Assembly (NCBI RefSeq): GCF_013170705.1
Contig: NZ_CP033334.1
Span: forward strand, 2,829,501 to 2,893,500
DNA from: Mesorhizobium loti
GTDB taxonomy: Bacteria; Pseudomonadota; Alphaproteobacteria; Rhizobiales; Rhizobiaceae
Length of the DNA: 64,000 bases
Direction of reading: 5' to 3'
Shown here: piece by piece, positions 1-64,000 of the stretch
Layout: every line of letters starts with the position of its first letter
Position numbering within the stretch: position 1 is the stretch's first letter
Position numbers and translations under genes: made by a program
The notes under the pieces: model-generated
What the model saw: the letters and a program-made list of their open reading frames with translations, nothing else
What the model was told of the DNA's origin: nothing
Database searches by the model: none

Positions 1-1
1 C

Positions 2-1120
2 GTCGCGCTGATGCAGGCTCAGTCCCGGAAGCCCGTTCGCACCTTCACCATAGCATTCGGTGAGAGCGGGTTCGACGAGGCCCCTCATGCGGCCGCGGTT
101 GCTCGGCATCTGGGCACCGATCATACCGAACTTCACCTTTCACCGGCCGCGGCGCTTGAAGTCATTCCGGAACTGCCGCGGATCTGGGACGAGCCGTTCG
201 CCGACGAGTCGCAGATACCGACGCTGCTGGTCTCGCGCCTCGCCAGGCAGCACGTAACCGTGGCTCTATCGGGTGATGGTGGCGACGAGTGTTTCGCGGG
301 CTATTCCCGGCACTTCCTGGCAACGCGCCTCAGAAGGCAGCATGAGCTGCCATCATCGTTTCGTCGAATGTTGGCGGCGGGGGCTGGATTGCTGGCCCAG
401 GCCTCCCACCGAGACATCTTCGGCAGCCTGCCGCTTTCGGCGAGTGTGCGGCACGGATTGCGCGGTGACAGGTTGAACCGCCTCGCCGGCCTGCTCGCGG
501 CGCGAGACGAAGACGAGCTGCTTCGGCAACTGACGGGGTCTTCCACCAACAGCCTCCTTCATCGCAAGCCGCCGGCGTCGCTTGCCGTCGCGGCAGAGCT
601 CGACGACCTGCTTTCGCGTCTCCTGTTCGACGACATGACAGGCTATCTGCCGGGCGACATCTTGGTGAAGCTCGATCGCGCCACCATGGCCAACAGCCTC
701 GAGGGGCGGTGCCCGATCCTCGACCATCGCGTCGTGGAATTCGCCTGGCGCCTGCCGACCAGCGCCAAGGTCCGAAATGGCAAGGGCAAATGGATCCTTC
801 GCCAGCTCCTCGATCGGTATGTCCCGCGCTCGCTGGTCAATCGGCCGAAGCAAGGTTTCGACGTTCCGGTCGGAGCCTGGCTGAAAGGACCCCTGCGCGA
901 TTGGGCAACGGATATCATAGCCACGACACGCCTGTCCGGAGACGGGATCATCGACTGTGCGAAGGTCGACGCATGTTGGCGCGATCACCTGCGTGGCAAC
1001 CAGGATCATTTCCGCGACTTGTGGCCGCTGCTGATGTTCCAGGCGTGGCGCAACGAAGCCATGCGGCCATCGGCGCCGTCAACGCATCTTTCTTACGATA
1101 TCGAACTGACAGGGGATTGA
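2..1120 (+). CDS. Asparagine synthase (glutamine-hydrolysing), C-terminal part
   Basis: The reading frame is open to the left edge (V-A-L-M...), so the N-terminal glutamine amidotransferase domain and the SGGxDS ATP-pyrophosphatase loop lie outside the window. What remains, about 370 residues, is the synthetase domain. It has the SGDGGDE motif near residue 90 and the family stretch D-I-L-V-K-L-D-R-A-T-M-A-N-S-L-E-G-R near residue 220. AsnB-type proteins of this kind are common in polysaccharide loci, where they are thought to amidate sugar acids rather than make free asparagine. It ends 1 nt before the next gene, which fits one operon. The family is certain; the role in polysaccharide decoration is inferred from the neighbours. 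Confidence 0.9.
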   Translation, partial: VALMQAQSRKPVRTFTIAFGESGFDEAPHAAAVARHLGTDHTELHLSPAAALEVIPELPRIWDEPFADESQIPTLLVSRLARQHVTVALSGDGGDECFAGYSRHFLATRLRRQHELPSSFRRMLAAGAGLLAQASHRDIFGSLPLSASVRHGLRGDRLNRLAGLLAARDEDELLRQLTGSSTNSLLHRKPPASLAVAAELDDLLSRLLFDDMTGYLPGDILVKLDRATMANSLEGRCPILDHRVVEFAWRLPTSAKVRNGKGKWILRQLLDRYVPRSLVNRPKQGFDVPVGAWLKGPLRDWATDIIATTRLSGDGIIDCAKVDACWRDHLRGNQDHFRDLWPLLMFQAWRNEAMRPSAPSTHLSYDIELTGD

Positions 1121-1121
1121 G

Positions 1122-3332
1122 ATGGAAGGTTCCATAGCCAGCCGCGCCAGGCTTCCGCGCGCTACGCAAATGGCCGTCGCTACGCTTGACACCAATTCGC
1201 GGATGAGGCGACCGCCACGCGAGCATATGCAACCGTCGTCTCCCTTCCATCAGCTCGTCGTCACCCTGGCGACGAGAAAATGGTTCTTGCTTGCCGTTGC
1301 CCTTCTGGGTGGCATCCTGGCCGGCTTGGCGGGTCTTACCCGTCCGGTACTGTTCGAGGCGACGACGCAGGTCATCATCGACGCCCCAAGCACCGGCAAT
1401 CCGGGCGGCACGGCGCTCGTTCAAGACTCGCTGGATTCGAGCATAGATGACCATCTGACGATGCTCTCGTCGCAAGCCCACCTGCGTCGAGTTCTGGTCG
1501 CGCTACGCAAGGCTCAGGATGCCGATGCTGCCGGAAAAAACGGCGTCAGTGCCGTCCCGCCCGCCGCTGGCTCATTCGTGAGCAATCTCCTGAACCGGAT
1601 CTGGTCGCAGGACAAGCCGGCGGCGGGAAGTCCGGAAGCGGCTGAGGCCGCCGATGCCGCCGAGCTGAAGACGCTGCGGAACGGGATGAGGGTCGGACAA
1701 GAGTTGCGCTCGCGCGTCATCACCATCGGCTTCACCGATGCCAGTCCGGCGCGTGCGGCGCTCATCGCCAACACATTCGCTCAGGTCTATATCGAAGACC
1801 TCGTGCAGAAACGCCGTGCATCGGATCAGCACGAACTGGAGTCGCTGGTCGCCGGTCTGCCGCAAGTACAAAAGGATCTGGTCGAAGCGACCGATCGGCT
1901 GGAGACCTACCGGCTGACACACGGCGCCGTTGATCAAGGTGCGGCCAACAACGCAGCCAATGAAACAGCGGAACTCGGCCGGCAGATTTTCCTGTCGAAA
2001 GCCAATCTTTCCGCCTCGGAATCGCGCCTTAGCCATATCGAGGACCTGCGAAAGGCGGGCGCCCCTGTCTCGGCCATAGCCGAAGAGATCGGATCGCCTG
2101 TGCTGACGGACCTGATGGCACGCCAGCCGGCCGCCGCGAACGGCGATCCGGGCAGCGCGATCACCCTCGAGATGGAACAGGCCATCGCGCACATCGCCGC
2201 GGAGGCGAATGTCTACCGCGCGCAGGTCGCGGCTCTCGAGGACCGCAAGAGAGTGCTCGACGCGGCCGTGGCCGACACCGCGAGCCAGCTTTCCGGATTG
2301 CGTGCCCTCGAGCCGCAGGTGGCCATCGTGACACAGCACTACAACGAGCTCCTTGGCCGCCAGCAGGATCTGATACGGCGCATCGCCGCTCCTTCGCCAG
2401 GCGTAGCGGTTCTTTCAACGGCATGGCCGCCGTCAAATCCCAAGACCCTGTCGCCAATTTTCCTGATTCCACCCGGCATGATCGTGTTTGGCCTGATGGG
2501 GGCGGTGTTCGTTCTGATCCGCAACAATTTCAATCAGACCTTGCGCAGCGAAGCTGAAGCCGAGGCCGAGCTTGGGATTCCGTGCATAGGGCTGCTTCCC
2601 AAGGTTTCGGGACTTCACGCGAGACAGCTGCGGCATCTGGTACTGGGCCAGCAGAACTCACCGTTCAGTCGAGCCGCGACATCCCTTCTCGTCACCGCGG
2701 CGCCAACCCAGGGCAGGGGTCAGCCGCCGCATATCATCCTCGTTACGTCCAGCATCCAGGACGAGGGCAAGACAGAATTGGCATGGAGCCTGGCGCTGGC
2801 GGCAACCAGACTGGGCGGAAAGGTGCTTTTCCTCGACCTCGATCGCAAGGACGTGCGGCTCACGAACGAGTTTCGTGGCGAATTCAGCACCGTCAAGGCC
2901 CACAACTCCTTCGGAGACTATGTGAGTGAACGCTGCACGCTGCAGGATGCAATCACGAGAATGCCAGAAATCGGCATCGATCTCATGGCCGCTCCAGCCC
3001 CTTCGGATGATCTGCTGACGCTTCTGTCGACGGTCGACAAATCGCAGTTCACCGACGAACTGCTGTCGGTCTACGACGTCGTCATCATGAACGGGCCGCT
3101 GGGACTCGGCGGCCCAGAAACCAGACTTCTGAAGCGCTGGGCTGACGCGGTGCTTTTCGCCGTTCGCTGGGACAGGACGAGGCGCAGCATTGCCCGTGGT
3201 GTTCTGGAGTCGCTCCGGGGCGGTGGATCCGTCGCCGTTCCAGTGGGGAGCGTGCTCACCCAGGTGAATCTAAAGAGGCACGGCGGCTACCGGGTCGGGG
3301 ACAACGCCGACCTCCTGTTGGCGAAGGTTTGA
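1122..3332 (+). CDS. Wzz/Wzc-type polysaccharide co-polymerase with degenerate tyrosine-kinase-like ATPase domain
   Basis: The 736-residue inner-membrane protein should control chain length and export of the polysaccharide. The first membrane segment is near residues 54-74, followed by a long periplasmic part with coiled-coil character. A second membrane segment lies near 443-466, followed by a cytoplasmic P-loop domain. The Walker A region S-S-I-Q-D-E-G-K-T (about 543-551) matches the SSxPGEGKT of bacterial tyrosine kinases. The Walker A' (F-L-D-L-D-R-K-D) and Walker B (D-V-V-I-M-N-G-P) regions are weakened, and the last 20 residues hold a single tyrosine instead of a Tyr cluster. It may therefore act as an ExoP-like scaffold rather than an active autokinase. 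AGGGG six nt upstream supports the ATG. Confidence 0.88.
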   Translation: MEGSIASRARLPRATQMAVATLDTNSRMRRPPREHMQPSSPFHQLVVTLATRKWFLLAVALLGGILAGLAGLTRPVLFEATTQVIIDAPSTGNPGGTALVQDSLDSSIDDHLTMLSSQAHLRRVLVALRKAQDADAAGKNGVSAVPPAAGSFVSNLLNRIWSQDKPAAGSPEAAEAADAAELKTLRNGMRVGQELRSRVITIGFTDASPARAALIANTFAQVYIEDLVQKRRASDQHELESLVAGLPQVQKDLVEATDRLETYRLTHGAVDQGAANNAANETAELGRQIFLSKANLSASESRLSHIEDLRKAGAPVSAIAEEIGSPVLTDLMARQPAAANGDPGSAITLEMEQAIAHIAAEANVYRAQVAALEDRKRVLDAAVADTASQLSGLRALEPQVAIVTQHYNELLGRQQDLIRRIAAPSPGVAVLSTAWPPSNPKTLSPIFLIPPGMIVFGLMGAVFVLIRNNFNQTLRSEAEAEAELGIPCIGLLPKVSGLHARQLRHLVLGQQNSPFSRAATSLLVTAAPTQGRGQPPHIILVTSSIQDEGKTELAWSLALAATRLGGKVLFLDLDRKDVRLTNEFRGEFSTVKAHNSFGDYVSERCTLQDAITRMPEIGIDLMAAPAPSDDLLTLLSTVDKSQFTDELLSVYDVVIMNGPLGLGGPETRLLKRWADAVLFAVRWDRTRRSIARGVLESLRGGGSVAVPVGSVLTQVNLKRHGGYRVGDNADLLLAKV

Positions 3333-3405
3333 TGGGCCGTCGCCTCCGCTTCCTGACAATACCACAGGGAACCAGGTGCGTTCCCACAATCGGACCTGAC
3401 CCGGA

Positions 3406-5640
3406 ATGATCATTGAATTTTTTGGACCGCCAGGATCCGGCAAGACAACCTTTGCACACGCGCTGGCGGAGCAATTGCGTGGGAAAGGCTATAACGCCAA
3501 GGTCGCCCTCAGCTATAAGCCCAGCACGAGGGCGGGAAGCCTTGATCTTGGAATCGTTCTGTTCATCACGAGAATCGCGTCGGCAATATTCTCGACTTTA
3601 AGAATATTGCTTTCCTCGGGGGGGATAGCGAACGATCTTTCCTTTTCGCTGTCGATTGTAAGATTGATAACGCCAAAGAAGAGAATCTGGCGCGCTCGTA
3701 TCTGGCGATATCTTCTGCATCTTTCGCATTGCTGGAGCCGGGCCAAGCGATCGCCTGATATTATAATTTTCGACCAGGGATACGTTCAAGCGATTGGAAC
3801 GCTGGCGACCTTCAATGGGAACACAGACAACGACGTGCTCGCAACGGCGCTCAGCCTCGCGCCGCGGGCCGATCTCACCATCAGGCTGGTGGTGCCGTCC
3901 GATGTCGTGGAGAACCGTTTACGGCAGCGGATCAAGCACCAACCGCCGGCGGAGCGGGTTTTTGAGGCCGACTTGAACGTGAATATGCTCTCCGTTGGTG
4001 TGTTCGAATCCATAAATGACCTCCTCGCGACTTCCGGCCGAAAAATCATTCCCGTCGACAATGTCGACAGTCAATCGACGTTCAAGGGTATTTGTACGGT
4101 CGAGAAGCAAATCATTTCCGCGCTTTCGCGGATGGATAGGGGATTGGCAGGTCAAGACCGAAGAGAAGGCGTCCCCGATACCCACGTCATGGGTCTCGAC
4201 AGTCGCGTGTCTCGAAAGGCTTCAGTTTATCCCGCCGCCCCTCCCTCAACAGCCACACCTCGACGGAACAAGGACGTCGGCTCGCGGCTCGCTCGAGCAA
4301 GCGTCTTCGCCCTTTTGATATATATCGGAGGTGCCGGGCTGACGAGCCTTGCACAGCTGGCCATTGCACGTCTCATCGGGCCCGGCAATTACGGCATCTA
4401 CTCCTATGTTCTGGCTTGGACCTCAGTGCTCGCCTATCTGGCAACGCTTGGTTTCAATGTATCCTTGTTGCGTTTTGTGCCCGCCTACAGAGCCAACGGC
4501 AGGCTTGATCTGGCGCGGGGGGTGATAAAATTCGCCCTGCAGAAATCGCTTCTTGCGGCGACGCTATTCGGGATGACGGGCGCTGCCCTGGTCCTCGTCT
4601 TCTCGGATCATGCGCAATCGGATCACATGCGAAGCGGACTTGAGATCAGTATCGTGCTTGGCATGGCGGCCGTACCCTTGGTTACCGCTTATGCCATTGG
4701 CGCTACGCTCATACGTGCCTTTGGGGGCGTCGTCTCGGCGCTCTTGCCGGAGCGCATCGTGCGAGATGGGCTCCTGCTGATATTGGTGGCGATCATGGCC
4801 AAGTCCGCACTACGGGTCGTGGACGCGCCGGCGGTGATGGTGGCGGTGCTGATCAGTTCCGCCTTCACGGTAGGGCTGGTGTTCATCACCGCGAGGAGGT
4901 TTGAACCACCTGGGCTGCGGCAGACTCAGCCTAGTTATGAATCAAGGGAATGGTGGTTTGCAGCCCCACCGCTCATGCTCATCACCGGGCTCGATGTTTT
5001 TGTCAGCCGGGCAGGGGTGCTGGTCTTGGGCTGGACAGACCATATTCGTGAAGCCGGTATTTTCGCCTTGGCGTTGAATGTCGCGATGCTTGTGGGGCTC
5101 TCTCGCATCGCCGTCGCTACCATGTTTTCGCCAACCGCGGCCGATCTGCATGCCAGGGGAGATCGTCAGGCCCTGCAGCAGCTCTTCGCACGAGCCACGT
5201 TGCTTTCCGCTGGTGGCGCCATAGCGGTGGCCATCCCCATGATGTTGATCGTCGAGCCGTTCTTGAGCTATTTCGGTGAGGGCTACAGCGCGGGAGCGCC
5301 AATCGCGCGTGTTCTTATTTTGGGATATGTCTTTGTCGCGCTGTGCGGGCCTCAGCAGAATCTCCTGACCATGACTGGAAACGAATGGGCCGCCGCAACG
5401 ACGATGGTCGCCGGCGCCGCGGCCAACATCGTGGCCTGTGCCGTCGGCGTCGCGATGTACGGCCCGATCGGCGCTGCCGTGGGTGTCGCGCTTGCCCTGA
5501 GTATCTGGAGCGTTGCCATGGCCATCTATATCGGCAAGCGACTGAAAATCTTGCCGGGCTTGGTTTTTGCTCTGCTCTCGATCAGGCCGAGCGCGATTGA
5601 CGCCCAACAGGGGAATTGGTTCTTGAGGGCGGGCAAATGA
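3406..5640 (+). CDS. Fusion of N-terminal P-loop nucleotide kinase-like domain and Wzx-type polysaccharide flippase
   Basis: The protein has 744 residues in two parts. Residues 1 to about 235 form a soluble P-loop domain with Walker A G-P-P-G-S-G-K-T-T at 7-15, a D-Q-G motif near 122 where thymidylate-kinase-like enzymes carry DR(Y/H), and an Arg-rich lid-like stretch near 166-180. A Pro/Arg-rich linker follows. From about 290 to 740 is a multi-spanning MATE/Wzx flippase (R-L-I-G-P-G-N-Y-G-I-Y-S-Y), which should move undecaprenyl-PP-linked repeat units across the inner membrane. Flippases of this class are normally 400-500 residues long. The kinase half is locally AT-rich (about 3550-3780) compared with the flippase half. 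No stop codon or frame change occurs at the junction. The substrate of the kinase half is unknown. Confidence 0.85.
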   Translation: MIIEFFGPPGSGKTTFAHALAEQLRGKGYNAKVALSYKPSTRAGSLDLGIVLFITRIASAIFSTLRILLSSGGIANDLSFSLSIVRLITPKKRIWRARIWRYLLHLSHCWSRAKRSPDIIIFDQGYVQAIGTLATFNGNTDNDVLATALSLAPRADLTIRLVVPSDVVENRLRQRIKHQPPAERVFEADLNVNMLSVGVFESINDLLATSGRKIIPVDNVDSQSTFKGICTVEKQIISALSRMDRGLAGQDRREGVPDTHVMGLDSRVSRKASVYPAAPPSTATPRRNKDVGSRLARASVFALLIYIGGAGLTSLAQLAIARLIGPGNYGIYSYVLAWTSVLAYLATLGFNVSLLRFVPAYRANGRLDLARGVIKFALQKSLLAATLFGMTGAALVLVFSDHAQSDHMRSGLEISIVLGMAAVPLVTAYAIGATLIRAFGGVVSALLPERIVRDGLLLILVAIMAKSALRVVDAPAVMVAVLISSAFTVGLVFITARRFEPPGLRQTQPSYESREWWFAAPPLMLITGLDVFVSRAGVLVLGWTDHIREAGIFALALNVAMLVGLSRIAVATMFSPTAADLHARGDRQALQQLFARATLLSAGGAIAVAIPMMLIVEPFLSYFGEGYSAGAPIARVLILGYVFVALCGPQQNLLTMTGNEWAAATTMVAGAAANIVACAVGVAMYGPIGAAVGVALALSIWSVAMAIYIGKRLKILPGLVFALLSIRPSAIDAQQGNWFLRAGK

Positions 5641-5858
5641 GGCACTTCATCCATCGGCGCCGGTCCGCGTCATCGAACAGTCGGTGAACGAAAGCCTGGT
5701 GCATGTTCATCGGCATCGCGGCGAATGGGCTTGGCACCTCCGAGATGGCTGATAGCCTGCTGGCAGGGCCATCATATTTTACGGGCAGTGTCAGTCATTC
5801 GAAGGATGCGTGAGTTCCGGACGGTCGTCACCGTGTTGTGGCAAGCTGCGGAGCATCC

Positions 5859-7061
5859 ATGGGACAAGAACCAATGGAGTCGGCCTCGACGTCTTCGATG
5901 CGCCATCGGTCCGAAAGATCGACGCCTGTCGAGCCCGGTCAACGTCAAACCCTCACACAGGTCCAGGTTCTGCGCGCCCTCGCGGCAACTTCGGTTGCGC
6001 TGCGTCACGCCCAGCATGATGCGGCGAGCCTGGAATTGGAGGCCGGCCGAACCTTTCAAGCCTGGAATCCGGTACCATGGAGCGCTGGAGTCGATATCTT
6101 CTTCGTGATTTCCGGCCTGATCATGGTGCACACGTCGCGACAGCTGTTCGCAAAGACGGGTGGCGCGCGTCTCTTTCTTTCTCGCCGGATAGCTCGGATT
6201 ATCCCGCTTTATTGGTCGGTCACCACGCTCTATCTTGTCGTGGCGTTGCTCGCTCCCACCTTCCTCAACCAGACCTACATCAATTCCAGGTTCGTAATCG
6301 AATCCTACTTCTTCATCCCCGCCACTCGCCCTGACGGCGTCGTTCAGCCGCTCTACGAGCTAGGCTGGACACTCAACTATGAGATGCTTTTCTACGTATT
6401 GTTTGCGGCGGCGATCGTGCTCCCCATGCGCTGGGCCGTCACGGTCCTGCTCACGACCCTGGTTGGGATGGTGTTCGCGGGCCGTCTCGCGGCGCCTTTG
6501 CGAGAGCCATTCGCGTTCTGGACCGATCCGATCATTCTCGAGTTCGCCCTTGGCGTGATGGTCGGGATCATGTGCGCCTCTGGCCTGCGGCCATCCGGTC
6601 TCATCAGGGCCTGCGTCGCTGCAACGGGACTGGCCGCCCTGATGCTCGCGGCGGCATTTCCCGAAATCTCGATCGGCATTGCCCGCCCCGTTGTTTACGG
6701 CATCCCGGCATCTCTCATCGTCTGGAGTGCCGCCTTGGCGCCAAGTGAGTTGAGGCATGAAAGTCGGGCCGCGCGATGGGGCGCTGGTGTTGGCGATGCG
6801 TCCTTCGCTCTCTACCTGCTGCATCCGTTCGTGATCCGCGCCATGCGTATCATCTTCTGGCGAACTGGCCTGATTTTGTTGCTTGGCCCATGGACCTTTA
6901 TCGCGTTGGCGCTGGCGACCACTTTCGGCGTGGCACTCATCACTTACCGCCTGTTCGAGAAGCCGCTGACTGGCCGTGCCCGGCGCCTCTTGGGAGTCGG
7001 GTCCGGCGCCCGGCAGCAGTTGCGTCCATTTCCGGTGCCGGCGTATCCCAAGGCAGACTGA
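5859..7061 (+). CDS. Acyltransferase 3 family membrane protein (ExoZ/OafA-like)
   Basis: A 400-residue multi-pass membrane acyltransferase that should acetylate or otherwise acylate sugars of the exported polysaccharide. The family signature is near the N-terminus: V-L-R-A-L-A-A then a conserved His (A-L-R-H), followed by S-A-G-V-D-I-F-F-V-I-S-G and the Arg-rich R-R-I-A-R-I-I-P-L-Y-W loop. About ten hydrophobic segments follow. I chose the ATG at 5859 because GCGGAG lies 5 nt upstream; an in-frame GTG at 5838 is possible. It is preceded by 218 bp without a supported gene, which breaks tight coupling to the flippase gene. Confidence 0.87.
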   Translation: MGQEPMESASTSSMRHRSERSTPVEPGQRQTLTQVQVLRALAATSVALRHAQHDAASLELEAGRTFQAWNPVPWSAGVDIFFVISGLIMVHTSRQLFAKTGGARLFLSRRIARIIPLYWSVTTLYLVVALLAPTFLNQTYINSRFVIESYFFIPATRPDGVVQPLYELGWTLNYEMLFYVLFAAAIVLPMRWAVTVLLTTLVGMVFAGRLAAPLREPFAFWTDPIILEFALGVMVGIMCASGLRPSGLIRACVAATGLAALMLAAAFPEISIGIARPVVYGIPASLIVWSAALAPSELRHESRAARWGAGVGDASFALYLLHPFVIRAMRIIFWRTGLILLLGPWTFIALALATTFGVALITYRLFEKPLTGRARRLLGVGSGARQQLRPFPVPAYPKAD

Positions 7062-7287
7062 TCGAGCGCCACAGTGCTGCCGGCCAGGGCAATTCCGGGG
7101 AAAACGGGTTTCCAGAAAAATAATGAAAAACAAATAGTTAAGAAAAGTTCGCCATGTCCATGAGATGATGAACTGCTCCAGGGGGCAGGGCGAACGCCAT
7201 CCGTTCGCACGTGGATCCCATGGGCTTTGGGTTGATGAACCGGCGTTGTCCTCTTTCCGGTTACCGCCAGCCACCCGCTGTCTTGTT

Positions 7288-8418
7288 CTATGCCGGAATG
7301 AACGCTTGCCTTTCCCGGCTGGCCTGCTTTCCGTGAAAATCCCGGTACCATTCCACGAACCGTTGCACGCCGTCCTCGAGTGCGGTTGCCGGCGCGAAGC
7401 CGACAGCGCGGCGAAGATCGCCGACGTCGGCGCGGGTTTCCAGAACGTCGCCCGGAGGCAAAGGCACATTGACGCGAAGTGCGCGGCGGCCGAGCGCCGT
7501 CTCGATGATGGCGATCAGGCGGTTGATCTCCTCGGGCCGGTCATTGCCGATATTGTAGATCCGATAGGGCGCCGAACTGGTGGCGGGATCGGCTGCCTGA
7601 CTGTCCCAATCGGGATCGGCGCGCGGCGGCGCGGCGAGCACGCGAACCACGCCTTCCACGATGTCGTCGATATAGGTGAAATCTCGCCACACGTGGCCGG
7701 CATTGGCGATTTCGATCGTTCGTCCCTCGGCTATGGCATGGGTGAATGTATAGACCGCCATGTCGGGCCTGCCCCAGGGACCATAGACGGTGAAGAAGCG
7801 CAATCCGGTCACCGGCAGGCCGAACAGGTGGCTGTAGGAATGCGCCATGCATTCGTTGGCGCTTTTGGTCGCGGCGTAGAAGCTGACCGGATGGCTGGCG
7901 CCATGGTGCTCGGAAAACGGTATGCTTCGATTGGCGCCATAGACTGAGCTCGACGAAGCATAGACGAGATGGCCGACGCCGGTGCGCCGGCAACCCTCCA
8001 GGACATTGAGAAACGCGACGATGTTCGACTGCACATAGGCATGCGGGTCGACGAGCGAATAGCGCACTCCAGCTTGAGCGGCGAGGTGCACAAAATGCGA
8101 CGGCCGGAAGTCCGAAAACAGCGCTTTCACGAGCGCCTGGTCCGCGAGGTCCATCCGCATTGGCGTGAACCTCGGCTCGGCGCAGAGGCGTGCAAATCGC
8201 TCTTCCTTTAGCCTTGGATCGTAGTAGGGCGTGAAATTGTCGACGCCGACAACCTCGACGCCGTGTCGCAAAAGTCGTGACGCGACATGAAATCCGATGA
8301 ACCCAGCGGCACCTGTGACGACGACCGGCCCAGCGCGCGCAAGTTCCGAGACAGCGCCGTCAGACTGCACGCGAGCGGCATCCGCCAGCTTCCGCCCTGT
8401 CGAATTCAGTTCGGCCAT
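7288..8418 (-). CDS. NAD-dependent epimerase, UDP-glucuronate 4-epimerase-like
   Basis: An extended short-chain dehydrogenase of 376 residues. It has the NAD-binding G-A-A-G-F-I-G (36-42), a serine-rich active-site strand A-S-S-S-S-V-Y-G (154-161) and Tyr181/Lys185 in Y-A-A-T-K. The stretch N-F-T-P-Y-Y-D-P-R-L-K is typical of the enzymes that convert UDP-glucuronate to UDP-galacturonate. It would supply a uronic-acid precursor for the polysaccharide. An N-terminal extension of about 30 residues precedes the usual start, but the ATG at 8418 has AGGAG nine nt upstream, so I keep it. The gene points against the acyltransferase gene. Confidence 0.88.
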   Translation of the reverse strand: MAELNSTGRKLADAARVQSDGAVSELARAGPVVVTGAAGFIGFHVASRLLRHGVEVVGVDNFTPYYDPRLKEERFARLCAEPRFTPMRMDLADQALVKALFSDFRPSHFVHLAAQAGVRYSLVDPHAYVQSNIVAFLNVLEGCRRTGVGHLVYASSSSVYGANRSIPFSEHHGASHPVSFYAATKSANECMAHSYSHLFGLPVTGLRFFTVYGPWGRPDMAVYTFTHAIAEGRTIEIANAGHVWRDFTYIDDIVEGVVRVLAAPPRADPDWDSQAADPATSSAPYRIYNIGNDRPEEINRLIAIIETALGRRALRVNVPLPPGDVLETRADVGDLRRAVGFAPATALEDGVQRFVEWYRDFHGKQASRERQAFIPA

Positions 8419-8596
8419 AGCAAGTCACTCCTGTTTCGAGACCCCAGGCGCTGCCTGTGTGCGACCGCATCGAAATGGTGAGAGAGAGCGGCGTCAGTTC
8501 CACGACCTGAGCAACGCAGCCGCCGGCTGCGTTGCAACGCTGGCTCCCGATCGTGTGGATCCGGACGGATGCTGATATCCGGCGGGGTTGCCTATC

Positions 8597-9274
8597 TCAC
8601 GGCAGGACCGAAATGCGCCCCAGAAGAGCAACCAGCTCTGCCTGGCGCTTCGTCTCGGTCTTGGCGAACAGAGAGGCAAGCTGGGAGCGGATCGTCGTGC
8701 GGCTGAGGCGCCAACTGCGAGCGATCTCCAGCGGCGCATCGCCTTGAGCCAGGCGCAATGCCAGCTGCGTTTCCGCGCTGGTCAGGCCAAACATCCTTTG
8801 CAATGTCTGAGGATTGGCCGCTGAGGTGTTCTCCCGATCCAGCAAGGCGACGATGCTCGTCCCGTCGGGTGCGATGACACCCGTTTCATTCAGGATCACC
8901 GGCCTGTCGCCTCTGCTGCGGATCACCACCCATGACAGCGAGCCTGGCTGGAAATGGACCGGAACATTCGCGACCAGTCGCCTTAGTCCCGCGGAAAGCT
9001 CGCTGGCCGTTTCGGCCGCTTCGCCCTGGCGCTCCAGTGTGTCTTGAGCGGCCCCGTTCCATTCGATTACTTTTCTGTCGCGATCCAGCACCAGATAGCC
9101 GCAGCCTATGCGGTCGAGCATGCCGGTTATGGATTCCAAACTGCGTCGCCGCGCCCCGCCAATTCTGGCGTCCGATCGATCCGGGAGCTGTGTCGAGCGT
9201 GCATTGCGAGTATTCCTTAGTACGATGTATTGGCTGCCCGCAGCCACGTCGTTGTGCCTGTCAATCAGTGTCAT
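8597..9274 (-). CDS. PAS-LuxR family transcriptional regulator
   Basis: A regulator of about 225 residues. A PAS-like segment (G-Y-L-V-L-D-R-D-R-K-V-I-E-W-N) occupies the first half. A C-terminal LuxR/FixJ-type helix-turn-helix begins at L-T-S-A-E-T-Q-L-A-L-R-L-A-Q-G and runs through L-S-R-T-T-I-R-S-Q-L-A-S-L-F-A-K-T. It has no autoinducer domain or phospho-acceptor domain. I prefer the ATG at 9274 because GTTGGGGTAG lies 5 nt before it, the same decamer found before the response regulator ending at 11398. An upstream in-frame ATG at 9322 would add 16 residues. It lies upstream of the epimerase gene on the same strand and divergent from the kinase gene. Confidence 0.8.
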   Translation of the reverse strand: MTLIDRHNDVAAGSQYIVLRNTRNARSTQLPDRSDARIGGARRRSLESITGMLDRIGCGYLVLDRDRKVIEWNGAAQDTLERQGEAAETASELSAGLRRLVANVPVHFQPGSLSWVVIRSRGDRPVILNETGVIAPDGTSIVALLDRENTSAANPQTLQRMFGLTSAETQLALRLAQGDAPLEIARSWRLSRTTIRSQLASLFAKTETKRQAELVALLGRISVLP

Positions 9275-9524
9275 AGCTTCTACCCCAACCCTAGTTGCTT
9301 CTGACGCAAGTAAATTACGCATTATTTACTTGCTCTAAATTTTACATATCGCCCAGAGCGCGCTCCTCTGTCTTGTGTTTCGACATAGTTGAAGAACTCC
9401 GCGGCAGAACGATTCCGCAGCGTTCGTCGAAATGTACGTTCTGATGAGCCCTTCCAACCCTCGATCTTATTCGCCGGGAAAAGCGTGGCAATCCGGCAGT
9501 GGTACTAGGTTGCCCTTTCATGGC

Positions 9525-9542
9525 CTAGTCTCGACGGACTAG
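9525..9542. promoter_or_regulatory. Inverted repeat CTAGTC-N6-GACTAG before the HWE kinase gene
   Basis: Perfect 6-bp arms separated by TCGACG, ending 22 bp before the kinase ATG. A third related half-site, ACTAGG at about 9504-9509, pairs in inverted orientation with the CCTAGT that contains the left arm. CTAG is rare in most proteobacterial genomes, so three copies within 40 bp suggest a protein-binding site. The binding protein is unknown; the PAS-LuxR protein encoded divergently or the nearby response regulator are candidates. Confidence 0.45.
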
Positions 9543-9564
9543 ACGGAAGGTTGTAGTCTGGCGC

Positions 9565-11307
9565 ATGGGTTCATTTCTGCGCCGACTGAAATTGAATGTG
9601 TCAGGCTCCCCGTTAGCTCATGTAGCTTCGCTGTTGGTGCTGGCGGTCTCTTTAGTATTCGAAGCAGCAAATACAGTACATGTTGGGCAGGATGCAGCAT
9701 TTATTGCATTTATTCCGGCGATTATTGTCATTGCATATCTCGAAGGGCGATTGCTCGCCATCGCCGCGACACTTCTCATGGCAGCCGCCGGCTTGTGGGA
9801 ACGGCGCGTCCTGAACTCTCAAATCTCTGCGGAGGATTGGACGCGCGCCATCTTCCTTCTGGTTTCGGGTGGGCTGATCGCGTTTGTGTTTCACCGCCTG
9901 CGACAGGATTTGCGCGAGGCGCTTGAGGTCGCAGAGGCAAGGCTTGCTGCCATCGATGCCGCCGAGGGCCGCTATCGTTGGGCCTTCGAGCGCGCGGCTT
10001 TGGGTTTTGCGAATGCCAATCGAAGTGGCGAACTGCTGCAATCGAACAGACGTCTTTTTGAGATGACCGGCTACGGAGAAGAGGAACTTGCGCAACTGGA
10101 GCTGGAGGCGCTTGTTCTTCCTGACGATCGAGATGCCGTGCGGGATTTGTTGAAGGATCTGAGCAATGGCGCCGCGTCATCCGCTGCGGATGTTCGCCTG
10201 TTGAGGAAGGACGGCAAGGCATTCTGGGCTCGTCTGGCCCTGTCTTCGTCGCGGCCCGACGAGGTCTCCACCGAGAGCGTGTTCGTGGTGATCGACGATA
10301 TTTCCGAGCGCCGAGCCGCACGCGAGGCTCTCCGGGCTCAGAAGGAATGGCTTGATCTCGCCCTGTCTGCCGGACGCCTGGGCACGTGGCGTATCGATCT
10401 CAAGGAGGGGACAGTCACGGGCTCCGACAAGTTCTGGGACATCCTTGGCCTGCCGCCAACGCGCGTCCGCCCCCTGGAAGAGCTCTCGACCGTGATTCAT
10501 CCGGCCGATTGGCTGAAGCTGGCGGCCTCGGCAAAACCATCGTCCGGTGTGAATTACGACATAGAGATCCGTGTCCGACGCACGGACGGCCATGTGCGCT
10601 GGATTGCCCTGCGTGGTCGGCAGGAAAAACACGGCGATCGACCGTTGCGCATCGGGGTGGCTGCCGATCTCACCGAGCGTCGACAAACCACGCTTCTTCG
10701 CGCTGCCGTGAAGAAGCGCGAGCGCATCATGCGCGAAGAACGCCATCGGTTCAGCAACCTGTTCCCGGTCATCACGGCCTTGGTGAAGATGATCAATGTT
10801 CCCGAGAACGACGTTGCCAAATACAAGGAAATGCTGATCGATCGGATCAGAACGCTGGAAGCGACTCACATGCTCCTTTCAGGTCACAGCAATATTTCAG
10901 GGCTGCTTCACGAGCTCGTGGCCCAGGAACTGCAGCCCTTCAAGGAAACACGGGATATAACGATCAGCGGCCCCTCCGTTTTAGTACCAGGTGGCGCCGC
11001 CGAGAGCTTTGCGATGATACTTCACGAACTGACGACAAACTCCGTGAAACACGGTGCGCTGGGTGACTCACAAGGCAGGGTTGAGGTTAAGTGGCAATTC
11101 GCACCCGCCGGCGCGGGCGACGATCTTGTGTTCGACTGGGTGGAATCGGGGCGGCGGAAGAACGCAAAGGTCGTGCGCCACGGTTTCGGTTCCATGATAA
11201 TCGGAGTCGACGGCACGCCGCTTGTCGGCCATTCCCCGAAACTGGAAATATCGGAGCATGGACTGCGGTATTCATTGCGACTGTCGCGGAAGGAAATCGA
11301 ACTCTGA
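9565..11307 (+). CDS. HWE-family sensor histidine kinase with N-terminal membrane segments and two PAS domains
   Basis: A 580-residue sensor. Hydrophobic segments within residues 18-112 make it membrane-bound. One PAS domain covers about 137-255 and a second about 265-385. The transmitter is of the HWE/HisKA_2 type: E-E-R-H-R-F-S-N-L-F with phospho-acceptor His394, then H-E-L-T-T-N-S-V-K-H-G-A-L from His487 with Asn492, and the D-W-V-E-S-G element that gives the group its Trp-Glu. The first 180 bp of the gene are AT-rich. The gene ends 90 bp from the stop of the response regulator gene on the other strand, its likely partner. Confidence 0.88.
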   Translation: MGSFLRRLKLNVSGSPLAHVASLLVLAVSLVFEAANTVHVGQDAAFIAFIPAIIVIAYLEGRLLAIAATLLMAAAGLWERRVLNSQISAEDWTRAIFLLVSGGLIAFVFHRLRQDLREALEVAEARLAAIDAAEGRYRWAFERAALGFANANRSGELLQSNRRLFEMTGYGEEELAQLELEALVLPDDRDAVRDLLKDLSNGAASSAADVRLLRKDGKAFWARLALSSSRPDEVSTESVFVVIDDISERRAAREALRAQKEWLDLALSAGRLGTWRIDLKEGTVTGSDKFWDILGLPPTRVRPLEELSTVIHPADWLKLAASAKPSSGVNYDIEIRVRRTDGHVRWIALRGRQEKHGDRPLRIGVAADLTERRQTTLLRAAVKKRERIMREERHRFSNLFPVITALVKMINVPENDVAKYKEMLIDRIRTLEATHMLLSGHSNISGLLHELVAQELQPFKETRDITISGPSVLVPGGAAESFAMILHELTTNSVKHGALGDSQGRVEVKWQFAPAGAGDDLVFDWVESGRRKNAKVVRHGFGSMIIGVDGTPLVGHSPKLEISEHGLRYSLRLSRKEIEL

Positions 11308-11397
11308 AGCGCGCCATTTGCGCGACGGACTCGTGATACGCTTTAAGTTCTCATACCGTGCATGTCACCCAAACCACCTACCTTGAGCGATCCGTCG

Positions 11398-12072
11398 TCA
11401 GTTGACATTCCTCGACAGCCAGCTTTGCAGCAAAACGGCTGCTTCGGTCCGGTTTCGGACCCCGAGCTCGCGCAGAATGGCGGCAGCATGGATTTTCGTT
11501 GTCGCCTCGGCAATATCCAGATTGCGGGCGATCTCCTTGTTCGAATATCCCTCCGCCATCAGTTTGAGGACATCCTGCTGTCTCGGTGTGAGTCTGTCGA
11601 GATTGGCGCCGTTCACGCTCCGACGAATTGGATTTTTCGCCGGGGGCAAGGTCGGATATTGCCTCTCAGCCGACGCTCGAGACAACAGCGCCGGCACATA
11701 GATCCGGCCGGAGAGGATCTCGTTTACGGCCAGCACGACTTCCTCGTCTTTCTGCGACTTGACGATGTAACCGTGAAGTCCGATCGAAAGAGCGGTCAGT
11801 ATCTCAGAGCGCGAATCATCCCCGGAAACGATCGCAAAGCGCGTGCCAGGATAGGCCGATAGAACGTCACCGAGAACCTCCTGATTGAACAGTCCGGGCA
11901 TGTTAAGGTCGAGGATCGCAAGGTCTATGGATGCCTGCTCCTCAAGAAGATTGACCACGGCATCGAAACACGCAGCCTCGAATATTTCGGCATTCGGAAT
12001 GCCAGCCATAAGTGCCAGCCGCAAGCCGCGCCGATACAAGCCGTGATCGTCAGCGATGACGATCCGATACAT
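11398..12072 (-). CDS. NarL/FixJ-type response regulator
   Basis: A 224-residue two-domain response regulator. The receiver has the acidic pair A-D-D at 7-9, phospho-acceptor Asp55 in L-A-I-L-D-L-N-M-P and a conserved Lys near 105. The C-terminal LuxR helix-turn-helix starts at L-T-P-R-Q-Q-D-V-L-K-L-M-A-E-G-Y-S-N-K-E-I-A. An upstream ATG would add 53 residues not found in the family. The ATG at 12072 starts directly at M-Y-R-I-V-I-A-D-D and has GGGG a few nt upstream, so I chose it. It is convergent with the HWE kinase gene, a plausible cognate pair. Confidence 0.88.
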   Translation of the reverse strand: MYRIVIADDHGLYRRGLRLALMAGIPNAEIFEAACFDAVVNLLEEQASIDLAILDLNMPGLFNQEVLGDVLSAYPGTRFAIVSGDDSRSEILTALSIGLHGYIVKSQKDEEVVLAVNEILSGRIYVPALLSRASAERQYPTLPPAKNPIRRSVNGANLDRLTPRQQDVLKLMAEGYSNKEIARNLDIAEATTKIHAAAILRELGVRNRTEAAVLLQSWLSRNVN

Positions 12073-12645
12073 TGAACTACCCCAACGCTCACTCGGTTCC
12101 CGACGAGAAAACCCGCTGAAACCTCCCATTCCTCCGTGATGGACACAACTGTGGCGATGCTGAAAGTCGTGATCAACCACCTGTCGTGACATCACAGTGA
12201 TATCCACGGCGTCCCCACCCGCGAACATCACGCATGGATAATATAATCCTAAATTGCGAAAAAGCTTCTGTTATTTTTTTTAACCCTGCGCGAGCTACCT
12301 GGCCTGCTGAGCGATATCGAGCACGAGAGGTCGCGGTGCCTCACGGCTTTTTGATGCCAGCACCTGCCTTCGCTGGGGCCCCAAGGGCCAATACCCGTAC
12401 TCGGCGAACGCTGCTCGCGGCCAAGTCCTGACCGCTCAGGCAGGCCTCGATTTCGCGGAAAATTCAATACCGGAAAAGCGTTGGCTCGTTGCCATTCGAA
12501 TGCACGACGACAGCCACCCCAGCTGTCACATACCCTTCTCGTATGATGTTCGGATTGCCGCCGAGGGTCGGACCGGATGCCAGTCCGAATGAACTCGAAC
12601 ACGAGATGCCCGGACAGAACCAAATTGTAATTCAGGGAGGATCGG
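12073..12645. other. 573-bp intergenic region upstream of the response regulator and nucleotidyltransferase genes
   Basis: The region separates two divergent units and should hold both promoters. It has an AT-rich patch with a run of eight T at about 12232-12290, and a short palindrome ATCAC-A-GTGAT at 12191-12201. Short open frames exist on both strands but none has a ribosome-binding site or recognisable protein. I see no gene here. Confidence 0.5.
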
Positions 12646-13368
12646 ATGAAAGCGGTGATTCAATGTGGCGGAATGGGCACGCGCCTTCGGCCCTTCACGT
12701 CGGTCTTGCCGAAACCCTTGATGCCGATAGGAGCCCGGCCCGTTCTTGAGTTGCTTCTCAAGTGGCTGCGGCGCAACGGCATAGAAGAGGTCTACATCAC
12801 GACCGGCTATCTCGGGCACCTGATCCGCAGCGTCTGTGGAGATGGATCGCAATGGAATCTGAAGATCAGATACACCCAGGAAATGGAGCCGCTCGGCACC
12901 ATCGGGCCTCTGTCCCTGATCAGGGAAGAACTGAACGATACATTTATCGTGCTCAACGGCGATGTTCTTACCGATCTAAGCCTCAGCCGGTTCGTGGCCG
13001 CGCACCGCATGCACAAGGATCCGGTTACGATCGCCACTGCCTGCCGACTGATCAAGATGGACTTCGGCGTCATCGACGAGGTCGACAATGCCGTTCAGCT
13101 CTTCAGGGAAAAACCGACACTTTCCCATCTCGTCAGCATGGGCATTTACTGCATGAACCCGGATGTCCTGCGGTTCATTCCTTCCGGCATCCCATTCGGG
13201 TTCGACGATCTGATGCTCCAGATGATGCAGGGCGGCACGGCCGTGCATGTGTACAAGCACGACGGTCTCTGGCTCGACATCGGTCGTGTTGACGACTTCC
13301 AGAACGCACAGGCGATTGCCTGGGAAGAGCAGTCGACCTCGATCGAGGTCGCCGCCGCGGCCGCGTGA
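12646..13368 (+). CDS. Nucleotidyltransferase (NDP-sugar pyrophosphorylase family)
   Basis: A 240-residue NTP_transferase that should join a sugar-1-phosphate to a nucleotide. It has the signature G-G-M-G-T-R-L-R-P-F-T at 8-18, followed by the conserved K-P-L-M-P-I and, near residue 104, the metal-binding N-G-D. It lacks the left-handed beta-helix domain of GlmU-like enzymes, so it is a single-domain RmlA/RfbF-like protein. Which sugar and nucleotide it uses cannot be read from the sequence. An AGGGAGG ribosome-binding site sits before the ATG. It opens a rightward run of sugar-biosynthesis genes; the aminotransferase gene follows after 51 bp. Confidence 0.88.
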   Translation: MKAVIQCGGMGTRLRPFTSVLPKPLMPIGARPVLELLLKWLRRNGIEEVYITTGYLGHLIRSVCGDGSQWNLKIRYTQEMEPLGTIGPLSLIREELNDTFIVLNGDVLTDLSLSRFVAAHRMHKDPVTIATACRLIKMDFGVIDEVDNAVQLFREKPTLSHLVSMGIYCMNPDVLRFIPSGIPFGFDDLMLQMMQGGTAVHVYKHDGLWLDIGRVDDFQNAQAIAWEEQSTSIEVAAAAA

Positions 13369-13419
13369 AGACTTCAGATGTAGAGGCCGAACCAGCAAAT
13401 AACAGTTCAGGAGGTCAAG

Positions 13420-14556
13420 ATGCTCTTGGTGAGCGCACCAATTCTAGGTGTACCGGAGAAGGTAGCCCTATCGAAGGTGATTGATAGCGGCTGGCTTACC
13501 ATGGGAGAGCGGGTACAAGCTTTCGAGCAGGCCTTTGCCGACATCCATGGCGCGCAGGATTGCGTTGCGGTCGGCTCTTGTACCGCGGCGCTTCATCTCA
13601 TCCTGCATGCGCTGGGAATCGGCCCGGGCGACGAGGTGCTGGTTCCGTCACTGACCTTCGTGGCGACCGCGAATGCCGTGCTGTATGTCGGGGCCACGCC
13701 GGTCTTTGTGGACATAGAGTCGGCGGACGTGCCGCTGATGTCGCTCGCGGAAGCCGAAGCGCGGTGCACGCCACGCACAAAGGCGGTCATTCTCGTCCAC
13801 TTCGCGGGCTACCTCCCCAATCGGGAGCAATGGCAGCGTTTCGCCCGGGCTAGAGGGCTGCATATCATCGAAGATGCCGCGCATGCCCCTGGCCTGAGGG
13901 AAGTGGGGACATTCGGCGCAGCGGCTGCCTTCAGCTTCTATGGCAACAAGAACATGACAACGGCGGAAGGGGGCGCCGTGATTGCGCGCGACCCCGATCT
14001 GCTCGACAGGATTCGCCAGGCCCGCGGGCATGGCATGACCACCGGGACACATCAGCGGCTGAACAGTCGTACGCCGCAATACGATGTCACCATGCTCGGG
14101 TTCAACTACCGCATGGATGAGCTGCGGGCGGCGATCGGACTGGTTCAGCTGCAGAACCTGCAGGAGTGGAACGAAATCAGGCGCATCCTGGCCGTACTGT
14201 ACCGGCGCCTCATCGCGGAACGCTGCCCTGCCGTGACAGTTCCCTTCAGCGAACCCCGGACTTCGGCTTACCACATCATGCCGATCCTCCTGCCGCGCTA
14301 TGCGAGGCGGCAGGATGTTATCGACGAACTGCGGACGCTGGGGATACAGACCACGATCCATTATCCGCCGGTGCACCAGATGACGTTCTATCGTGAGCGG
14401 TATCCCGACACTCATTTGCCGCGCACAGAGGATTTTGCTCAGCGAGAGCTGACAATTCCACTGCACCCCCAGATCACGTCACCTGTCGCGGAAGCAGTTG
14501 TGGCTGCGCTGGCAGCCGCGCTCAGCAGCGGCGCCCAGACAGGAACCGCGGCATGA
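13420..14556 (+). CDS. DegT/DnrJ/EryC1 sugar aminotransferase
   Basis: A 378-residue PLP-dependent aminotransferase that acts on nucleotide-linked keto sugars. The PLP-binding lysine is Lys177 in F-S-F-Y-G-N-K-N-M-T-T-A-E-G-G. The conserved E-D-A-A-H-A and the C-terminal I-H-Y-P-P-V-H are also present. The LegB-like 4,6-dehydratase encoded downstream would provide a 4-keto-6-deoxy substrate, so the pair may make a 4-amino-4,6-dideoxyhexose. AGGAGG lies 6 nt before the ATG. Its stop overlaps the start of the sugar transferase gene by 4 nt (ATGA), which implies translational coupling. Confidence 0.9.
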   Translation: MLLVSAPILGVPEKVALSKVIDSGWLTMGERVQAFEQAFADIHGAQDCVAVGSCTAALHLILHALGIGPGDEVLVPSLTFVATANAVLYVGATPVFVDIESADVPLMSLAEAEARCTPRTKAVILVHFAGYLPNREQWQRFARARGLHIIEDAAHAPGLREVGTFGAAAAFSFYGNKNMTTAEGGAVIARDPDLLDRIRQARGHGMTTGTHQRLNSRTPQYDVTMLGFNYRMDELRAAIGLVQLQNLQEWNEIRRILAVLYRRLIAERCPAVTVPFSEPRTSAYHIMPILLPRYARRQDVIDELRTLGIQTTIHYPPVHQMTFYRERYPDTHLPRTEDFAQRELTIPLHPQITSPVAEAVVAALAAALSSGAQTGTAA

Positions 14557-15227
14557 ATGCATCAGACCTCTCCCTCCACCGGCGTCTCGTCTCAAGCCCC
14601 ACGCATGGCTTCGTGAGACGTTCGATCGATCTCGCGGTCGCCGGCGCCGCGTCCGTCATTTTGGCACCGCTGATGCTGCTGATTGCCGTGGCGCTTCTGC
14701 TCGAAGGTGGCCGCTCCGTCTTGTTCGTGCAAACCCGTATGGGCGCCGGCGGCCAACCCTTCCGCATGTACAAGTTCCGCAAGTTCAGGGTGGACTGCAG
14801 CTCCCAGGGCCTCGCCCTGACCATGGTTGGCGACAGCCGCATGACGACCGTAGGCCGGTTCCTCGCCGCGACCAAACTCGACGAATTGCCGCAGCTATGG
14901 AATGTCCTCAAAGGCGAGATGGCGATCGTTGGACCACGACCCGAGAGCCTGGCTTTCGCCGATTGCTTCCACGGTGGCCTGGAGGCCGTTCTGCGTTACA
15001 AACCTGGCCTGCTGGGCCCAACGCAGGTTCTTTTCCGGCACGAGGCGCGTTTCTTTCCCCAATCCGTGGATCCGATCCTGTTCTACCGGGAGGTCATTTT
15101 CCCGGCCAAGGCAAGACTCGACCTGTCCTACTATCCGCAGCGCACCATCGGCTCCGACATCATGTGGATGGCACGCGGCTTCCTGGCGGTTGTCGGCTGG
15201 GTTCCATCACCGCCGATCGACGTATGA
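14553..15227 (+). CDS. Initiating sugar phosphate transferase (bacterial sugar transferase family)
   Basis: A 224-residue phosphoglycosyl transferase that loads the first sugar onto undecaprenyl phosphate at the inner membrane. One hydrophobic segment follows the basic R-R-S-I-D-L-A-V-A near the N-terminus. The core motifs are Y-K-F-R-K-F-R, T-K-L-D-E-L-P-Q-L-W-N-V-L-K-G and V-G-P-R-P-E. Its size matches the short ExoY/PglC-like group and not the 460-residue WbaP/ExoY-long group. It is translationally coupled to the aminotransferase gene. Coupling to the amino-sugar genes hints that the amino sugar is the first residue of the repeat unit; that is inference. Confidence 0.88.
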   Translation: MNASDLSLHRRLVSSPTHGFVRRSIDLAVAGAASVILAPLMLLIAVALLLEGGRSVLFVQTRMGAGGQPFRMYKFRKFRVDCSSQGLALTMVGDSRMTTVGRFLAATKLDELPQLWNVLKGEMAIVGPRPESLAFADCFHGGLEAVLRYKPGLLGPTQVLFRHEARFFPQSVDPILFYREVIFPAKARLDLSYYPQRTIGSDIMWMARGFLAVVGWVPSPPIDV

Positions 15228-15272
15228 ACTCCAAATGGAAAGCGCTTCATCAAGTCAAGGGAATGCGCAGTC

Positions 15273-16277
15273 ATGAGCTACAATGGCAAGAAAGTTCTGG
15301 TGACAGGCGCGGATGGATTTATCGGTTCGCATCTCACCGAAGCGCTTGTTCGCAACGGGGCGGATGTCACGGCCCTGGCGCTCTACAATTCCTTCGACAG
15401 CCATGGGTGGCTGGACGATTTGCCGGACAACATCCGCGGCCGGCTGAAGCTCGTCCGCGGTGACGTCCGCGACAGCGCCTTCCTGAACCGGATCATGCGT
15501 GGCCAAGCTGTTGTGTTTCATCTGGCTGCCCTCATCGCGATTCCATATTCCTATGCGGCCGCCCAGTCTTATGTGGAAACCAACATCCTGGGCACGGTGA
15601 ACGTGCTCGAAGCGGCGCGCCAATGGGAGACGGAGCGGGTAGTGCATACCTCCACGAGCGAGGTCTACGGAACTGCCCAGACCATGCCCATTCGCGAAAC
15701 GCATCCGCTGCAGGGACAGTCACCCTATTCGGCATCCAAGATCGGCGCCGACATGATGGCGGAGTCCTACGCCAGGTCGTTTGATGTTCCAGTCGTCATC
15801 ATGCGGCCCTTCAACACATATGGTCCTCGCCAGAGTGAGCGCGCCATCGTGCCGACCATCATTCGGCAGGCCCTCGACCCCAACTGCCCGGCGATCATGG
15901 TCGGTGATACGAGCCCGATCCGTGACCTGACCTTTGTCGAAGACACCGCCGCGGCGTTCCTGACGGCAGGCTTGGCGGGGCTCGAATTCGGCCACGCCTA
16001 CAATGCCGGCAGCCAACGTGCGGTGACCATCTCCGACGTATTGGACCTCGTCCTCGAATTGAGCGGTTCCAAAAAACCGATCCATCGCGACGAAAGCCGT
16101 TTGCGGCCGCAAAATTCGGAGGTTCGCGCCCTGCTCGCCGATTCCTCGCGCTTTGAAAGCGAGACGGGATGGCGGGCGCAGACCAGTCTGCGCGATGGGC
16201 TCGAGCGGACGATCGCATGGTGGCGCGCGCGCCTTGGCGAAGGCCGGGTGCGGCGCGAAAAGGGTTATATGACATGA
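15273..16277 (+). CDS. NAD-dependent 4,6-dehydratase, LegB-like extended SDR
   Basis: A 334-residue extended SDR. It has T-G-A-D-G-F-I-G (11-18), the S-T-S-E active-site strand (126-129), Tyr152/Lys156 in Y-S-A-S-K and the family stretch A-A-L-I-A-I-P-Y-S-Y. The latter, with P-F-N-T-Y-G-P-R-Q-S, is what I know from LegB-type UDP-GlcNAc 4,6-dehydratases. It probably makes the 4-keto-6-deoxy sugar used by the DegT aminotransferase encoded upstream. AAGGGA lies 10 nt before the ATG. The stop overlaps the next gene by 4 nt. No NeuB/NeuC-type genes are in the window, so nonulosonic acid synthesis is not supported. Confidence 0.85.
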   Translation: MSYNGKKVLVTGADGFIGSHLTEALVRNGADVTALALYNSFDSHGWLDDLPDNIRGRLKLVRGDVRDSAFLNRIMRGQAVVFHLAALIAIPYSYAAAQSYVETNILGTVNVLEAARQWETERVVHTSTSEVYGTAQTMPIRETHPLQGQSPYSASKIGADMMAESYARSFDVPVVIMRPFNTYGPRQSERAIVPTIIRQALDPNCPAIMVGDTSPIRDLTFVEDTAAAFLTAGLAGLEFGHAYNAGSQRAVTISDVLDLVLELSGSKKPIHRDESRLRPQNSEVRALLADSSRFESETGWRAQTSLRDGLERTIAWWRARLGEGRVRREKGYMT

Positions 16278-17542
16278 CCCTGCTGCGCCGGCATGTGGTG
16301 GCACTGTTGCTGATTGCCGGTGCCGTATTCCTGAACTTCTACATGGCCGGCGGCCGGGCAAGCAACGCATCGGGCCCGCCGGTGGCGGCCAACCTTCCGG
16401 ACTATCTCGGTGAAACAAGGGATCCGGCGTCCGGCACGGTCTTCTTGCGGATCACAGAACCCGGAATTCTCGGCCTGGCCGGTGTATGCGGGACGAAATA
16501 CTGCACCCACCGCTATTCAAGCGCACAGGCCTGGAATGCCGACCAGAGCCTTCTTTTGATCGTCAATGGTTGCGGTGGCATGTGCTTTCTCGACGGCCAC
16601 AGCTACGTGCCATTATTCCACCGCGACCGCTCGATTGAATGCGAATGGCATCCCAGGGATGCCCAGCTGATGATCTGCGTTGCCGGCCGGCAGATTTCAA
16701 CCTGGGCGCCACGCACCAACCATGAGGATGTCGTGTTCGCCTCGTTGGCCTACAGCCAACTTCAGTTCGGGCCTAACAAAGGCAATCCGAGCCGCGATGG
16801 CAACCGCATTGCCGTGCGTGCGACGCGTAATGACGGCAAGGCGGTGGTCTTCGGCTACGACCTGAAGGAGCGGAAGAAGTTCCCGGATATCGATCTTGCC
16901 CAGCTTCCAGGAACCACCGGCTCCTGTTCGATCTCCCCGCTCGGGATCAACATTTTGTGCTCACAGGCATTGCCGGACGGCAATGAACCGAACTTCATCT
17001 TTTCCATCGACGGCGTCCTGCGCCAGAAGTGGATGGAGCACCACCGGCCCGGTCACGGCGACATGACGGTCGATGCCGACGGCAGCGAAATCTATGTCGG
17101 GATCAGCAAATCGGATCCCGACAAATATCAGGTGATCAAGCGCCGATTGGCTGACGGCAAGGTCACCTCGCTGATGAAATATGGCGAGGCCATGCATGCG
17201 TCGCTCAGGTCGCTGGACAGGCCGGGCTGGGTGTTTCTGAGCTATGGCGGTACGCCAGCCGAAATAGCGCAGCACCCGGATTGGGCGCCTTACGCTCAGC
17301 AGGTCATTGCATTGCGCCTGGACGGCAGCGGAGAGGTCCGCCGTGTCGTCGACACGCAAAACGCGCACTTCGATTACTGGAGCGAGACGCATGCCTCGCC
17401 GTCTCCGGATGGCTCACAGGTGATCTGGTCGAGCAATTGGGGCGTGCCCGGTGGCCCGGTATACGATTTCGTTTCTCGTCTTGAATGGCCTTCGGAGCCG
17501 GTGCCGAACCAGAAGGAGATTGTCGCAAATGGCCTTCACTAA
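16274..17542 (+). CDS. Cys-rich exported beta-propeller-like protein of unknown function
   Basis: The ATG at 16274 overlaps the dehydratase stop (ATGA) and gives 422 residues. The start is a signal peptide or membrane anchor (basic M-T-L-L-R-R-H then V-V-A-L-L-L-I-A-G-A-V-F-L). The rest shows repeated S-P-x-G/D-x-D-G strands as in TolB/WD40-like propellers, for example S-P-S-P-D-G-S-Q-V-I-W-S-S-N near the end. Eight cysteines, several in C-G-T-K-Y-C and C-G-G-M-C patterns, suggest disulfides and a periplasmic site. The C-terminal pattern weakly recalls oligogalacturonate-lyase propellers. I do not recognise a specific family. It lies inside the export operon and overlaps the exporter gene by 14 nt. 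Confidence 0.75.
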   Translation: MTLLRRHVVALLLIAGAVFLNFYMAGGRASNASGPPVAANLPDYLGETRDPASGTVFLRITEPGILGLAGVCGTKYCTHRYSSAQAWNADQSLLLIVNGCGGMCFLDGHSYVPLFHRDRSIECEWHPRDAQLMICVAGRQISTWAPRTNHEDVVFASLAYSQLQFGPNKGNPSRDGNRIAVRATRNDGKAVVFGYDLKERKKFPDIDLAQLPGTTGSCSISPLGINILCSQALPDGNEPNFIFSIDGVLRQKWMEHHRPGHGDMTVDADGSEIYVGISKSDPDKYQVIKRRLADGKVTSLMKYGEAMHASLRSLDRPGWVFLSYGGTPAEIAQHPDWAPYAQQVIALRLDGSGEVRRVVDTQNAHFDYWSETHASPSPDGSQVIWSSNWGVPGGPVYDFVSRLEWPSEPVPNQKEIVANGLH

Positions 17543-18788
17543 ACGAACCGTTCTTGCCTCGGTTGCCGGGATGTTCCTGACATCGATGGCTGCCGCCGGC
17601 GAGGTCGAGCCCTATCGCCTGTCACCTGGCGATACAGTCGAGATAGGGATAGCGCCAATTCCGGATCGGACGCAGCGAGCCGTGGTCCAGATGGACGGCA
17701 ATATCGCCCTTCCCGAAGTCGGGATGGTTATGGTCGGGGGGTTGACCGCGTCCGAGTTGCAGAACCGGATGCAGACGCTTCTGCCGGCCACGATCTTTCA
17801 CCTGCGTTTGCCGGATGGACGAGAGCAGATGGTTGTCGTCAAACCAGGTGATATAACGGCCATCATCGCCGACTATCGTCCGATCTACGTGACGGGCGAC
17901 GTGCTTACGCCGGGACAGCAGGCTTACCGTCCGCTCATGACCGTGCGGCAGGCGCTCGCCGTCTCCGGCGGCTTCAGCCTCTTGCGGTCACGGGCGGGCC
18001 AGACCGGACCCGACCCGGTCGATCTCAGGCGTGATTACGAAACACTTTGGGGGGACTACACCAAGGAGTATTTTCACGCCGCCCGTCTCCGCGCTGAACT
18101 TCAGGACCAGGCGGATTTCGACAAGCAGACACCGCAGGGGTCGCCTCTGTCGCCCAGCGTCGGGGCAGCGATCGCCCAGGCTGAGGCGGATGCGTTGAAG
18201 ATAGCGCTGGGCGACTTCCAGCAGGAACAGGCTTTCCTTGAGAAGGGCCAGAAGGACGCGGCCGATCAGATCGATCTTTTGCAGAAGCGCGAACAGGTCG
18301 AATCCGAGAGCGTGAAGGCGGATCAGGACGACCTGGCGAAAGTAACCAAGGCGTTCGACGCGGGCAATCTGACCAACACCCGGCTCGCCGATGTCAGGCG
18401 CGCCTTGCTTCTCTCTTCAAGCGGTGCGCTGCAAACCTCGGTCGAGCTCATGAGAGCGCGGCGCCAGCAGGAGGACTATGTCAGGCAGCGCGAACGCAAT
18501 GACAATCAGAGGAAAGTTGGCTTGCTGACGGATCTGAAGGACACCAACGCGCGGCTGGGGGATGTCACCGCCAGACTCCGCGCCGCCAGCGAGAAGTTGC
18601 AGCCGACCGGAGCGTCCGCCCAGCCATTGCCGATTGCCGGCGAAACGATCCAGGCTCAAGTCACCATTGTGCGCAAGATAGGCCACGAGTGGCGCAAAAT
18701 CTCGGCTGACGAAGATACGATTGTGATGCCGGGGGATACCGTCGAAGCCAAGTTCAGCAGTGATCTGCAAAGTGCCGCGATCCAATAG
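17529..18788 (+). CDS. Polysaccharide export protein (Wza/ExoF-like) with coiled coil
   Basis: A 419-residue exported protein. The signal peptide is residues 1-22 (K-R-T-V-L-A-S-V-A-G-M-F-L-T-S-M-A-A-A). Next comes a Poly_export domain beginning Y-R-L-S-P-G-D-T-V-E-I-G, then an SLBB-like segment (Y-V-T-G-D-V-L-T-P-G-Q). A long helical region around residues 190-330 should form a periplasmic coiled coil, as in ExoF. It would make the outer part of the export channel with the co-polymerase encoded at 1122. No lipobox Cys is visible, unlike Wza. The ATG at 17529 is inside the end of the propeller gene; an upstream in-frame start is possible but would lack the signal peptide. Confidence 0.87.
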   Translation: MAFTKRTVLASVAGMFLTSMAAAGEVEPYRLSPGDTVEIGIAPIPDRTQRAVVQMDGNIALPEVGMVMVGGLTASELQNRMQTLLPATIFHLRLPDGREQMVVVKPGDITAIIADYRPIYVTGDVLTPGQQAYRPLMTVRQALAVSGGFSLLRSRAGQTGPDPVDLRRDYETLWGDYTKEYFHAARLRAELQDQADFDKQTPQGSPLSPSVGAAIAQAEADALKIALGDFQQEQAFLEKGQKDAADQIDLLQKREQVESESVKADQDDLAKVTKAFDAGNLTNTRLADVRRALLLSSSGALQTSVELMRARRQQEDYVRQRERNDNQRKVGLLTDLKDTNARLGDVTARLRAASEKLQPTGASAQPLPIAGETIQAQVTIVRKIGHEWRKISADEDTIVMPGDTVEAKFSSDLQSAAIQ

Positions 18789-18871
18789 GCGGCTTCGATC
18801 CGCCGGCCGATAGAAGGGGGCTTGGGAAACTGTTCGATTGGAGGGTCGAACGAACCGAACAGGAGATCCTG

Positions 18872-19789
18872 GTGAGGCTCAGTTCCAAGCGAGATGCGAA
18901 GCGGAAATGGTTGACGAACACGGCTCGGATGGTGCAGCCGGCGGCTTATGCCGTCGATACGCCTTCGGCGGTTCGAATTCTCATGGCCGAGTCCCAACCC
19001 CGCAAGTGCGCAGTTTGGCAGGACCTGGCGTCCAGCCAACAGATCCACACTCAGGGCGACCGGGTGTCGGACGACTACAGGACCAGTCATTGCGCGCCGG
19101 GCTACGGCACGCACTACAACATGACGTACGAGTCCGGCTACTATGGTGCGTTGTGGGACAAAATCGAAAGGCCAATGATCCTGGACATTCTTCGCCCAAT
19201 GGGCGGAGCCGGTCGAAACTGCCTCGATTTTGCATGCGGAACAGGCCGCATCACCAACGTCGCGGCTCAGGTTTTCGGCGAGGTGGTCGGCGTCGATGTT
19301 TCCAAATCCATGCTTGCCTGCGCGCAAGTTCCGAACAATGTGAAACTGCGCAACATCGATATGACGATGGAATCCCTCGAAGAGACCTTCGATGTCGTAA
19401 CCGCTTTTCGCTTCTTTCTGAATGCCGAGGATCAGCTGAAACGGGAGGCGCTGAAAGCGATTAACCAGCAGCTGAAGGATGGCGGACGGCTCGTGTGCAA
19501 CGTTCATATGAATGCGACTTCGCCCATCGGCCTGGTTTGCCGGCTGCTCAATTGGTCGCTTGGACGCACGGTTCGCAACACGCTAAGCGAAACCAGATTC
19601 AAGAAACTCCTGACCGCTTCGGGCTTCCTCGTGGAGGAGGTGATACCTTACGGCTATCTGCCTCGGCCGGGACGCTTCCTGCCGGGAATCTGTGAAGCAC
19701 TGATCGAGCCATTCGAGAAGCTATCCAGAACCCTGCGCGTTCCCGGACAATTGGCGCAGCATTTCCTTGTTATCGCGAGGAAGCACTAG
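18872..19789 (+). CDS. Class I SAM-dependent methyltransferase
   Basis: A 305-residue protein with a central Rossmann methyltransferase domain. Motif I is D-F-A-C-G-T-G-R-I (119-127) and the acidic residue of motif II is in V-G-V-D-V-S-K-S-M. The substrate is unknown; methylation of the polysaccharide or its lipid carrier is suggested only by position. The start is a GTG with AGGAG six nt upstream. The first 60 residues are not conserved-looking, so an internal ATG at 18986 is an alternative. It lies 83 bp after the exporter gene on the same strand. Confidence 0.82.
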   Translation: MRLSSKRDAKRKWLTNTARMVQPAAYAVDTPSAVRILMAESQPRKCAVWQDLASSQQIHTQGDRVSDDYRTSHCAPGYGTHYNMTYESGYYGALWDKIERPMILDILRPMGGAGRNCLDFACGTGRITNVAAQVFGEVVGVDVSKSMLACAQVPNNVKLRNIDMTMESLEETFDVVTAFRFFLNAEDQLKREALKAINQQLKDGGRLVCNVHMNATSPIGLVCRLLNWSLGRTVRNTLSETRFKKLLTASGFLVEEVIPYGYLPRPGRFLPGICEALIEPFEKLSRTLRVPGQLAQHFLVIARKH

Positions 19790-20153
19790 AAAGGCGAGAT
19801 CGCTTACTCAAATGGTTCAGTGAAGCGGCTATGAGCCGGGCGCCGTGGCTTTGCCTCAGCGGCGACTCACCCCCAGGAAAAATGACGCAGGCTCGATTTC
19901 GTTTGCCTGAAACGCGATCTGTACAGCCACCCTCGCACCTTAAAACGGCAGTTTTCCCCTGGTTTGATGCGTCGATTCCCGGTTTTTCGGGCCAGCGTCA
20001 CGATTTTGCTACATTTTGACCGAAGGCCACGTACGTTAGTGGGGCGTAATATTATAAGGCAAAAAGGGAAACGCTCCTGAAAACCAAAAAAATGTTGACG
20101 GCCGGCGGAGCCAGTGAACCTGCCCGACGACTTCTTACCGGAGGTCGCAAGCC
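19790..20153. other. 364-bp intergenic region before the type I secretion genes
   Basis: No supported gene. The region becomes AT-rich towards 20041-20095 and holds the palindrome ACGTACGT at about 20030. It probably carries the promoter of prsDE. A strong GGAGG ribosome-binding site stands 9 nt before the prsD ATG. Confidence 0.5.
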
Positions 20154-21905
20154 ATGAACCTTGGTGGAAACTCGCCCGATCTGCGTGGCGCTATGCTTGG
20201 CGCCGCGCCCGCACTGGTAGGCGTTGGCGTGTTCTCGGCGGTCATAAACATTCTCGCCCTGACCGGCTCTGTCTACATGCTGCAAGTCTACGACCGCGTT
20301 CTGCCTTCGCAGAGCGTTCCGACGCTGGTCGGATTTACGATCGGGATGCTGGGCCTTTACGCGGTTTACGGCCTGCTGGATTTCGTGCGGCTTCGCCTCC
20401 TGGTTCGAATCGGCAATCGCCTCCATAAGACTCTGCAGCAACGGGTCTTCGGGCTCTCATTGTCCTTGCCGCTCATCGGCGGGCAGGACGCGAGCCGGGT
20501 ACAGCCGCTTCGTGACCTGGATCAGTTGCGCGGCTTCCTTTCCGGATTAGGGCCGACTGTCGTCTTCGACGCACCGTGGATACCGTTTTATCTACTGGTC
20601 ATCTTTCTTTTGCATCCTTCGCTCGGTCTGCTGGCGACGGGCGGCGCGATTGTTGTCGTGCTGCTCACGGTTGTCGCGGAAATCCTTGGCCGCGGCCCGG
20701 CCGCGCGCGCCTCCGAGACGCTTGTGTCACAGCGCAATCTTGCCGACTCTGGCCGCCGCAATGCGGAGGTTGTCCGCGCGATGGGCCTTTCCGGGCGGCT
20801 CGCCCGCCGATGGGGGGAGGTCAATCACGCATATCTCACGCACCAGGAGCGCCTTTCCGACATCGTAGGCGCCACCGGTTCAACGTCGAGGGCGCTGCGG
20901 ATGGCCTTGCAGTCCTGCGTCCTGGGACTTGGTGCCTATCTCGTGATCGGAGGTGAAGCGTCGCCCGGCGTGATCATAGCATCCTCCATATTGCTGGGCC
21001 GCTCGTTGGCCCCGGTTGACGCGGCGATGGCAAACTGGAGAGGGTTTGTGGCATTCCGTCAGAGCTATTCCCAACTGGCAAGGGCGCTGACCGCCTTCGG
21101 CAGCCATGACGAGCTCATGGAGCTGCCAGCCCCGCAGGCGATGCTTGCGGTCGAGGAACTGACAATTGCCCCGCCAGGCCAGCAAAAACCGACCGTGGCC
21201 AATGTCAGTTTCCGCCTGCAGGGGGGCGCGGGAATGGCGATTGTCGGCCCAAGCGGTTCCGGGAAAACGACACTTGTGCGCGCGCTGGTGGGCGTGTGGC
21301 AGCCGCTTCGCGGAACGGTAAGGCTGGACGAAGCCTCGCTCGACCAATGGGGTCACGAACAGCTTGGCGCCCATATCGGCTACCTGCCGCAAGATGTTGA
21401 ACTGTTTGATGGAACGGTTGCCGACAATATTTCGAGATTTGGCGGCAAGGGCGACGCCAAGGGCGTGCTGGCAGCCGCCAGGGCGGCGGGCGTCGACAAG
21501 ATGATCATGCGATTGCCGAATGGTTTTCAAACACGCGTGGGCGAGGGAGGGGCAGCCCTTTCGGCCGGACAGAGGCAACTCGTCGGGCTTGCCAGGGCAC
21601 TTTATGGCGAGCCGTTTCTTGTCGTCCTCGACGAGCCGAATTCAAACCTGGACGTCGATGGCGATGCCGCCCTGGCCGGCGCGATCCTGGCGGTGCGCCA
21701 GCGCGGAGGCATAGTCATCGTCGTTGCGCACCGTCCTTCCGCCCTCACCAACATCGACAAGGTACTCGTAATGTCGAATGGGACGCTTCACTCCTTCGGC
21801 TCGCGCGAGGAGGTCCTTGCCAACGTTATCCGGCCCTTCCCCTCGCCCGCTGAGCGGCCGGCGTCGGTTGTCCCGATGCAGAAGGGAGTAAGCGGTCATG
21901 CGTGA
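20154..21905 (+). CDS. prsD: Type I secretion ABC transporter, permease/ATPase (PrsD-like)
   Basis: A 583-residue half-transporter of the HlyB/PrtD group. The N-terminal membrane domain has about six segments, starting with A-L-V-G-V-G-V-F-S-A-V-I-N. The ATPase follows with Walker A G-P-S-G-S-G-K-T-T near residue 363, signature L-S-A-G-Q-R-Q-L near 468 and Walker B L-V-V-L-D-E-P-N-S-N-L-D. There is no N-terminal C39 peptidase domain, so it should export RTX-type proteins, in rhizobia typically glycanases that trim exopolysaccharide. The next gene encodes its adaptor. No RTX substrate gene is in the window. Confidence 0.9.
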   Translation: MNLGGNSPDLRGAMLGAAPALVGVGVFSAVINILALTGSVYMLQVYDRVLPSQSVPTLVGFTIGMLGLYAVYGLLDFVRLRLLVRIGNRLHKTLQQRVFGLSLSLPLIGGQDASRVQPLRDLDQLRGFLSGLGPTVVFDAPWIPFYLLVIFLLHPSLGLLATGGAIVVVLLTVVAEILGRGPAARASETLVSQRNLADSGRRNAEVVRAMGLSGRLARRWGEVNHAYLTHQERLSDIVGATGSTSRALRMALQSCVLGLGAYLVIGGEASPGVIIASSILLGRSLAPVDAAMANWRGFVAFRQSYSQLARALTAFGSHDELMELPAPQAMLAVEELTIAPPGQQKPTVANVSFRLQGGAGMAIVGPSGSGKTTLVRALVGVWQPLRGTVRLDEASLDQWGHEQLGAHIGYLPQDVELFDGTVADNISRFGGKGDAKGVLAAARAAGVDKMIMRLPNGFQTRVGEGGAALSAGQRQLVGLARALYGEPFLVVLDEPNSNLDVDGDAALAGAILAVRQRGGIVIVVAHRPSALTNIDKVLVMSNGTLHSFGSREEVLANVIRPFPSPAERPASVVPMQKGVSGHA

Positions 21906-21916
21906 GGTGCTGCTCC

Positions 21917-23275
21917 GTGTCTGACGCGACGATGTTTTCATACGTGCCGCTCGGCGATGCGACCCGAAGGACCGAGGCGAATTCGGCCGAGACGCGGGAT
22001 GATATCCGGGCCAACCTGATCCTGGGTGCGGCGATCACGGCCCTGTTGATTGTCGGCGGCGGGCTTTGGCTCGGTTTGACCAAGATCGCCGGCGCGGTGA
22101 TTGCGCCTGCCACCGTGGTGGTCGAGAGCAACATAAAGAAAGTCCAGCATCTGACCGGCGGCACGATCGGCGGCATATTCGCGCAAGATGGCGATCATGT
22201 CCGGGCCGGCGACGTGGTGGCCAGGCTGGATGACACGCTGACGCGGGCCAACCTGCAGATAATCAGTGAGGATCTCGATCGCGCCACCGTTCGACTTGCG
22301 CGGTTGGAAGCCGAGCGACAAGGCCTGTCGGAGATGCAGCTTCCTTCCGGCCTCCAGACGCGGATGGGCGACCCGGAACTGGCCGCACTCGTCAATGGCG
22401 AGCGCGCCCTGTTTGAAAGCCGCGCCACGGCGTTGACGGGGCAGAAGGCACAGTTGCAAAGTCGCTCAAAGCAACTCGAGCGTCAGATCGATGGCCTCAA
22501 GGCACAGCAAGCCGCGGAAGACCAATCCGTGGTCTTGCTGGATGGGGATCTTGCCGACGTCCAGGCGCTTTTCACAAAAAAGCTGGTGTCCAAGGAGCGA
22601 CTGAGCAACATCAGATTGGATGCCACCCGGGCGCACGGAGAGTCAGGGCGCCTCGCGGCGGCGGTTGCCGAGGCGCAGGCCCGGATCAGCGAGACCGAAC
22701 TGCAAATTCTTCAGCTCGATGAACAGAGGCGCAGTGAGGTGACCAGCGAGCTTCGCGAAACCGAAGCCAAGCAGACCGAACTCGAAGAGCGCAAGGTTGT
22801 GGCGCAAGACGAATTGACCAAGACCACCATCCGCGCTCCGCAATCGGGAACGGTGCAGGAATCCTCTATCCATACAATCGGCGGCGTCATCGCCCCCGGC
22901 GAAGTGCTCATGATGATTGTCCCCGACACCGACAACCTCGTCGTCGACGCGCTGATTCCGCCGTCGCGCATAGATGATATTCGTCCCGGCCAGCGGGTCT
23001 CGATCCGGTTTCCTGCTTTCGACGCCGGCACCACGCCTGCTTGCCAGGGATCGGTCAAGCGCATCTCGGCGGACCTGATCAAGGATCAGCAGAAACAGCT
23101 TTCGTATTTCTCGGCGCGTATCAATGTCGAGAACAAGGCAGCCTGCCTGACCGACGCCAAGGTGCTCAAACCAGGCATGCCGGCAGAGGTTCATATAAGC
23201 ACGGACGAACGCAGCGTCTGGTCTTATCTGCTGAAGCCTCTCACGGATCAGATGTCGCGGGCTTTCCGTCAGTGA
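21917..23275 (+). CDS. prsE: HlyD-family periplasmic adaptor of type I secretion (PrsE-like)
   Basis: A membrane-fusion protein of about 452 residues that links the PrsD-like ATPase to an outer-membrane TolC. A single membrane segment (I-L-G-A-A-I-T-A-L-L-I-V-G-G-G-L-W-L-G-L) lies near residues 35-55. The lipoyl-like halves flank a long coiled coil (about 130-290), and the C-terminal half starts at T-I-R-A-P-Q-S-G-T-V-Q. The GTG at 21917 has GAGGTG upstream; a GTG at 21902, which would overlap the prsD stop by 4 nt, is an equal alternative. It ends 47 bp from the stop of the convergent coiled-coil gene. Confidence 0.88.
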   Translation: MSDATMFSYVPLGDATRRTEANSAETRDDIRANLILGAAITALLIVGGGLWLGLTKIAGAVIAPATVVVESNIKKVQHLTGGTIGGIFAQDGDHVRAGDVVARLDDTLTRANLQIISEDLDRATVRLARLEAERQGLSEMQLPSGLQTRMGDPELAALVNGERALFESRATALTGQKAQLQSRSKQLERQIDGLKAQQAAEDQSVVLLDGDLADVQALFTKKLVSKERLSNIRLDATRAHGESGRLAAAVAEAQARISETELQILQLDEQRRSEVTSELRETEAKQTELEERKVVAQDELTKTTIRAPQSGTVQESSIHTIGGVIAPGEVLMMIVPDTDNLVVDALIPPSRIDDIRPGQRVSIRFPAFDAGTTPACQGSVKRISADLIKDQQKQLSYFSARINVENKAACLTDAKVLKPGMPAEVHISTDERSVWSYLLKPLTDQMSRAFRQ

Positions 23276-23322
23276 CGTGACGGATCGTTGCAACCGGGCC
23301 GCGGATATGGGCAGCCCTCTTC

Positions 23323-24765
23323 CTACGATGCGGTGAGCGCCCTGCGACGAACGCGGCGCATGGAGCGCGGTGTTCGCTCGGCCGTCACGGGAACCTTGGC
23401 TGCATCGCTCTTGTGCGGCAAGGCGTTCGCCTTCGTCGTCGCATGGAGCCTCTCAAGCGGCAGGAGTTCCCTGATCCTGGCGTTTACCGATGCAATTTCG
23501 GCCCGCAGGTCTTCGCATTCCTGCCGGCGGACATCGAGTTGTATCTGATCGGACGCCTGCTGCAGGGAAAGCTGTGAAAAATTGGCGGTTATCTTCGAAA
23601 GGTTCAGCTTGTCGGTTTCAGCCTCCTTGGTGAGAGCGGCCAACCTTTCATCCGCGACCTGCTTTTCCGCCACGGCCTCGCTCCATTGAAGCCTGAGCTT
23701 GGCGAGTTCGTTCGAGGCTTCGCTGTTTGCGTTTGATGCGAGTTCCAGTCGTGAATGGAGGTTCTGAATCTCGGAACGCGATCCTCGAATTTCGGCACGG
23801 CAGCGTTCGATCTCGGCGTTCTTCTCCGCTTCCATGATACGGGCGGCTTCCGTCAGCTCGGACAGTTTCGCCTGGGCGACCTCAAGCGACGTATGGAGGC
23901 GTGTCGCTTCCTTTTCGCTCTTGCCAAGTGCAGCCAGCAATTCGGAGTTTCGTGCCGCTTCGTTGGCATGGATCGTGGAAAACCCGTCGAGCCTGTGCCG
24001 CGCCTCGTCTTCCCGCTTCAGCGCTTTTTCGAGGTCGATCGACAGGCTGACATTCTTTTCCCGCAGCTGTTTGTTTTCGCGCGCGCGTCTGTCGGCCTCG
24101 ACGGTAGCCGCTGCAAGTGCGTTAGTGAGGTCTCCGAATTCCGCTTCGTTTTTTGCGTTCGTGTTCGCGGCCTCCACGAGTTCCAGCCTTGCCCCGGCCA
24201 GTGCGCCGCGAAGCGCCTCACAGTCTTGAACCAGGCTTGCCTCGCGCTGCTGCAAGGCCTCCACAATGCCTTCCCGCTCGTGCTGCCTTCGATTCAGATC
24301 ATTGAGCCTGTCCGACAGGCTCCTTTGCTCCGCGGTCAGGTTCAGATTCGCCAGCTCGAGTTCGTTGGCTCGCAGAATGTCGGCGTGAAGAATGTGGAAC
24401 AATTCGCGGGTCAGGTGATGTGTGCTTGCGATCTCCGACAGTTTCGCGTTGATCTCCTCGAAATGGAGCTTCGCATCGCGAAACAGCCCATCGAACGAAG
24501 TCAAGGCGGCCATACGGCTCTGCGTATGAGAGGTCAGTCGTCGCGCGGGTTCCGCAGTGCCGGCACTGTCTCCGGTTTGGGCGCTCTTGTCCTGTTCGCT
24601 GTTGTCCTCTTGCATGGGCGTCTCGTCCGCGACGGCATCTCTTGCCTGCTCTGACAGATCGGACAAACCAAGGCACTCGTCGACGGCGTTCGCCAAGTCG
24701 GCTTCGAGATCCTCGAAGGACTTCTCGGCGTTGTCGGCACGCCTGATCAAATCTCTGAACTTCAT
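23323..24765 (-). CDS. Long coiled-coil protein of unknown function
   Basis: A 480-residue hydrophilic protein without signal peptide or membrane segment. Residues about 90-430 are almost unbroken heptad-rich helix (Ala, Glu, Leu, Arg, Lys rich), and the tail is basic (R-S-M-R-R-V-R-R-R-A-L). An acidic low-complexity part lies at about 45-75. The layout, a rod with short disordered ends, recalls bacterial intermediate-filament-like proteins such as crescentin, but coiled coils look alike and I cannot assign a family. It stands alone on the minus strand, convergent with prsE, at the end of the polysaccharide locus. Confidence 0.8.
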   Translation of the reverse strand: MKFRDLIRRADNAEKSFEDLEADLANAVDECLGLSDLSEQARDAVADETPMQEDNSEQDKSAQTGDSAGTAEPARRLTSHTQSRMAALTSFDGLFRDAKLHFEEINAKLSEIASTHHLTRELFHILHADILRANELELANLNLTAEQRSLSDRLNDLNRRQHEREGIVEALQQREASLVQDCEALRGALAGARLELVEAANTNAKNEAEFGDLTNALAAATVEADRRARENKQLREKNVSLSIDLEKALKREDEARHRLDGFSTIHANEAARNSELLAALGKSEKEATRLHTSLEVAQAKLSELTEAARIMEAEKNAEIERCRAEIRGSRSEIQNLHSRLELASNANSEASNELAKLRLQWSEAVAEKQVADERLAALTKEAETDKLNLSKITANFSQLSLQQASDQIQLDVRRQECEDLRAEIASVNARIRELLPLERLHATTKANALPHKSDAAKVPVTAERTPRSMRRVRRRALTAS

Positions 24766-25382
24766 GCCCTACATCCCCCTTCAGCATGCCTGGATCGAGC
24801 AAGGCGAGGATTAAGCTTCCCCTTTGTATCGAGAGGTCAGTTCGGCGTCTTCGTGCAATCAAACGATGCCGAGCGCCAGCGATTTCAGCGCCTTAACGGC
24901 AAGGAGCGGTCGAGATCATGAGCGACAGGCCAAGGTTTGGTCTCCTGCGTGGACTCAAGTGCCGCTCGCTTGCAGGCATCCGGGGCAGTCCGGGCCCCAT
25001 GTGGATCAAGCGGCCCGACAGCCTCTTGGAGGGGGGCATCAGGCGGCCGGGCCTAACCGGCTGTTGGGTGTGTTTTGGTTTGCCGGCTGAGTCAACATGC
25101 GCCTCGGCTGGCGGAAGCGCATCATTCGAACGAACTGCCCGTCTTCAGATGTCTCTTGGCCGACCACGCAGGCTCCGCCACGGAACTGCGCCCTCTTTGG
25201 GCGACTTCGGACTTCAAGCACGACAGGTCGGCTTTCGATTAAGTCCATGGGCTCCTTCAAATGAACGATCAGCCCGTGGTCGGGGAGGGATAGCATGGCT
25301 CTTGTGTGCAATGTGACTTTCATGGCAGGCCGGCCATCCCTAAATAGCGCTGGTTTTCCACGGGGAATCGGGGACTGTCTGC
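24766..25382. other. 617-bp region between coiled-coil gene and glmS, no firm gene
   Basis: Two overlapping frames occur. The plus-strand frame 24918-25316 has AAGGAG 11 nt before its ATG, but its composition is not protein-like. The minus-strand frame 25039-25323 reads better and is listed separately at low confidence. The promoter of glmS should also lie here. No RNA structure was recognised. Confidence 0.4.
25039..25323 (-). CDS. Possible small hypothetical protein (94 aa)
   Basis: A frame of 94 residues with reasonable amino-acid use in its first 70 residues (alternating hydrophobic and charged strands, e.g. H-G-L-I-V-H-L-K-E-P-M-D-L) and a disordered tail. It faintly resembles short PilZ-like proteins but lacks the RxxxR motif. 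No good ribosome-binding site precedes the ATG and a competing frame lies on the other strand, so it may not be real. Confidence 0.25.
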   Translation of the reverse strand: MKVTLHTRAMLSLPDHGLIVHLKEPMDLIESRPVVLEVRSRPKRAQFRGGACVVGQETSEDGQFVRMMRFRQPRRMLTQPANQNTPNSRLGPAA

Positions 25383-27206
25383 ATGTGCGGTATCGTTGGA
25401 ATCGTCGGCCATTCGCAGGTTGCGCCGCTCATCGTCGACGCGCTGAAGCGGCTCGAATATCGCGGCTATGACTCGGCCGGCGTGGCCACCATCGAGAAGG
25501 GTGAGCTTGGCCGCCGGCGCGCCGAGGGCAAGCTGATCAACCTCGAACGCCGCCTCAAGGACGAGCCGCTCGGTGGCACGATCGGCATCGGCCACACGCG
25601 CTGGGCAACCCATGGCGTGCCCAACGAGACCAATGCGCATCCGCATTTTTCCGACGGTGTCGCCATCGTCCACAACGGCATCATCGAGAATTTCGCCGAG
25701 CTGCGCGATGAACTGACCCGCGACGGCTATTCCTTCTCCTCGCAGACCGACACCGAGGTCGTCGCCCATCTGGTGGCGCGCGAACTGGCCAGGGGGCTGA
25801 AGCCGGTCGAGGCGGCGCACCAGGCGCTGAAGCGGCTCGAAGGCGCCTTTGCGCTGGCCATCATGTTCAAGGGTGACGAAGACCTGATCGTCGGCGCCCG
25901 CAACGGCCCGCCGCTGGCCGTCGGCCATGGCGACGGCGAGATGTTTCTGGGCTCCGACGCCATCGCGCTGGCGCCCTTCACCAATTCGATCACCTATCTG
26001 GAGGACGGCGACTGGGCGGTGGTGCGCCGCGACAGCGTCGCCATCTTCGACATCGACGGCGGACAAGTCGAGCGCAAGCGCCAGCAGTCGCTGTCGACCT
26101 CCTTCATGGTCGACAAGGGCAACCGCCGCCATTTCATGGAGAAGGAGATCCATGAGCAGCCCGAGGTGATCTCGCACACGCTGGCGCATTATGTCGACTT
26201 CGTCTCCGGCGTTTCCAAGCCGCTCGACCTGCCGTTCGACTTCGCAGGGATCAACCGGCTGGCGATCTCGGCCTGCGGCACCGCCTATCTCGCCGGCCTG
26301 ATCGGCAAATACTGGTTCGAGCGCTATGCGCGGCTGCCGGTCGACATCGATGTCGCCTCGGAGTTCCGCTACCGCGAGATGCCGCTGTCGGCCAACGATG
26401 CCGCCTTCTTCATCTCGCAGTCGGGCGAGACCGCCGACACGCTGGCCTCGCTGCGCTACTGCCGCAAGGCCGGCATGAAGATCGGCGCCGTCGTCAATGT
26501 GCGGGAATCGACCATGGCGCGCGAATCCGATGTCGTGCTGCCGACGCTGGCCGGACCCGAGATCGGCGTCGCCTCGACCAAGGCCTTCACCTGCCAGCTC
26601 TCGGTGCTGGCCTCGCTCGCGGTGCGCGCCGGCGTGGCGCGCGGCACGATCTCGAAGGATGAGGAGAAAACCCTGGTGCGGGCGCTTTCGGAAGCGCCGC
26701 GCTATGCCAACCAGGTGCTCAAGCTCGAAGAGCAGATCGAGCGCATCGCGCGGGACCTGTCACGCTATTCCGATGTGCTCTATCTCGGCCGCGACACCAA
26801 TTTCCCGCTGGCCATGGAAGGCGCGCTGAAGCTCAAGGAAATCTCCTACATCCACGCCGAAGGCTATGCGGCGGGCGAACTGAAGCACGGGCCGATCGCG
26901 CTGATCGACGAGAACATGCCGGTCATCGTGATCGCGCCGCATGACCGCATCTTCGAGAAGACCGTGTCCAACATGCAGGAAGTGGCGGCGCGCGGCGGCA
27001 AGATCATCCTGATCACCGACGGCAAGGGAGCGGCGCAGGCGAGCGTGAAGACGATGGAGACGATCATCCTGCCGGACGTTCCCGAAATCATCTCGCCGAT
27101 CATCTATGCGCTGCCGATCCAGATGCTGGCCTATTTCACCGCGGTCTTCATGGGCACGGACGTCGACCAGCCCCGCAACCTGGCGAAATCGGTCACGGTG
27201 GAGTGA
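25383..27206 (+). CDS. glmS: Glutamine-fructose-6-phosphate aminotransferase (isomerizing)
   Basis: The enzyme makes glucosamine-6-phosphate from fructose-6-phosphate and glutamine, the first committed step to UDP-GlcNAc. The full-length 607-residue protein has the catalytic N-terminal Cys (M-C-G-I-V-G-I-V-G), the R-Y-D/R-G-Y-D-S-A-G region, and two SIS domains (S-A-C-G-T-A-Y and S-Q-S-G-E-T-A-D-T). The C-terminus ends ...L-A-K-S-V-T-V-E as usual. It supplies amino sugar for peptidoglycan, LPS and probably for the amino-sugar part of the polysaccharide. Its base composition is more strongly GC-rich at third positions than the polysaccharide genes, as expected of a core gene. Confidence 0.97.
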   Translation: MCGIVGIVGHSQVAPLIVDALKRLEYRGYDSAGVATIEKGELGRRRAEGKLINLERRLKDEPLGGTIGIGHTRWATHGVPNETNAHPHFSDGVAIVHNGIIENFAELRDELTRDGYSFSSQTDTEVVAHLVARELARGLKPVEAAHQALKRLEGAFALAIMFKGDEDLIVGARNGPPLAVGHGDGEMFLGSDAIALAPFTNSITYLEDGDWAVVRRDSVAIFDIDGGQVERKRQQSLSTSFMVDKGNRRHFMEKEIHEQPEVISHTLAHYVDFVSGVSKPLDLPFDFAGINRLAISACGTAYLAGLIGKYWFERYARLPVDIDVASEFRYREMPLSANDAAFFISQSGETADTLASLRYCRKAGMKIGAVVNVRESTMARESDVVLPTLAGPEIGVASTKAFTCQLSVLASLAVRAGVARGTISKDEEKTLVRALSEAPRYANQVLKLEEQIERIARDLSRYSDVLYLGRDTNFPLAMEGALKLKEISYIHAEGYAAGELKHGPIALIDENMPVIVIAPHDRIFEKTVSNMQEVAARGGKIILITDGKGAAQASVKTMETIILPDVPEIISPIIYALPIQMLAYFTAVFMGTDVDQPRNLAKSVTVE

Positions 27207-27768
27207 CGAGGATGTCGCGCTTTCCGGGGCAGGCCGCACCATCCGGCAACTGCTGACCGGATCCAGCACGACGCCCTGATTTTCCATCCATGTGGCGGAG
27301 GCGGGAGGCCGCTTCGGCGGTGATGGCAATAGTGGGGTTGCTTCCATCGACCATGTGCTGGCGGCGGTTGCAACTCCCGCTGCTTCCTGCGTGGGCTGAC
27401 GGTTGTTACTGTTACGTACTCCTTCGATGCAGCCTCAGATGCAAGCTTGGCAGCAACGCCAATCAGATTCGGGGGCTCCAATGACGGTCGCGAAGCAATC
27501 GCAGCTCATCTTGGCTCCTGCGATGATTCCGACCGCCAACGTCACCGAGCAGGAGCAGCGGTGGCGCCGCTTCGCGGCAAGCGCTACTTTGTCCGTTGTG
27601 GATCCGAACACGCGCAACCTTCGGGCCAGACCAACAATCTGGCTGAGAGGTTGGAGGCACCTTCGGTGGCGATCGACGAACGACACCAGCTGTCGATGGA
27701 CTGCTCGCTGAGTGATTGGGTGTCTTCGAAGATTCCGACCAAAATGAGCACGTGAAGAGGATCACTTG
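27207..27768. other. 562-bp intergenic region between glmS and the substrate-binding protein gene
   Basis: A possible hairpin ATCCGG-N10-CCGGAT stands at 27241-27262, 34 bp after the glmS stop, without a T run. Several short overlapping frames at 27400-27755 on both strands lack ribosome-binding sites and homology that I can recognise. I see no gene here. Confidence 0.45.
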
Positions 27769-28737
27769 ATGGCCGACCTGGTGAAATTGGCATTGAAAGT
27801 GGCGGTTGTTGCCTCGGCGATTGTGTTCGGCGATATTCGCACCCGCGCTGCTGATCTGGTTATTGCAATGCCGAACTGGTCGTCGGGTCAGGCGACGGCC
27901 AACATCCTGAAAGTGAGTCTCAAGAAGGAGTTCGGGCTCGATGCGGATGTGGTGGAGATGGGCACCATGATTGCATTCGCCGGTTTGGACTCCGGCCAGG
28001 TCGACATCCATCCGGAAGTGTGGCTGCCGAACCTCGATACCTTGGTCAACAAGTATGTCACTCAGGCCGGTACGGTCGCGATCAGCCCGATCGGGGTTCC
28101 GGCCTGGCAGGGCATCTGCGCCAACCGGACAGCGGCCGACAAATACGGCTTCAAGGATATTTCGGACCTCAGTGATCCGAAGAAGACCGAGGCGCTCGAC
28201 ACGAACGGAGACGGCAAGGGCGAGGTGTGGATTGGCGCCCAAACGTGGTCGTCGACCATCATCGAGCGCATCCGCGCCAACAGCTACGGCTATGCCAGGA
28301 ACCTGACGTTGCTCGAAATGCCGGAAGATGTGGGCATGGCGGCTGTGGATGCGGCGGAGGCCTCGGATCGGCCGATGGTCTTCGCTTGCTATGCGCCGCA
28401 TGTGGTCTTCAAATTGCACGACATAGTCCGCCTGACGGAGCCGCCATACGACGCCGCCAAATGGAAGATCGTCCTGCCGACGGAAGACCCGCAATGGCTT
28501 TCGAAATCGAGCGCCGCGGTCGGCTGGGACACGGCCCATTACCACATCGCCTACGCGACCTCGTTGCGCAAAAAACATCCGGAGGTGGTTCGCTTCCTGG
28601 AGCACGTCGACTTCAAGCCGGAGGAGGCGATCGATATGAGCTACGCGCTCCAGGTCGAGCGGCAGGCGCCCTCTGCCTACGCCGAGCAATGGGTGGCCAG
28701 GAACGAGGCGCGCGTCGAAGGATGGGCCAAGCAATGA
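27769..28737 (+). CDS. Glycine betaine/choline-type ABC substrate-binding protein (OpuAC/ProX-like)
   Basis: A 322-residue exported protein. The signal peptide runs to about residue 28 (...R-T-R-A-A). The mature part begins D-L-V-I-A-M-P-N-W-S-S-G and includes D-I-H-P-E-V-W-L-P-N and W-I-G-A-Q-T-W-S-S-T, typical of the OpuAC family that binds betaines through Trp residues. No permease or ATPase gene is adjacent, so it either works with a transporter encoded elsewhere or has another role. GAAGAGG eight nt before the ATG supports this start over the TTG just upstream. It overlaps the next gene by 4 nt. Confidence 0.86.
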   Translation: MADLVKLALKVAVVASAIVFGDIRTRAADLVIAMPNWSSGQATANILKVSLKKEFGLDADVVEMGTMIAFAGLDSGQVDIHPEVWLPNLDTLVNKYVTQAGTVAISPIGVPAWQGICANRTAADKYGFKDISDLSDPKKTEALDTNGDGKGEVWIGAQTWSSTIIERIRANSYGYARNLTLLEMPEDVGMAAVDAAEASDRPMVFACYAPHVVFKLHDIVRLTEPPYDAAKWKIVLPTEDPQWLSKSSAAVGWDTAHYHIAYATSLRKKHPEVVRFLEHVDFKPEEAIDMSYALQVERQAPSAYAEQWVARNEARVEGWAKQ

Positions 28738-29450
28738 CCAGACGCAGGAAGACAAGGTTCGGCACGGACGAACGGGCGGCGGGAACCGGCGGCAGGCATG
28801 CGGCAAGCCTCGCGGTTGTGCTGGCGCTGGGGTTGGTTTTTTCCACCACCGCGTCCCTTGCCGCGGGAACGCAGGTCTACGATCCCAAGACGCGGCAGTG
28901 GACGGATTACAATCGCACCAAGGCCTACCAGTACTACAAGCTTCACAGGCAGGTACCGGAATCCTTCCGCCCGCAGGTGGTCAAGTTCCGGACCGCCGAG
29001 CAGCCCGGCACCATCATCATCGACGGCAACCAGCACTTCCTCTATCTCGTCCAGCCCGGCCAGCAGGCGATCCGCTACGGCATCGGCGTGGGCAGGGAGG
29101 GCTTCGGATGGGCCGGCATCGTCAAGGTTGGGCGCATGGCGGAGTGGCCGACCTGGACACCGCCGGCCGAAATGGTTGCCCGGGATCCAAAAGCCCGGCC
29201 CTGGGCCAATGGCATGCCCGGTGGGCCCGACAATCCGCTCGGCGCGCGGGCGCTCTACCTCTATGAAGACGGCCACGACACCATCTACCGGATCCATGGC
29301 ACGCCCGAACCGTGGACCATTGGTCTGGACGTATCGTCCGGATGCATCCGCATGAACAATGGCGACATCATCGATCTGCATTCCCGCATCAAGGTCGGGG
29401 CGAAGGTCATCGTGCTGATGCAGGGCGCGGCGCTCTACAAGGGTGTGTGA
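28734..29450 (+). CDS. L,D-transpeptidase (YkuD family)
   Basis: A 238-residue periplasmic enzyme that makes 3-3 peptidoglycan cross-links or attaches proteins to peptidoglycan. An N-terminal membrane/signal segment lies at about 24-44 (S-L-A-V-V-L-A-L-G-L-V-F-S). The YkuD catalytic motif is complete: His188 in I-H-G-T-P and Cys204 in S-S-G-C-I-R-M-N-N. The ATG overlaps the stop of the binding-protein gene (ATGA), so the two are translated together; the longer open frame upstream lies inside that gene. A lipoprotein gene follows after 38 bp. Confidence 0.9.
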   Translation: MTRRRKTRFGTDERAAGTGGRHAASLAVVLALGLVFSTTASLAAGTQVYDPKTRQWTDYNRTKAYQYYKLHRQVPESFRPQVVKFRTAEQPGTIIIDGNQHFLYLVQPGQQAIRYGIGVGREGFGWAGIVKVGRMAEWPTWTPPAEMVARDPKARPWANGMPGGPDNPLGARALYLYEDGHDTIYRIHGTPEPWTIGLDVSSGCIRMNNGDIIDLHSRIKVGAKVIVLMQGAALYKGV

Positions 29451-29488
29451 GCGAGGACGGACGTTCGATAAACACAGGGGACAACACC

Positions 29489-29812
29489 ATGGTGACCGGC
29501 AGACAGATCAGGATGAGGCACTGGGCCGGAGCGGCCTTGATCGCCATCGCAACGGCTCTGGCGGCATGCCAGAGCGCGCCGACGCCCGACCAGATGTCGA
29601 GGACGACGGTCGAAACAGCACCGGCCGATCTCCAGCTTCTTTGTGCCGGCGCGGCGGCGAAAGCGAGCGGCGTCGATAGCGGCAAGGCGTTGCCGACCAG
29701 CTCGCGAAAGCTCGATTCCAAGAGCTTCCAGGTCGAACTGAACGTCGCGGGAAAACCAACCAGCTGCATCGTCGATACCGACGGTAAAGTGGCTTCAGTT
29801 CAGCCGGCCTGA
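29489..29812 (+). CDS. Small lipoprotein of unknown function
   Basis: 107 residues with a lipoprotein signal: basic start, hydrophobic A-A-L-I-A-I-A-T-A-L and lipobox L-A-A-C at about residues 24-27. The mature part of about 80 residues has two further cysteines (L-L-C-A-G and T-S-C-I-V), which may form a disulfide. It follows the L,D-transpeptidase gene and may act in the same envelope process. I do not recognise the family. Confidence 0.72.
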   Translation: MVTGRQIRMRHWAGAALIAIATALAACQSAPTPDQMSRTTVETAPADLQLLCAGAAAKASGVDSGKALPTSSRKLDSKSFQVELNVAGKPTSCIVDTDGKVASVQPA

Positions 29813-29816
29813 TTTT

Positions 29817-29847
29817 AAAAAACGCCGATAAGCATCGAAGAGCGGCG
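29817..29847 (-). terminator. Candidate rho-independent terminator of the LysR gene
   Basis: Read on the minus strand, CGCCG pairs with CGGCG across a 15-nt loop and is followed directly by six T. It lies about 70 nt beyond the stop of the LysR gene. The stem is short, so strength is uncertain. The T run is on the wrong side for the lipoprotein gene. Confidence 0.45.
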
Positions 29848-29918
29848 TCCAGGAGCTGAGCGTATTGGACGGGCGCGCTCGGCCGGGCTTTAGCCTTGAC
29901 CGCCACCTACGCTGCCGG

Positions 29919-30761
29919 TCAGCGCAAGCCTTTCACCTTGTTCAGAATATCATCCGAAAGCGCTGAGACGAGCGCCCTGTCCGCGCCCTTGCTCGGGATG
30001 AGGACGAATTCCACATCCTCCAATTGTGGCAGGCTGCCGATCTCCTTCAGGCCTGAAGGCGACATGCTTTGCGGTTGCACCAGAACCCCCATCCCAGCGC
30101 GTGCGGCGGCCGTCAGCCCGCTCAAGCTTCCGCATGTGCAGACAATGCGCCATGGCATGCGATGTCGCTCGAGCGCTTCCAGCGCGATGCTGCGCGTGAC
30201 GCTCGGCGGGGGGAAGGCGATCAACGGCAAGGCCGCGAGCGACAGGACGTGTTCCGGATCGCGGGCGAGCCAGACAAGCGGCTCACGATAGACGAGCCGG
30301 CCACGGCTGTCGCCCAGCCGGCGCTTCGCCAGGACGAGATCGAGTTCGCCATTATCCTGCATTTCGTAGAGCAAGCCGCTGAGAGCAACGGTCAGTTCGA
30401 GATCGACGGATGGGTGGGACCGGACGAAATCCTCCAGCACCAGTGGCAGACGGCTGGCAACCAGGTCCTCGGACACGCCGAGCCTCAACGTGCCGCGCAG
30501 CCTCTGCGCGGTGAACAGCGCCTGCACCTGCCCCTCTATGGACAACAGGGTCCGGGCATGGCCGAGCAGGGCTTCGCCATCAGGCGTCAGCACCACCTTG
30601 TGCGTATCCCTGGCCAGCAACCGCCTGCCAATCGCGGCTTCCAGCTTGCTGATGTGCTGACTGACGGTGGATTGCCCCAACCCCAGCCGCTCGGCCGCGA
30701 AGGTGAAGCTTCCCATCTGCTGGACGGTGACGAAACTGCGAAGTTGGACCAGATCGAGCAT
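29919..30761 (-). CDS. LysR-family transcriptional regulator
   Basis: A 280-residue LysR protein. The N-terminal winged helix covers residues 1-60 (L-R-S-F-V-T-V-Q-Q-M-G-S-F-T-F-A-A-E-R-L, then S-T-V-S-Q-H-I-S-K-L-E). The effector-binding domain begins near residue 90 with L-R-G-T-L-R-L-G-V-S-E-D. It is divergent from the SBF-like transporter gene with 93 bp between their starts. LysR genes usually control the divergent neighbour and themselves, so the transporter is the likely target. The effector is unknown. Confidence 0.92.
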   Translation of the reverse strand: MLDLVQLRSFVTVQQMGSFTFAAERLGLGQSTVSQHISKLEAAIGRRLLARDTHKVVLTPDGEALLGHARTLLSIEGQVQALFTAQRLRGTLRLGVSEDLVASRLPLVLEDFVRSHPSVDLELTVALSGLLYEMQDNGELDLVLAKRRLGDSRGRLVYREPLVWLARDPEHVLSLAALPLIAFPPPSVTRSIALEALERHRMPWRIVCTCGSLSGLTAAARAGMGVLVQPQSMSPSGLKEIGSLPQLEDVEFVLIPSKGADRALVSALSDDILNKVKGLR

Positions 30762-30778
30762 TGATATCTCAATTCACG

Positions 30779-30789
30779 ATAACTGTTAT
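30779..30789. promoter_or_regulatory. LysR-type binding site candidate ATAAC-T-GTTAT
   Basis: A perfect 11-bp palindrome 17 bp upstream of the LysR start, in the divergent intergenic region. It fits the T-N11-A/interrupted dyad pattern of LysR boxes and is the natural operator for the adjacent regulator and transporter genes. Confidence 0.5.
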
Positions 30790-30854
30790 TCCTTGTATCC
30801 TATTTTACAATGCACGAAAAGACGACCTTGGACCCATTCTGGAGCGAACATGTC

Positions 30855-31856
30855 ATGCGCCGCTATCTGCCGGACTCGTTTCTGATCCTGCTGTTGTGCA
30901 CCGTTGCGCTTGCGTCTGTCGCGCCAGCAACCGGGGCGTTCGCGGGATGGTTCGCGGTTGCGACCAATCTTGCCGTGGCGCTTCTGTTCTTCTTGCATGG
31001 TGCGCGGCTCTCGCGCGATGTCGTGATTGCCGGCCTGATGCATTGGCGCCTGCACCTCCTCATCCTTCTGACGACCTTTGGCCTGTTCCCGCTGCTGGGT
31101 CTGGCGCTTGGCTATCTGCCTGCCTCGATCCTGCCCAAGCCGCTCTACCTCGGCATCCTTTTTCTGTGTGTCCTGCCCTCGACGGTCCAGTCCTCGATCG
31201 CGTTCACCTCGATGGCTGGCGGAAATGTCCCCGCGGCCATCTGCTCGGCTTCCGCCTCCAACATCTTCGGCATGTTCCTCACGCCCCTGCTCGTCGGACT
31301 GCTCTTCTCCATCGGCGGTCACGGCGGATTTTCATGGAATGCGTTGAGCCAGATCCTGGTGCAATTGCTCCTGCCCTTTGCGCTCGGACAGCTGCTGGAG
31401 CCGCGGATCGGCAACTGGATACGCTCTCGCAAGACGCTGCTGATGCCTGTCGATCGCGGCTCGATCCTGATGGTCGTCTATTTGGCCTTCAGCACGGCCG
31501 TCGCCGAGGGGCTATGGCATATGTTCTCGCTGCGCGACATCGCTGTGGTCGTTGTCGCCGACATGGCGCTGCTCGGCCTGGTGCTTCTGTTCACTGCCTA
31601 TGGCAGTCGGCTTCTCGGCTTCGACAAGGCCGACCAGATCACGATCACTTTCTGCGGCTCGAAGAAGAGCCTGGCGAGCGGCGTGCCGATGGCCAACGTC
31701 ATCTTTGCCGGCCAGGGCGTCGGCGCGATCGTTCTGCCGCTGATGCTCTTCCACCAGATACAGCTCATGGTCTGCGCCATGATCGCCCAGAAATATGCCA
31801 GTGCGGCGCACCGGTCCGCCGCACGGCAAGCCAAGCCGGCTGCTTCGGTGGCTTAG
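30855..31856 (+). CDS. SBF-like (bile acid:Na+ symporter-like) membrane transporter
   Basis: About 333 residues with roughly ten hydrophobic segments, of the SBF_like/YfeH group. The family landmarks are L-F-F-L-H-G-A-R-L-S near the N-terminus, the C-V-L-P-S-T-V-Q-S-S stretch and S-A-S-A-S-N-I-F-G-M-F-L-T-P at mid-protein, and C-G-S-K-K-S-L-A-S-G-V-P-M-A near the end. The substrate is unknown; members carry organic anions. The ATG at 30855 has GGAG ten nt upstream; an in-frame ATG at 30810 has no such site. Divergent from the LysR gene, its likely regulator. Confidence 0.87.
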   Translation: MRRYLPDSFLILLLCTVALASVAPATGAFAGWFAVATNLAVALLFFLHGARLSRDVVIAGLMHWRLHLLILLTTFGLFPLLGLALGYLPASILPKPLYLGILFLCVLPSTVQSSIAFTSMAGGNVPAAICSASASNIFGMFLTPLLVGLLFSIGGHGGFSWNALSQILVQLLLPFALGQLLEPRIGNWIRSRKTLLMPVDRGSILMVVYLAFSTAVAEGLWHMFSLRDIAVVVVADMALLGLVLLFTAYGSRLLGFDKADQITITFCGSKKSLASGVPMANVIFAGQGVGAIVLPLMLFHQIQLMVCAMIAQKYASAAHRSAARQAKPAASVA

Positions 31857-31979
31857 TTGGGTTTGCGTGTATAGCAGGAGGATCGCGCGCCGCGGAGGGC
31901 TTCACCCCGAGCAGGCAATGCGGCAACGGGCTGGGTCACCAATCCGATCAGCCTCATATCCACAATCGAAGGCACCTGA

Positions 31980-33302
31980 TCAATCGGCTTGGCGGTCCGC
32001 GGCCGGACGACGTCCGTCGATCCACAAGGCGAGCAACGTGCAAGCCGCGCCCGATAGCAGATAGGCGCCGGCGGCGATGAGGCCGAAATTGCCGGCGAGC
32101 AGCAGGGCCGCGAGTGGCGCGAAGCCGGCGCCGAACATCCATGCCAGATCCGAGGTTATTGCCGAGCCGGTATAGCGATGCTGCCGGGAAAAACTCGACG
32201 CAACGACGCCGGACGATTGACCGAAACTCAGCCCCAGGAGGATGAAGCCCAGCACCATGAACAGGGCTTCGCCGACTGCGCCGCCATCCAGAAGCTGCGG
32301 GGCAAAGCCGCTGAACGTCGCGATGGCGATCGCCGAACCGCCAAGCAGCGCACGGCGTCCAACGCGATCGGCCAGCGGCCCTGACGCGACGATCGCCGCA
32401 ATGCCGAACAGTGCGCTCACCGCTTCGATCGCCAGGAAACGCGCCGGCCCTTCATTGGTGAACAGGAACACCCATGAGAGCGGAAACACCGTCACCATGT
32501 GGAACAGGGCGAAGCTTGCCAGTGGCGCGAAGGCGCCGACGACGACATTGCGGCCTTCGGCCCGGATCGTGTCCCTGATGCGCGTCGGCTGCAGGTCCCC
32601 GCTCTCGTACAGTTTCGAGAATTCAGGGGTGACGACAATGCGCAGCCGGGCGAACAGGGCGACCACATTGATGGCGAAGGCGACGAAGAAGGGATAGCGC
32701 CAGCCCCAGGTGAAGAAGTCGTCGGCCGACAGGTTGGCGACGAAGAAGGCGAAGAGGGAGCTTGCCACGATGAGGCCGATCGGGGCGCCCAGTTGCGGGA
32801 TCATGGCATAGAAGCCGCGCCGGTTCCGCGGCGCGTTCAGCGCCAGCAGCGAGGGCAGTCCGTCCCATGTTCCGCCTAGCGCCAGCCCCTGTCCGATGCG
32901 GGCAAGCGCCAAAAGCCACACCGCGACCGCGCCGATGTCGCCATAGGCAGGCAGAAACGCGATGGCCACGGTCGACGTGCCGAGCAGGAACAACGCGATC
33001 GTCAGTTTCGCGCCGCGGCCATAGGCGCGATCGACGGCCATGAACAGCACGGAGCCGAACGGGCGGGCGACGAAGGCCAGCGCGAAGATGCAAAAGGAAT
33101 AGAGCGTTCCGACAAGCGGATCGTGCGTCGGAAACACCAGCCTGGGAAACACGATGACGGAGGCAATCGCATAGACGAAGAAGTCGAAGAATTCCGACGT
33201 CCTGCCGACGATCACGCCAACCGCGATATCCCCCGCGCTGACCTGGCCATGATGCGAGCCGATCAGCTCGCTATTCGTTTCGGCAGTCGAAGTCTGAGCC
33301 AT
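31980..33302 (-). CDS. MFS transporter, metabolite:H+ symporter type
   Basis: A 440-residue twelve-span permease. It has the MHS-type features G-R-T-S-E-F-F-D-F-F-V-Y in the first span, F-V-A-R-P-F-G-S-V-L-F before a D-R-x-G-R-G-like loop (D-R-A-Y-G-R-G-A), and L-A-D-R-V-G-R-R in the second half. Substrates of the group include dicarboxylates, shikimate and betaines; this one cannot be assigned. I chose the ATG at 33302 (M-A-Q-T-S-T-A); the longer frame upstream runs into the cyo promoter region and is unlike the family. It is divergent from the cyo operon. Confidence 0.88.
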   Translation of the reverse strand: MAQTSTAETNSELIGSHHGQVSAGDIAVGVIVGRTSEFFDFFVYAIASVIVFPRLVFPTHDPLVGTLYSFCIFALAFVARPFGSVLFMAVDRAYGRGAKLTIALFLLGTSTVAIAFLPAYGDIGAVAVWLLALARIGQGLALGGTWDGLPSLLALNAPRNRRGFYAMIPQLGAPIGLIVASSLFAFFVANLSADDFFTWGWRYPFFVAFAINVVALFARLRIVVTPEFSKLYESGDLQPTRIRDTIRAEGRNVVVGAFAPLASFALFHMVTVFPLSWVFLFTNEGPARFLAIEAVSALFGIAAIVASGPLADRVGRRALLGGSAIAIATFSGFAPQLLDGGAVGEALFMVLGFILLGLSFGQSSGVVASSFSRQHRYTGSAITSDLAWMFGAGFAPLAALLLAGNFGLIAAGAYLLSGAACTLLALWIDGRRPAADRQAD

Positions 33303-33409
33303 CTTGTCCGTCGCCACCGCGTGGAATGAAGTGTCCGGGACCCAATTCTGGGGATTCCCCAAAGGTTCCATTGTGCGCTGCACACTGGGCCAAAGCCATG
33401 CCTCCTGGG

Positions 33410-33430
33410 CATTGGACAAATTGTCCAATG
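33410..33430. promoter_or_regulatory. 21-bp perfect palindrome between MFS and cyo genes
   Basis: Arms CATTGGACAA and TTGTCCAATG flank a single A. The site lies 86 bp before the cyoA ATG and 107 bp before the MFS ATG, in a 214-bp divergent promoter region. Length and symmetry are those of a dimeric repressor operator (GntR/FCD or MarR families often use such sites). No matching regulator gene is adjacent. Confidence 0.6.
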
Positions 33431-33516
33431 TCACCGCGCCGCCGCGAGCAGTAGCCCTTGATCGATACCGCATTGCAACATGAACCGTTGCCGCGGTCCA
33501 TCGAGGGCAGCGTTTG

Positions 33517-34698
33517 ATGAAACGATTTGGAGCCTTGCTTCTGTTCCCCCTGGCCGGGTTGTTGAGCGGCTGCGATCTGGTCGTGCTCGCGCCCGCCGGC
33601 GATGTCGCGGTCCAGCAGCGCGACCTGCTCGTGGTCTCGACCTTGCTGATGCTGATCATCATCGTGCCGGTCATGGCGCTGACCGTCTTTTTTGCCTGGC
33701 GCTACCGGCAATCCAACGCCTCGGCGACCTATGCGCCGGACTGGGACCATTCGACGAAACTGGAATTGGTGATCTGGGCCGCGCCCCTGCTCATTATCAT
33801 ATGTCTCGGGGCGCTGACCTGGCTCGGCACGCACCTGCTCGACCCATACCGCCGGATCGACCGGATCGAGCCCGGCCAGCCGGTCACGCAAAACCACAAG
33901 CCGCTCAGGGTCGAGGTCGTGGCGCTCGACTGGAAATGGCTGTTCATCTATCCGGACTACGGCTTTGCCTCGGTCAACGAACTGGCGGCGCCGGTCAACC
34001 AGCCGATCGACTTCCGCATCACCTCGTCGGCGGTGATGAACTCCTTCTACATCCCGGCATTGGCCGGGCAGATCTATGCCATGCCTGGCATGGAAACGAA
34101 GCTGCACGCCGTCATCAACCAGCCGGGCACCTACAGCGGCTTCTCGGCCAATTACAGCGGCGCCGGCTTCTCGGGAATGCGCTTTGCCTTCCACGGCCTG
34201 TCCGACCAGGCTTTCGACCAGTGGGTGGCGCAGGGCAAGACAGCCTCGGCGGCGCTCAACCGCGAGAATTATCTCGAACTCGAAAAGCCGAGCGAGAACG
34301 AACCGGTCCGCCACTATGCCTCCGTCGATCCCGACCTTTACGGCGCCATCCTCAACCTGTGCGTCGAGCGCGGCAAGATGTGCATGAACGAGATGATGTC
34401 GATCGATGCCAAGGGTGGCCTCGGTCTTGCCGGTGTCCGCAACACGCTGCCGTTGCAATACGACAAGCTCGCCCGGCGCGGCGCGGTGTTCGGGAACGAT
34501 CCGTCCTATGTCGCCAGCATCTGCACGGCGGAGGAGGCGGCTGCCGCGGCGCGCGCGGCCAGCAATGCCACGGCGACGGATTGGCCGGCCAAAAATCTTT
34601 CCCCGCTGCGCGGGGCGGGGCTGCTGAGGCCCGGGACCGAGAGCCGTCGCGCCGAGGCGGATGCGCCGTCGCTCGGCCTCCTGCGGCGCGAATTGTGA
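33517..34698 (+). CDS. cyoA: Cytochrome o ubiquinol oxidase subunit II
   Basis: The 393-residue subunit II of the bo3-type quinol oxidase. The lipoprotein signal has the lipobox L-L-S-G-C with Cys19. Two membrane segments (about 40-62 and 84-104) follow, then a periplasmic cupredoxin domain. The Cu-A ligands are absent, as expected for a quinol oxidase; the family stretch W-K-W-L-F-I-Y-P and the [12 protein letters not shown] part are present. The C-terminal tail of about 80 residues is longer than in E. coli CyoA. The ATG has GAGGGC upstream and is preferred to the TTG three bases earlier. Confidence 0.93.
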
Positions 34699-34708
34699 GA
34701 GACAGCCG

Positions 34709-36706
34709 ATGCCCGATACGCTGACCAAATTCATCTTCGGCCGCCTCACCTGGGACTCGCTGCCGCTGCACGAGCCGATCGTCGTCGCCACCTTCGTCGC
34801 GGTGGCGCTCGGTGGCCTCGCCCTTCTCTGTGTGATCACCTATTTCAAGCTGTGGGGCTACCTGTGGCGCGAGTGGTTCACCAGCGTCGACCACAAGAAG
34901 ATCGGCATCATGTACATGGTGCTGGGCCTGGTCATGCTGCTGCGCGGCTTCTCCGACGCCATCATGATGCGCCTGCAGCAGGCCATCGCCTTCAATGGTT
35001 CCGAAGGCTACCTCAATTCGCATCACTACGACCAGATATTCACGGCGCACGGCGTGATCATGATCTTCTTCGTGGCGATGCCCTTCGTCACGGGACTGAT
35101 GAACTTCGTCGTGCCGCTGCAGATCGGCGCGCGCGACGTCTCCTTCCCCTTCCTCAACAATTTCAGTTTCTGGATGACGGTCGGCGGCGCGATCCTGGTC
35201 ATGGCGTCGCTGTTTGTCGGCGAATTCGCCCGCACCGGCTGGCTCGCCTATCCGCCGCTTTCCGGCATCGGCTACAGCCCCGATGTCGGCGTCGACTATT
35301 ACATCTGGGCGCTGCAGGTGGCGGGCGTAGGCACGACGCTATCGGGCATCAACCTCATCTGCACGATCATCAAGATGCGCGCGCCCGGCATGACGATGAT
35401 GCGCATGCCTGTCTTCACCTGGACGTCGCTGTGCACCAACGTGCTGATCGTGGCGTCCTTTCCGGTGTTGACGGCGGTGCTCGCGCTGCTGTCGCTCGAC
35501 CGCTATGTCGGCACGAACTTCTTCACCAACGACTTCGGCGGCAACCCGATGATGTATGTGAACCTCATCTGGATATGGGGTCACCCCGAAGTCTACATCC
35601 TCATCCTGCCGTTGTTCGGCGTCTTTTCCGAGGTCACCTCGACCTTCTCCGGCAAGCGCCTGTTCGGCTACACCTCGATGGTCTACGCTACGGTGGTCAT
35701 CACCATCCTGTCGTACCTTGTCTGGCTGCACCACTTCTTCACGATGGGCTCAGGCGCCAGCGTCAATTCCTTCTTCGGCATCACCACGATGATCATCTCG
35801 ATCCCGACCGGGGCGAAGATCTTCAACTGGCTGTTCACCATGTATCGCGGCCGCATCCGCTTCGAACTGCCGATGATGTGGACGGTGGCCTTCATGCTCA
35901 CCTTCACCGTCGGCGGCATGACCGGCGTGCTGCTTGCCGTCCCCCCGGCGGACTTCGTGCTGCACAACAGCCTGTTCCTGATCGCGCATTTCCACAACGT
36001 CATCATCGGCGGCGTGCTGTTCGGGCTGTTTGCCGGCATTGCCTACTGGTGGCCCAAGGCCTTCGGGTTCAAGCTCGATCCGTTCTGGGGCAAGGTGTCG
36101 TTCTGGTGCTGGGTGGTCGGCTTCTGGTTCGCCTTCATGCCGCTCTACATACTCGGCCTGATGGGCGTGACTCGCCGCATGCGCGTCTTCGACGATCCTT
36201 CGCTGCAGATCTGGTTCGTCATCGCCGCCTTCGGCGCGGTGCTGATCGCCGTCGGCATTGCCGCCTTCCTGATCCAGATCTTCGTCTCCATCCGCAGGCG
36301 TGAGGCGCTGACCGATCCGACCGGCGATCCCTGGGATGGCCGCACGCTCGAATGGTCGACGTCCTCGCCGCCTCCCGCCTACAATTTCGCCTTCACGCCC
36401 GTCGTGCGCGACAACGACGCTTGGTGGGACATGAAGAAGGCCGGCTACATGAGGCCGCTCTCAGGCTTCAGGCCGATCCACATGCCCAGCAATACCGGCA
36501 CCGGCATCATCCTGGCAGCCTTCAGCGTCGCGCTCGGTTTCGGCATGATCTGGTACATCTGGTGGCTGGCGGCGCTGAGCTTCGTCTGCCTCATAGCCAC
36601 CGCGATCGGCCACACCTTCAACTATATCAGAGACTTCCACATTCCGGCTGCCGAGGTCACGCAGACGGAGGAGGCGAGGACGACGCTCCTCGCCGCTCAG
36701 GGCTAG
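34709..36706 (+). CDS. cyoB: Cytochrome o ubiquinol oxidase subunit I
   Basis: The 665-residue catalytic subunit, matching the E. coli length of 663. It carries haem b, haem o3 and Cu-B. Conserved parts include [10 protein letters not shown] (haem ligand), W-I-W-G-H-P-E-V-Y (Cu-B His and cross-linked Tyr) and H-H-F-F-T-M-G. It reduces oxygen to water with quinol and pumps protons. The ATG at 34709 (M-P-D-T-L-T-K-F) starts 10 nt after the cyoA stop. Third in certainty only to glmS and uxuA in this window. Confidence 0.97.
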
Positions 36707-36715
36707 GGTTCGAGC

Positions 36716-37342
36716 ATGGCTTCGATGGCAACCACGACCGGAACCGAACCGGTCTTTCACCTGGAACAAGAGCCTGCGCACGCTGAAGGCGGCAGCACCA
36801 TGCTCGGCTTCTGGCTCTATCTGATGAGCGACTGCCTGATCTTCGCGATGCTGTTCGCGGCCTATGGCGTGCTCGGCGCCAACTACGCCGCGGGCCCGGC
36901 GCCCAGGGACCTGTTCGACCTCAATCTGGTGGCGGTCAACACCGCCATGCTGCTCCTCTCCTCGATCACTTATGGCTTTGCCATGCTGACCATGGACAAG
37001 GGCCGGGTCGCGGCGACCCAGGCCTGGCTCGCGGTGACCGGCCTGTTCGGCCTGGCCTTCCTGTCTATCGAACTCTACGAATTCGCCCACATGATCCATG
37101 AAGGCGCCACGCCGCAGCGCAGTGCCTTCCTGTCGTCCTTCTTCACCCTGGTCGGCACGCACGGGCTGCATGTCACCTTCGGCATTGTCTGGCTGGTGAC
37201 GCTGATGACGCAAGTCGCCCGGTTCGGCCTCATCGAAGCCAATCGTCGCCGGCTGATGTGCCTCTCGATGTTCTGGCACTTCCTCGACGTCGTCTGGATC
37301 GGCGTCTTCACCTTTGTCTATCTGATGGGGATGTTGCGATGA
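36716..37342 (+). CDS. cyoC: Cytochrome o ubiquinol oxidase subunit III
   Basis: The 208-residue five-span subunit III. The signature E-G-G-S-T-M-L-G-F-W-L-Y-L-M-S-D-C lies near residue 30, and F-W-H-F-L-D-V-V-W-I near the C-terminus. It starts 9 nt after cyoB and overlaps cyoD by 4 nt (ATGA), so the operon is translationally coupled. Confidence 0.95.
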   Translation: MASMATTTGTEPVFHLEQEPAHAEGGSTMLGFWLYLMSDCLIFAMLFAAYGVLGANYAAGPAPRDLFDLNLVAVNTAMLLLSSITYGFAMLTMDKGRVAATQAWLAVTGLFGLAFLSIELYEFAHMIHEGATPQRSAFLSSFFTLVGTHGLHVTFGIVWLVTLMTQVARFGLIEANRRRLMCLSMFWHFLDVVWIGVFTFVYLMGMLR

Positions 37343-37716
37343 ACACCCATGATCATGCCGCAGGTCACGGCCACGCCCATGGCGGAGCCGCGCATGGATC
37401 GTTCAAAAGCTATCTGACCGGCTTCGTCCTGTCGGTGATCCTCACCGCCATCCCGTTCTGGCTGGTCATGACCGGCGCCCTCGACAACAAGCAGGCCACG
37501 GCGATCGTCATCATGGTCTTCGCCGCGGTACAGATCGTTGTCCACATGGTGTTCTTCCTGCATATGAACACCGCCTCGGAGGGCGGATGGTCGATGCTGG
37601 CCCTGATCTTCACGCTGATCCTGGTCGTCATCGTGCTGACCGGCTCGCTTTGGGTGATGTACCATCTCAACGCCAACATGATGCCCGGGCTTCACGACAT
37701 GCGCGAGATGCCATGA
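37339..37716 (+). CDS. cyoD: Cytochrome o ubiquinol oxidase subunit IV
   Basis: A 125-residue three-span subunit needed for assembly of the Cu-B site. The His-rich N-terminus (H-D-H-A-A-G-H-G-H-A-H) is followed by G-S-F-K-S-Y-L-T-G-F-V-L-S and V-H-M-V-F-F-L-H-M, as in the family. It overlaps both cyoC and the SURF1 gene by 4 nt. The longer upstream frame is inside cyoC. Confidence 0.94.
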   Translation: MNTHDHAAGHGHAHGGAAHGSFKSYLTGFVLSVILTAIPFWLVMTGALDNKQATAIVIMVFAAVQIVVHMVFFLHMNTASEGGWSMLALIFTLILVVIVLTGSLWVMYHLNANMMPGLHDMREMP

Positions 37717-38525
37717 GCCCGTCGCCGGGCGCGGGGAGGACCACTGTCGAGACAGCGATCGGACAGGCTGGCATCGGCGTGTCCGGCGCGCCGCGCAGGG
37801 ACGCCGGCAGGTCGCCCGCGTCGCGATTTTTCCTTGGGCTGCTCGGCCTCCTCGGCGTGCTGGTGCTTGTTGGGCTCGGCATATGGCAACTGGAAAGGCG
37901 GGTCTGGAAGCTCGACCTGATCGCCCGCGTCGACCAACGTATCCATGCTCCGGTTGTCGACGCGCCTGGCCCAGGCGCCTGGGACGGAATGACCGCGGCC
38001 AGCAGCGAATACAGCCATGTGCGATTGGCCGGGCGCTTTCTGGGCGGCGCCAACACGCTGGTGCAGGCGGTGACGGAGCTTGGCGGCGGCTATTGGGTGC
38101 TGACGCCGATGCGAACCGACAGCGGCTTTGTCGTGCTGATCAATCGCGGCTTTATTCCCCAGGAACGCAAGGCCGAATTCGAACGGGAGAGCGGCGGTTT
38201 TCCGTCGCCGGCCGTCATTGATGGGTTGTTGCGCATGAGCGAGCCCGGCGGCGGCTTCCTGCGCAGCAACGATGCCGCGGCCAATCGCTGGTATTCGCGC
38301 GACGTCGCCGCCATCGCAACCGCGCGCGGCCTGAGAGATGTCGCGCCTTATTTCGTCGATGCGGGGGCATCCGGCGACTGGCCGCGCGGCGGCCTGACAG
38401 TCGTGACTTTCCGCAACAGCCATCTGGTCTATGCTTTGACCTGGTTCACGCTCGCTGCGATGCTTGCCGCTGCCCTGGCCGCGCCGATGATCGCTCGCCG
38501 CCGGCGGCAAGGACCGGCAAGATGA
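37713..38525 (+). CDS. SURF1-family oxidase assembly protein
   Basis: A 270-residue membrane protein with two spans, one near residue 40-60 and one near the C-terminus. The SURF1 signature is G-I-W-Q-L-E-R-R-V-W-K after the first span, with R-G-F-I-P in the middle and H-L-V-Y-A-L-T-W-F before the second span. It helps insert haem into haem-copper oxidases. Its ATG overlaps the cyoD stop and its stop overlaps the kinase start by 4 nt each, so it is fixed in this operon. Confidence 0.92.
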   Translation: MSPSPGAGRTTVETAIGQAGIGVSGAPRRDAGRSPASRFFLGLLGLLGVLVLVGLGIWQLERRVWKLDLIARVDQRIHAPVVDAPGPGAWDGMTAASSEYSHVRLAGRFLGGANTLVQAVTELGGGYWVLTPMRTDSGFVVLINRGFIPQERKAEFERESGGFPSPAVIDGLLRMSEPGGGFLRSNDAAANRWYSRDVAAIATARGLRDVAPYFVDAGASGDWPRGGLTVVTFRNSHLVYALTWFTLAAMLAAALAAPMIARRRRQGPAR

Positions 38526-39874
38526 GCGTCCCGACCCAAATGCTCCGCAACGACAAATCCTTCGCGGCGGCAACCCTTGCCGGCAAGGGCGGCGCGGTCG
38601 CCAATCCCGACGCGGCGAACAGGAAGAACCTGCTCCTGCTCATCCAGCTGCGCTGGCTGGCGGTGGCGGGTCAGGTCCTCACCATTCTGGTGACGGAATA
38701 CTGGTTCGATATCCCGCTTCCGTTGCTGGAGATGGCGGGCGTGGTGCTTTTCCTCGTCGGGCTGAACATCTTCAGCCTGCTCGCCTTGCGCGGTCAGCGT
38801 CCGATCAGCAACGCGCAACTGTTCGTCGCGCTCATTTTCGACATGGCGGCGCTGACGACCCAGCTTTACCTCAGCGGCGGCGCCTCGAACCCGTTCGTGT
38901 CGCTCTATCTGCTGCAGATCACGCTTGGCGCCGCGCTGCTGACACCCTGGTCCACCTGGAGCCTGGTGGCCGCCGCTTCCGCCTGCTTCGTCTTCCTCAC
39001 CTTCCAGTTCCAGCCTATCGCGATCCCGCATCACGGCGGCAGCGACCTGCTGGTTCTGCATATCAGGGGTATGTTCATCTGCTTCGTGCTGGCTGCTGGC
39101 TTGATCGTGATCTTCATGACGCGCATCAATCGCAATCTGCGCGAACGTGATGCCTATCTCGCGGATCTGCGCCAGCGATCGGCCGAGGAGGACCACATTG
39201 TGCGCATGGGCCTGCTGGCGTCGGGCGCCGCGCATGAGCTGGGCACGCCGCTGTCCACCATCTCCGTCATCCTCTCCGACTGGCGCCAGATGCGCAGCGT
39301 CACGCGCAACCGCGAACTCGCGGCGGACATGGCCGAAATGAAGGCGCAGATCGAGCGCTGCAAAAGCATCGTCTCGGGCATCCTGATGTCTTCGGGGCAG
39401 GCACGGGGCGAAGGCACGATCCGCACCAGCATCCGCCATTTCCTTGACGATCTTGTCGAGGAATGGCGTGTCAGCCGCCAGCCGCTCAATCTGCGCTACA
39501 GCAACGATTTCGAACCCGACGAGCAGATCGTTTCCGACACGGCGCTGAAGCAGGTCATCTCCAACGTCTTCGACAACGCCCAGGAAGCATCGCAGGATTG
39601 GGTCGACGTCACCGCCGAGCGGCAGGGCGAGAAACTGGTGATTTCCGTACGTGATCGTGGGCCGGGTTTTGACCAGGGTATTCTGGCCGCGCTCGGCCAG
39701 CCCTATATGTCGAGCAAGGGACGGCCGGGCGGCGGCCTTGGTCTTTTCCTTGTCGTCAACGTGGTTCGAAAGCTCGGCGGCGACTTTTCGGCGCGTAATA
39801 TGGAGCGGGGCGCCTGTGTTACCCTCTCGCTGCCGCTCGCGGCGCTGACCGATGGAGATGATCATGCGGCCTGA
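38522..39874 (+). CDS. Redox-sensing histidine kinase, RegB/PrrB/ActS-like
   Basis: A 450-residue kinase with about six membrane segments in residues 38-200. Between spans is G-G-A-S-N-P-F (119-125), the quinone-binding loop of RegB-type kinases. The transmitter has His238 in G-A-A-H-E-L-G-T-P-L-S-T, then Cys280 in I-E-R-C-K at the position of the redox-active cysteine of RegB, an N-box near 348 and glycine boxes at 378-383 and 403-410. It should sense quinone-pool or oxygen state. Coupled by ATGA to SURF1 and overlapping the response regulator gene by 11 nt. In most rhizobia the ActS gene is elsewhere, so this may be a second, cyo-dedicated copy. Confidence 0.88.
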   Translation: MSVPTQMLRNDKSFAAATLAGKGGAVANPDAANRKNLLLLIQLRWLAVAGQVLTILVTEYWFDIPLPLLEMAGVVLFLVGLNIFSLLALRGQRPISNAQLFVALIFDMAALTTQLYLSGGASNPFVSLYLLQITLGAALLTPWSTWSLVAAASACFVFLTFQFQPIAIPHHGGSDLLVLHIRGMFICFVLAAGLIVIFMTRINRNLRERDAYLADLRQRSAEEDHIVRMGLLASGAAHELGTPLSTISVILSDWRQMRSVTRNRELAADMAEMKAQIERCKSIVSGILMSSGQARGEGTIRTSIRHFLDDLVEEWRVSRQPLNLRYSNDFEPDEQIVSDTALKQVISNVFDNAQEASQDWVDVTAERQGEKLVISVRDRGPGFDQGILAALGQPYMSSKGRPGGGLGLFLVVNVVRKLGGDFSARNMERGACVTLSLPLAALTDGDDHAA

Positions 39875-40400
39875 TCGATCCCTGTTTATCGTCGAGGACG
39901 ACGCCACCTTCGCGAAAACGCTGAAGCGCTCGTTCGAAAAGCGCGACTACGACGTCATGGTCTGCCATGGCAGGGAAGATTTGGCTCGCGCCCTCGAGAC
40001 AGCGGTTCCGGCTTACGCGGTCGTTGATCTCAAGCTTGGCGCCGGCGGCTCCGGGCTGGAGTGCGTCAAGCTGCTCAGCGCCCGCGATGCTTCGATGAGG
40101 ATTGTCGTGCTGACCGGCTTTGCCAGCATCGCCACGGCGGTCGAGGCGATCAAGCTCGGCGCATGTCATTACCTGGCCAAACCCGCCAACACCGACGATA
40201 TCGAAGCCGCCTTCGGCCGCGCCGAAGGCGATGTTTCGGTTTCGCTGAGCAGCCGTCCCACCTCGATCAAGAATCTCGAATGGGAACGCATCCACGAAAC
40301 GCTCGTCGAGACCGGCTTCAACATCTCCGAAACCGCGCGCCGGCTCGGCTTGCACCGGCGCACCTTGGCCCGGAAGCTCGAGAAGCGTGTGGTGAGATAG
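39864..40400 (+). CDS. Response regulator, RegA/PrrA/ActR-like
   Basis: A 178-residue response regulator. The receiver has Asp12/Asp13, phospho-acceptor Asp55 in Y-A-V-V-D-L-K-L, Thr84 and Lys106. The C-terminal Fis-type helix-turn-helix (I-S-E-T-A-R-R-L-G-L-H-R-R-T-L-A-R-K-L) closely follows the RegA pattern. GGAG six nt before the ATG at 39864 supports this start over ATGs at 39852 and 39858. It is the last gene of the cyo operon and probably controls respiratory genes with the kinase encoded upstream. Confidence 0.9.
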   Translation: MRPDRSLFIVEDDATFAKTLKRSFEKRDYDVMVCHGREDLARALETAVPAYAVVDLKLGAGGSGLECVKLLSARDASMRIVVLTGFASIATAVEAIKLGACHYLAKPANTDDIEAAFGRAEGDVSVSLSSRPTSIKNLEWERIHETLVETGFNISETARRLGLHRRTLARKLEKRVVR

Positions 40401-40402
40401 CT

Positions 40403-40798
40403 CTACCATCGCTCTTCAGTGTCGTGGTGCGGCAGGTCTATTCCGCAGCAGACCCAGCCAAGCCGCCGGCTTGATCCATAATTGTAGTGGGGCTGCAGCG
40501 AGGCTGGATCGTCGAACGTGCCGACATGCAGCGCGACTTCGTCGGGCGACGCGTCATAGGTCAGGCTGAGCGGCGATCCACAGGCTGAACAGAAGCCCCT
40601 TTGGGCGATTGGCGACGACCTGCGGCAGTTCGGCTCCGCGCCGGTCCAGGTCAGGCTCTGAGAGGGCACCCACGCCAGAACCGCGAACGCGCTGCCTGTT
40701 GCTCGCCGGCACATATCGCAATGGCAGTAGTGCACCCTCGGTTCGCTTCGAACATTGAAGCGAACCCTGCCGCAGAGACATCCGCCGCTCAGCATCAT
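40403..40798 (-). CDS. GFA-family (CENP-V domain) protein
   Basis: About 131 residues of the glutathione-dependent formaldehyde-activating family. It has the zinc-binding cysteines in G-G-C-L-C-G-R-V-R-F, H-Y-C-H-C-D-M-C-R-R and F-C-S-A-C-G-S-P. The true substrate of most members is unknown. I take the ATG at 40798 (M-M-L-S-G-G-C); an ATG at 40831 with GGAAG upstream would add 11 residues. It is convergent with the response regulator gene, with only 2 nt between the stops. Confidence 0.85.
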   Translation of the reverse strand: MMLSGGCLCGRVRFNVRSEPRVHYCHCDMCRRATGSAFAVLAWVPSQSLTWTGAEPNCRRSSPIAQRGFCSACGSPLSLTYDASPDEVALHVGTFDDPASLQPHYNYGSSRRLGWVCCGIDLPHHDTEERW

Positions 40799-40986
40799 CT
40801 TGGCGTCTCGTGGCCTCTCCGATGGTCTCATCCGAATGCTTCCGTTCGCAGCAACGGAAACGTCGATCGGTTGCGTTGGTTGCCGCCAGCCCACTCGGGG
40901 AACGAGTCCCGGCTTGTGACGTTCCCGTGTCCGGGACGGCAATGGAAGAAGTCCATGGGAAAGCGCCACCGGTCGGAGATGCCTTG

Positions 40987-41595
40987 ATGTCGGTGCCGGG
41001 CTTGGCATATGGGCCGTTAGGGCACGGGTGCATGCATGTCTGCGTGGATATGCAGCGGCTGTTTGCCGAACCGTCGCCGTGGGCGACACCCTGGATCAGG
41101 CGTATCCTCCCGCAGATTGAGAGACTGGTGGAAACACGGGCAAGACAGACGGTCTTCACGCGCTTCCTGCCTGCGCAAAAGCCCGGGCTGGGTGTTGGTA
41201 CATGGAAGCGCTATTATGAGCGCTGGGCCTCGATGGCGATCGACAATATCGGTCCGGAAATGGTCGAGCTGTTGCCGTCATTGGCTGCTTGCTGTCCGCC
41301 GGCGACGGTCATCGACAAACATATCTATTCGCCCTGGTTTGAAGGCCATCTTCGAGCCTTTCTGATGCAACACCAGATCGATACGCTGGTCATCACCGGA
41401 GGTGAAACCGACGTGTGCGTCCTGGCCACGGTGCTCGGCGCCATCGATTTCGGCTATCGTGTCGTTCTCGTCACGGACGCGCTGTGCAGTTCGTCCGATG
41501 AAACGCATGACGCCTTGCTCTCCGTCTATCACCAACGCTTTGCGCAGCAGGTCGAAACGGTCGAGATGGAGACGGTTCTTTCCAACTGGACTTGA
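40987..41595 (+). CDS. Cysteine hydrolase (isochorismatase-like)
   Basis: About 202 residues. The Asp-Lys-Cys triad of the family is visible: Asp in H-V-C-V-D-M-Q, Lys in V-I-D-K-H-I-Y-S-P and Cys in G-G-E-T-D-V-C-V-L-A-T. Such enzymes cleave amides (nicotinamidase, carbamoylsarcosine amidase) or vinyl ethers; the substrate is not readable here. GGAG nine nt before the ATG at 40987 supports this start. Upstream in-frame starts at 40942 and 40810 would run into or over the GFA gene region. Confidence 0.82.
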   Translation: MSVPGLAYGPLGHGCMHVCVDMQRLFAEPSPWATPWIRRILPQIERLVETRARQTVFTRFLPAQKPGLGVGTWKRYYERWASMAIDNIGPEMVELLPSLAACCPPATVIDKHIYSPWFEGHLRAFLMQHQIDTLVITGGETDVCVLATVLGAIDFGYRVVLVTDALCSSSDETHDALLSVYHQRFAQQVETVEMETVLSNWT

Positions 41596-41695
41596 TGGCA
41601 CTAGGCGTCGAGGAGGCTGAAGCCTCAGGTGCTTCTTCGCGCGAACTCGGATACCTATCTGTCGAGACAGGACGGACACCAGACAGGCAACGGAC

Positions 41696-42955
41696 TTGGC
41701 GCAACGATCGGGCAGTGCTGATCTTCCACTTCACGGCGGACGCGTGCCGAAATGGCTGGGCGACCGCATGACGCGTCTTGGCGCCGTCATGTGCGAGGCG
41801 ATCATTCATCACTACGGTCGCAAAGAGCTGCTAAGGCGTCTGGCGCATCCATTCTGGTTCCAGTCTTTTGGCGCCGTGATGGGCATGGACTGGCATTCCT
41901 CCGGCATCACGACCAGCGTCGTCGGCGCCTTGAAACGCGGCCTGACACCGCTGTCGGGCGAACTCGGCATTCATGTCTGCGGCGGCCGCGGCGCGCATTC
42001 GCGCAAGACCCCGCATGAACTTGCCGCCATCGGCGAGCGGATCGGCATCGACGGAGCACGCCTGGCAACCGTCAGCCGGCTGGTCGCCAAGGTGGACAGT
42101 GCCGCTGTTCAGGATGGCTTCGACCTCTATCTGCACGGTTTCATCGTCACCGATGACGGCGACTGGGTGGTGGTGCAGCAAGGCATGAACGGCGACAGCA
42201 AGGTGGCGCGCCGCTACCATTGGCTGTCGGAAGGACTGAAGAGTTTTGTCGATCGGCCGCACGCCGCGATCGAGGGCGCCAACCAGGGCGAGATCGTCAA
42301 TCTGACCGACCATCGCGCCGAGGCCTCGCGCCAGGGACAGCTGGATCTGCTCCACGACCTTGGGCCGGACCGCATTCTGCGAGAGTTCGCTGCCCTGGAC
42401 CCCGGCACCGCATCCGCTTCCGACCAGCCGCTGCTGCCGCATCTGGTCATGCCGGCCCACCACGATGTTCGCGAAAGCGATGTCGTGATGCATCGTCTTC
42501 ACGGGAACATGGCGGCCGCCGCCGAACGCGGCCCGGAAGATTTTTCCGAGCTTCTGCTGGTTCCCGGCGTGGGCGCGCGCACGGTGCGCGCGCTGGCCCT
42601 CGTCGCCGAAGTGGTGCATGGCGCGCCGTGCCGTTTTTCCGATCCCGGCCGGTTCTCGCTGGCACATGGCGGCAAGGACAGGCACCCGTTCCCTGTTCCG
42701 CTCAAGGTCTATGACGAAACGATCGGCGTGCTGAAGTCGGCCGTGCAAAAGGCCAAGCTCGGTCGAGAAGAAGAAGTCGGCGCGCTGAGGCGGCTCGACG
42801 ATCAGTCGCGGCGGGTTGAGCGATACGTAACCGGCCCCAGCCTGAAGGAAGTCATCGCCGGCGAATTCGACCAGTCGCATCTGCTTGGCGGCCGCAGTGT
42901 CTTTGGCTGGGAACCGGCGCCGGACAAGCCGGCGGAACGGAACAAGAGGGCATGA
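41696..42955 (+). CDS. DUF763 domain protein
   Basis: A 419-residue protein of the uncharacterised DUF763 family. The N-terminus R-S-G-S-A-D-L-P-L-H-G-G-R-V-P and the stretch D-W-H-S-S-G-I-T-T-S are what I know from the family. There is no signal peptide or membrane span. A C-terminal segment has V-P-G-V-G-A-R-T-V-R-A-L, a helix-hairpin-helix-like pattern seen in DNA-binding proteins. The start is a TTG, since the conserved N-terminus lies directly after it and no ATG is available. Function unknown; the family is found in archaea as well as bacteria. Confidence 0.8.
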   Translation: MAQRSGSADLPLHGGRVPKWLGDRMTRLGAVMCEAIIHHYGRKELLRRLAHPFWFQSFGAVMGMDWHSSGITTSVVGALKRGLTPLSGELGIHVCGGRGAHSRKTPHELAAIGERIGIDGARLATVSRLVAKVDSAAVQDGFDLYLHGFIVTDDGDWVVVQQGMNGDSKVARRYHWLSEGLKSFVDRPHAAIEGANQGEIVNLTDHRAEASRQGQLDLLHDLGPDRILREFAALDPGTASASDQPLLPHLVMPAHHDVRESDVVMHRLHGNMAAAAERGPEDFSELLLVPGVGARTVRALALVAEVVHGAPCRFSDPGRFSLAHGGKDRHPFPVPLKVYDETIGVLKSAVQKAKLGREEEVGALRRLDDQSRRVERYVTGPSLKEVIAGEFDQSHLLGGRSVFGWEPAPDKPAERNKRA

Positions 42956-42989
42956 GGCCAGTCTGCCCTCTGCTGTCCGAACTCGGAAA

Positions 42990-43433
42990 TCACTCGTCCA
43001 GGTCGATCAACGCCACGCCCAATTCCGGACGTCTGCTGCGGCGCAGGTGGCCGGGAGCCTCTACCAAGGTCATTTCGAGCGTCGGTTGCACGATGGCCTC
43101 GGGCAGGTGCCCGCCGCGGGTCGTGCCGTCACTCAATCCCAGCACCGTATGGATGTGGAGGCTAGGATTGCCGTCGTCGCCCAGCGCCACATCGCCGATA
43201 GCGCTCAGCACTTCGCATTGTTCGTCGATCGGGATTTTGCGGTACGTCTTCGCATTGGGGGCGAACCAGCCCACGATCGCTCTTTCAAAGGCGCCGATCG
43301 CTGTCAGTGAAGCACTGCCAACCCCCTGGTCGATCGCGAAGGAGGTCAGCGCGCCGAACGCTTCTTCGCCCGGGTCGAGCACGACGACGAACGTTCGCTG
43401 TCCGCTGGTCTCATTGACAAGCCGCGATTTCAT
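42990..43433 (-). CDS. PPC/DUF296-domain protein
   Basis: About 147 residues of the PPC (plants and prokaryotes conserved, DUF296) fold. The metal-binding histidines sit in L-H-I-H-T-V-L-G and G-G-H-L, and the body begins with a V-V-V-L-D-P-G-E-E strand. Bacterial members form trimers with a zinc site; their function is unclear. The ATG at 43433 is chosen; a TTG at 43463 would add ten residues. It is convergent with the DUF763 gene. Confidence 0.83.
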   Translation of the reverse strand: MKSRLVNETSGQRTFVVVLDPGEEAFGALTSFAIDQGVGSASLTAIGAFERAIVGWFAPNAKTYRKIPIDEQCEVLSAIGDVALGDDGNPSLHIHTVLGLSDGTTRGGHLPEAIVQPTLEMTLVEAPGHLRRSRRPELGVALIDLDE

Positions 43434-43490
43434 GCCCGTGCTCTCATCGTGGCAGCCTTTCAAGACAAGCCAAGGGGCTAGTCGTCGAGG

Positions 43491-43808
43491 TCAATGGGCG
43501 TGATGCTCGGCATTCCGCTTGCGCGTTGCCGCGGCTTTCCTCGCCGATTCCGACCGGCTTGCGGCAGAGCGTGAGGCCGATGCATTGCCGCCGCTCTTGC
43601 CGCCCTTGTGTGCGGCCGGGTGGCCGGTATGCTTGCCGCGCCCGGAGCCGCCTTCCTTCTTGCCGCCGCCGTCGTCCTTGTTGACTGTAGCCCAGGCACG
43701 GCGTTCGGCCTCCTTCTCCGAGACGCCGCGCTTCTCGTAGCCTTCCGCAATATGGTCGGCTTTGCGTTCCTGCTTGTCGGTGTACTTCGATTTGTCGCCT
43801 CGTGGCAT
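43491..43808 (-). CDS. Small basic Ser/Lys/Gly-rich protein ('plasmid stabilization protein' type)
   Basis: 105 residues. The first 50 (M-P-R-G-D-K-S-K-Y-T-D-K-Q then G-V-S-E-K-E-A-E-R-R-A-W-A-T-V-N-K) match a short family common in rhizobia and often labelled plasmid stabilization protein, though no such function has been shown. The rest is a low-complexity basic tail that resembles DNA- or RNA-binding tails. GGAG eight nt before the ATG at 43808 fixes the start; the longer frame upstream is not coding. Confidence 0.78.
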   Translation of the reverse strand: MPRGDKSKYTDKQERKADHIAEGYEKRGVSEKEAERRAWATVNKDDGGGKKEGGSGRGKHTGHPAAHKGGKSGGNASASRSAASRSESARKAAATRKRNAEHHAH

Positions 43809-43911
43809 GGCGGTGTCTCCTGTTGAACAGGGTCTGAACGTGAAGCCGGCGGGTGAGTTCCAAGCGATGCCTGAAAAGCGCAATGAACAGGCAAGGCGGA
43901 CGCGTTGCGCG

Positions 43912-45624
43912 CTAGTCTTCCGGTGCCGTGGCGGGAGCCGTGTAGCGGCGGCGCACTGCGTCAAGCACACGCTTGCGGCTCTCCTCGGCCGAGAGCTTTT
44001 TATCGTTCTCCGCCTCGGCGGTTTCGCGCGCCAGGTCCTTGTCCCTGATCTGATTGCGGAACCACTTGGAATAGTCGCCGGCACGCAGGTGGAACTCCCA
44101 GGTCTTGTCGTCGATGCCCTCGGCGATCTGAGCGAAAATCATCAGGTTGTGGGCTCTGAGATTCATTGCATCGTCGGGGCCGTGGAAATAGAAACTGCCC
44201 GCCTCATCGAGTTGCCCTTCGGCATATTTGCGGCTGTGCCGCTTGAGTGATTGGCGCGGCTCTATAACCTTGACCTTGGCGATCTTCTTGCGTTTCCGCG
44301 GTCGCCAGAACAGCACGCGCTCGCCCTTGGGCGACGCCATGTCCTTTGGCGGGTCGATGTCGGTCTCGCTGCAGAAGACCTTGATGACGTCCTTCGCCTT
44401 GGGACCAAGGGCGATGATCGCGGTCACCAGGCGCAGCGCGTCGGTCGAGATCGCTTCGGGATGCACTGTAATCAGAACCGTGCCCGGCAATTCCAGGGAC
44501 AGGACCGCGCGTGTATCGTCGCGCCGCTTGGGCAGAAGATGGTGCGCTTCGTCGATGACGAGCCAGTGCGGCCTTGCCGTTCGACGCCGAAAACTGCCGA
44601 GGCCAGGCAGCAGGTCGGCGAAGAAGTCCGGTCGTTCATTGACGCGCAGCGCCAGCCCGTTGATGACGACATTGCTGTCGGCTTTCTCGATAAGGTCCAG
44701 CACTTGTGCCTTGGTCGGTGCGCTCGAACCGTCGCCCAGACGCACGGCACCTTCGAGGCCGTCATAATCGCCCTCGGGATCGAAGATGCAAAATTGAAAC
44801 CCGCCTTCGACGAAGCGTTCCGTGAGCGCTGTGGCCAAGGTGGATTTGCCGATGCCGGAACTGCCGGCGATGAGGACCGTGTCCTTCGGCGACAGATAGA
44901 TATCGTCGCCGCCGGCGGCGCCGAGCGCGATGCCGTCATGTCGCCTTGGCAGGATGTCGTGGTCGCGCTTGATCAATCGGTCGACCAGTTCCTCCACGCC
45001 TTTCCCGCGTGCGCCACGCGTGACCAGGTTCGCCGTGGTCTTGACCGCGGCAATTGCGTTGTCGACGGCGACGCTGCAGCCGCAGGCCTTCAGGAAGGCA
45101 TGGTCATTCTCGGCGTCTCCGATACCGACGACATTGTGTGGCGACAGCCGAAGATCCTGCAGCGCCGCGGCCAGGCCGGTGGCCTTGTTGATGCCGCTTG
45201 GCAGGATCATCACCGCGCCCTTGTTGAAGATGATTTCCAGTTCCAGTCCCATCTTCTTGATGATTTCGAGCACCGTCGCCTGATGCGGCTCCCAGGTGGC
45301 GACGATCGACCGGCCGACCGAAAGCGGCTTGACGCCCTGCTTCTTCAATCTGGCGACGAACTTAGGATCGGGCGACGGCGAGATCACCCGCTCTTCCTCA
45401 CTTGCCGGCGTGTAGATCAGCGCTCCATTCTCGGCGACCACCTTGTCGAACAGGCCGATCTCGGGAAAGACGCGCTTGAGGTCTGGCAGTTCGCGCCCCG
45501 TGACGAGCACCAGCTTGCGGCCGCTTTTCTTGAACCGTTCAAGGGCAGCAAGCGTCTTCCTGGAGACGATCCCGTCATGCGCCAGCGTGCCGTCGTAATC
45601 CGTCGCCAAAGCGATGAAATACAT
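43912..45624 (-). CDS. HAD-IIB phosphatase fused to HerA/FtsK-like P-loop ATPase
   Basis: A 570-residue fusion. Residues 1-220 are a HAD-IIB hydrolase: motif I D-Y-D-G-T (9-13), motif II V-T-G-R (41-44) and motif IV G-D-A-E-N-D (169-174), as in sugar phosphatases. From about 240 a P-loop domain follows, with Walker A G-S-S-G-I-G-K-S (254-261), F-D-P-E-G-D-Y near 281 and Walker B L-V-I-D-E-A-H-H (355-362), as in DUF87/HerA ATPases. The C-terminal 120 residues contain Y-F-H-G-P and an Arg/Glu-rich helix. Both catalytic sets look intact. Substrate and target are unknown. Confidence 0.86.
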   Translation of the reverse strand: MYFIALATDYDGTLAHDGIVSRKTLAALERFKKSGRKLVLVTGRELPDLKRVFPEIGLFDKVVAENGALIYTPASEEERVISPSPDPKFVARLKKQGVKPLSVGRSIVATWEPHQATVLEIIKKMGLELEIIFNKGAVMILPSGINKATGLAAALQDLRLSPHNVVGIGDAENDHAFLKACGCSVAVDNAIAAVKTTANLVTRGARGKGVEELVDRLIKRDHDILPRRHDGIALGAAGGDDIYLSPKDTVLIAGSSGIGKSTLATALTERFVEGGFQFCIFDPEGDYDGLEGAVRLGDGSSAPTKAQVLDLIEKADSNVVINGLALRVNERPDFFADLLPGLGSFRRRTARPHWLVIDEAHHLLPKRRDDTRAVLSLELPGTVLITVHPEAISTDALRLVTAIIALGPKAKDVIKVFCSETDIDPPKDMASPKGERVLFWRPRKRKKIAKVKVIEPRQSLKRHSRKYAEGQLDEAGSFYFHGPDDAMNLRAHNLMIFAQIAEGIDDKTWEFHLRAGDYSKWFRNQIRDKDLARETAEAENDKKLSAEESRKRVLDAVRRRYTAPATAPED

Positions 45625-45635
45625 TGCGCGGGACC

Positions 45636-46598
45636 TCAATAGCCGCCGATCACGGGCAATATCTCGCCCGTGATGTAGCTCGAGCAATGCGGCGAGGCGA
45701 GAAACACGTAGGCCGGCGCGAGTTCTTCCGGCTGCGCAGGCCGCTTCATCGGTGTGTCCGCGCCGAACTTCGAAACATCGCCCGCGTCCTTGTCCGAAGG
45801 GTTGAGCGGGGTCCATACCGGGCCAGGTGCGACCGCGTTTACCCGTATGCCCTTGGCGAGGAGATTGCCGGAAAGGGCGCGCGTGAAGGCATGGATACCG
45901 CCCTTGGTCATGGAGTAGTCGACCAGTGTCTTCGACCCGTCTATGCCGGTGACAGAACCGGTGTTGATGATGGCCGAGCCCGACTTCATATGAGGCACCG
46001 CTTCCTGCGCCATATGGAAATAGCCGTAGAGGTTCGTCTTCAGCGTCGTGTCGAAATGCTCTTCGGTCAGTTCGCCGAATTCTTTTGAATGAATCTGGAA
46101 TGCCGCGTTGTTGACCAGCACGTCGATACCGCCGAATGCCTTGACCGTTTGCTCCACCGCATTGCGGCACTGGTCGCGTTCGCTGACGTCGGCTTTCACC
46201 AGGATGCAGCGCCGCCCTTCCGATTCGACGGCGGATTTTGTCACCTTCGCATCCTTGTCCTCGGCCAGATAGACGATGGCGATGTCCGCGCCCTCGCGAG
46301 CGAACAGAACCGCCACCGAGCGGCCGATGCCGGAATCACCACCCGTGATGAGAGCGACCTTGTCTTCGAGCTTTTTCGACCCGAGGTAAAAAGGCGCATC
46401 GTAGAGCGGCGCCGGTTCGACTGCCCATTCATGCCCCGGTTTGGATTGGTGCTGTTCGGGGAAAGGCGGCTCCGGATATTTTCGGGCGCCGGCCTGCATG
46501 GCGTGCTCGGCCTTGCCGTTCTCCCTCGATCCGTCCTTGGCATCGATGCCGCGCTGAATGTGACGTTGCTTGGCGGCTTCGCTGGCTGTCTTCTGCAT
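45636..46598 (-). CDS. SDR family oxidoreductase (YghA-like)
   Basis: A 320-residue short-chain dehydrogenase with an N-terminal extension of about 70 residues before the Rossmann fold (P-P-F-P-E-Q-H-Q-x-x-P-G), typical of the YghA/general-stress SDR group. It has T-G-G-D-S-G-I-G, N-N-A-A, and Tyr/Lys in Y-S-M-T-K. GGAG six nt before the ATG at 46598 fixes the start. It ends 11 bp before the HAD-ATPase gene on the same strand, so the two may be cotranscribed. The substrate is unknown. Confidence 0.88.
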   Translation of the reverse strand: MQKTASEAAKQRHIQRGIDAKDGSRENGKAEHAMQAGARKYPEPPFPEQHQSKPGHEWAVEPAPLYDAPFYLGSKKLEDKVALITGGDSGIGRSVAVLFAREGADIAIVYLAEDKDAKVTKSAVESEGRRCILVKADVSERDQCRNAVEQTVKAFGGIDVLVNNAAFQIHSKEFGELTEEHFDTTLKTNLYGYFHMAQEAVPHMKSGSAIINTGSVTGIDGSKTLVDYSMTKGGIHAFTRALSGNLLAKGIRVNAVAPGPVWTPLNPSDKDAGDVSKFGADTPMKRPAQPEELAPAYVFLASPHCSSYITGEILPVIGGY

Positions 46599-46680
46599 GG
46601 TTGTCTCCTCGGCTTCGAGGAAGAACAACGCATGTCAGGCAAAAAGGTTTGCGCAAAAAAAGGCCATCATGCCGCTCGCG

Positions 46681-46881
46681 TCATGCCACGCGGCGGTAGC
46701 TGTAGTGATCGCGGATGAATTCATTGAAGAAGCGCCCTTTCGAGGCGGCCTTCCTGAAAGCGGCATAGGTCGCCGGGGCAACATCCGCGTAATCGTAGCG
46801 ATGGCCGCTCGGCACGAACCAGACGGAGAGGGTTCTGGTCGCGGGATCGTATTGTGTGTTCCGGATCGCGGTCGACGGCAT
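46681..46881 (-). CDS. KTSC-domain small protein
   Basis: 66 residues that match the whole KTSC domain: M-P-S-T-A-I-R-N-T-Q-Y-D, then G-H-R-Y-D-Y, A-T-Y-A-A-F and A-S-K-G-R-F-F-N-E-F-I-R-D-H-Y. The family is named after related Lys-tRNA synthetase C-terminal segments; function is unknown. It is a single small gene 82 bp upstream of the SDR gene on the same strand. Confidence 0.8.
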   Translation of the reverse strand: MPSTAIRNTQYDPATRTLSVWFVPSGHRYDYADVAPATYAAFRKAASKGRFFNEFIRDHYSYRRVA

Positions 46882-47018
46882 GTTGGCAACCTGACTGCTC
46901 AGCCAGATAACCCGACAGCCGCAGGCCCGGTTCCCTGCCTTTGCTCATCGCATCACCCGTCCGCACGCGGCAAGGGCTCCGTATTGCCTTGCGGTCCAGT
47001 CCTCACCATCTAGGCGGG

Positions 47019-47633
47019 ATGTCGTCGCTCAAATCGAAAGCCACCGGCCGCACTCCGGTGCTCCAGCATGATCTCTTCGGTGTCGCGGAGGATCTGCCCG
47101 AAGGTTTTTCCTACCAGCCCGGATTGATCACGCCGCGGGAAGAGACGGAGCTTGCCCGGCATCTCGAAGGACTGCCGTTCCAGGCGTTCGATTTCCATGG
47201 CCATCTCGCAAACCGTCGGGTCGTCGGTTTCGGTCTGCGCTATGACTATGACCGTCGCGAAGTCGTCGAGGCGCTGCCGATCCCCGACTTCCTGCTGCCT
47301 TTGCGTGAGCAGGTCGCGGCCTTTGCGCACCGGCCTGCCGAGGCCTTCGCGCAGGTGCTGATCAATGAATACCGGCCTGGCGCCGGTATCGGCTGGCATC
47401 GCGACAAGCCCCATTTCGAGGATGTCGCCGGCGTTTCCCTGCTGGCGCCCTGCAGCTTTCGGCTGCGGCGAAAGCATGGTGACAAATGGGAGCGCCGGAC
47501 CATCGTCGTCGAGCCACGGTCGGCCTATCTCATGACCGGCGCTTCACGCACGGAATGGGAGCACAGCATCCCGCCAGTAGCCGAACATCGTTACTCGATT
47601 ACCGTGCGGACGTTGCGGCCTCGGAATCCCTGA
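47019..47633 (+). CDS. AlkB-like 2-oxoglutarate/Fe(II) dioxygenase
   Basis: 204 residues of the 2OG-Fe(II) oxygenase superfamily. The iron ligands His127 and Asp129 are in G-W-H-R-D-K-P, the third is His182 in W-E-H-S-I-P-P, and the 2-oxoglutarate-binding Arg is in R-Y-S-I-T-V-R. N-E-Y (near 117) is the usual AlkB pattern. It probably repairs alkylated nucleic acid or demethylates a related substrate. It differs from E. coli AlkB in the lid region, so it belongs to an ALKBH-like branch. The ATG at 47019 starts with M-S-S-L-K-S-K; upstream codons in the frame look non-coding. Confidence 0.87.
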   Translation: MSSLKSKATGRTPVLQHDLFGVAEDLPEGFSYQPGLITPREETELARHLEGLPFQAFDFHGHLANRRVVGFGLRYDYDRREVVEALPIPDFLLPLREQVAAFAHRPAEAFAQVLINEYRPGAGIGWHRDKPHFEDVAGVSLLAPCSFRLRRKHGDKWERRTIVVEPRSAYLMTGASRTEWEHSIPPVAEHRYSITVRTLRPRNP

Positions 47634-47673
47634 GGTTTGCGCGGGGAGTTGTTCGCATCCATCTTGACATGAG

Positions 47674-47711
47674 TGCTCAACCCGGCCCGCGTGTTGCGGG
47701 CGGGTTGAGCA
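47674..47711. terminator. Strong hairpin between convergent genes
   Basis: TGCTCAACCCG plus GCCCGC pairs with GCGGGC plus GGTTGAGCA over a GTGTT loop, with one bulged G. It lies 40 bp after the AlkB-like stop and 8 bp beyond the DUF1236 stop on the other strand. No T run follows on either side, so it may act as a bidirectional transcript-end stabiliser. Confidence 0.6.
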
Positions 47712-47719
47712 ATGTCGTG

Positions 47720-48469
47720 CTAGGTCAGTATCAGCACGATCTTGTAGGTATCCGGATCGACGATGACGATCCGGCCGTCGGCGAGAACAAAATACTCGTA
47801 GGCCTCGTAGGCCGGAACGATCTTGACGATGCGAGCCGGCAAACGATGCAGCCTGATCTTGTGCCGCGGAACTTCGATGCCGACGGAGACGTCAAAGTTG
47901 ACGCTGGCGACCGGCTCTACCTTCGTCTCCCTGAACACCTGGGTGATCTGGGTCTTCTGTTCGACCGTCACATTGTTGATGGACGCGGTCGAGGTCTTGT
48001 CCTGCGCGGAGGCCTTGCCCTGGGCCTGCTGATCGGTCTGGACCTTGGTCTTGTCCTGGGCCTGCTGGTTCGTGGTGGCGCCGGCCTTGCCCTGGGCCTG
48101 CTGGTCGGTCTGGACCTTGGTCTTGTCCTGGGCTTGCTGGTTCGTGGTGGCGCCGGCCTTGCCCTGGGCCTGCTGATCGGTCTGGACCTTGGCCTTATCC
48201 TGGGCCTGCTGGTCGGTCTTGGTGGCTGCCTTACCCTGCGCCTGCTCGTCCGTCTTCGTCTTGGCCTTGCCCTGAGCCTGCTGGTCAGTCTGGGACTTGG
48301 TACCCTGGGCCTGGTCCTTCATCTTCGTGCCGTTCTGGCAGTTGGTCGTGCCGGAAGCGCAGTTTGTGTCCGCTCCTGATTGGGTTTCGGCGGGCTGCTG
48401 CGTCTGAGCCATCGCCGTCCCGCAGCCGAGCCCGATCGCCAGCATGCTGGTCATGAGAACATGTTTCAT
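47720..48469 (-). CDS. DUF1236 exported protein with tandem TDQQAQ repeats
   Basis: 249 residues. A signal peptide ends at ...G-T-A-M-A-Q (about 1-22). Residues about 60-150 are a Gln/Lys/Thr low-complexity region built of 12-residue units (T-D-Q-Q-A-Q-G-K and variants). The C-terminal 90 residues are a DUF1236 module ending Y-V/Y-F-V-L-A-D-G-R-I-V-I-V-D-P-D-T-Y-K-I-V. Rhizobial DUF1236 proteins are envelope proteins of unknown role. The ATG at 48469 follows AAGGAGA; an upstream ATG in the frame would spoil the signal peptide. Confidence 0.85.
   Translation of the reverse strand: MKHVLMTSMLAIGLGCGTAMAQTQQPAETQSGADTNCASGTTNCQNGTKMKDQAQGTKSQTDQQAQGKAKTKTDEQAQGKAATKTDQQAQDKAKVQTDQQAQGKAGATTNQQAQDKTKVQTDQQAQGKAGATTNQQAQDKTKVQTDQQAQGKASAQDKTSTASINNVTVEQKTQITQVFRETKVEPVASVNFDVSVGIEVPRHKIRLHRLPARIVKIVPAYEAYEYFVLADGRIVIVDPDTYKIVLILT
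48011..48298. repeat. Coding tandem repeat, 36-nt unit with 72-nt higher-order copies
   Basis: The segment GGCCTTGCCCTGGGCCTGCT recurs at 48011, 48083 and 48155, spaced exactly 72 nt, with only a few base differences between copies. Flanking 36-nt units are more diverged. It encodes the TDQQAQ region of the DUF1236 protein. The near-identity of the central copies points to recent duplication. Confidence 0.85.
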
Positions 48470-48583
48470 AGGAAATCTCCTTCGGAGAGTTCGTCCCTTC
48501 AATGGAGAGAACTTCGGCCAAAAAAGATTGTTCCGAACGGGATGCGTTAATGCCACCCCCGATGGCCCGGGACCTTCATGGCG

Positions 48584-49369
48584 CTACTTCACACCAATGC
48601 CGGCGGTCAGGCCGCCATCGATCTTGTAGTCCGCGCCGGTGCAGAAGCCGGCCTTGGACGAGCACAGAAAAGCGATGAGTTCAGCCACTTCCTCCGGCTC
48701 GCCAATGCGGCCAAGCGGATGGGCGGCGCCGAAGCGCCTGTAGGCCTCTTCGACGTCGGCATCGCTGCCATGGTTGCCACGCGCGGCCTTTTCGAGAATC
48801 GGCGTGCGGATCGAGCCCGGGCTGACCGAATTCACCCTTATGCCTGATGCCGCGTAGTCGAGCGCCAGCGAGCGGGTCAGCGTGTGGATGGCCCCCTTGG
48901 TCGTGGCATAGGCGGCGACGTTCTGCTGGCAGGCGAAGCCTTGCACCGAGGCGACGTTGACGATGGCCCCGCCGCCGCGCTTGATCATTTCCGGAATGCC
49001 GAAATGGGCAGTGAGATAGATCGAGCCGACATTGACCGTCATCGCCCGGTTCCAGGTTTCCCAGTCGGTCGTCGTCGCGGTTCCGTAGGGATGCACCGCA
49101 GCGGAATTGACGATGACGTCGATGCCTCCGAATTTCGCGACGCCGGCCGCGACCGCGTCGCGCACCTGATCGGAAACGGAGACGTCGACCGTTTGCACCA
49201 GCGCGTCCGCTCCGGCCTTGGCAAGGCTTTCCTGAATGGCTGCATTGGCGGCCCGGTCGATGCCGCAGGCGATGATCGCCGCACCTCCTTGCGCCAGCCG
49301 TCTTGCGGTGGCGAGCGCGATGCCGGTCGTCCCTGTCACCAATGCCACCTTGCCGTCGAAATCCTTCAT
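48584..49369 (-). CDS. SDR family oxidoreductase, probably of hexuronate metabolism
   Basis: A 261-residue classical SDR: T-G-T-T-G-I-A near the start instead of TGxxxGIG, N-S-A-A, and Tyr/Lys in Y-A-T-T-K. GGAG eight nt before the ATG at 49369 fixes the start. It is divergent from uxuA across 100 bp with a shared operator-like repeat. That context suggests it acts as a fructuronate reductase replacing UxuB, or on a related sugar acid; this is inference. The modified glycine motif is unusual but tolerated in the family. Confidence 0.85.
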
Positions 49370-49408
49370 CGCGGGAGCTCCTTCATGCGCTATCAAACCC
49401 GGTTCTGA

Positions 49409-49432
49409 GTTTGACACTCATCGGAGTCAAAC
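49409..49432. promoter_or_regulatory. Operator-like inverted repeat GTTTGAC-N10-GTCAAAC
   Basis: Perfect 7-bp arms in the 100-bp gap between the divergent SDR and uxuA genes, 37 bp before the uxuA ATG. It probably binds a GntR- or LacI-type regulator of hexuronate use. No regulator gene is next to the pair. Confidence 0.55.
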
Positions 49433-49469
49433 AATAGGTTGCCGGTCTCTCGCAAAAAGGAAAGTTGCA

Positions 49470-50654
49470 ATGGAACAGTGTTGGCGCTGGTATGGCCCGG
49501 ATGATCCGGTGACGCTTGAGCATGTCAGGCAGGCTGGTGCTACCGGTGTGGTTTCGGCGCTTCACCACATCTATGATGGCAGGGCCTGGCCTGAAGCCGA
49601 TGTGCTCGAGCGCAAGCGCATCATCGAGGCCGCCGGCCTGACATGGTCTGTCGTCGAGAGCATCCCGGTCCACAATTCCTTCAAGATCGGCGCGCCCGAA
49701 CGCGAGCGCTACGCCGGCTACTATCGCGACAGCATCCGCACGCTTGCCAAGGCCGGCATCAGGACGATCTGCTACAATTTCATGCCGGTGGTGGACTGGA
49801 CGCGCACCGACCTCATGTATCGCCTGCCGACAACCGGCTATGCCTTGCGTTTCGATGCCATCGATTTTGCCGCCTATGACCTTTTCGTGCTGCAGCGCAA
49901 GAACGGCGCGGCCAGCTATACGCCGGCGCGTATCGCCGAGGCCGAGAAGCGCCTGAAGGCGCTGACGTCGGAGCAGGTCGACCAGATCGAGCGCAACCTC
50001 ATCGCCGGCCTGCCGGCGACCGAGCGCAAGTATGACCGTGACAGTTTTCGCGAGGCTTTGGCGGAGTATGACGGGATCGGACCGAAGGAATTGCGCGACA
50101 ACCTCGCCTGGTTCCTGCGCAAAATCATCCCGGTCGCCGAAGAGGAGGGGGTACGCATGTGCATCCACCCCGACGACCCGCCCTTCTCGCTCTACGGCCT
50201 GCCGCGCGTCGTTTCGACCGCGCAGGATGCGCGCTTCATCCTCAATGCCGTCGACAGCCCGGCCAATGGGCTGACCTTCTGCACCGGCTCCTACGGCACG
50301 CGCGCCGACAACGATATCGTCGCCATGATCAAGGAATTCGCCGACCGCATTCATTTCGTCCATCTGCGCAACATCACCATCGAGGAAGACGGCTCGTTCT
50401 ACGAAGCCGAGCATCTCGAGGGCGGCACCGACATGGCGCGGGTCATTCTCGCGCTGATGCAGGAGGAGGCGCGCCGCCGCAAGGAAGGTCGCGCCGACTG
50501 GCGCATTCCGATGCGGCCGGACCATGGCCATCTGCTGGCCGACGATATCGGCAAGAAGAAGATCAATCCCGGCTACTCGCTGATCGGCCGGCTGAAAGGT
50601 CTCGCCGAACTGCGCGGCATCATGCGCGCCGTGGAGACGTTCGGGTTGGCCTGA
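49470..50654 (+). CDS. uxuA: Mannonate dehydratase
   Basis: The 394-residue enzyme, the same length as E. coli UxuA, converts D-mannonate to 2-keto-3-deoxygluconate in glucuronate breakdown. It starts [12 protein letters not shown] and contains [18 protein letters not shown], the metal-ligand region C-I-H-P-D-D-P and the C-terminal R-P-D-H-G-H. An AAAGGAAA ribosome-binding site stands 7 nt before the ATG. It is divergent from the SDR gene, its probable pathway partner. Confidence 0.96.
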
Positions 50655-50667
50655 TCGAATCCGGCTC

Positions 50668-50790
50668 CTAGTGCAGGTGCCTGAGCTTGTCGGGATTGCG
50701 CACGACATAGATGGCCGCGATCTTGCCGTCCTCGATGTTGGCGCAGCCATTGATCCGCGAAGCACGCAGTCTCACCGGTTTGATGAGGTG
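50668..50790 (-). pseudogene. C-terminal remnant of an ECF sigma factor (SigJ-like)
   Basis: The frame ends I-E-D-G-K-I-A-A-I-Y-V-V-R-N-P-D-K-L-R-H-L, which I recognise as the closing segment of SigJ-type sigma factors carrying an NTF2-like domain. Directly before it is S-R-I-N-G-C-A, which resembles the V-N-G-x-P strand that normally lies some 20 residues further upstream, so an internal deletion is likely. No sigma-2 or sigma-4 region is present between this fragment and the flavoenzyme gene. It is therefore a broken gene. Confidence 0.6.
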
Positions 50791-50933
50791 GCGGCGGCTG
50801 AGAGCTCGATGCGCACCAAGCGGCGGCCCACCATCTGGCTCAAAGCCCGCATAAACTTGCGCGATATCTAATATGGGAGCAGAATTGAAGGCGTTTGAAG
50901 GAGAACGGCTCATAAGCAAATCGGGAGGAAACC

Positions 50934-52373
50934 ATGAACAGCATGAGCCTCACCACGCTTGATCGCGGCAAGACGACAGTCGACGCCGCAGCCATCGAAG
51001 TGCTTTCCGCACAATTGCGCGGCACGCTGCTCCAGCATGGAGATGCCGCCTACAACGAAGTCCGCACCATCTGGAATGCCACGGTCGACCGACGGCCCGG
51101 GCTGATTGTGTGTTGCGTCGGCGCCTCCGACGTCATCCGTGCCGTGAATTTCGCCAGGGAAAACAGGCTTCTTGTCTCCGTGCGCGGCGGCGGCCATAAC
51201 ATTGCCGGCAGCGCCGTCTGCGACGGCGGTCTGATGATCGATCTGTCGCCGATGAAGTCGGTGCGGGTCGATCCCGCTGCCCGGCGGGCATGGGTCGGGC
51301 CGGGCGCTACGCTTGCCGATGTCGACCGCGAAACGCAGGCTTTTGGGCTGGTGGTGCCGACAGGCATCAATTCGACCACCGGCATATCAGGCCTGACGCT
51401 GGGCGGTGGCTTTGGCTGGATCACCCGCAAATTCGGCCTGACCATCGACAATCTTGTCTCCGCCGATGTGGTCACCGCCGATGGCAAGTTGCTGCGGGCC
51501 AGCGAGACGGAAAATCCGGACTTGTTCTGGGCGCTGCGTGGCGGCGGCGGCAATTTCGGCATTGTCACGGCATTCGAGTTTCAGCTCCATCAGATGGGTC
51601 CGCAGGTTCTGTCGGGGCTTGTCGTCCATCCTTTCGCCGATGCCGAGAAGGTGCTGGAGGAGTATCGCAAGGCGCTCGAAACGGCGCCCGACGAACTGAC
51701 CTGCTGGGTGGTCATGCGGCAAGCGCCGCCGCTGCCCTTCTTGCCGGCCGAGTGGCATGGCAAGGATGTTCTGGTGCTGGCCATGTGCTATTGCGGTGAT
51801 CTCCAGGCAGGTGAAAAGGCGACGAAGAAGCTTCGCGCCATCGGCTCGCCGATTGCCGATGTCGTCGGCCCCAACCCGTTCACCGGCTGGCAGCAGGCAT
51901 TCGACCCATTGCTCACCCCGGGCGCCCGCAACTACTGGAAGAGCCATGACTTCACCGAGCTTTCCGACAGGGCAGCCGAGATCGTCACCGAAGCGATACG
52001 TGAGCTTCCTGGGCCGGAATGCGAGATATTCATCGGCCATGTCGGCGGTGCGGCGGGCCGAGTGGCGCAGAACGCAACGGCGTTTCCGCAACGCAGCTCG
52101 CACTTCGTCATGAATGTCCATGCCCGCTGGCGCGAGCCGGCGATGGACAGGGCCTGCATCGGTTGGGCGCGCAGCCTCTATGAGGCCGCCAAACCCTATG
52201 CCGCCGGCACGGCCTATGTGAACTTCATGCCTGAAGACGAGGTCGACCGGGTCGAAGCGGCCTATGGCGGCAATTACCAGCGGCTTCTGGAGATCAAGCA
52301 GCGCTATGACCCGCTGAACCTGTTCCGCATGAACCAGAACTTGCGGCCGAAACAAAGCCAGCGCGCAGCCTGA
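50934..52373 (+). CDS. FAD-linked oxidoreductase with berberine-bridge-like C-terminus
   Basis: A 479-residue flavoenzyme of the PCMH/BBE type. The FAD-binding domain has the covalent-attachment His88 in R-G-G-G-H-N and the following D-G-G-L-M-I-D-L-S. L-G-G-G-F-G-W-I-T-R-K-F-G-L carries no Cys, so a second covalent link is not expected. The C-terminal BBE segment is Y-V-N-F-M-P-E-D-E then Y-G-G-N-Y-Q-R-L and K-Q-R-Y-D-P-L-N-L-F. Members oxidise sugars or secondary metabolites; this substrate is unknown. No signal peptide is seen. Confidence 0.9.
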   Translation: MNSMSLTTLDRGKTTVDAAAIEVLSAQLRGTLLQHGDAAYNEVRTIWNATVDRRPGLIVCCVGASDVIRAVNFARENRLLVSVRGGGHNIAGSAVCDGGLMIDLSPMKSVRVDPAARRAWVGPGATLADVDRETQAFGLVVPTGINSTTGISGLTLGGGFGWITRKFGLTIDNLVSADVVTADGKLLRASETENPDLFWALRGGGGNFGIVTAFEFQLHQMGPQVLSGLVVHPFADAEKVLEEYRKALETAPDELTCWVVMRQAPPLPFLPAEWHGKDVLVLAMCYCGDLQAGEKATKKLRAIGSPIADVVGPNPFTGWQQAFDPLLTPGARNYWKSHDFTELSDRAAEIVTEAIRELPGPECEIFIGHVGGAAGRVAQNATAFPQRSSHFVMNVHARWREPAMDRACIGWARSLYEAAKPYAAGTAYVNFMPEDEVDRVEAAYGGNYQRLLEIKQRYDPLNLFRMNQNLRPKQSQRAA

Positions 52374-52392
52374 GCCGCCCGCGTTGCAGTGA

Positions 52393-52431
52393 CGAAAGGC
52401 CCGCGCCTCGGCCAGAGGCGCGGGCCTTTCG
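52393..52431. terminator. Strong bidirectional hairpin terminator
   Basis: CGAAAGGCCCGCGCCTC pairs perfectly with its complement over a GGCCA loop (17-bp stem). The stem ends in AAAG/CTTT, so a short T tract is present in both directions. It lies 19 bp after the flavoenzyme stop and separates it from the convergent aminotransferase gene. Confidence 0.8.
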
Positions 52432-52519
52432 CATAGCCATGGGTCACGGCGCTTCCATTCATGCCTCGAGAGACAGGACCGACCCGCCAGCGCAAATTGA
52501 TGGAGCGCCCGTTTCGCGT

Positions 52520-53836
52520 TCACCACATCATGAAGGAGGCGACGTCCGCATCCGAGACCCTGCCGGCGTTCACGTCGGCGATCGCCTGGTCGACGATCGC
52601 CACGCCCTCGGCCACTTCGTCCTCGGTCAATGTCAGCGGCGGCATGAATTCGAGCACATTGGCCTTCAGCCCGACATAGGTGAAGGCCGCGCCCAGCTCA
52701 TAGCCGCGATAAATGATCTTGGCCGTGGTCGTGGCAGGCACCGGCACGCGGGTGACGCGGTCCTTGACCAGATCGATGCCGATGGCAAGGCCGCGGCCGC
52801 GCACATCACCGATGATCTCGTGCTTTGCGCCAAGCGCCCGCAGTGCGTCTGAGAACAGCGTGCCGATCCGCGCCGAGCGCCCGACCAGGCCTTCGCTCTC
52901 GATCGTCTTCAGCACCGCATTGCCTGCCGATGTCGCCACTGGATTGCCGGCGGTGGTCTGCAAGGCGAAGGCCGGCGCATGGTCCATGATCTCCTTTGGC
53001 CCGACCACGGCCGACAGCGGCAGCCCGCCGCCGATGCCCTTGCCGAACACGACAAGGTCCGGCGTCAGTCCCTCGTGCTGGAAGCAGTGCATCATGCCGC
53101 TGCGGGCAAGCCCGACCTTGACCTCGTCGACAACGATCCTGATGCCGTGTTTGCGGCAGCGCTCCTGCAGTGCTTTCAGGAACCCCGGCGGCGGCACGAT
53201 CAGCCCGCCATCCGACATCAGCGGCTCGATGAACACCGCCGCGACCTGGTGCGGTGGGCAGGTGGTCTCGAATTGGTAGTCGAGCAGGGCAAGCACCTCC
53301 TCGCCGCTGAAGTTCGGCCGGAACGGATCGGGGTAGGGCAGCAGCACCACGCCCGGTCGCGGCAGCGTGTGCGTCATGGCGGTGTGGCCGCTGATGCCCA
53401 TCGAGCCGGAGAGGTTGCCGTGATAGGAGCCGATGAAGGAGATGAAGCGCGAACGGCCGGTGGCCGCCTGCAGTACCCGCACCGCGCAGTCATTGGCGTC
53501 CGATCCGGAATGGCCGAACCAGACGCGTCGCTCTCCTTCTCCCGGTGTGATCGCGAGCAACCGCTCAGCCAGCGAGACGGCGGGCTCGTTCGGATAGAGC
53601 AGCAGGCTGGCGCCGGCCATGTTCCGGACCGAGGTCTCGACCGCCTCGACAACAGCCGGATGGCCATAGCCGAGCACCGCTGGGCCGGCCGATCCTGACA
53701 GGTCAAGCAGCGAGCGGCCGCCTTCCTCGATCAGCCTGTTGCCCTGACCTCCGACGACGCTGAGCGGCGAGAAGCGCAGCTTGCCGATCCGCGCGATTGT
53801 CGCGGCGTCGCGTTCGCGCAGGCTCGGATTGCTCAC
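52520..53836 (-). CDS. Class III PLP-dependent aminotransferase
   Basis: A 438-residue omega-amino-acid/GABA-type aminotransferase. The PLP lysine is Lys266 in F-G-K-G-I-G-G-G, the PLP-contacting Asp is Asp237 in V-V-D-E-V, and the G-S-D-A-N-D substrate region lies near 112. The GTG start at 53836 overlaps the upstream gene stop (GTGA) and has GGAG eight nt before it. It is the last gene of a five-gene leftward operon. With the ligase and oxidase genes nearby, it could play the role of PuuE in an amine-degradation route; the substrate is not proven. Confidence 0.9.
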   Translation of the reverse strand: MSNPSLRERDAATIARIGKLRFSPLSVVGGQGNRLIEEGGRSLLDLSGSAGPAVLGYGHPAVVEAVETSVRNMAGASLLLYPNEPAVSLAERLLAITPGEGERRVWFGHSGSDANDCAVRVLQAATGRSRFISFIGSYHGNLSGSMGISGHTAMTHTLPRPGVVLLPYPDPFRPNFSGEEVLALLDYQFETTCPPHQVAAVFIEPLMSDGGLIVPPPGFLKALQERCRKHGIRIVVDEVKVGLARSGMMHCFQHEGLTPDLVVFGKGIGGGLPLSAVVGPKEIMDHAPAFALQTTAGNPVATSAGNAVLKTIESEGLVGRSARIGTLFSDALRALGAKHEIIGDVRGRGLAIGIDLVKDRVTRVPVPATTTAKIIYRGYELGAAFTYVGLKANVLEFMPPLTLTEDEVAEGVAIVDQAIADVNAGRVSDADVASFMMW

Positions 53837-54600
53837 GAAACCGTCTCCGTCTCGTGTGCCGGCAGTGCCGCCGCAAGGCGGTCCGCCCACTCCTCGATGC
53901 CGGCCCTGTTTGCCAGCAGATCCTGCCGGATTTCGATAAGGACGGCGGGGATGCCGCGATCGTCGCCGTGAACGGGCACGGCGTAATCGGCGTCACGGCT
54001 GATCACATAGGGCACGTTGGCCGCGACATTGAGTGCCGTGTCGGTGCGCAGGCCCGAAAGAATCGCTTCGGCGAGACCGGCGGCATGCTCATGCAGCACA
54101 CCCGCATGCCATGGCCTGGCGACACCCAGGAAGACCGGCGTGAAAGAGTGGATCGTCACGATCCGAGTCGACCGCCCTTCGGCTGCCCGTCGATCGAGAT
54201 GTGCGGCCACCCGGTCATGGAACGGCGAAAACATGATTTTGGCGCGTCGGTCCCGTTCCGCCGCATCGATGCCGACGTTGCCGGGAATGCCGGTATCTTC
54301 CGACAGAACCGGGATGCTGCCTGGCGTGTGCAATGGCCGGTTGAGGTCGATCAGCAGCCGCGAATAGCCGCTGAGGAAGGCGGGCGCATCGAGCCGTGCC
54401 GACAAGAGGCGCGTCACCTCCGCGGCGCCGATATCCCAGGCGATGTGGCGTTGCAGATGGCTGGCATCGAGCCCGAGCTGCCGATACTCGGCTGGCATGT
54501 GGTTGGACGCATGCTCGCACAGCAGGACAATATCCGAGTGGCCGTGCTCGTTGAGAACCTCGACGGCGTCGGGCCAATCTTTTTCAGTCTGCGCAGTCAT
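53833..54600 (-). CDS. N-formylglutamate amidohydrolase-like protein
   Basis: About 255 residues of the HutG/FGase family. The N-terminal C-E-H-A-S-N-H-M-P is the zinc-site signature, with further His/Asp residues in R-L-L-I-D-L-N-R and I-H-S-F-T-P-V. The family cleaves N-formyl-glutamate, but members outside Hut operons act on other N-acyl or amide substrates. No hut genes are nearby. The gene overlaps the aminotransferase gene by 4 nt and the ligase gene by 1 nt. In this operon it may release glutamate from a glutamylated intermediate (inference). Confidence 0.86.
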   Translation of the reverse strand: MTAQTEKDWPDAVEVLNEHGHSDIVLLCEHASNHMPAEYRQLGLDASHLQRHIAWDIGAAEVTRLLSARLDAPAFLSGYSRLLIDLNRPLHTPGSIPVLSEDTGIPGNVGIDAAERDRRAKIMFSPFHDRVAAHLDRRAAEGRSTRIVTIHSFTPVFLGVARPWHAGVLHEHAAGLAEAILSGLRTDTALNVAANVPYVISRDADYAVPVHGDDRGIPAVLIEIRQDLLANRAGIEEWADRLAAALPAHETETVS

Positions 54601-55922
54601 CAATAAAGCGTCCGGTAGAGATCGCAGATGGCTGCCGGGTCGAGGCCGGCCAGACGCTCGGCCTCATGTCGCTTCAGTCCGACAAAGGTATCGATGAAGA
54701 CAGGCGCGAACCATCCCGTGACGGTCTTGTCGGCGAGAAGCGCGTCCAGCGCCGCCGGCAAGGTCTCGGGCAGCCGCACCAGGCCGAGCTTAGTCCGCTC
54801 CGCCTCGCTCATCAGGGTGGGGTCGCCGGTGACCAGCGGCGGCGATGGCAGGTCCGCCTTCAGCCCTTCCAGCCCGGCGCGGATGATCGCCGCCAGCGAC
54901 AGGTAGGGGTTGCCGGTGGCGTCGGCTGCCCGGTATTCGACATTGTATTGCCGCGCGGGATCACGTCCGCCGATCGTCACCGTCGGACAGATGCGCAGCG
55001 ATGCTTCGCGGTCGCGGTCGGCGAGCCAGGTGTAGGACGAGCTCCAGCTGTGCGGCTTCAGCCGGTAGAAGGAAGATACGCTCGAGGCCGTCATGGCGGT
55101 GATCGCCGGGAGGTGACGCAGCACGCCGGCACAGAAGGCGCCAGCCTTGGCTGACAGGCCGCCAGGTTGCGCCGCATCGTAGGTCACCGGCTTGCCGGCC
55201 TCGTCGACGAAGCTGAAGTGGATGTGCACACCGTTGCCGACGGCATTGGGCGCTGTCTTGGGCGCGAAGCTCGCGCGCCAGCCGGCATTGCGCGCCACTT
55301 CGCGTGTGACTTCACGGATGGCGACAGCGCGGTCGGCCGCCGTCAGCGCATCGGCGGGCTCGTGCGTCACTTCGAACTGTTCGTCGCCGAATTCGGCGAT
55401 GACCACCTCGGGGCCGACGCCCGCCTCCTCCAGTGCCGCCATCAGATTGGGGGCGAACGGATCGGTGCGGCGCAGCGCGGCAAAGGACATCGAATGCGCC
55501 GGCGCGAAGCTGCCGCCGGCAATGTGGAACTCATGCTCGAAGGCGGCGATGACGGAAAGGCCGGTCGCCGCCTTCAGCTCCGCCAACGCATCCCTGAGCA
55601 TGGTCCGCGTGCAGCCGAGCCAAGGGCTGCCGTCGAGCTCGACGATGTCGCCGGCCACCATGTCGAAGCGCGTCGCCGCTCCGGTCCGTTCGGTGCGGAA
55701 GCGCGCCTTGAGATCGGGGATCAGCCGCAGGTCGCCGGACGACCCCCAGGGATTGGGATCAACGATGGAATTGAACGGCGTCATCGACAGATTGGCCTGC
55801 AGCCAGCCGACACCGGTCGCTGCGGTCTTCTGCAGCCTGCTTTCGACAACGAAGCGGCCCCGCGTGACGGCGCAGAGATCCGTGGTGACGACGGCAACGA
55901 GGGGCTCGACGGTCGATGTCAT
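54600..55922 (-). CDS. Glutamine synthetase-family ligase (gamma-glutamyl-amine ligase candidate)
   Basis: A 440-residue protein of the glutamine synthetase superfamily. The catalytic C-terminal part has E-H-E-F-H, E-F-G-D-E-Q-F-E-V and G-N-G-V-H-I-H-F-S, and N-V-E-Y-R with N-P-Y-L-S-L-A-A-I near the end. The adenylylation-site tyrosine loop of true GlnA is absent, and the N-terminus is divergent. This type joins glutamate to amines, as in PuuA. The ATG at 55922 overlaps the next gene stop by 4 nt. The longer upstream frame is a shadow. It lies among oxidase, hydrolase and aminotransferase genes, as in amine degradation. Confidence 0.88.
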   Translation of the reverse strand: MTSTVEPLVAVVTTDLCAVTRGRFVVESRLQKTAATGVGWLQANLSMTPFNSIVDPNPWGSSGDLRLIPDLKARFRTERTGAATRFDMVAGDIVELDGSPWLGCTRTMLRDALAELKAATGLSVIAAFEHEFHIAGGSFAPAHSMSFAALRRTDPFAPNLMAALEEAGVGPEVVIAEFGDEQFEVTHEPADALTAADRAVAIREVTREVARNAGWRASFAPKTAPNAVGNGVHIHFSFVDEAGKPVTYDAAQPGGLSAKAGAFCAGVLRHLPAITAMTASSVSSFYRLKPHSWSSSYTWLADRDREASLRICPTVTIGGRDPARQYNVEYRAADATGNPYLSLAAIIRAGLEGLKADLPSPPLVTGDPTLMSEAERTKLGLVRLPETLPAALDALLADKTVTGWFAPVFIDTFVGLKRHEAERLAGLDPAAICDLYRTLY

Positions 55923-56581
55923 GCCTTTTTTCCCAGGGCGTTGAAACGGTCGACGACGGTGTCGGTGTCGGTGACCCAGCAATAGCCGCCGAAGGCCTTC
56001 AGCGCGATGTCGTGGCGCTCCTGGGTGATCGTGGCGCAGGCGTCCGACACGCAGGTGACGAGATAGCCGCGGTCGGCGCCATCGCGCACGGTCATGTCGA
56101 CGCATTGGTCGGTCAGCACGCCGACCACGACAAGGTAGCGGATGCCGAGGTTCTTCAGGAGATAGTCGACATTGGTCGAGTTGAAGATGCCGGACGAGGT
56201 CTTCGGCAGCATGATCTCGTCGCCGACCGGCGCCAGCGATGCAACCGGCAGGCCCTCGGGGAGGCTCGGCGCGACATGGATCGGCGTCAGCTTGTGGTCG
56301 AGCGAGCGATCGCGGCCGTCTTCGGTCAGGCTCTGGATGATGGTGTGCAGCACCTCGACGCCATTGGCGCGCGCCGCCGCAAGCAGCCGCTCCTGGTTGG
56401 GGATCGTCTGCGAGGATGTCTTGCGATAGAAATAATGGTCGGGGCCGCGCTCCGGATGCGAGGGATCGGCGCCCGGTTCCAGCCAGATGCGCTGCATGTC
56501 GACGACCAGCAGCGCCGTCTCGCCGGCACGGAAGGCTTCGTCTCGCCTGGGTAAGGCCTTTTTGGGTGAGGCTTGGGTCAT
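55919..56581 (-). CDS. Cysteine hydrolase (isochorismatase-like)
   Basis: 220 residues. The family triad is Asp in L-L-V-V-D-M-Q-R, Lys in L-P-K-T-S-S-G-I-F-N-S-T and Cys in L-T-D-Q-C-V-D-M-T-V. The long loop after the first Asp (Y-F-Y-R-K-T-S) resembles biuret/carbamoylsarcosine-type amidases more than nicotinamidases. Its ATG overlaps the RpiR gene stop and its stop overlaps the ligase gene start, each by 4 nt. Its operon position suggests amide cleavage in the same pathway. Confidence 0.88.
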   Translation of the reverse strand: MTQASPKKALPRRDEAFRAGETALLVVDMQRIWLEPGADPSHPERGPDHYFYRKTSSQTIPNQERLLAAARANGVEVLHTIIQSLTEDGRDRSLDHKLTPIHVAPSLPEGLPVASLAPVGDEIMLPKTSSGIFNSTNVDYLLKNLGIRYLVVVGVLTDQCVDMTVRDGADRGYLVTCVSDACATITQERHDIALKAFGGYCWVTDTDTVVDRFNALGKKA

Positions 56582-57516
56582 GCTTTGTCGTCCTGCTTTG
56601 GTGATTTGGGTCCGGGTGTCTTGCGTGGTCCCGCTGCCTGGCGTGCGCCGTTCTCTTGCGGGTCGCTGTCGAGCGTCACCGCATTGGCGTGGCGCACTTT
56701 CTCGATCCTCTCGATGCGAGCCCGGGCCTCGTCGCCCAGCGTCGAAACGATGTGGGCGGTAAGCGCTTCCATCTGTGCGATTGCCGGCGCCAGCGTGTCG
56801 TAGGGCGAGGCGACTTCGAGCGGGCTGACGATCGTGACTTCGGCGAAATCCGATATCGGCGACAGCCATTGGTCGGTGAAAAGCAGGATGCGTACATCGA
56901 GCGCCGCTGCCTGGCTTGCATAGGCCATCACGTCGAGCTGGTAGCGGCGATAGTCGAAGACGACGAGCACATCACGGCGGCCAAGGTCGGCCAGCGTGTC
57001 GAATGCTTGGGGGGAGAGCACGCCGAGATCACGGACACCGGTGCGAAACTGCACGAGGTATCCGGCCAGCATGCCGGCGATGTGGCGGCTGAACCGGCCG
57101 CCGACCAGCACGATCTCTCCCTTGGCCTCCATCAAAAGGCGAGCGGCCCGCTCATAGGTCTGCACCGGCGTCGCGGCGGTGGCCTTCTGCAGGGCCGCTG
57201 TGACGGAATCGAGATAAGCGAGCACGGCGCTGTCGCTGGAGCCGCTCTGCCGTTTTGCCTCCATCATCAACAGCGGTGAATGCAGCCTGGCCTCGACTTC
57301 GGCCAGAAGCTTTGACTGGAAGTCCGGAAAACCCTCATAGCCGAGCTTGACCACCAGCCTGACCACGGTCGGATCGCTGACGCCGGCACGTCGGGCGAGC
57401 GACGAGGCGGTGCCAAGGCCAGAGGTCGGATAGTCCGTCAACAGCAGCCGGACGATCTTCTCTTCCGATGGCGTCAGCGCCAGATCCCTGCGCATCAGAA
57501 CATCGCGTATCGCCAT
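56578..57516 (-). CDS. MurR/RpiR-family transcriptional regulator
   Basis: 312 residues. The N-terminal RpiR helix-turn-helix (residues 1-77) contains L-A-R-R-A-G-V-S-D-P-T-V-V-R-L. A SIS domain of about 115-250 follows (G-G-R-F-S-R-H-I-A), and the tail is basic and disordered. SIS domains usually bind phosphosugars, but members in rhizobia regulate other catabolic operons. It is first in the leftward operon and divergent from the oxidase gene, so it probably controls both operons through the repeat at 57588-57610. Confidence 0.9.
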   Translation of the reverse strand: MAIRDVLMRRDLALTPSEEKIVRLLLTDYPTSGLGTASSLARRAGVSDPTVVRLVVKLGYEGFPDFQSKLLAEVEARLHSPLLMMEAKRQSGSSDSAVLAYLDSVTAALQKATAATPVQTYERAARLLMEAKGEIVLVGGRFSRHIAGMLAGYLVQFRTGVRDLGVLSPQAFDTLADLGRRDVLVVFDYRRYQLDVMAYASQAAALDVRILLFTDQWLSPISDFAEVTIVSPLEVASPYDTLAPAIAQMEALTAHIVSTLGDEARARIERIEKVRHANAVTLDSDPQENGARQAAGPRKTPGPKSPKQDDKA

Positions 57517-57587
57517 TGGCCTCCCCGAAACAGGTGTTGGGCTCTTAGCCTCGTTATGTCGAGTTTATTACAGGGATTTTAATTCAG

Positions 57588-57610
57588 GTCAACAATGAAG
57601 AGATGTTGAC
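57588..57610. promoter_or_regulatory. Operator-like inverted repeat GTCAACA-N9-TGTTGAC
   Basis: Perfect 7-bp arms in the 154-bp gap between the divergent RpiR and oxidase genes, 60 bp before the oxidase ATG. Its location suits autoregulation by RpiR and control of both operons. Confidence 0.55.
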
Positions 57611-57670
57611 ATAGTCGAAAGAGTAGCCTTACCTTGTCGGAAAGCAGCCAAGAGACTGTGGGGAACAGCC

Positions 57671-58837
57671 ATGCGAAACGGAAGCGACGTCATCGTCGTT
57701 GGTGCTGGAATTGTTGGATCGAGCACCGCCTATCATCTCGCCAAGGCCGGTGCGAATGTCGTGTTGGTCGAGCAGACCCATCCCGCTGGTGGTCCGTCAG
57801 GCAAGTCTTCGGCGCTGCTGCATGCCTTCTACCTGATGCCGGAATTGTCGCAGCTCTCCATCCGTGGCCGCGAAATCCTGGTGTCGCTGCCCGAGATCGC
57901 GGGCGAGGGGTCCTTCGTCACCGAGATCGGCATGATGTGGGTCTGTGGCAACGACAATGAGGCGGGCTGGAAGGCGGCGGCCGAACGAATCCGCGGCGAG
58001 GGCGCGCGGATCGAGACCCTGTCGCCGCAGGCTTTTGCGGATGCGGCACCCGGCTTTGCCTTGGACAATGTCGCGCTGGCGCTGTGGGAACCCGAGTACG
58101 GCTATGCCGATGCTTTCGGCGCCACCAACGCCATCGCCCGCGCCGCCCGTGCCAATGGCGCGAAGATCCTGCAGAACACGCTTGTCGAAAACCTTCGGCG
58201 GCAGGGAGGCCGCATCACCGGCGTCACCTTGACCGATGGCACCGTGCTGGAGGCCGATACGGTCGTGCTGGCCGCCGGCCCTTGGACGCGCCGCCTGCTG
58301 GCGACGGTGGGCCTCGATCTGCCGCTGCATGTCGAGCGCCATCCGATGGCCGTGCTCGACGCCGCCGGGCAGGCCCGCAAGGTGATGCCGTTCGCCTGGT
58401 GCGACGACATTTCCTGCAACTACGCGCGGCCCGAGAATGACGGCGTCATCCTGGCCGGCACCTGGGCCGGTGGCGGCACTGGCCTGCGTCACGAGCACGC
58501 CGGCCGGCCGCGTTTCGTCGAGAACCCCGACGCCTACATGGAAGGCGTCGAAGAGTCCGAATCGGTCGAGATCCTGGAGACCTTTGCTACCCGCGTGCCC
58601 GCAATGGCCGAGCTTGGCATCCGCCCCGGCTATGCCGGGCTCTACGATATGAGCCCCGACGATCTGCCGGTCATCGGCGCCATGCCCGGTGTCGAAGGTC
58701 TGGTCGTTTCGGCAGGGTCCTCAGGCCACGGTTTCAAGACCGGGCCGGCAGTCGGCGAGGCAATCGCCAGACTGGTAACCGAAGGCCCTCAGTCGATCCT
58801 GGCGCCGTTTTCGCCCAGCCGCTTCAAGGCCGCGTGA
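57671..58837 (+). CDS. FAD-dependent oxidoreductase of the DAO family
   Basis: A 388-residue flavoenzyme. The dinucleotide-binding G-A-G-I-V-G-S-S lies near residue 14, the C-terminal segment P-V-I-G-A-M-P-G near 335, and G-H-G-F-K near 358. The family includes glycine/sarcosine oxidases and gamma-glutamylputrescine oxidase (PuuB). It has no signal peptide, so it is cytosolic. The stop overlaps the ATG of the LivMG gene by 1 nt, tying oxidation to import. It is divergent from RpiR. The substrate is probably a secondary or glutamylated amine (inference). Confidence 0.9.
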   Translation: MRNGSDVIVVGAGIVGSSTAYHLAKAGANVVLVEQTHPAGGPSGKSSALLHAFYLMPELSQLSIRGREILVSLPEIAGEGSFVTEIGMMWVCGNDNEAGWKAAAERIRGEGARIETLSPQAFADAAPGFALDNVALALWEPEYGYADAFGATNAIARAARANGAKILQNTLVENLRRQGGRITGVTLTDGTVLEADTVVLAAGPWTRRLLATVGLDLPLHVERHPMAVLDAAGQARKVMPFAWCDDISCNYARPENDGVILAGTWAGGGTGLRHEHAGRPRFVENPDAYMEGVEESESVEILETFATRVPAMAELGIRPGYAGLYDMSPDDLPVIGAMPGVEGLVVSAGSSGHGFKTGPAVGEAIARLVTEGPQSILAPFSPSRFKAA

Positions 58838-60693
58838 TGGCAGCGGTGATGATGAGCGAGCGCAAGCCGCGCGGCTTCATGCCGGCCGCGTTCCGCAACG
58901 CCGCGGCCGATGCATTGTGCATGGTGGCGGTGCTGCTCTTGGTGGCGCTTGCCGCCTTCGTCTTCGGCGGCGCCGCCATGCAGCGCGTCGTCACCTATGC
59001 CGCGATCATGCTGACGGCAGTGCTTGGGCTGCAGATTTTCTCCGGCAATAGCGGCATCGTCTCTTTCGGTCAGGCCGCCTTTGTCGGCCTTGGCGCCTAC
59101 GCCACCGGCATTCTCACCATGCCAAGCGCGCTGCAGCGCACGGCGTTGCGCGATCTGCCGGAATTCCTTGCCGGGTACCAACTCTCCTTCTTCGCGGCGC
59201 TGGCCGTCGTCCTGGTTCTGGCTGTCGTCATCGGCTTGCTGACAGGCACGCCCTTGCTTCGACTGACCGGGTCGAGCGCCTCGATCGCCACGCTCGCCAT
59301 GCTGATCATCGTCTACACGCTACTGGTCGCCGGGCGCGAGATCACCCGAGGCAGCCAGCCATTCTACGGTGTGCCGCGAGAGGTCGGGCTGTGGACCGCC
59401 GCGGCGATCGCCTCGGTGGCGCTGATCGCGGCGAGGCTCTTCCGCGAGACCTCCTTCGGTCTTGCCACCCGCGCCGCCGCCAATGACGAGCGCGGCGCCG
59501 CCGCCGTCGGCGTCGACCAGCGTACGGCGCGGTTGGCCGCGTGGGTGGCGGGCGTGGTCGCAGCCATGGCCGCCGGCGCCATGATGGCGCAGTTCCTCGG
59601 CGCGTTCTCGCCGCGCGACTTCTATTTCGATCTCGGCTTCACCATGCTCGCCATGCTGATCGTCGGCGGCATGACCTCCTCGCTCGGCGCCTTCGCCGGC
59701 GTCATCGTCACCATCGTGGTGATCGAGGTGGTGCGCCGCTTCGAGGGCGGCGGCGAGGTGCTCGGCCTGCATCTGCCTGTCCTCTTCGGCCTGACCCAGG
59801 GCGTGTTGGCCATCGCCATGATCCTGGTCATCTGGCGCCGGCCCACCGGCCTTTTCGGCGAGCGTGAGCTCAACCTTCTGCGCCGGTCCGGGCGCCAGGC
59901 GGACATGGCTTCGGCCGCTGTGCCGCAACAGGTTGGTGCCGACCGGCTGGTGGCCGACCATCTGTCACGCCGCTATGCCGGCGTCGTCGCGGTGGACGAC
60001 GTCAGCTTGAGCTTCGAGACCGACAGCATCACCGGCATCATCGGACCCAACGGCGCCGGCAAGACGACACTGCTCAACATGCTGGCTGGCGATGTGCAAC
60101 CCAGTGCGGGAACCGTGTCCGTCGGCGGCGTGGTGCGGCAGGCCTCGGCCTTTCGCTTTGCGCGATCGGGCATTGCCCGCACCTTCCAGAACATCCGCGT
60201 CTTTCCGCACATGACGGTGCTGGAAAACGTCGTCGTCGCCGCCCGACAGGTCGAACCGGATCTCGGCCGCGCCGAGGCCGCGGCGATGCGCGAACTGTCC
60301 CGCATGGGCCTGGAGAAGTCAGCCGACCAGCCGGCGGCACGGCTCGCCTACGGCCAGCGCCGTCGGCTGGAAGTGGCGCGCGCCCTGGCGCTCAAGCCGC
60401 GCTTCCTGCTGCTCGACGAGCCGGCCGCCGGCATGAATGCCGTCGAGACCGCCGAACTCGTCTCCATCCTGTCGGCGGTGCGCGCCGAGCGCCGCATCGG
60501 CGTCGTGCTGATCGAGCACGACATGCGGCTGGTGATGAACCTTTGCGAGCGCATCGTCGTCATCGACCATGGCCGCGTCATCGCCGACGGCACGCCGGCC
60601 GATGTCCAGAACAACCCCGCCGTCATCGCCGCCTATCTCGGCAGCCGCACGGCGCGCGCCAAGAGCGCAACAGCTGAAAACCAGCCCGCATAG
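58837..60693 (+). CDS. Fused branched-chain-type ABC permease and ATPase (LivM-LivG)
   Basis: A 618-residue fusion. Residues 1 to about 345 are the LivM-type permease with about nine spans and the E-A-A/G-like loop near A-A-N-D-E-R-G-A. From about 355 comes the LivG-type ATPase: Walker A G-P-N-G-A-G-K-T-T, signature A-Y-G-Q-R-R-R-L-E, Walker B L-L-L-D-E-P-A-A-G-M-N and the family C-terminus. LivF and LivH are encoded downstream, so the importer is complete. The ATG at 58837 is preferred to the GTG one codon earlier. Confidence 0.9.
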   Translation: MAAVMMSERKPRGFMPAAFRNAAADALCMVAVLLLVALAAFVFGGAAMQRVVTYAAIMLTAVLGLQIFSGNSGIVSFGQAAFVGLGAYATGILTMPSALQRTALRDLPEFLAGYQLSFFAALAVVLVLAVVIGLLTGTPLLRLTGSSASIATLAMLIIVYTLLVAGREITRGSQPFYGVPREVGLWTAAAIASVALIAARLFRETSFGLATRAAANDERGAAAVGVDQRTARLAAWVAGVVAAMAAGAMMAQFLGAFSPRDFYFDLGFTMLAMLIVGGMTSSLGAFAGVIVTIVVIEVVRRFEGGGEVLGLHLPVLFGLTQGVLAIAMILVIWRRPTGLFGERELNLLRRSGRQADMASAAVPQQVGADRLVADHLSRRYAGVVAVDDVSLSFETDSITGIIGPNGAGKTTLLNMLAGDVQPSAGTVSVGGVVRQASAFRFARSGIARTFQNIRVFPHMTVLENVVVAARQVEPDLGRAEAAAMRELSRMGLEKSADQPAARLAYGQRRRLEVARALALKPRFLLLDEPAAGMNAVETAELVSILSAVRAERRIGVVLIEHDMRLVMNLCERIVVIDHGRVIADGTPADVQNNPAVIAAYLGSRTARAKSATAENQPA

Positions 60694-60739
60694 ACCAACG
60701 ATGACAGCCAACGATAACAAATCCAGAAGGAGAACCGAC

Positions 60740-61906
60740 ATGCCAAGCCTCCATCGCCTCCACCGCGCTGCCCTGTGCGCGGCCCTGTCAGGCATCGCCG
60801 CCGTTTCGACGGCGAGTGCCGAGGAGATCATCATCGGTGCGGCGACCGCGCAGACCGGCGGCCTTGCCCCCTACGACCAGCCGGCCCTTGCCGGGTTGCG
60901 CATGTCGATTGACGAGCTCAACGCCAAGGGCGGGCTCGGCGGCAAATACACAGTCAAGCTGCTGATCAAGGACACGCGCTCCGATACCGCGCAGACCGCC
61001 ACCGTCGCCCAGGAACTGATCGACGCCGGCGCCAAGGTCATGATCACGCCCTGCGATGCCGATCCTTCGATCTCAGCCGGCCAACTCACCCAGCCGCTCG
61101 GCATTCCGACCCTGACTTTGTGCGGCTCCGCTCCCGTGCTCACAGGTGCGGTCGGCGACGTCATGTTCGGCACCTATCCGGCCGACAATGTGCAGGCGAC
61201 GGCGGTGGCCGATTTCGCCGTCTCCGAAGGCAAGAAGAAGGTGTTCCTGCTGACCTCGCCGGACTCCACCTATACCGCCAATCTGCCGGAATATTTCGGC
61301 AAGGTGTTCGAGAAGAAGGGCGGCGCCGTCGTCGGCCGCGGCACCTTCACAATGGGCCAGCCGGACTTCTCCGCCGAGATCACCAATATCAAGGGCCTCG
61401 CCGATAAGCCGGACCTGATCATGACGGCCGCCTATGAGCCGGATTTCCCGGCCTTCATCCAGCAATTGCGTGGCGCCGGCGTTACCATCCCGGTCTATGG
61501 AGCCGATGCCATCGGCACGCCGACCATCAAGGCCCTTGGCAAGCTCGTCGACGGCGTCGTCTATACCGCGGCCGGCTACGCCGAGCCGGGCAGCAAGCTC
61601 GAGGCCTTCAACGCCGCCTTCACCAAATATGCCGGCCACGCGCCGGAATCGACCTATGAGGTCAATGGCTACGAGATCGGGCTGATCCTCGATCAGGCGG
61701 TCAAGACCGCCGGGTCCGACGATCCCAAGGCCATCCGCGACGCCATCGCCAACCTCAAGGATTTCGAAGGCATCACCGGCAAGATCACCTATGCCGGCAC
61801 CGACCGCATGCCGCTCAGGCCCGTGGCGCTGATGCGCTACGACGGCGGCGAGGGCAAGCATGTCGAGACCCTGATCCCCGCCGCCGCCGACGTTCCCGCG
61901 CCGTGA
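60740..61906 (+). CDS. Branched-chain-type ABC substrate-binding protein
   Basis: A 388-residue periplasmic binding protein of the LivJ/LivK (type I periplasmic) group. The signal peptide ends near A-S-A-E (about residue 27). The mature part begins I-I-I-G-A-A-T-A-Q-T-G-G and contains D-T-R-S-D-T-A-Q-T and Y-E-P-D-F-P-A-F-I. These proteins bind amino acids, amides or urea. AAGGAG eight nt before the ATG at 60740. It follows the LivMG gene by 46 bp. Confidence 0.9.
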   Translation: MPSLHRLHRAALCAALSGIAAVSTASAEEIIIGAATAQTGGLAPYDQPALAGLRMSIDELNAKGGLGGKYTVKLLIKDTRSDTAQTATVAQELIDAGAKVMITPCDADPSISAGQLTQPLGIPTLTLCGSAPVLTGAVGDVMFGTYPADNVQATAVADFAVSEGKKKVFLLTSPDSTYTANLPEYFGKVFEKKGGAVVGRGTFTMGQPDFSAEITNIKGLADKPDLIMTAAYEPDFPAFIQQLRGAGVTIPVYGADAIGTPTIKALGKLVDGVVYTAAGYAEPGSKLEAFNAAFTKYAGHAPESTYEVNGYEIGLILDQAVKTAGSDDPKAIRDAIANLKDFEGITGKITYAGTDRMPLRPVALMRYDGGEGKHVETLIPAAADVPAP

Positions 61907-61910
61907 TGCC

Positions 61911-62615
61911 ATGCTGAGCGTCGAAGCCCTGAAGATCCGGTACGGCGAAGTCGAGGCGGTGCGCCGTGTCGACCTCACCGTCGACAGCGGCGAGATCATC
62001 GCGCTGGTCGGCGCCAATGGCGCCGGCAAGAGCTCGACCCTCGGCGCCGTCGCCGGGCTGGTGCCGGCTGCGTCCGGCAAGGTGGTGTTCGACGGGGCCG
62101 ACATCACGGGCCTGGCTCCGGAGGCCATCGCCCGCAAGGGGGTCGCGCTGGTTCCCGAAGGCCGTCGCATCTTCGCTAGCCTGACGGTCGCCGACAATCT
62201 GCGTCTCGGCGGCGCGGTGCATCAGCCGGCGGCCGAGGCGCGCGTGCGCGAGGAGGAGATGCTGGAGCTGTTTCCGATCCTGCGTCGCTACCACCGCGTC
62301 AAGGGCGGCAACCTGTCCGGCGGCGAGCAGCAGATGCTGGCCATCGCCCGCGCCTTGATGGGCAAGCCGCGCATGATCCTGCTCGACGAGCCGTCGCTCG
62401 GCCTTGCCCCGCAACTGATCGACACCGTCTTCGACCTGATCGCCGAACTGCGCCGCAAGGGCCTGACCATCCTTCTGGTCGAGCAGAATGTGGCACTGGC
62501 GCTGGAAATCGCCGACCGCGCCGTCGTGCTTGCCAATGGCGAGGTGGTGCTGTCGGGCACGGCTAAAGAACTCGCCTCTTCGGACCTCGTCCGCCAAGCC
62601 TATCTGGGAGCTTAA
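61911..62615 (+). CDS. livF: Branched-chain-type ABC transporter ATPase (LivF)
   Basis: A 234-residue ATPase. Walker A G-A-N-G-A-G-K-S-S, signature L-S-G-G-E-Q-Q-M and Walker B I-L-L-D-E-P-S-L-G-L-A-P are intact, and E-G-R-R-I-F-A-S-L-T-V is the LivF-specific stretch. It pairs with the LivG half of the fusion. It starts 5 nt after the binding-protein stop. Confidence 0.94.
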   Translation: MLSVEALKIRYGEVEAVRRVDLTVDSGEIIALVGANGAGKSSTLGAVAGLVPAASGKVVFDGADITGLAPEAIARKGVALVPEGRRIFASLTVADNLRLGGAVHQPAAEARVREEEMLELFPILRRYHRVKGGNLSGGEQQMLAIARALMGKPRMILLDEPSLGLAPQLIDTVFDLIAELRRKGLTILLVEQNVALALEIADRAVVLANGEVVLSGTAKELASSDLVRQAYLGA

Positions 62616-62620
62616 GAAGC

Positions 62621-63502
62621 ATGGTCGCGCAGCAGATCATCAATGCGGTCAGCCTCGGCGGCGTCTATGCGCTGCTGGCGCTCGGCCTGGCCATTGTCTT
62701 CTCCATCGTCGGCCTCATCAATTTCGCCCATGGCGAGCTGATGACGCTGTCGGGCTATGCGCTTCTGGCGTCGCTGGTGCTCGGCTTTCCCTTCCCGGTG
62801 GCCGTGCTTGTCGCCGTGTCCTGCGGCGCGCTCGCCGCTGTCGCCATGGAGCGCATCGCCTTCAGGCCGATGCGTGGCGCCAGCGTCACCAGTCTTCTGC
62901 TGACCAGTTTCGCCGTGTCGAGCCTCTTGAAAGTTATCTTCCAGAACGGTATTTCGGCCCGGCCGCAGGCCGTCGCCATGCCGGGCTGGATGACCGGCGC
63001 CTTCTCCTTCGGTGATTTCACCATCGGCGTCGGTCCCAGCATCTCGATTGTCGTCTCGGCGCTGGCGCTGATTGCGATGGAGGTCTTCCTGCGCCGCTCG
63101 GTGACCGGCACAGCGATGCGCGCAGCGGCGGAGGATTTCGACGTCGTGCGCCTGATGGGCATTCCGGCCAGCCGCATCATCGCCACCGCTTTCCTGCTCT
63201 CCGGCTTGCTGGCGGGGTTGGCGGCCATGCTGTGGGTGGCGCAACGCGCCTCGGTCGATCCGCTGATGGGCTTCACGCCGGTGCTGAAAGCCTTCATCGC
63301 CGCCGTGGTCGGTGGCCTCGGCAGCCTGCCGGGGGCTGTCGCGGGCGGTTTCCTGCTCGGCATCATCGAGGTGCTGCTGCAGGCGACGCTGCCGGCGGCG
63401 ATCGCGCCCTATCGCGACGCCATCGTGCTGTCGGGTGTCATCGCCGTGCTGCTGCTGCGGCCGCAAGGCTTGATCCCGGCGGTCCGGGTCCAGCGTAGCT
63501 AG
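62621..63502 (+). CDS. livH: Branched-chain-type ABC permease (LivH)
   Basis: A 293-residue permease with about eight spans. The LivH signature N-F-A-H-G-E-L-M lies near residue 36 and G-G-L-G-S-L-P-G-A-V-A-G-G near 235. It completes the importer with the LivM half of the fusion. It starts 6 nt after livF. A palindromic repeat follows its stop. Confidence 0.94.
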   Translation: MVAQQIINAVSLGGVYALLALGLAIVFSIVGLINFAHGELMTLSGYALLASLVLGFPFPVAVLVAVSCGALAAVAMERIAFRPMRGASVTSLLLTSFAVSSLLKVIFQNGISARPQAVAMPGWMTGAFSFGDFTIGVGPSISIVVSALALIAMEVFLRRSVTGTAMRAAAEDFDVVRLMGIPASRIIATAFLLSGLLAGLAAMLWVAQRASVDPLMGFTPVLKAFIAAVVGGLGSLPGAVAGGFLLGIIEVLLQATLPAAIAPYRDAIVLSGVIAVLLLRPQGLIPAVRVQRS

Positions 63503-63550
63503 AGCATGATCCCGAAAAGTGGGAATCGGTTTTCGGATAGGATCATGCTC
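63501..63550. repeat. Dispersed rhizobial-type palindromic intergenic element
   Basis: GAGCATGATC (63502-63511) and GATCATGCTC (63541-63550) form the outer arms of a hairpin. Inside are CCCGAAAAG and TTTTCGG, which can pair as an inner stem. I know this sequence type as a family repeated many times between genes in Mesorhizobium and relatives. Only this one copy is seen here. It may also end the livH transcript. Confidence 0.75.
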
Positions 63551-63567
63551 AAACAAGAAGAAGCTTC

Positions 63568-64000
63568 ATGTACAGCAAGCCGGAATTCGCGCCTTTGTCG
63601 CGCGACGCCGTGTTCGGCCTGATCGAGGCGGCCGCTTTCGCCACGGTGGTGACAGCAGGGCCGCAAGGGCTCGTCGTCTCGCATCTGCCGTTCGTGCTCG
63701 ACCGCACGCGGGGCGCAAACGGAACACTGGTCTCCCATCTCGCCAGGGCCAATCCGCACAACGAGCTGATTGCGCAGGGCCTGGAGACGGTAGCCGTCTT
63801 CCAGGGGCCGCATGGCTACATCTCGTCCTCCTGGTATCCGCGCAACCCGGTCCGCGACAGCGCTCCGACCTGGAATTTTGCCGTGGTGCATTGCCATGGC
63901 CGTCCGGTGCCGCTCGACGCGCACGCCACTGCCCGGCATTTGCTGCAACTGGTCGACGTACTGGAAAAGGATCGCGAGGACCGCTGGCGCATGCGCGAAC
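63568..64000 (+). CDS. FMN-binding negative transcriptional regulator (PaiB-like), N-terminal part
   Basis: The first 144 residues of a PaiB-family protein, cut by the right edge. It starts M-Y-S-K-P-E-F and has S-H-L-P-F-V-L-D, N-P-H-N-E-L, F-Q-G-P-H-G-Y-I-S-S-S-W-Y and V-P-T/A-P-T-W-N-F-A-V-V-H, all typical of the family. PaiB proteins have a split-barrel flavin-binding fold; B. subtilis PaiB represses protease and sporulation genes. Role here unknown. Confidence 0.88.
   Translation, partial: MYSKPEFAPLSRDAVFGLIEAAAFATVVTAGPQGLVVSHLPFVLDRTRGANGTLVSHLARANPHNELIAQGLETVAVFQGPHGYISSSWYPRNPVRDSAPTWNFAVVHCHGRPVPLDAHATARHLLQLVDVLEKDREDRWRMRE

Follow-up and report, generated by a model that had tools for sequence, protein, structure and literature searches.

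Gamma-glutamylation of ethanolamine is reported for Chromohalobacter salexigens, for Streptomyces coelicolor with GlnA4, and for Phaeobacter sp. MED193 (PMC9397018, PMC6529630, PMC10132767), and the PF05013 family has been proposed to act in ethanolamine use as gamma-glutamylglycine amidohydrolase (PMC9397018). PA5508, a ligase of Pseudomonas aeruginosa, is reported to favour bulky amines over polyamines (PMC6478659). A GS-family ligase is also the first step of the Puu putrescine pathway of Escherichia coli. The alpha-amino-epsilon-caprolactam racemases form a family named after the lactam of lysine, and to our knowledge amino acid amide racemases are familiar from industrial biocatalysis only. 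We searched the open-access literature and no described pathway for amide or caprolactam racemases surfaced; nor was the gene combination reported below found described there, only ethanolamine papers being returned.

Layout of the locus and its candidate operator

A Pfam scan of the open reading frames in a Mesorhizobium window, the whole 64-kb stretch of DNA analysed, shows two divergent, tightly packed operons at 52520–63502. On the minus strand lie an RpiR-family transcriptional regulator with HTH_6 and SIS domains (56578..57516), an isochorismatase-family cysteine hydrolase (55919..56581; Pfam 4e-33), a GS-family ligase (54600..55922), a PF05013 (FGase-family) hydrolase (53833..54600; Pfam FGase 5e-39), which starts at ATG 54600 with TTG 54603 as a possible alternative, and a PLP fold-type I protein (52520..53836; GTG start at 53836). 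Four-base overlaps join the regulator to the isochorismatase-family gene, the latter to the ligase, and the hydrolase to the PLP protein, and the ligase stop abuts the hydrolase start. The plus-strand operon encodes a DAO-family flavoprotein resembling sarcosine, N-methyl-Trp and glycine oxidases (57671..58837; Pfam DAO 1e-66), a fused LivM–LivG permease and ATPase of 619 aa (58834..60693; BPD_transp_2, ABC_tran and BCA_ABC_TP_C; possible alternative start ATG 58837), a LIV-type periplasmic binding protein (60740..61906), a LivF ATPase (61911..62615) and a LivH permease (62621..63502). The HAAT importer is thus complete, with two permeases, two ATPases and one binding protein. The first-pass annotation had described just such a pair of tightly coupled operons with an RpiR regulator, an isochorismatase-like amidase and a whole Liv-type importer, and in these respects it was borne out by the Pfam assignments and the overlaps. 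It had placed the end of the unit at 63502, which is too short: a PaiB-like FMN_bind_2 gene (63568..64000, plus strand; Pfam 1.9e-41) runs off the window and is followed in the genome by an ornithine cyclodeaminase gene (PRK07589).

Between the operons, a perfect inverted repeat, GTCAACA-N9-TGTTGAC (57588..57610), is a candidate RpiR operator. A search of the whole window that tolerates as many as 2 mismatches returns this site alone, against an expectation of 0.09. Of 47 upstream regions, this one included, 28 carry the repeat with no more than 3 substitutions. All 20 regions with a DAO gene upstream carry the repeat and none of the 16 with LivM upstream does, so that the operator idea fits part of the loci, mainly those bearing DAO. 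A promoter scan of 57400–57800 found no sigma-70-like site.

Identity of the enzymes

The ligase is 46% identical to PA5508 (4HPP) over its full length and 27% identical to PuuA. All ten GlnA catalytic residues are kept (E129, E131, E212, E220, H269, R321, R339, R344, E357 and R359), while the ammonia-site residue E327 is replaced by Trp in 76/76 sequences, as in PA5508; this loss led us to reject an ordinary glutamine synthetase. The positions of GlnA N264 and Y179 hold Val and Ser in the window ligase and Val and Ala in PA5508, and D50 and S53 fall in alignment gaps. On these signatures the protein is a PA5508-type (GoaS) glutamyl-organic-amine synthetase, its activity being predicted; the earlier label of a PuuA-like ligase was right as to the GS family.

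The PF05013 hydrolase, predicted to act as a gamma-glutamyl-amino acid amidohydrolase, is 44% identical to 2ODF and 42% identical to the FGase of an ethanolamine-type cluster in the same genome (L138), where that enzyme, its closest relative in the genome, adjoins genes for RpiR, GS, ALDH and Fe-ADH. BLASTP at 1e-3 gave no match to the FGases at L084 and L085, which we take to be HutG-like, and by sequence a HutG-type histidine route appears unlikely. The annotators' suggestion that a formylglutamate-hydrolase-like protein stands in for PuuD gains support from the ethanolamine-type paralogue and from what is reported of PF05013. Ligase paralogues also lie near an FGase gene in two control loci of this genome (L134 and L138), and the pairing of ligase and hydrolase is therefore not specific to amides.

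The isochorismatase-family protein is a predicted amidase in which both the Asp-Lys-Cys triad and the isochorismatase-like fold are present, as seen from alignment and structure model. D28, K127 and C160 are invariant in alignment A2 (n=19); across 76 isochorismatase-family proteins, conservation reaches 97% or more at K127 and C160 and stays below 97% at D28, some gene starts being uncertain. The nearest characterised folds to the model (pLDDT 91.9) are triuret/biuret hydrolase, RutB, and the maleamate and N-carbamoylsarcosine amidases, and the characterised structures among its 20 best fold matches are cutters of amide or ureide C–N bonds. Relatives at 1e-60 occur in only 4 of 387 genomes, our own included, and the three stretches around those of the other genomes (L107–L109) contain no racemase.

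The PLP protein is 80.2% identical over 434 aa to 6GIO, a PDB entry titled 'Amino acid amide racemase' that is itself 93% identical to a gene within the same module elsewhere (L032), and 56.0% identical to the caprolactam racemase chain 5M46; its identity to PuuE and GabT is only 33.8% and 32.9%. It keeps the PLP lysine together with an Asp/Lys pair (D209/K240, alignment numbering) at the positions where chains 5M4B and 5M4D have been mutated to alanine. The pair is kept in 38/38 aligned module relatives, PuuE and GabT having Glu/Gln instead. We therefore reject the PuuE-like aminotransferase of the first-pass annotation: by its racemase signature and its far higher identity to 6GIO, this class III PLP protein is an amino acid amide racemase (alpha-amino-epsilon-caprolactam type), with its activity predicted.

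These identities bear on a Puu-like route of glutamylation, DAO oxidation of the glutamylated amine, deglutamylation and class III transamination of the product. A GS-family ligase, a DAO-fold enzyme and a class III PLP fold are indeed all in the locus, but the sequence of the PLP enzyme is that of a racemase and the flavoprotein aligns with PuuB over a 46-residue FAD stretch only, for which reason a PuuB-like oxidase was also discarded. E. coli PuuC and PuuD have no tblastn match across the window at 1e-5, which makes the absence of an aldehyde dehydrogenase, as first proposed, real at least for PuuC relatives. No Fe-ADH or aldehyde dehydrogenase family was found among the scanned operon proteins, the genome's own pair sitting apart in L138. 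Among the 80 module loci just 21 have a strong DAO match, and 19 of those 21 also have a racemase; oxidation therefore lies outside the core. We regard the Puu-like route as highly improbable, and the oxidation step once proposed goes with it. The flavoprotein, an accessory on this evidence, possibly removes a D-amino acid product.

A candidate amide pathway and the distribution of its genes

The reading that we prefer, and to which we would give an about even chance, is that the locus follows the ethanolamine scheme and spends ATP on the gamma-glutamylation of amides of alpha-amino acids, or of neutral alpha-amino carbonyls closely resembling them (amino lactams, for example). The HAAT importer would bring the amine into the cell, where the racemase would interconvert the L and D enantiomers. 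The PA5508-type ligase would then couple the amino group of the substrate to glutamate at its gamma-carboxyl, and the cysteine amidase would turn the carboxamide into a carboxylate, a job that falls to alcohol and aldehyde dehydrogenases when ethanolamine is the substrate. Last, the FGase-family hydrolase would split the gamma-glutamyl-amino acid into glutamate and amino acid. RpiR would control both operons through the inverted repeat. What the sequences show are the identities of the genes, the signature residues of racemase and ligase, the amidase triad, the conserved clustering and the kinship of the hydrolase with that of the ethanolamine-type cluster; from these we infer the substrate, the sequence of reactions, each of the enzyme activities and what RpiR does. 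The earlier proposal that an imported amine or amide is gamma-glutamylated fares well as a reading of the sequence. The core gene set suggests amide hydrolysis rather than oxidation. Against the pathway, the reason for glutamylating an amide ahead of its hydrolysis is not obvious.

The substrate might instead be an alpha-amino ester or lactone, such as homoserine lactone, given that the Ochrobactrum racemase is reported to act on amino acid esters too (PMC7431475, citing Frese 2018). This would leave the amidase without an amide to cut ahead of deglutamylation, and the nearest characterised folds to that enzyme are amide and ureide hydrolases; we consider it very unlikely.

The distribution of the genes can be set against the amide pathway at several points. 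RpiR, the amidase, the ligase and the FGase-like hydrolase form a core present in 74/80 named loci and in 15/19 loci from a phylum-wide draw; it is absent from all 20 control loci taken from our own genome (0/9 and 0/11). Amidase, ligase and hydrolase genes are contiguous in 70/80 named loci and in only 7/19 of the phylum draw. Outside our own genome, 13 racemase-family genes occur among 387 alphaproteobacterial genomes; for eight of them a gene for the ligase, the amidase or the hydrolase lies no more than about 10 kb away, which supports an amide pathway from an independent direction, and the five that stand alone count against it. A second amidase-family gene adjoins the racemase at L044, L052, L119 and L123.

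Many core loci (40/80 named, 13/19 in the phylum draw) have no strong racemase match, and neither chirality nor an amide group is therefore required of the core substrate. Among these are L110–L113, from four genomes of the same phylum, which are the loci nearest to PA5508: their ligases are 59–73% identical to it within the same four-gene core, a permease gene comes after the module at L110 and L111, and at none of the four was there a match to the racemase, the DAO enzyme or a binding protein of LIV type. The core substrate might then be a bulky monoamine or amino alcohol, with the ligase protecting it, the amidase cutting another amide or ureide bond and the racemase handling a side product. 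This would agree with the reported preference of PA5508 and with the amine oxidase (L060) or M20 deacylase that some module loci carry instead. Yet the core includes no oxidoreductase, and the amidase, in 79/80 named loci, equals the ligase (80/80) in conservation, so that we think a bulky monoamine or amino alcohol unlikely.

By alignment with LivJ, the binding protein keeps the amine-binding positions, and the LCSS carboxylate loop (S79 region) has become CDAD in 42/42 aligned module binding proteins, none of which has the loop of LivJ, an importer protein for plain branched-chain amino acids. A second binding-protein type has CD[FY]D in 5/5 racemase-linked cases and in 0/3 without a racemase in the stretch. 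CDAD and the racemase are only loosely linked: of the 41 named loci where the binding protein is strongly matched, 6 lack a strong racemase match, L114 has a CDVD binding protein without a racemase, the loop reads ADAD at L117 and L118, and at L030, where there is a racemase, the nearby Liv-type binding protein does not carry the motif.

The two invariant Asp in this loop would suit the lactam or amide of a basic amino acid, ornithine or lysine, as substrate, with ornithine passing to proline through ornithine cyclodeaminase, and the lysine lactam that gave the racemase family its name points in the same direction. The PRK07589 gene just past the window (L152; 587 bits, cut-off 350) hints that ornithine may be one product, and its relatives come after LivH at L074, L076 and L077 and after the hydrolase at L035. 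However, relatives above 400 bits are found in only 26/80 named loci and persist at L012 and L019, which have neither importer nor racemase, and the enzyme may serve general arginine and ornithine use because it is the genome's sole member above the cut-off. That the substrate is specifically the lactam or amide of a basic amino acid seems to us quite unlikely.

Comparison with described systems

Relative to the E. coli Puu pathway, the locus has a GS-family ligase as its shared first step and is without PuuB-, PuuC-, PuuD- or PuuE-type enzymes. With the PA5506–PA5509 unit of P. aeruginosa (PMC6246594, PMC6478659) it shares the ligase family at 46% identity, and we infer that PA5506, PA5507 and PA5509 are the remaining three core genes. 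If our reading is correct, it suggests a substrate class for PA5508-type ligases, the P. aeruginosa enzyme included.

The 6GIO, 5M46 and 2ZUK racemases have the catalytic Asp/Lys pair and the PLP lysine in common with the window protein, and what the locus adds to the known amide and caprolactam racemases is a gene context of ligase, amidase and hydrolase. We tentatively suggest, with somewhat more doubt than belief, that these racemases have their natural home in an ATP-spending gamma-glutamyl pathway into which both enantiomers of alpha-amino amides or lactams are imported, perhaps leading from ornithine lactam through ornithine to proline. If true, this would provide a physiological role for a racemase family used in making chiral amino acids.

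Finally, the GS-type amine ligase and the PF05013 hydrolase are common to the window and the ethanolamine pathway, and the Phaeobacter system as reported resembles the window further in having its own importer and a regulator of the RpiR family, although uptake is of Liv type here and by TRAP or APC transporters in the reported ethanolamine systems. The Fe-ADH and aldehyde dehydrogenase of that pathway are missing from the locus, where a racemase and an amidase of the isochorismatase family are found in their place. As part of the same tentative suggestion, the ethanolamine pathway would have its sister here, with a single hydrolysis doing the work of two oxidations. If so, the ligase and the FGase-family hydrolase would form a general chassis, with either two dehydrogenases or one amidase providing the middle step.

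Organization of the divergent operons

The complete 6.87-Mb genome contains the window (G000:C1:2829501-2893500), in which two divergent operons make up the region of interest (52520..63502). Among named organisms, Mesorhizobium has the closest relatives of its proteins. In order of transcription, the minus-strand operon encodes an RpiR regulator, an isochorismatase-family hydrolase, a GS-family ligase, a PF05013 (FGase) hydrolase and a class III PLP protein. The plus-strand operon encodes a DAO-family flavoprotein, a fused LivM-LivG, a binding protein, LivF, LivH and a PaiB-like gene, the last of this operon in the window, whose end it crosses. Adjacent operon genes abut or overlap; both the gene set and the tight coupling described by the first-pass annotation are real. 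LivM and LivG form a single 619-aa protein (58834-60693); proteins of ~600 aa, similar in length to this fusion, are common in other Liv-bearing module loci. Elsewhere in the window, positions 1-24000 look like a surface polysaccharide biosynthesis/export region, as judged from protein starts only.

The region separating the operons contains, at 57588-57610, a candidate operator: the perfect inverted repeat GTCAACA-N9-TGTTGAC, the one match where 0.09 were expected with up to 2 mismatches. Allowing up to 3 substitutions, the repeat was detected in 28/47 upstream regions; it was found in all 20 DAO-flanked regions besides the window and in none of the 16 LivM-flanked regions.

Residues of the PLP protein, ligase and binding protein

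The first-pass annotation had proposed a Puu-like pathway with a PuuA-like ligase, a PuuB-like oxidase and a PuuE-like aminotransferase. A PDB sequence search with the class III PLP protein returned 6GIO, 'Amino acid amide racemase', as the top match (E 2.6e-236), followed by caprolactam racemases and, far lower, by GABA aminotransferases. The protein shares 80.2% identity with 6GIO and 56.0% with 5M46, compared with 33.8% for E. coli PuuE and 32.9% for GabT; 6GIO is itself 93% identical to a gene in the same module of a related locus, L032. Relative to 5M46, alanine replaces one Asp and one Lys in the 5M4B and 5M4D chains. Both residues are present in the window protein and in 38/38 aligned module relatives, while PuuE and GabT align Glu and Gln at these positions. 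Judged by sequence, this protein is a racemase and the aminotransferase identity is dropped. The Puu analogy is wrong for two of its three enzymes, this one included. A review describes amino acid amides as substrates of caprolactam racemases and reports that the Ochrobactrum enzyme also racemises esters (PMC7431475).

The ligase is 46% identical over its length to PA5508 and 27% identical to PuuA. We compared it with GlnA: the catalytic residues E129, E131, E212, E220, H269, R321, R339, R344, E357 and R359 are kept, N264 and Y179 become Val and Ser, and D50/S53 fall in alignment gaps. GlnA E327 is replaced by Trp in 76/76 ligase relatives and in PA5508 as well, and by Tyr in PuuA. PA5508 is described as preferring bulky amines over polyamines (PMC6478659, citing Ladner 2012).

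Module binding proteins were aligned with 4N0Q and with LivJ, whose sequence was checked against its database record. All 42 carry Tyr at LivJ 150 and 202, Asp at 226 and Ser/Thr at 102, and have C-D-A-D at LivJ 77-80, where LivJ has LCSS; these positions contact the ligand in LivJ. As the amine positions are kept and LCSS has become CDAD, an amide, or another ligand that has a free amine but lacks a free carboxylate, would fit. The predicted model of the window protein (pLDDT 84.1) matches many LIV-type proteins about equally, which leaves the ligand undecided by fold. A second type of binding protein contains CD[FY]D in 5/5 cases beside a racemase; this motif is absent from three second-type proteins with no racemase in the stretch and from M20-linked binding proteins. 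Against such a ligand are related loci with CDVD but no racemase (L114), with ADAD (L117/L118), and with a racemase beside an M20-type binding protein in which the motif is missing (L030). Among the best 80 of 431 loci, 6 of the 41 with a strong binding-protein match have no strong racemase match, which also counts against an amide ligand.

Conservation of the module

Module members were found by profile searches, and the best 80 of 431 confirmed loci contain the ligase in 80, the isochorismatase-family hydrolase in 79, the FGase hydrolase in 78 and RpiR in 74, with all four in 74/80 and the three enzymes contiguous on one strand in 70/80. A strong racemase match is present in 40 of these 80 loci and a strong DAO match in 21 (19 of them with racemase); we therefore regard the amide/glutamyl part as the core and the racemase and oxidase as additions. 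A strong M20 deacylase match occurs in 13 of the 80, one with racemase.

A draw of 398 genomes across the phylum yielded 20 PA5508-like genes in 18 genomes at 1e-80. Outside our own genome, the core of four lies within the stretch in 15/19 loci and at least three core genes in 17/19; the three enzymes are contiguous in 7/19 and a strong racemase match occurs in 6/19. In four of the 19, L110-L113, whose ligases are 59-73% identical to PA5508, RpiR, the isochorismatase-family hydrolase, the ligase and the FGase hydrolase stand in a row. Among control loci of our own genome, all four core genes occur in 0/9 other GS-family loci and 0/11 other class III PLP loci, and a single GS-family control (L138) has three. 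Searching from the racemase at 1e-110 gave 14 genes in 13/387 alphaproteobacterial genomes; outside our own genome, the ligase or either hydrolase lies within ~10 kb of 8/13 and none of them near 5/13. Searching from the isochorismatase-family hydrolase, the predicted amidase, at 1e-60 gave relatives in 4/387 alphaproteobacterial genomes, our own included. Module relatives but no racemase are present in the stretches around the other three (L107-L109); L109 comes from a genome that encodes a racemase on a different contig.

Variants of the module were also observed. Four loci of Mesorhizobium relatives (L012, L019, L010, L015) keep the core of four with no racemase, DAO or importer nearby; L012 and L019 retain a partial PaiB-like match and an ornithine cyclodeaminase, which looks like deletion. 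In L044, L052, L119 and L123 the racemase is paired with a second isochorismatase-family hydrolase inside the Liv operon. An APH-M23-aminotransferase III triple-domain protein directly adjoins the racemase in L097 (10623-13664) and L098 (Pfam domains from L097 alone), which suggests that this branch handles amino alcohols. Amidohydro_2 proteins adjoin the FGase hydrolase in L094 and L096 (the latter by gene position) and the ligase in L102, reminiscent of fungal FluG, in which an amidohydrolase domain is fused to a GS domain (PMC6478659).

Relation to gamma-glutamyl pathways

The genome encodes six PF05013 genes. By BLASTP, the window hydrolase matches the FGase of L138/L086 (42%), 2ODF (44%) and that of L089 (35%), with no match to the L084 or L085 FGases of the same genome. 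L138 (G000:C1 ~2040001-2047560, outside the window) encodes RpiR, an FGase, an amino acid permease, a GS-family ligase, an aldehyde dehydrogenase and an Fe-alcohol dehydrogenase, enzymes that match those reported for the utilisation of ethanolamine via gamma-glutamylation (PMC9397018; PMC6529630; PMC10132767). In that pathway glutamate is joined to the amine, oxidation turns the other end into a carboxylate, and an FGase-family enzyme cuts the gamma-glutamyl-amino acid. PF05013 is the proposed cleaver of gamma-glutamylglycine (PMC9397018; PMC6529630). Phaeobacter is described with RpiR and a 'gamma-glutamylglycine amidohydrolase' alongside a ligase and two dehydrogenases (PMC10132767). A third cluster, L134 (G000:C1 ~2230795-2239962, outside the window), combines a GS-family ligase and an FGase with an aldehyde dehydrogenase, a putative XRE-type regulator and a Liv-type importer (regulator and importer judged from protein starts). 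Because both clusters pair these enzymes as the window does, the combination of ligase and FGase hydrolase seems to be a frame that can be reused. The gamma-glutamylation idea of the first-pass annotation is sound.

From the observed gene identities, residues and co-location we infer a substrate and steps. The substrate would be an alpha-amino amide or lactam, as the racemase indicates; the ligase would glutamylate its amine, the isochorismatase-family hydrolase would hydrolyse the carboxamide and the FGase hydrolase would cleave the conjugate, giving an amino acid, ammonia and glutamate. A chiral amide needs a racemase and glycine does not, which would explain why one joins the amide version. 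Against this amide reading are the 13/19 phylum-draw loci with no strong racemase match, the amidase-first search result and L030; these leave its likelihood as it was, since the estimate already allowed for the half of the loci that lack a racemase. Just past the window end, on the importer strand (L152:69-1767), the remainder of the PaiB-like gene is followed by a gene for ornithine cyclodeaminase, which scores 587 bits with PRK07589 (cut-off 350). This position downstream of the importer, with relatives directly behind LivH in L074, L076 and L077 and behind the FGase hydrolase in L035, hints at ornithine as a product of the pathway. Alternatively, the enzyme may simply serve general ornithine use, because it is the sole copy above cut-off in the genome.

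An open-access literature search did not find this gene set described as a pathway. The ethanolamine pathway, together with the amino acid amide racemases, is a more informative comparison than Puu: where the ethanolamine-type cluster has two dehydrogenases, the window locus would have an amidase in their place.
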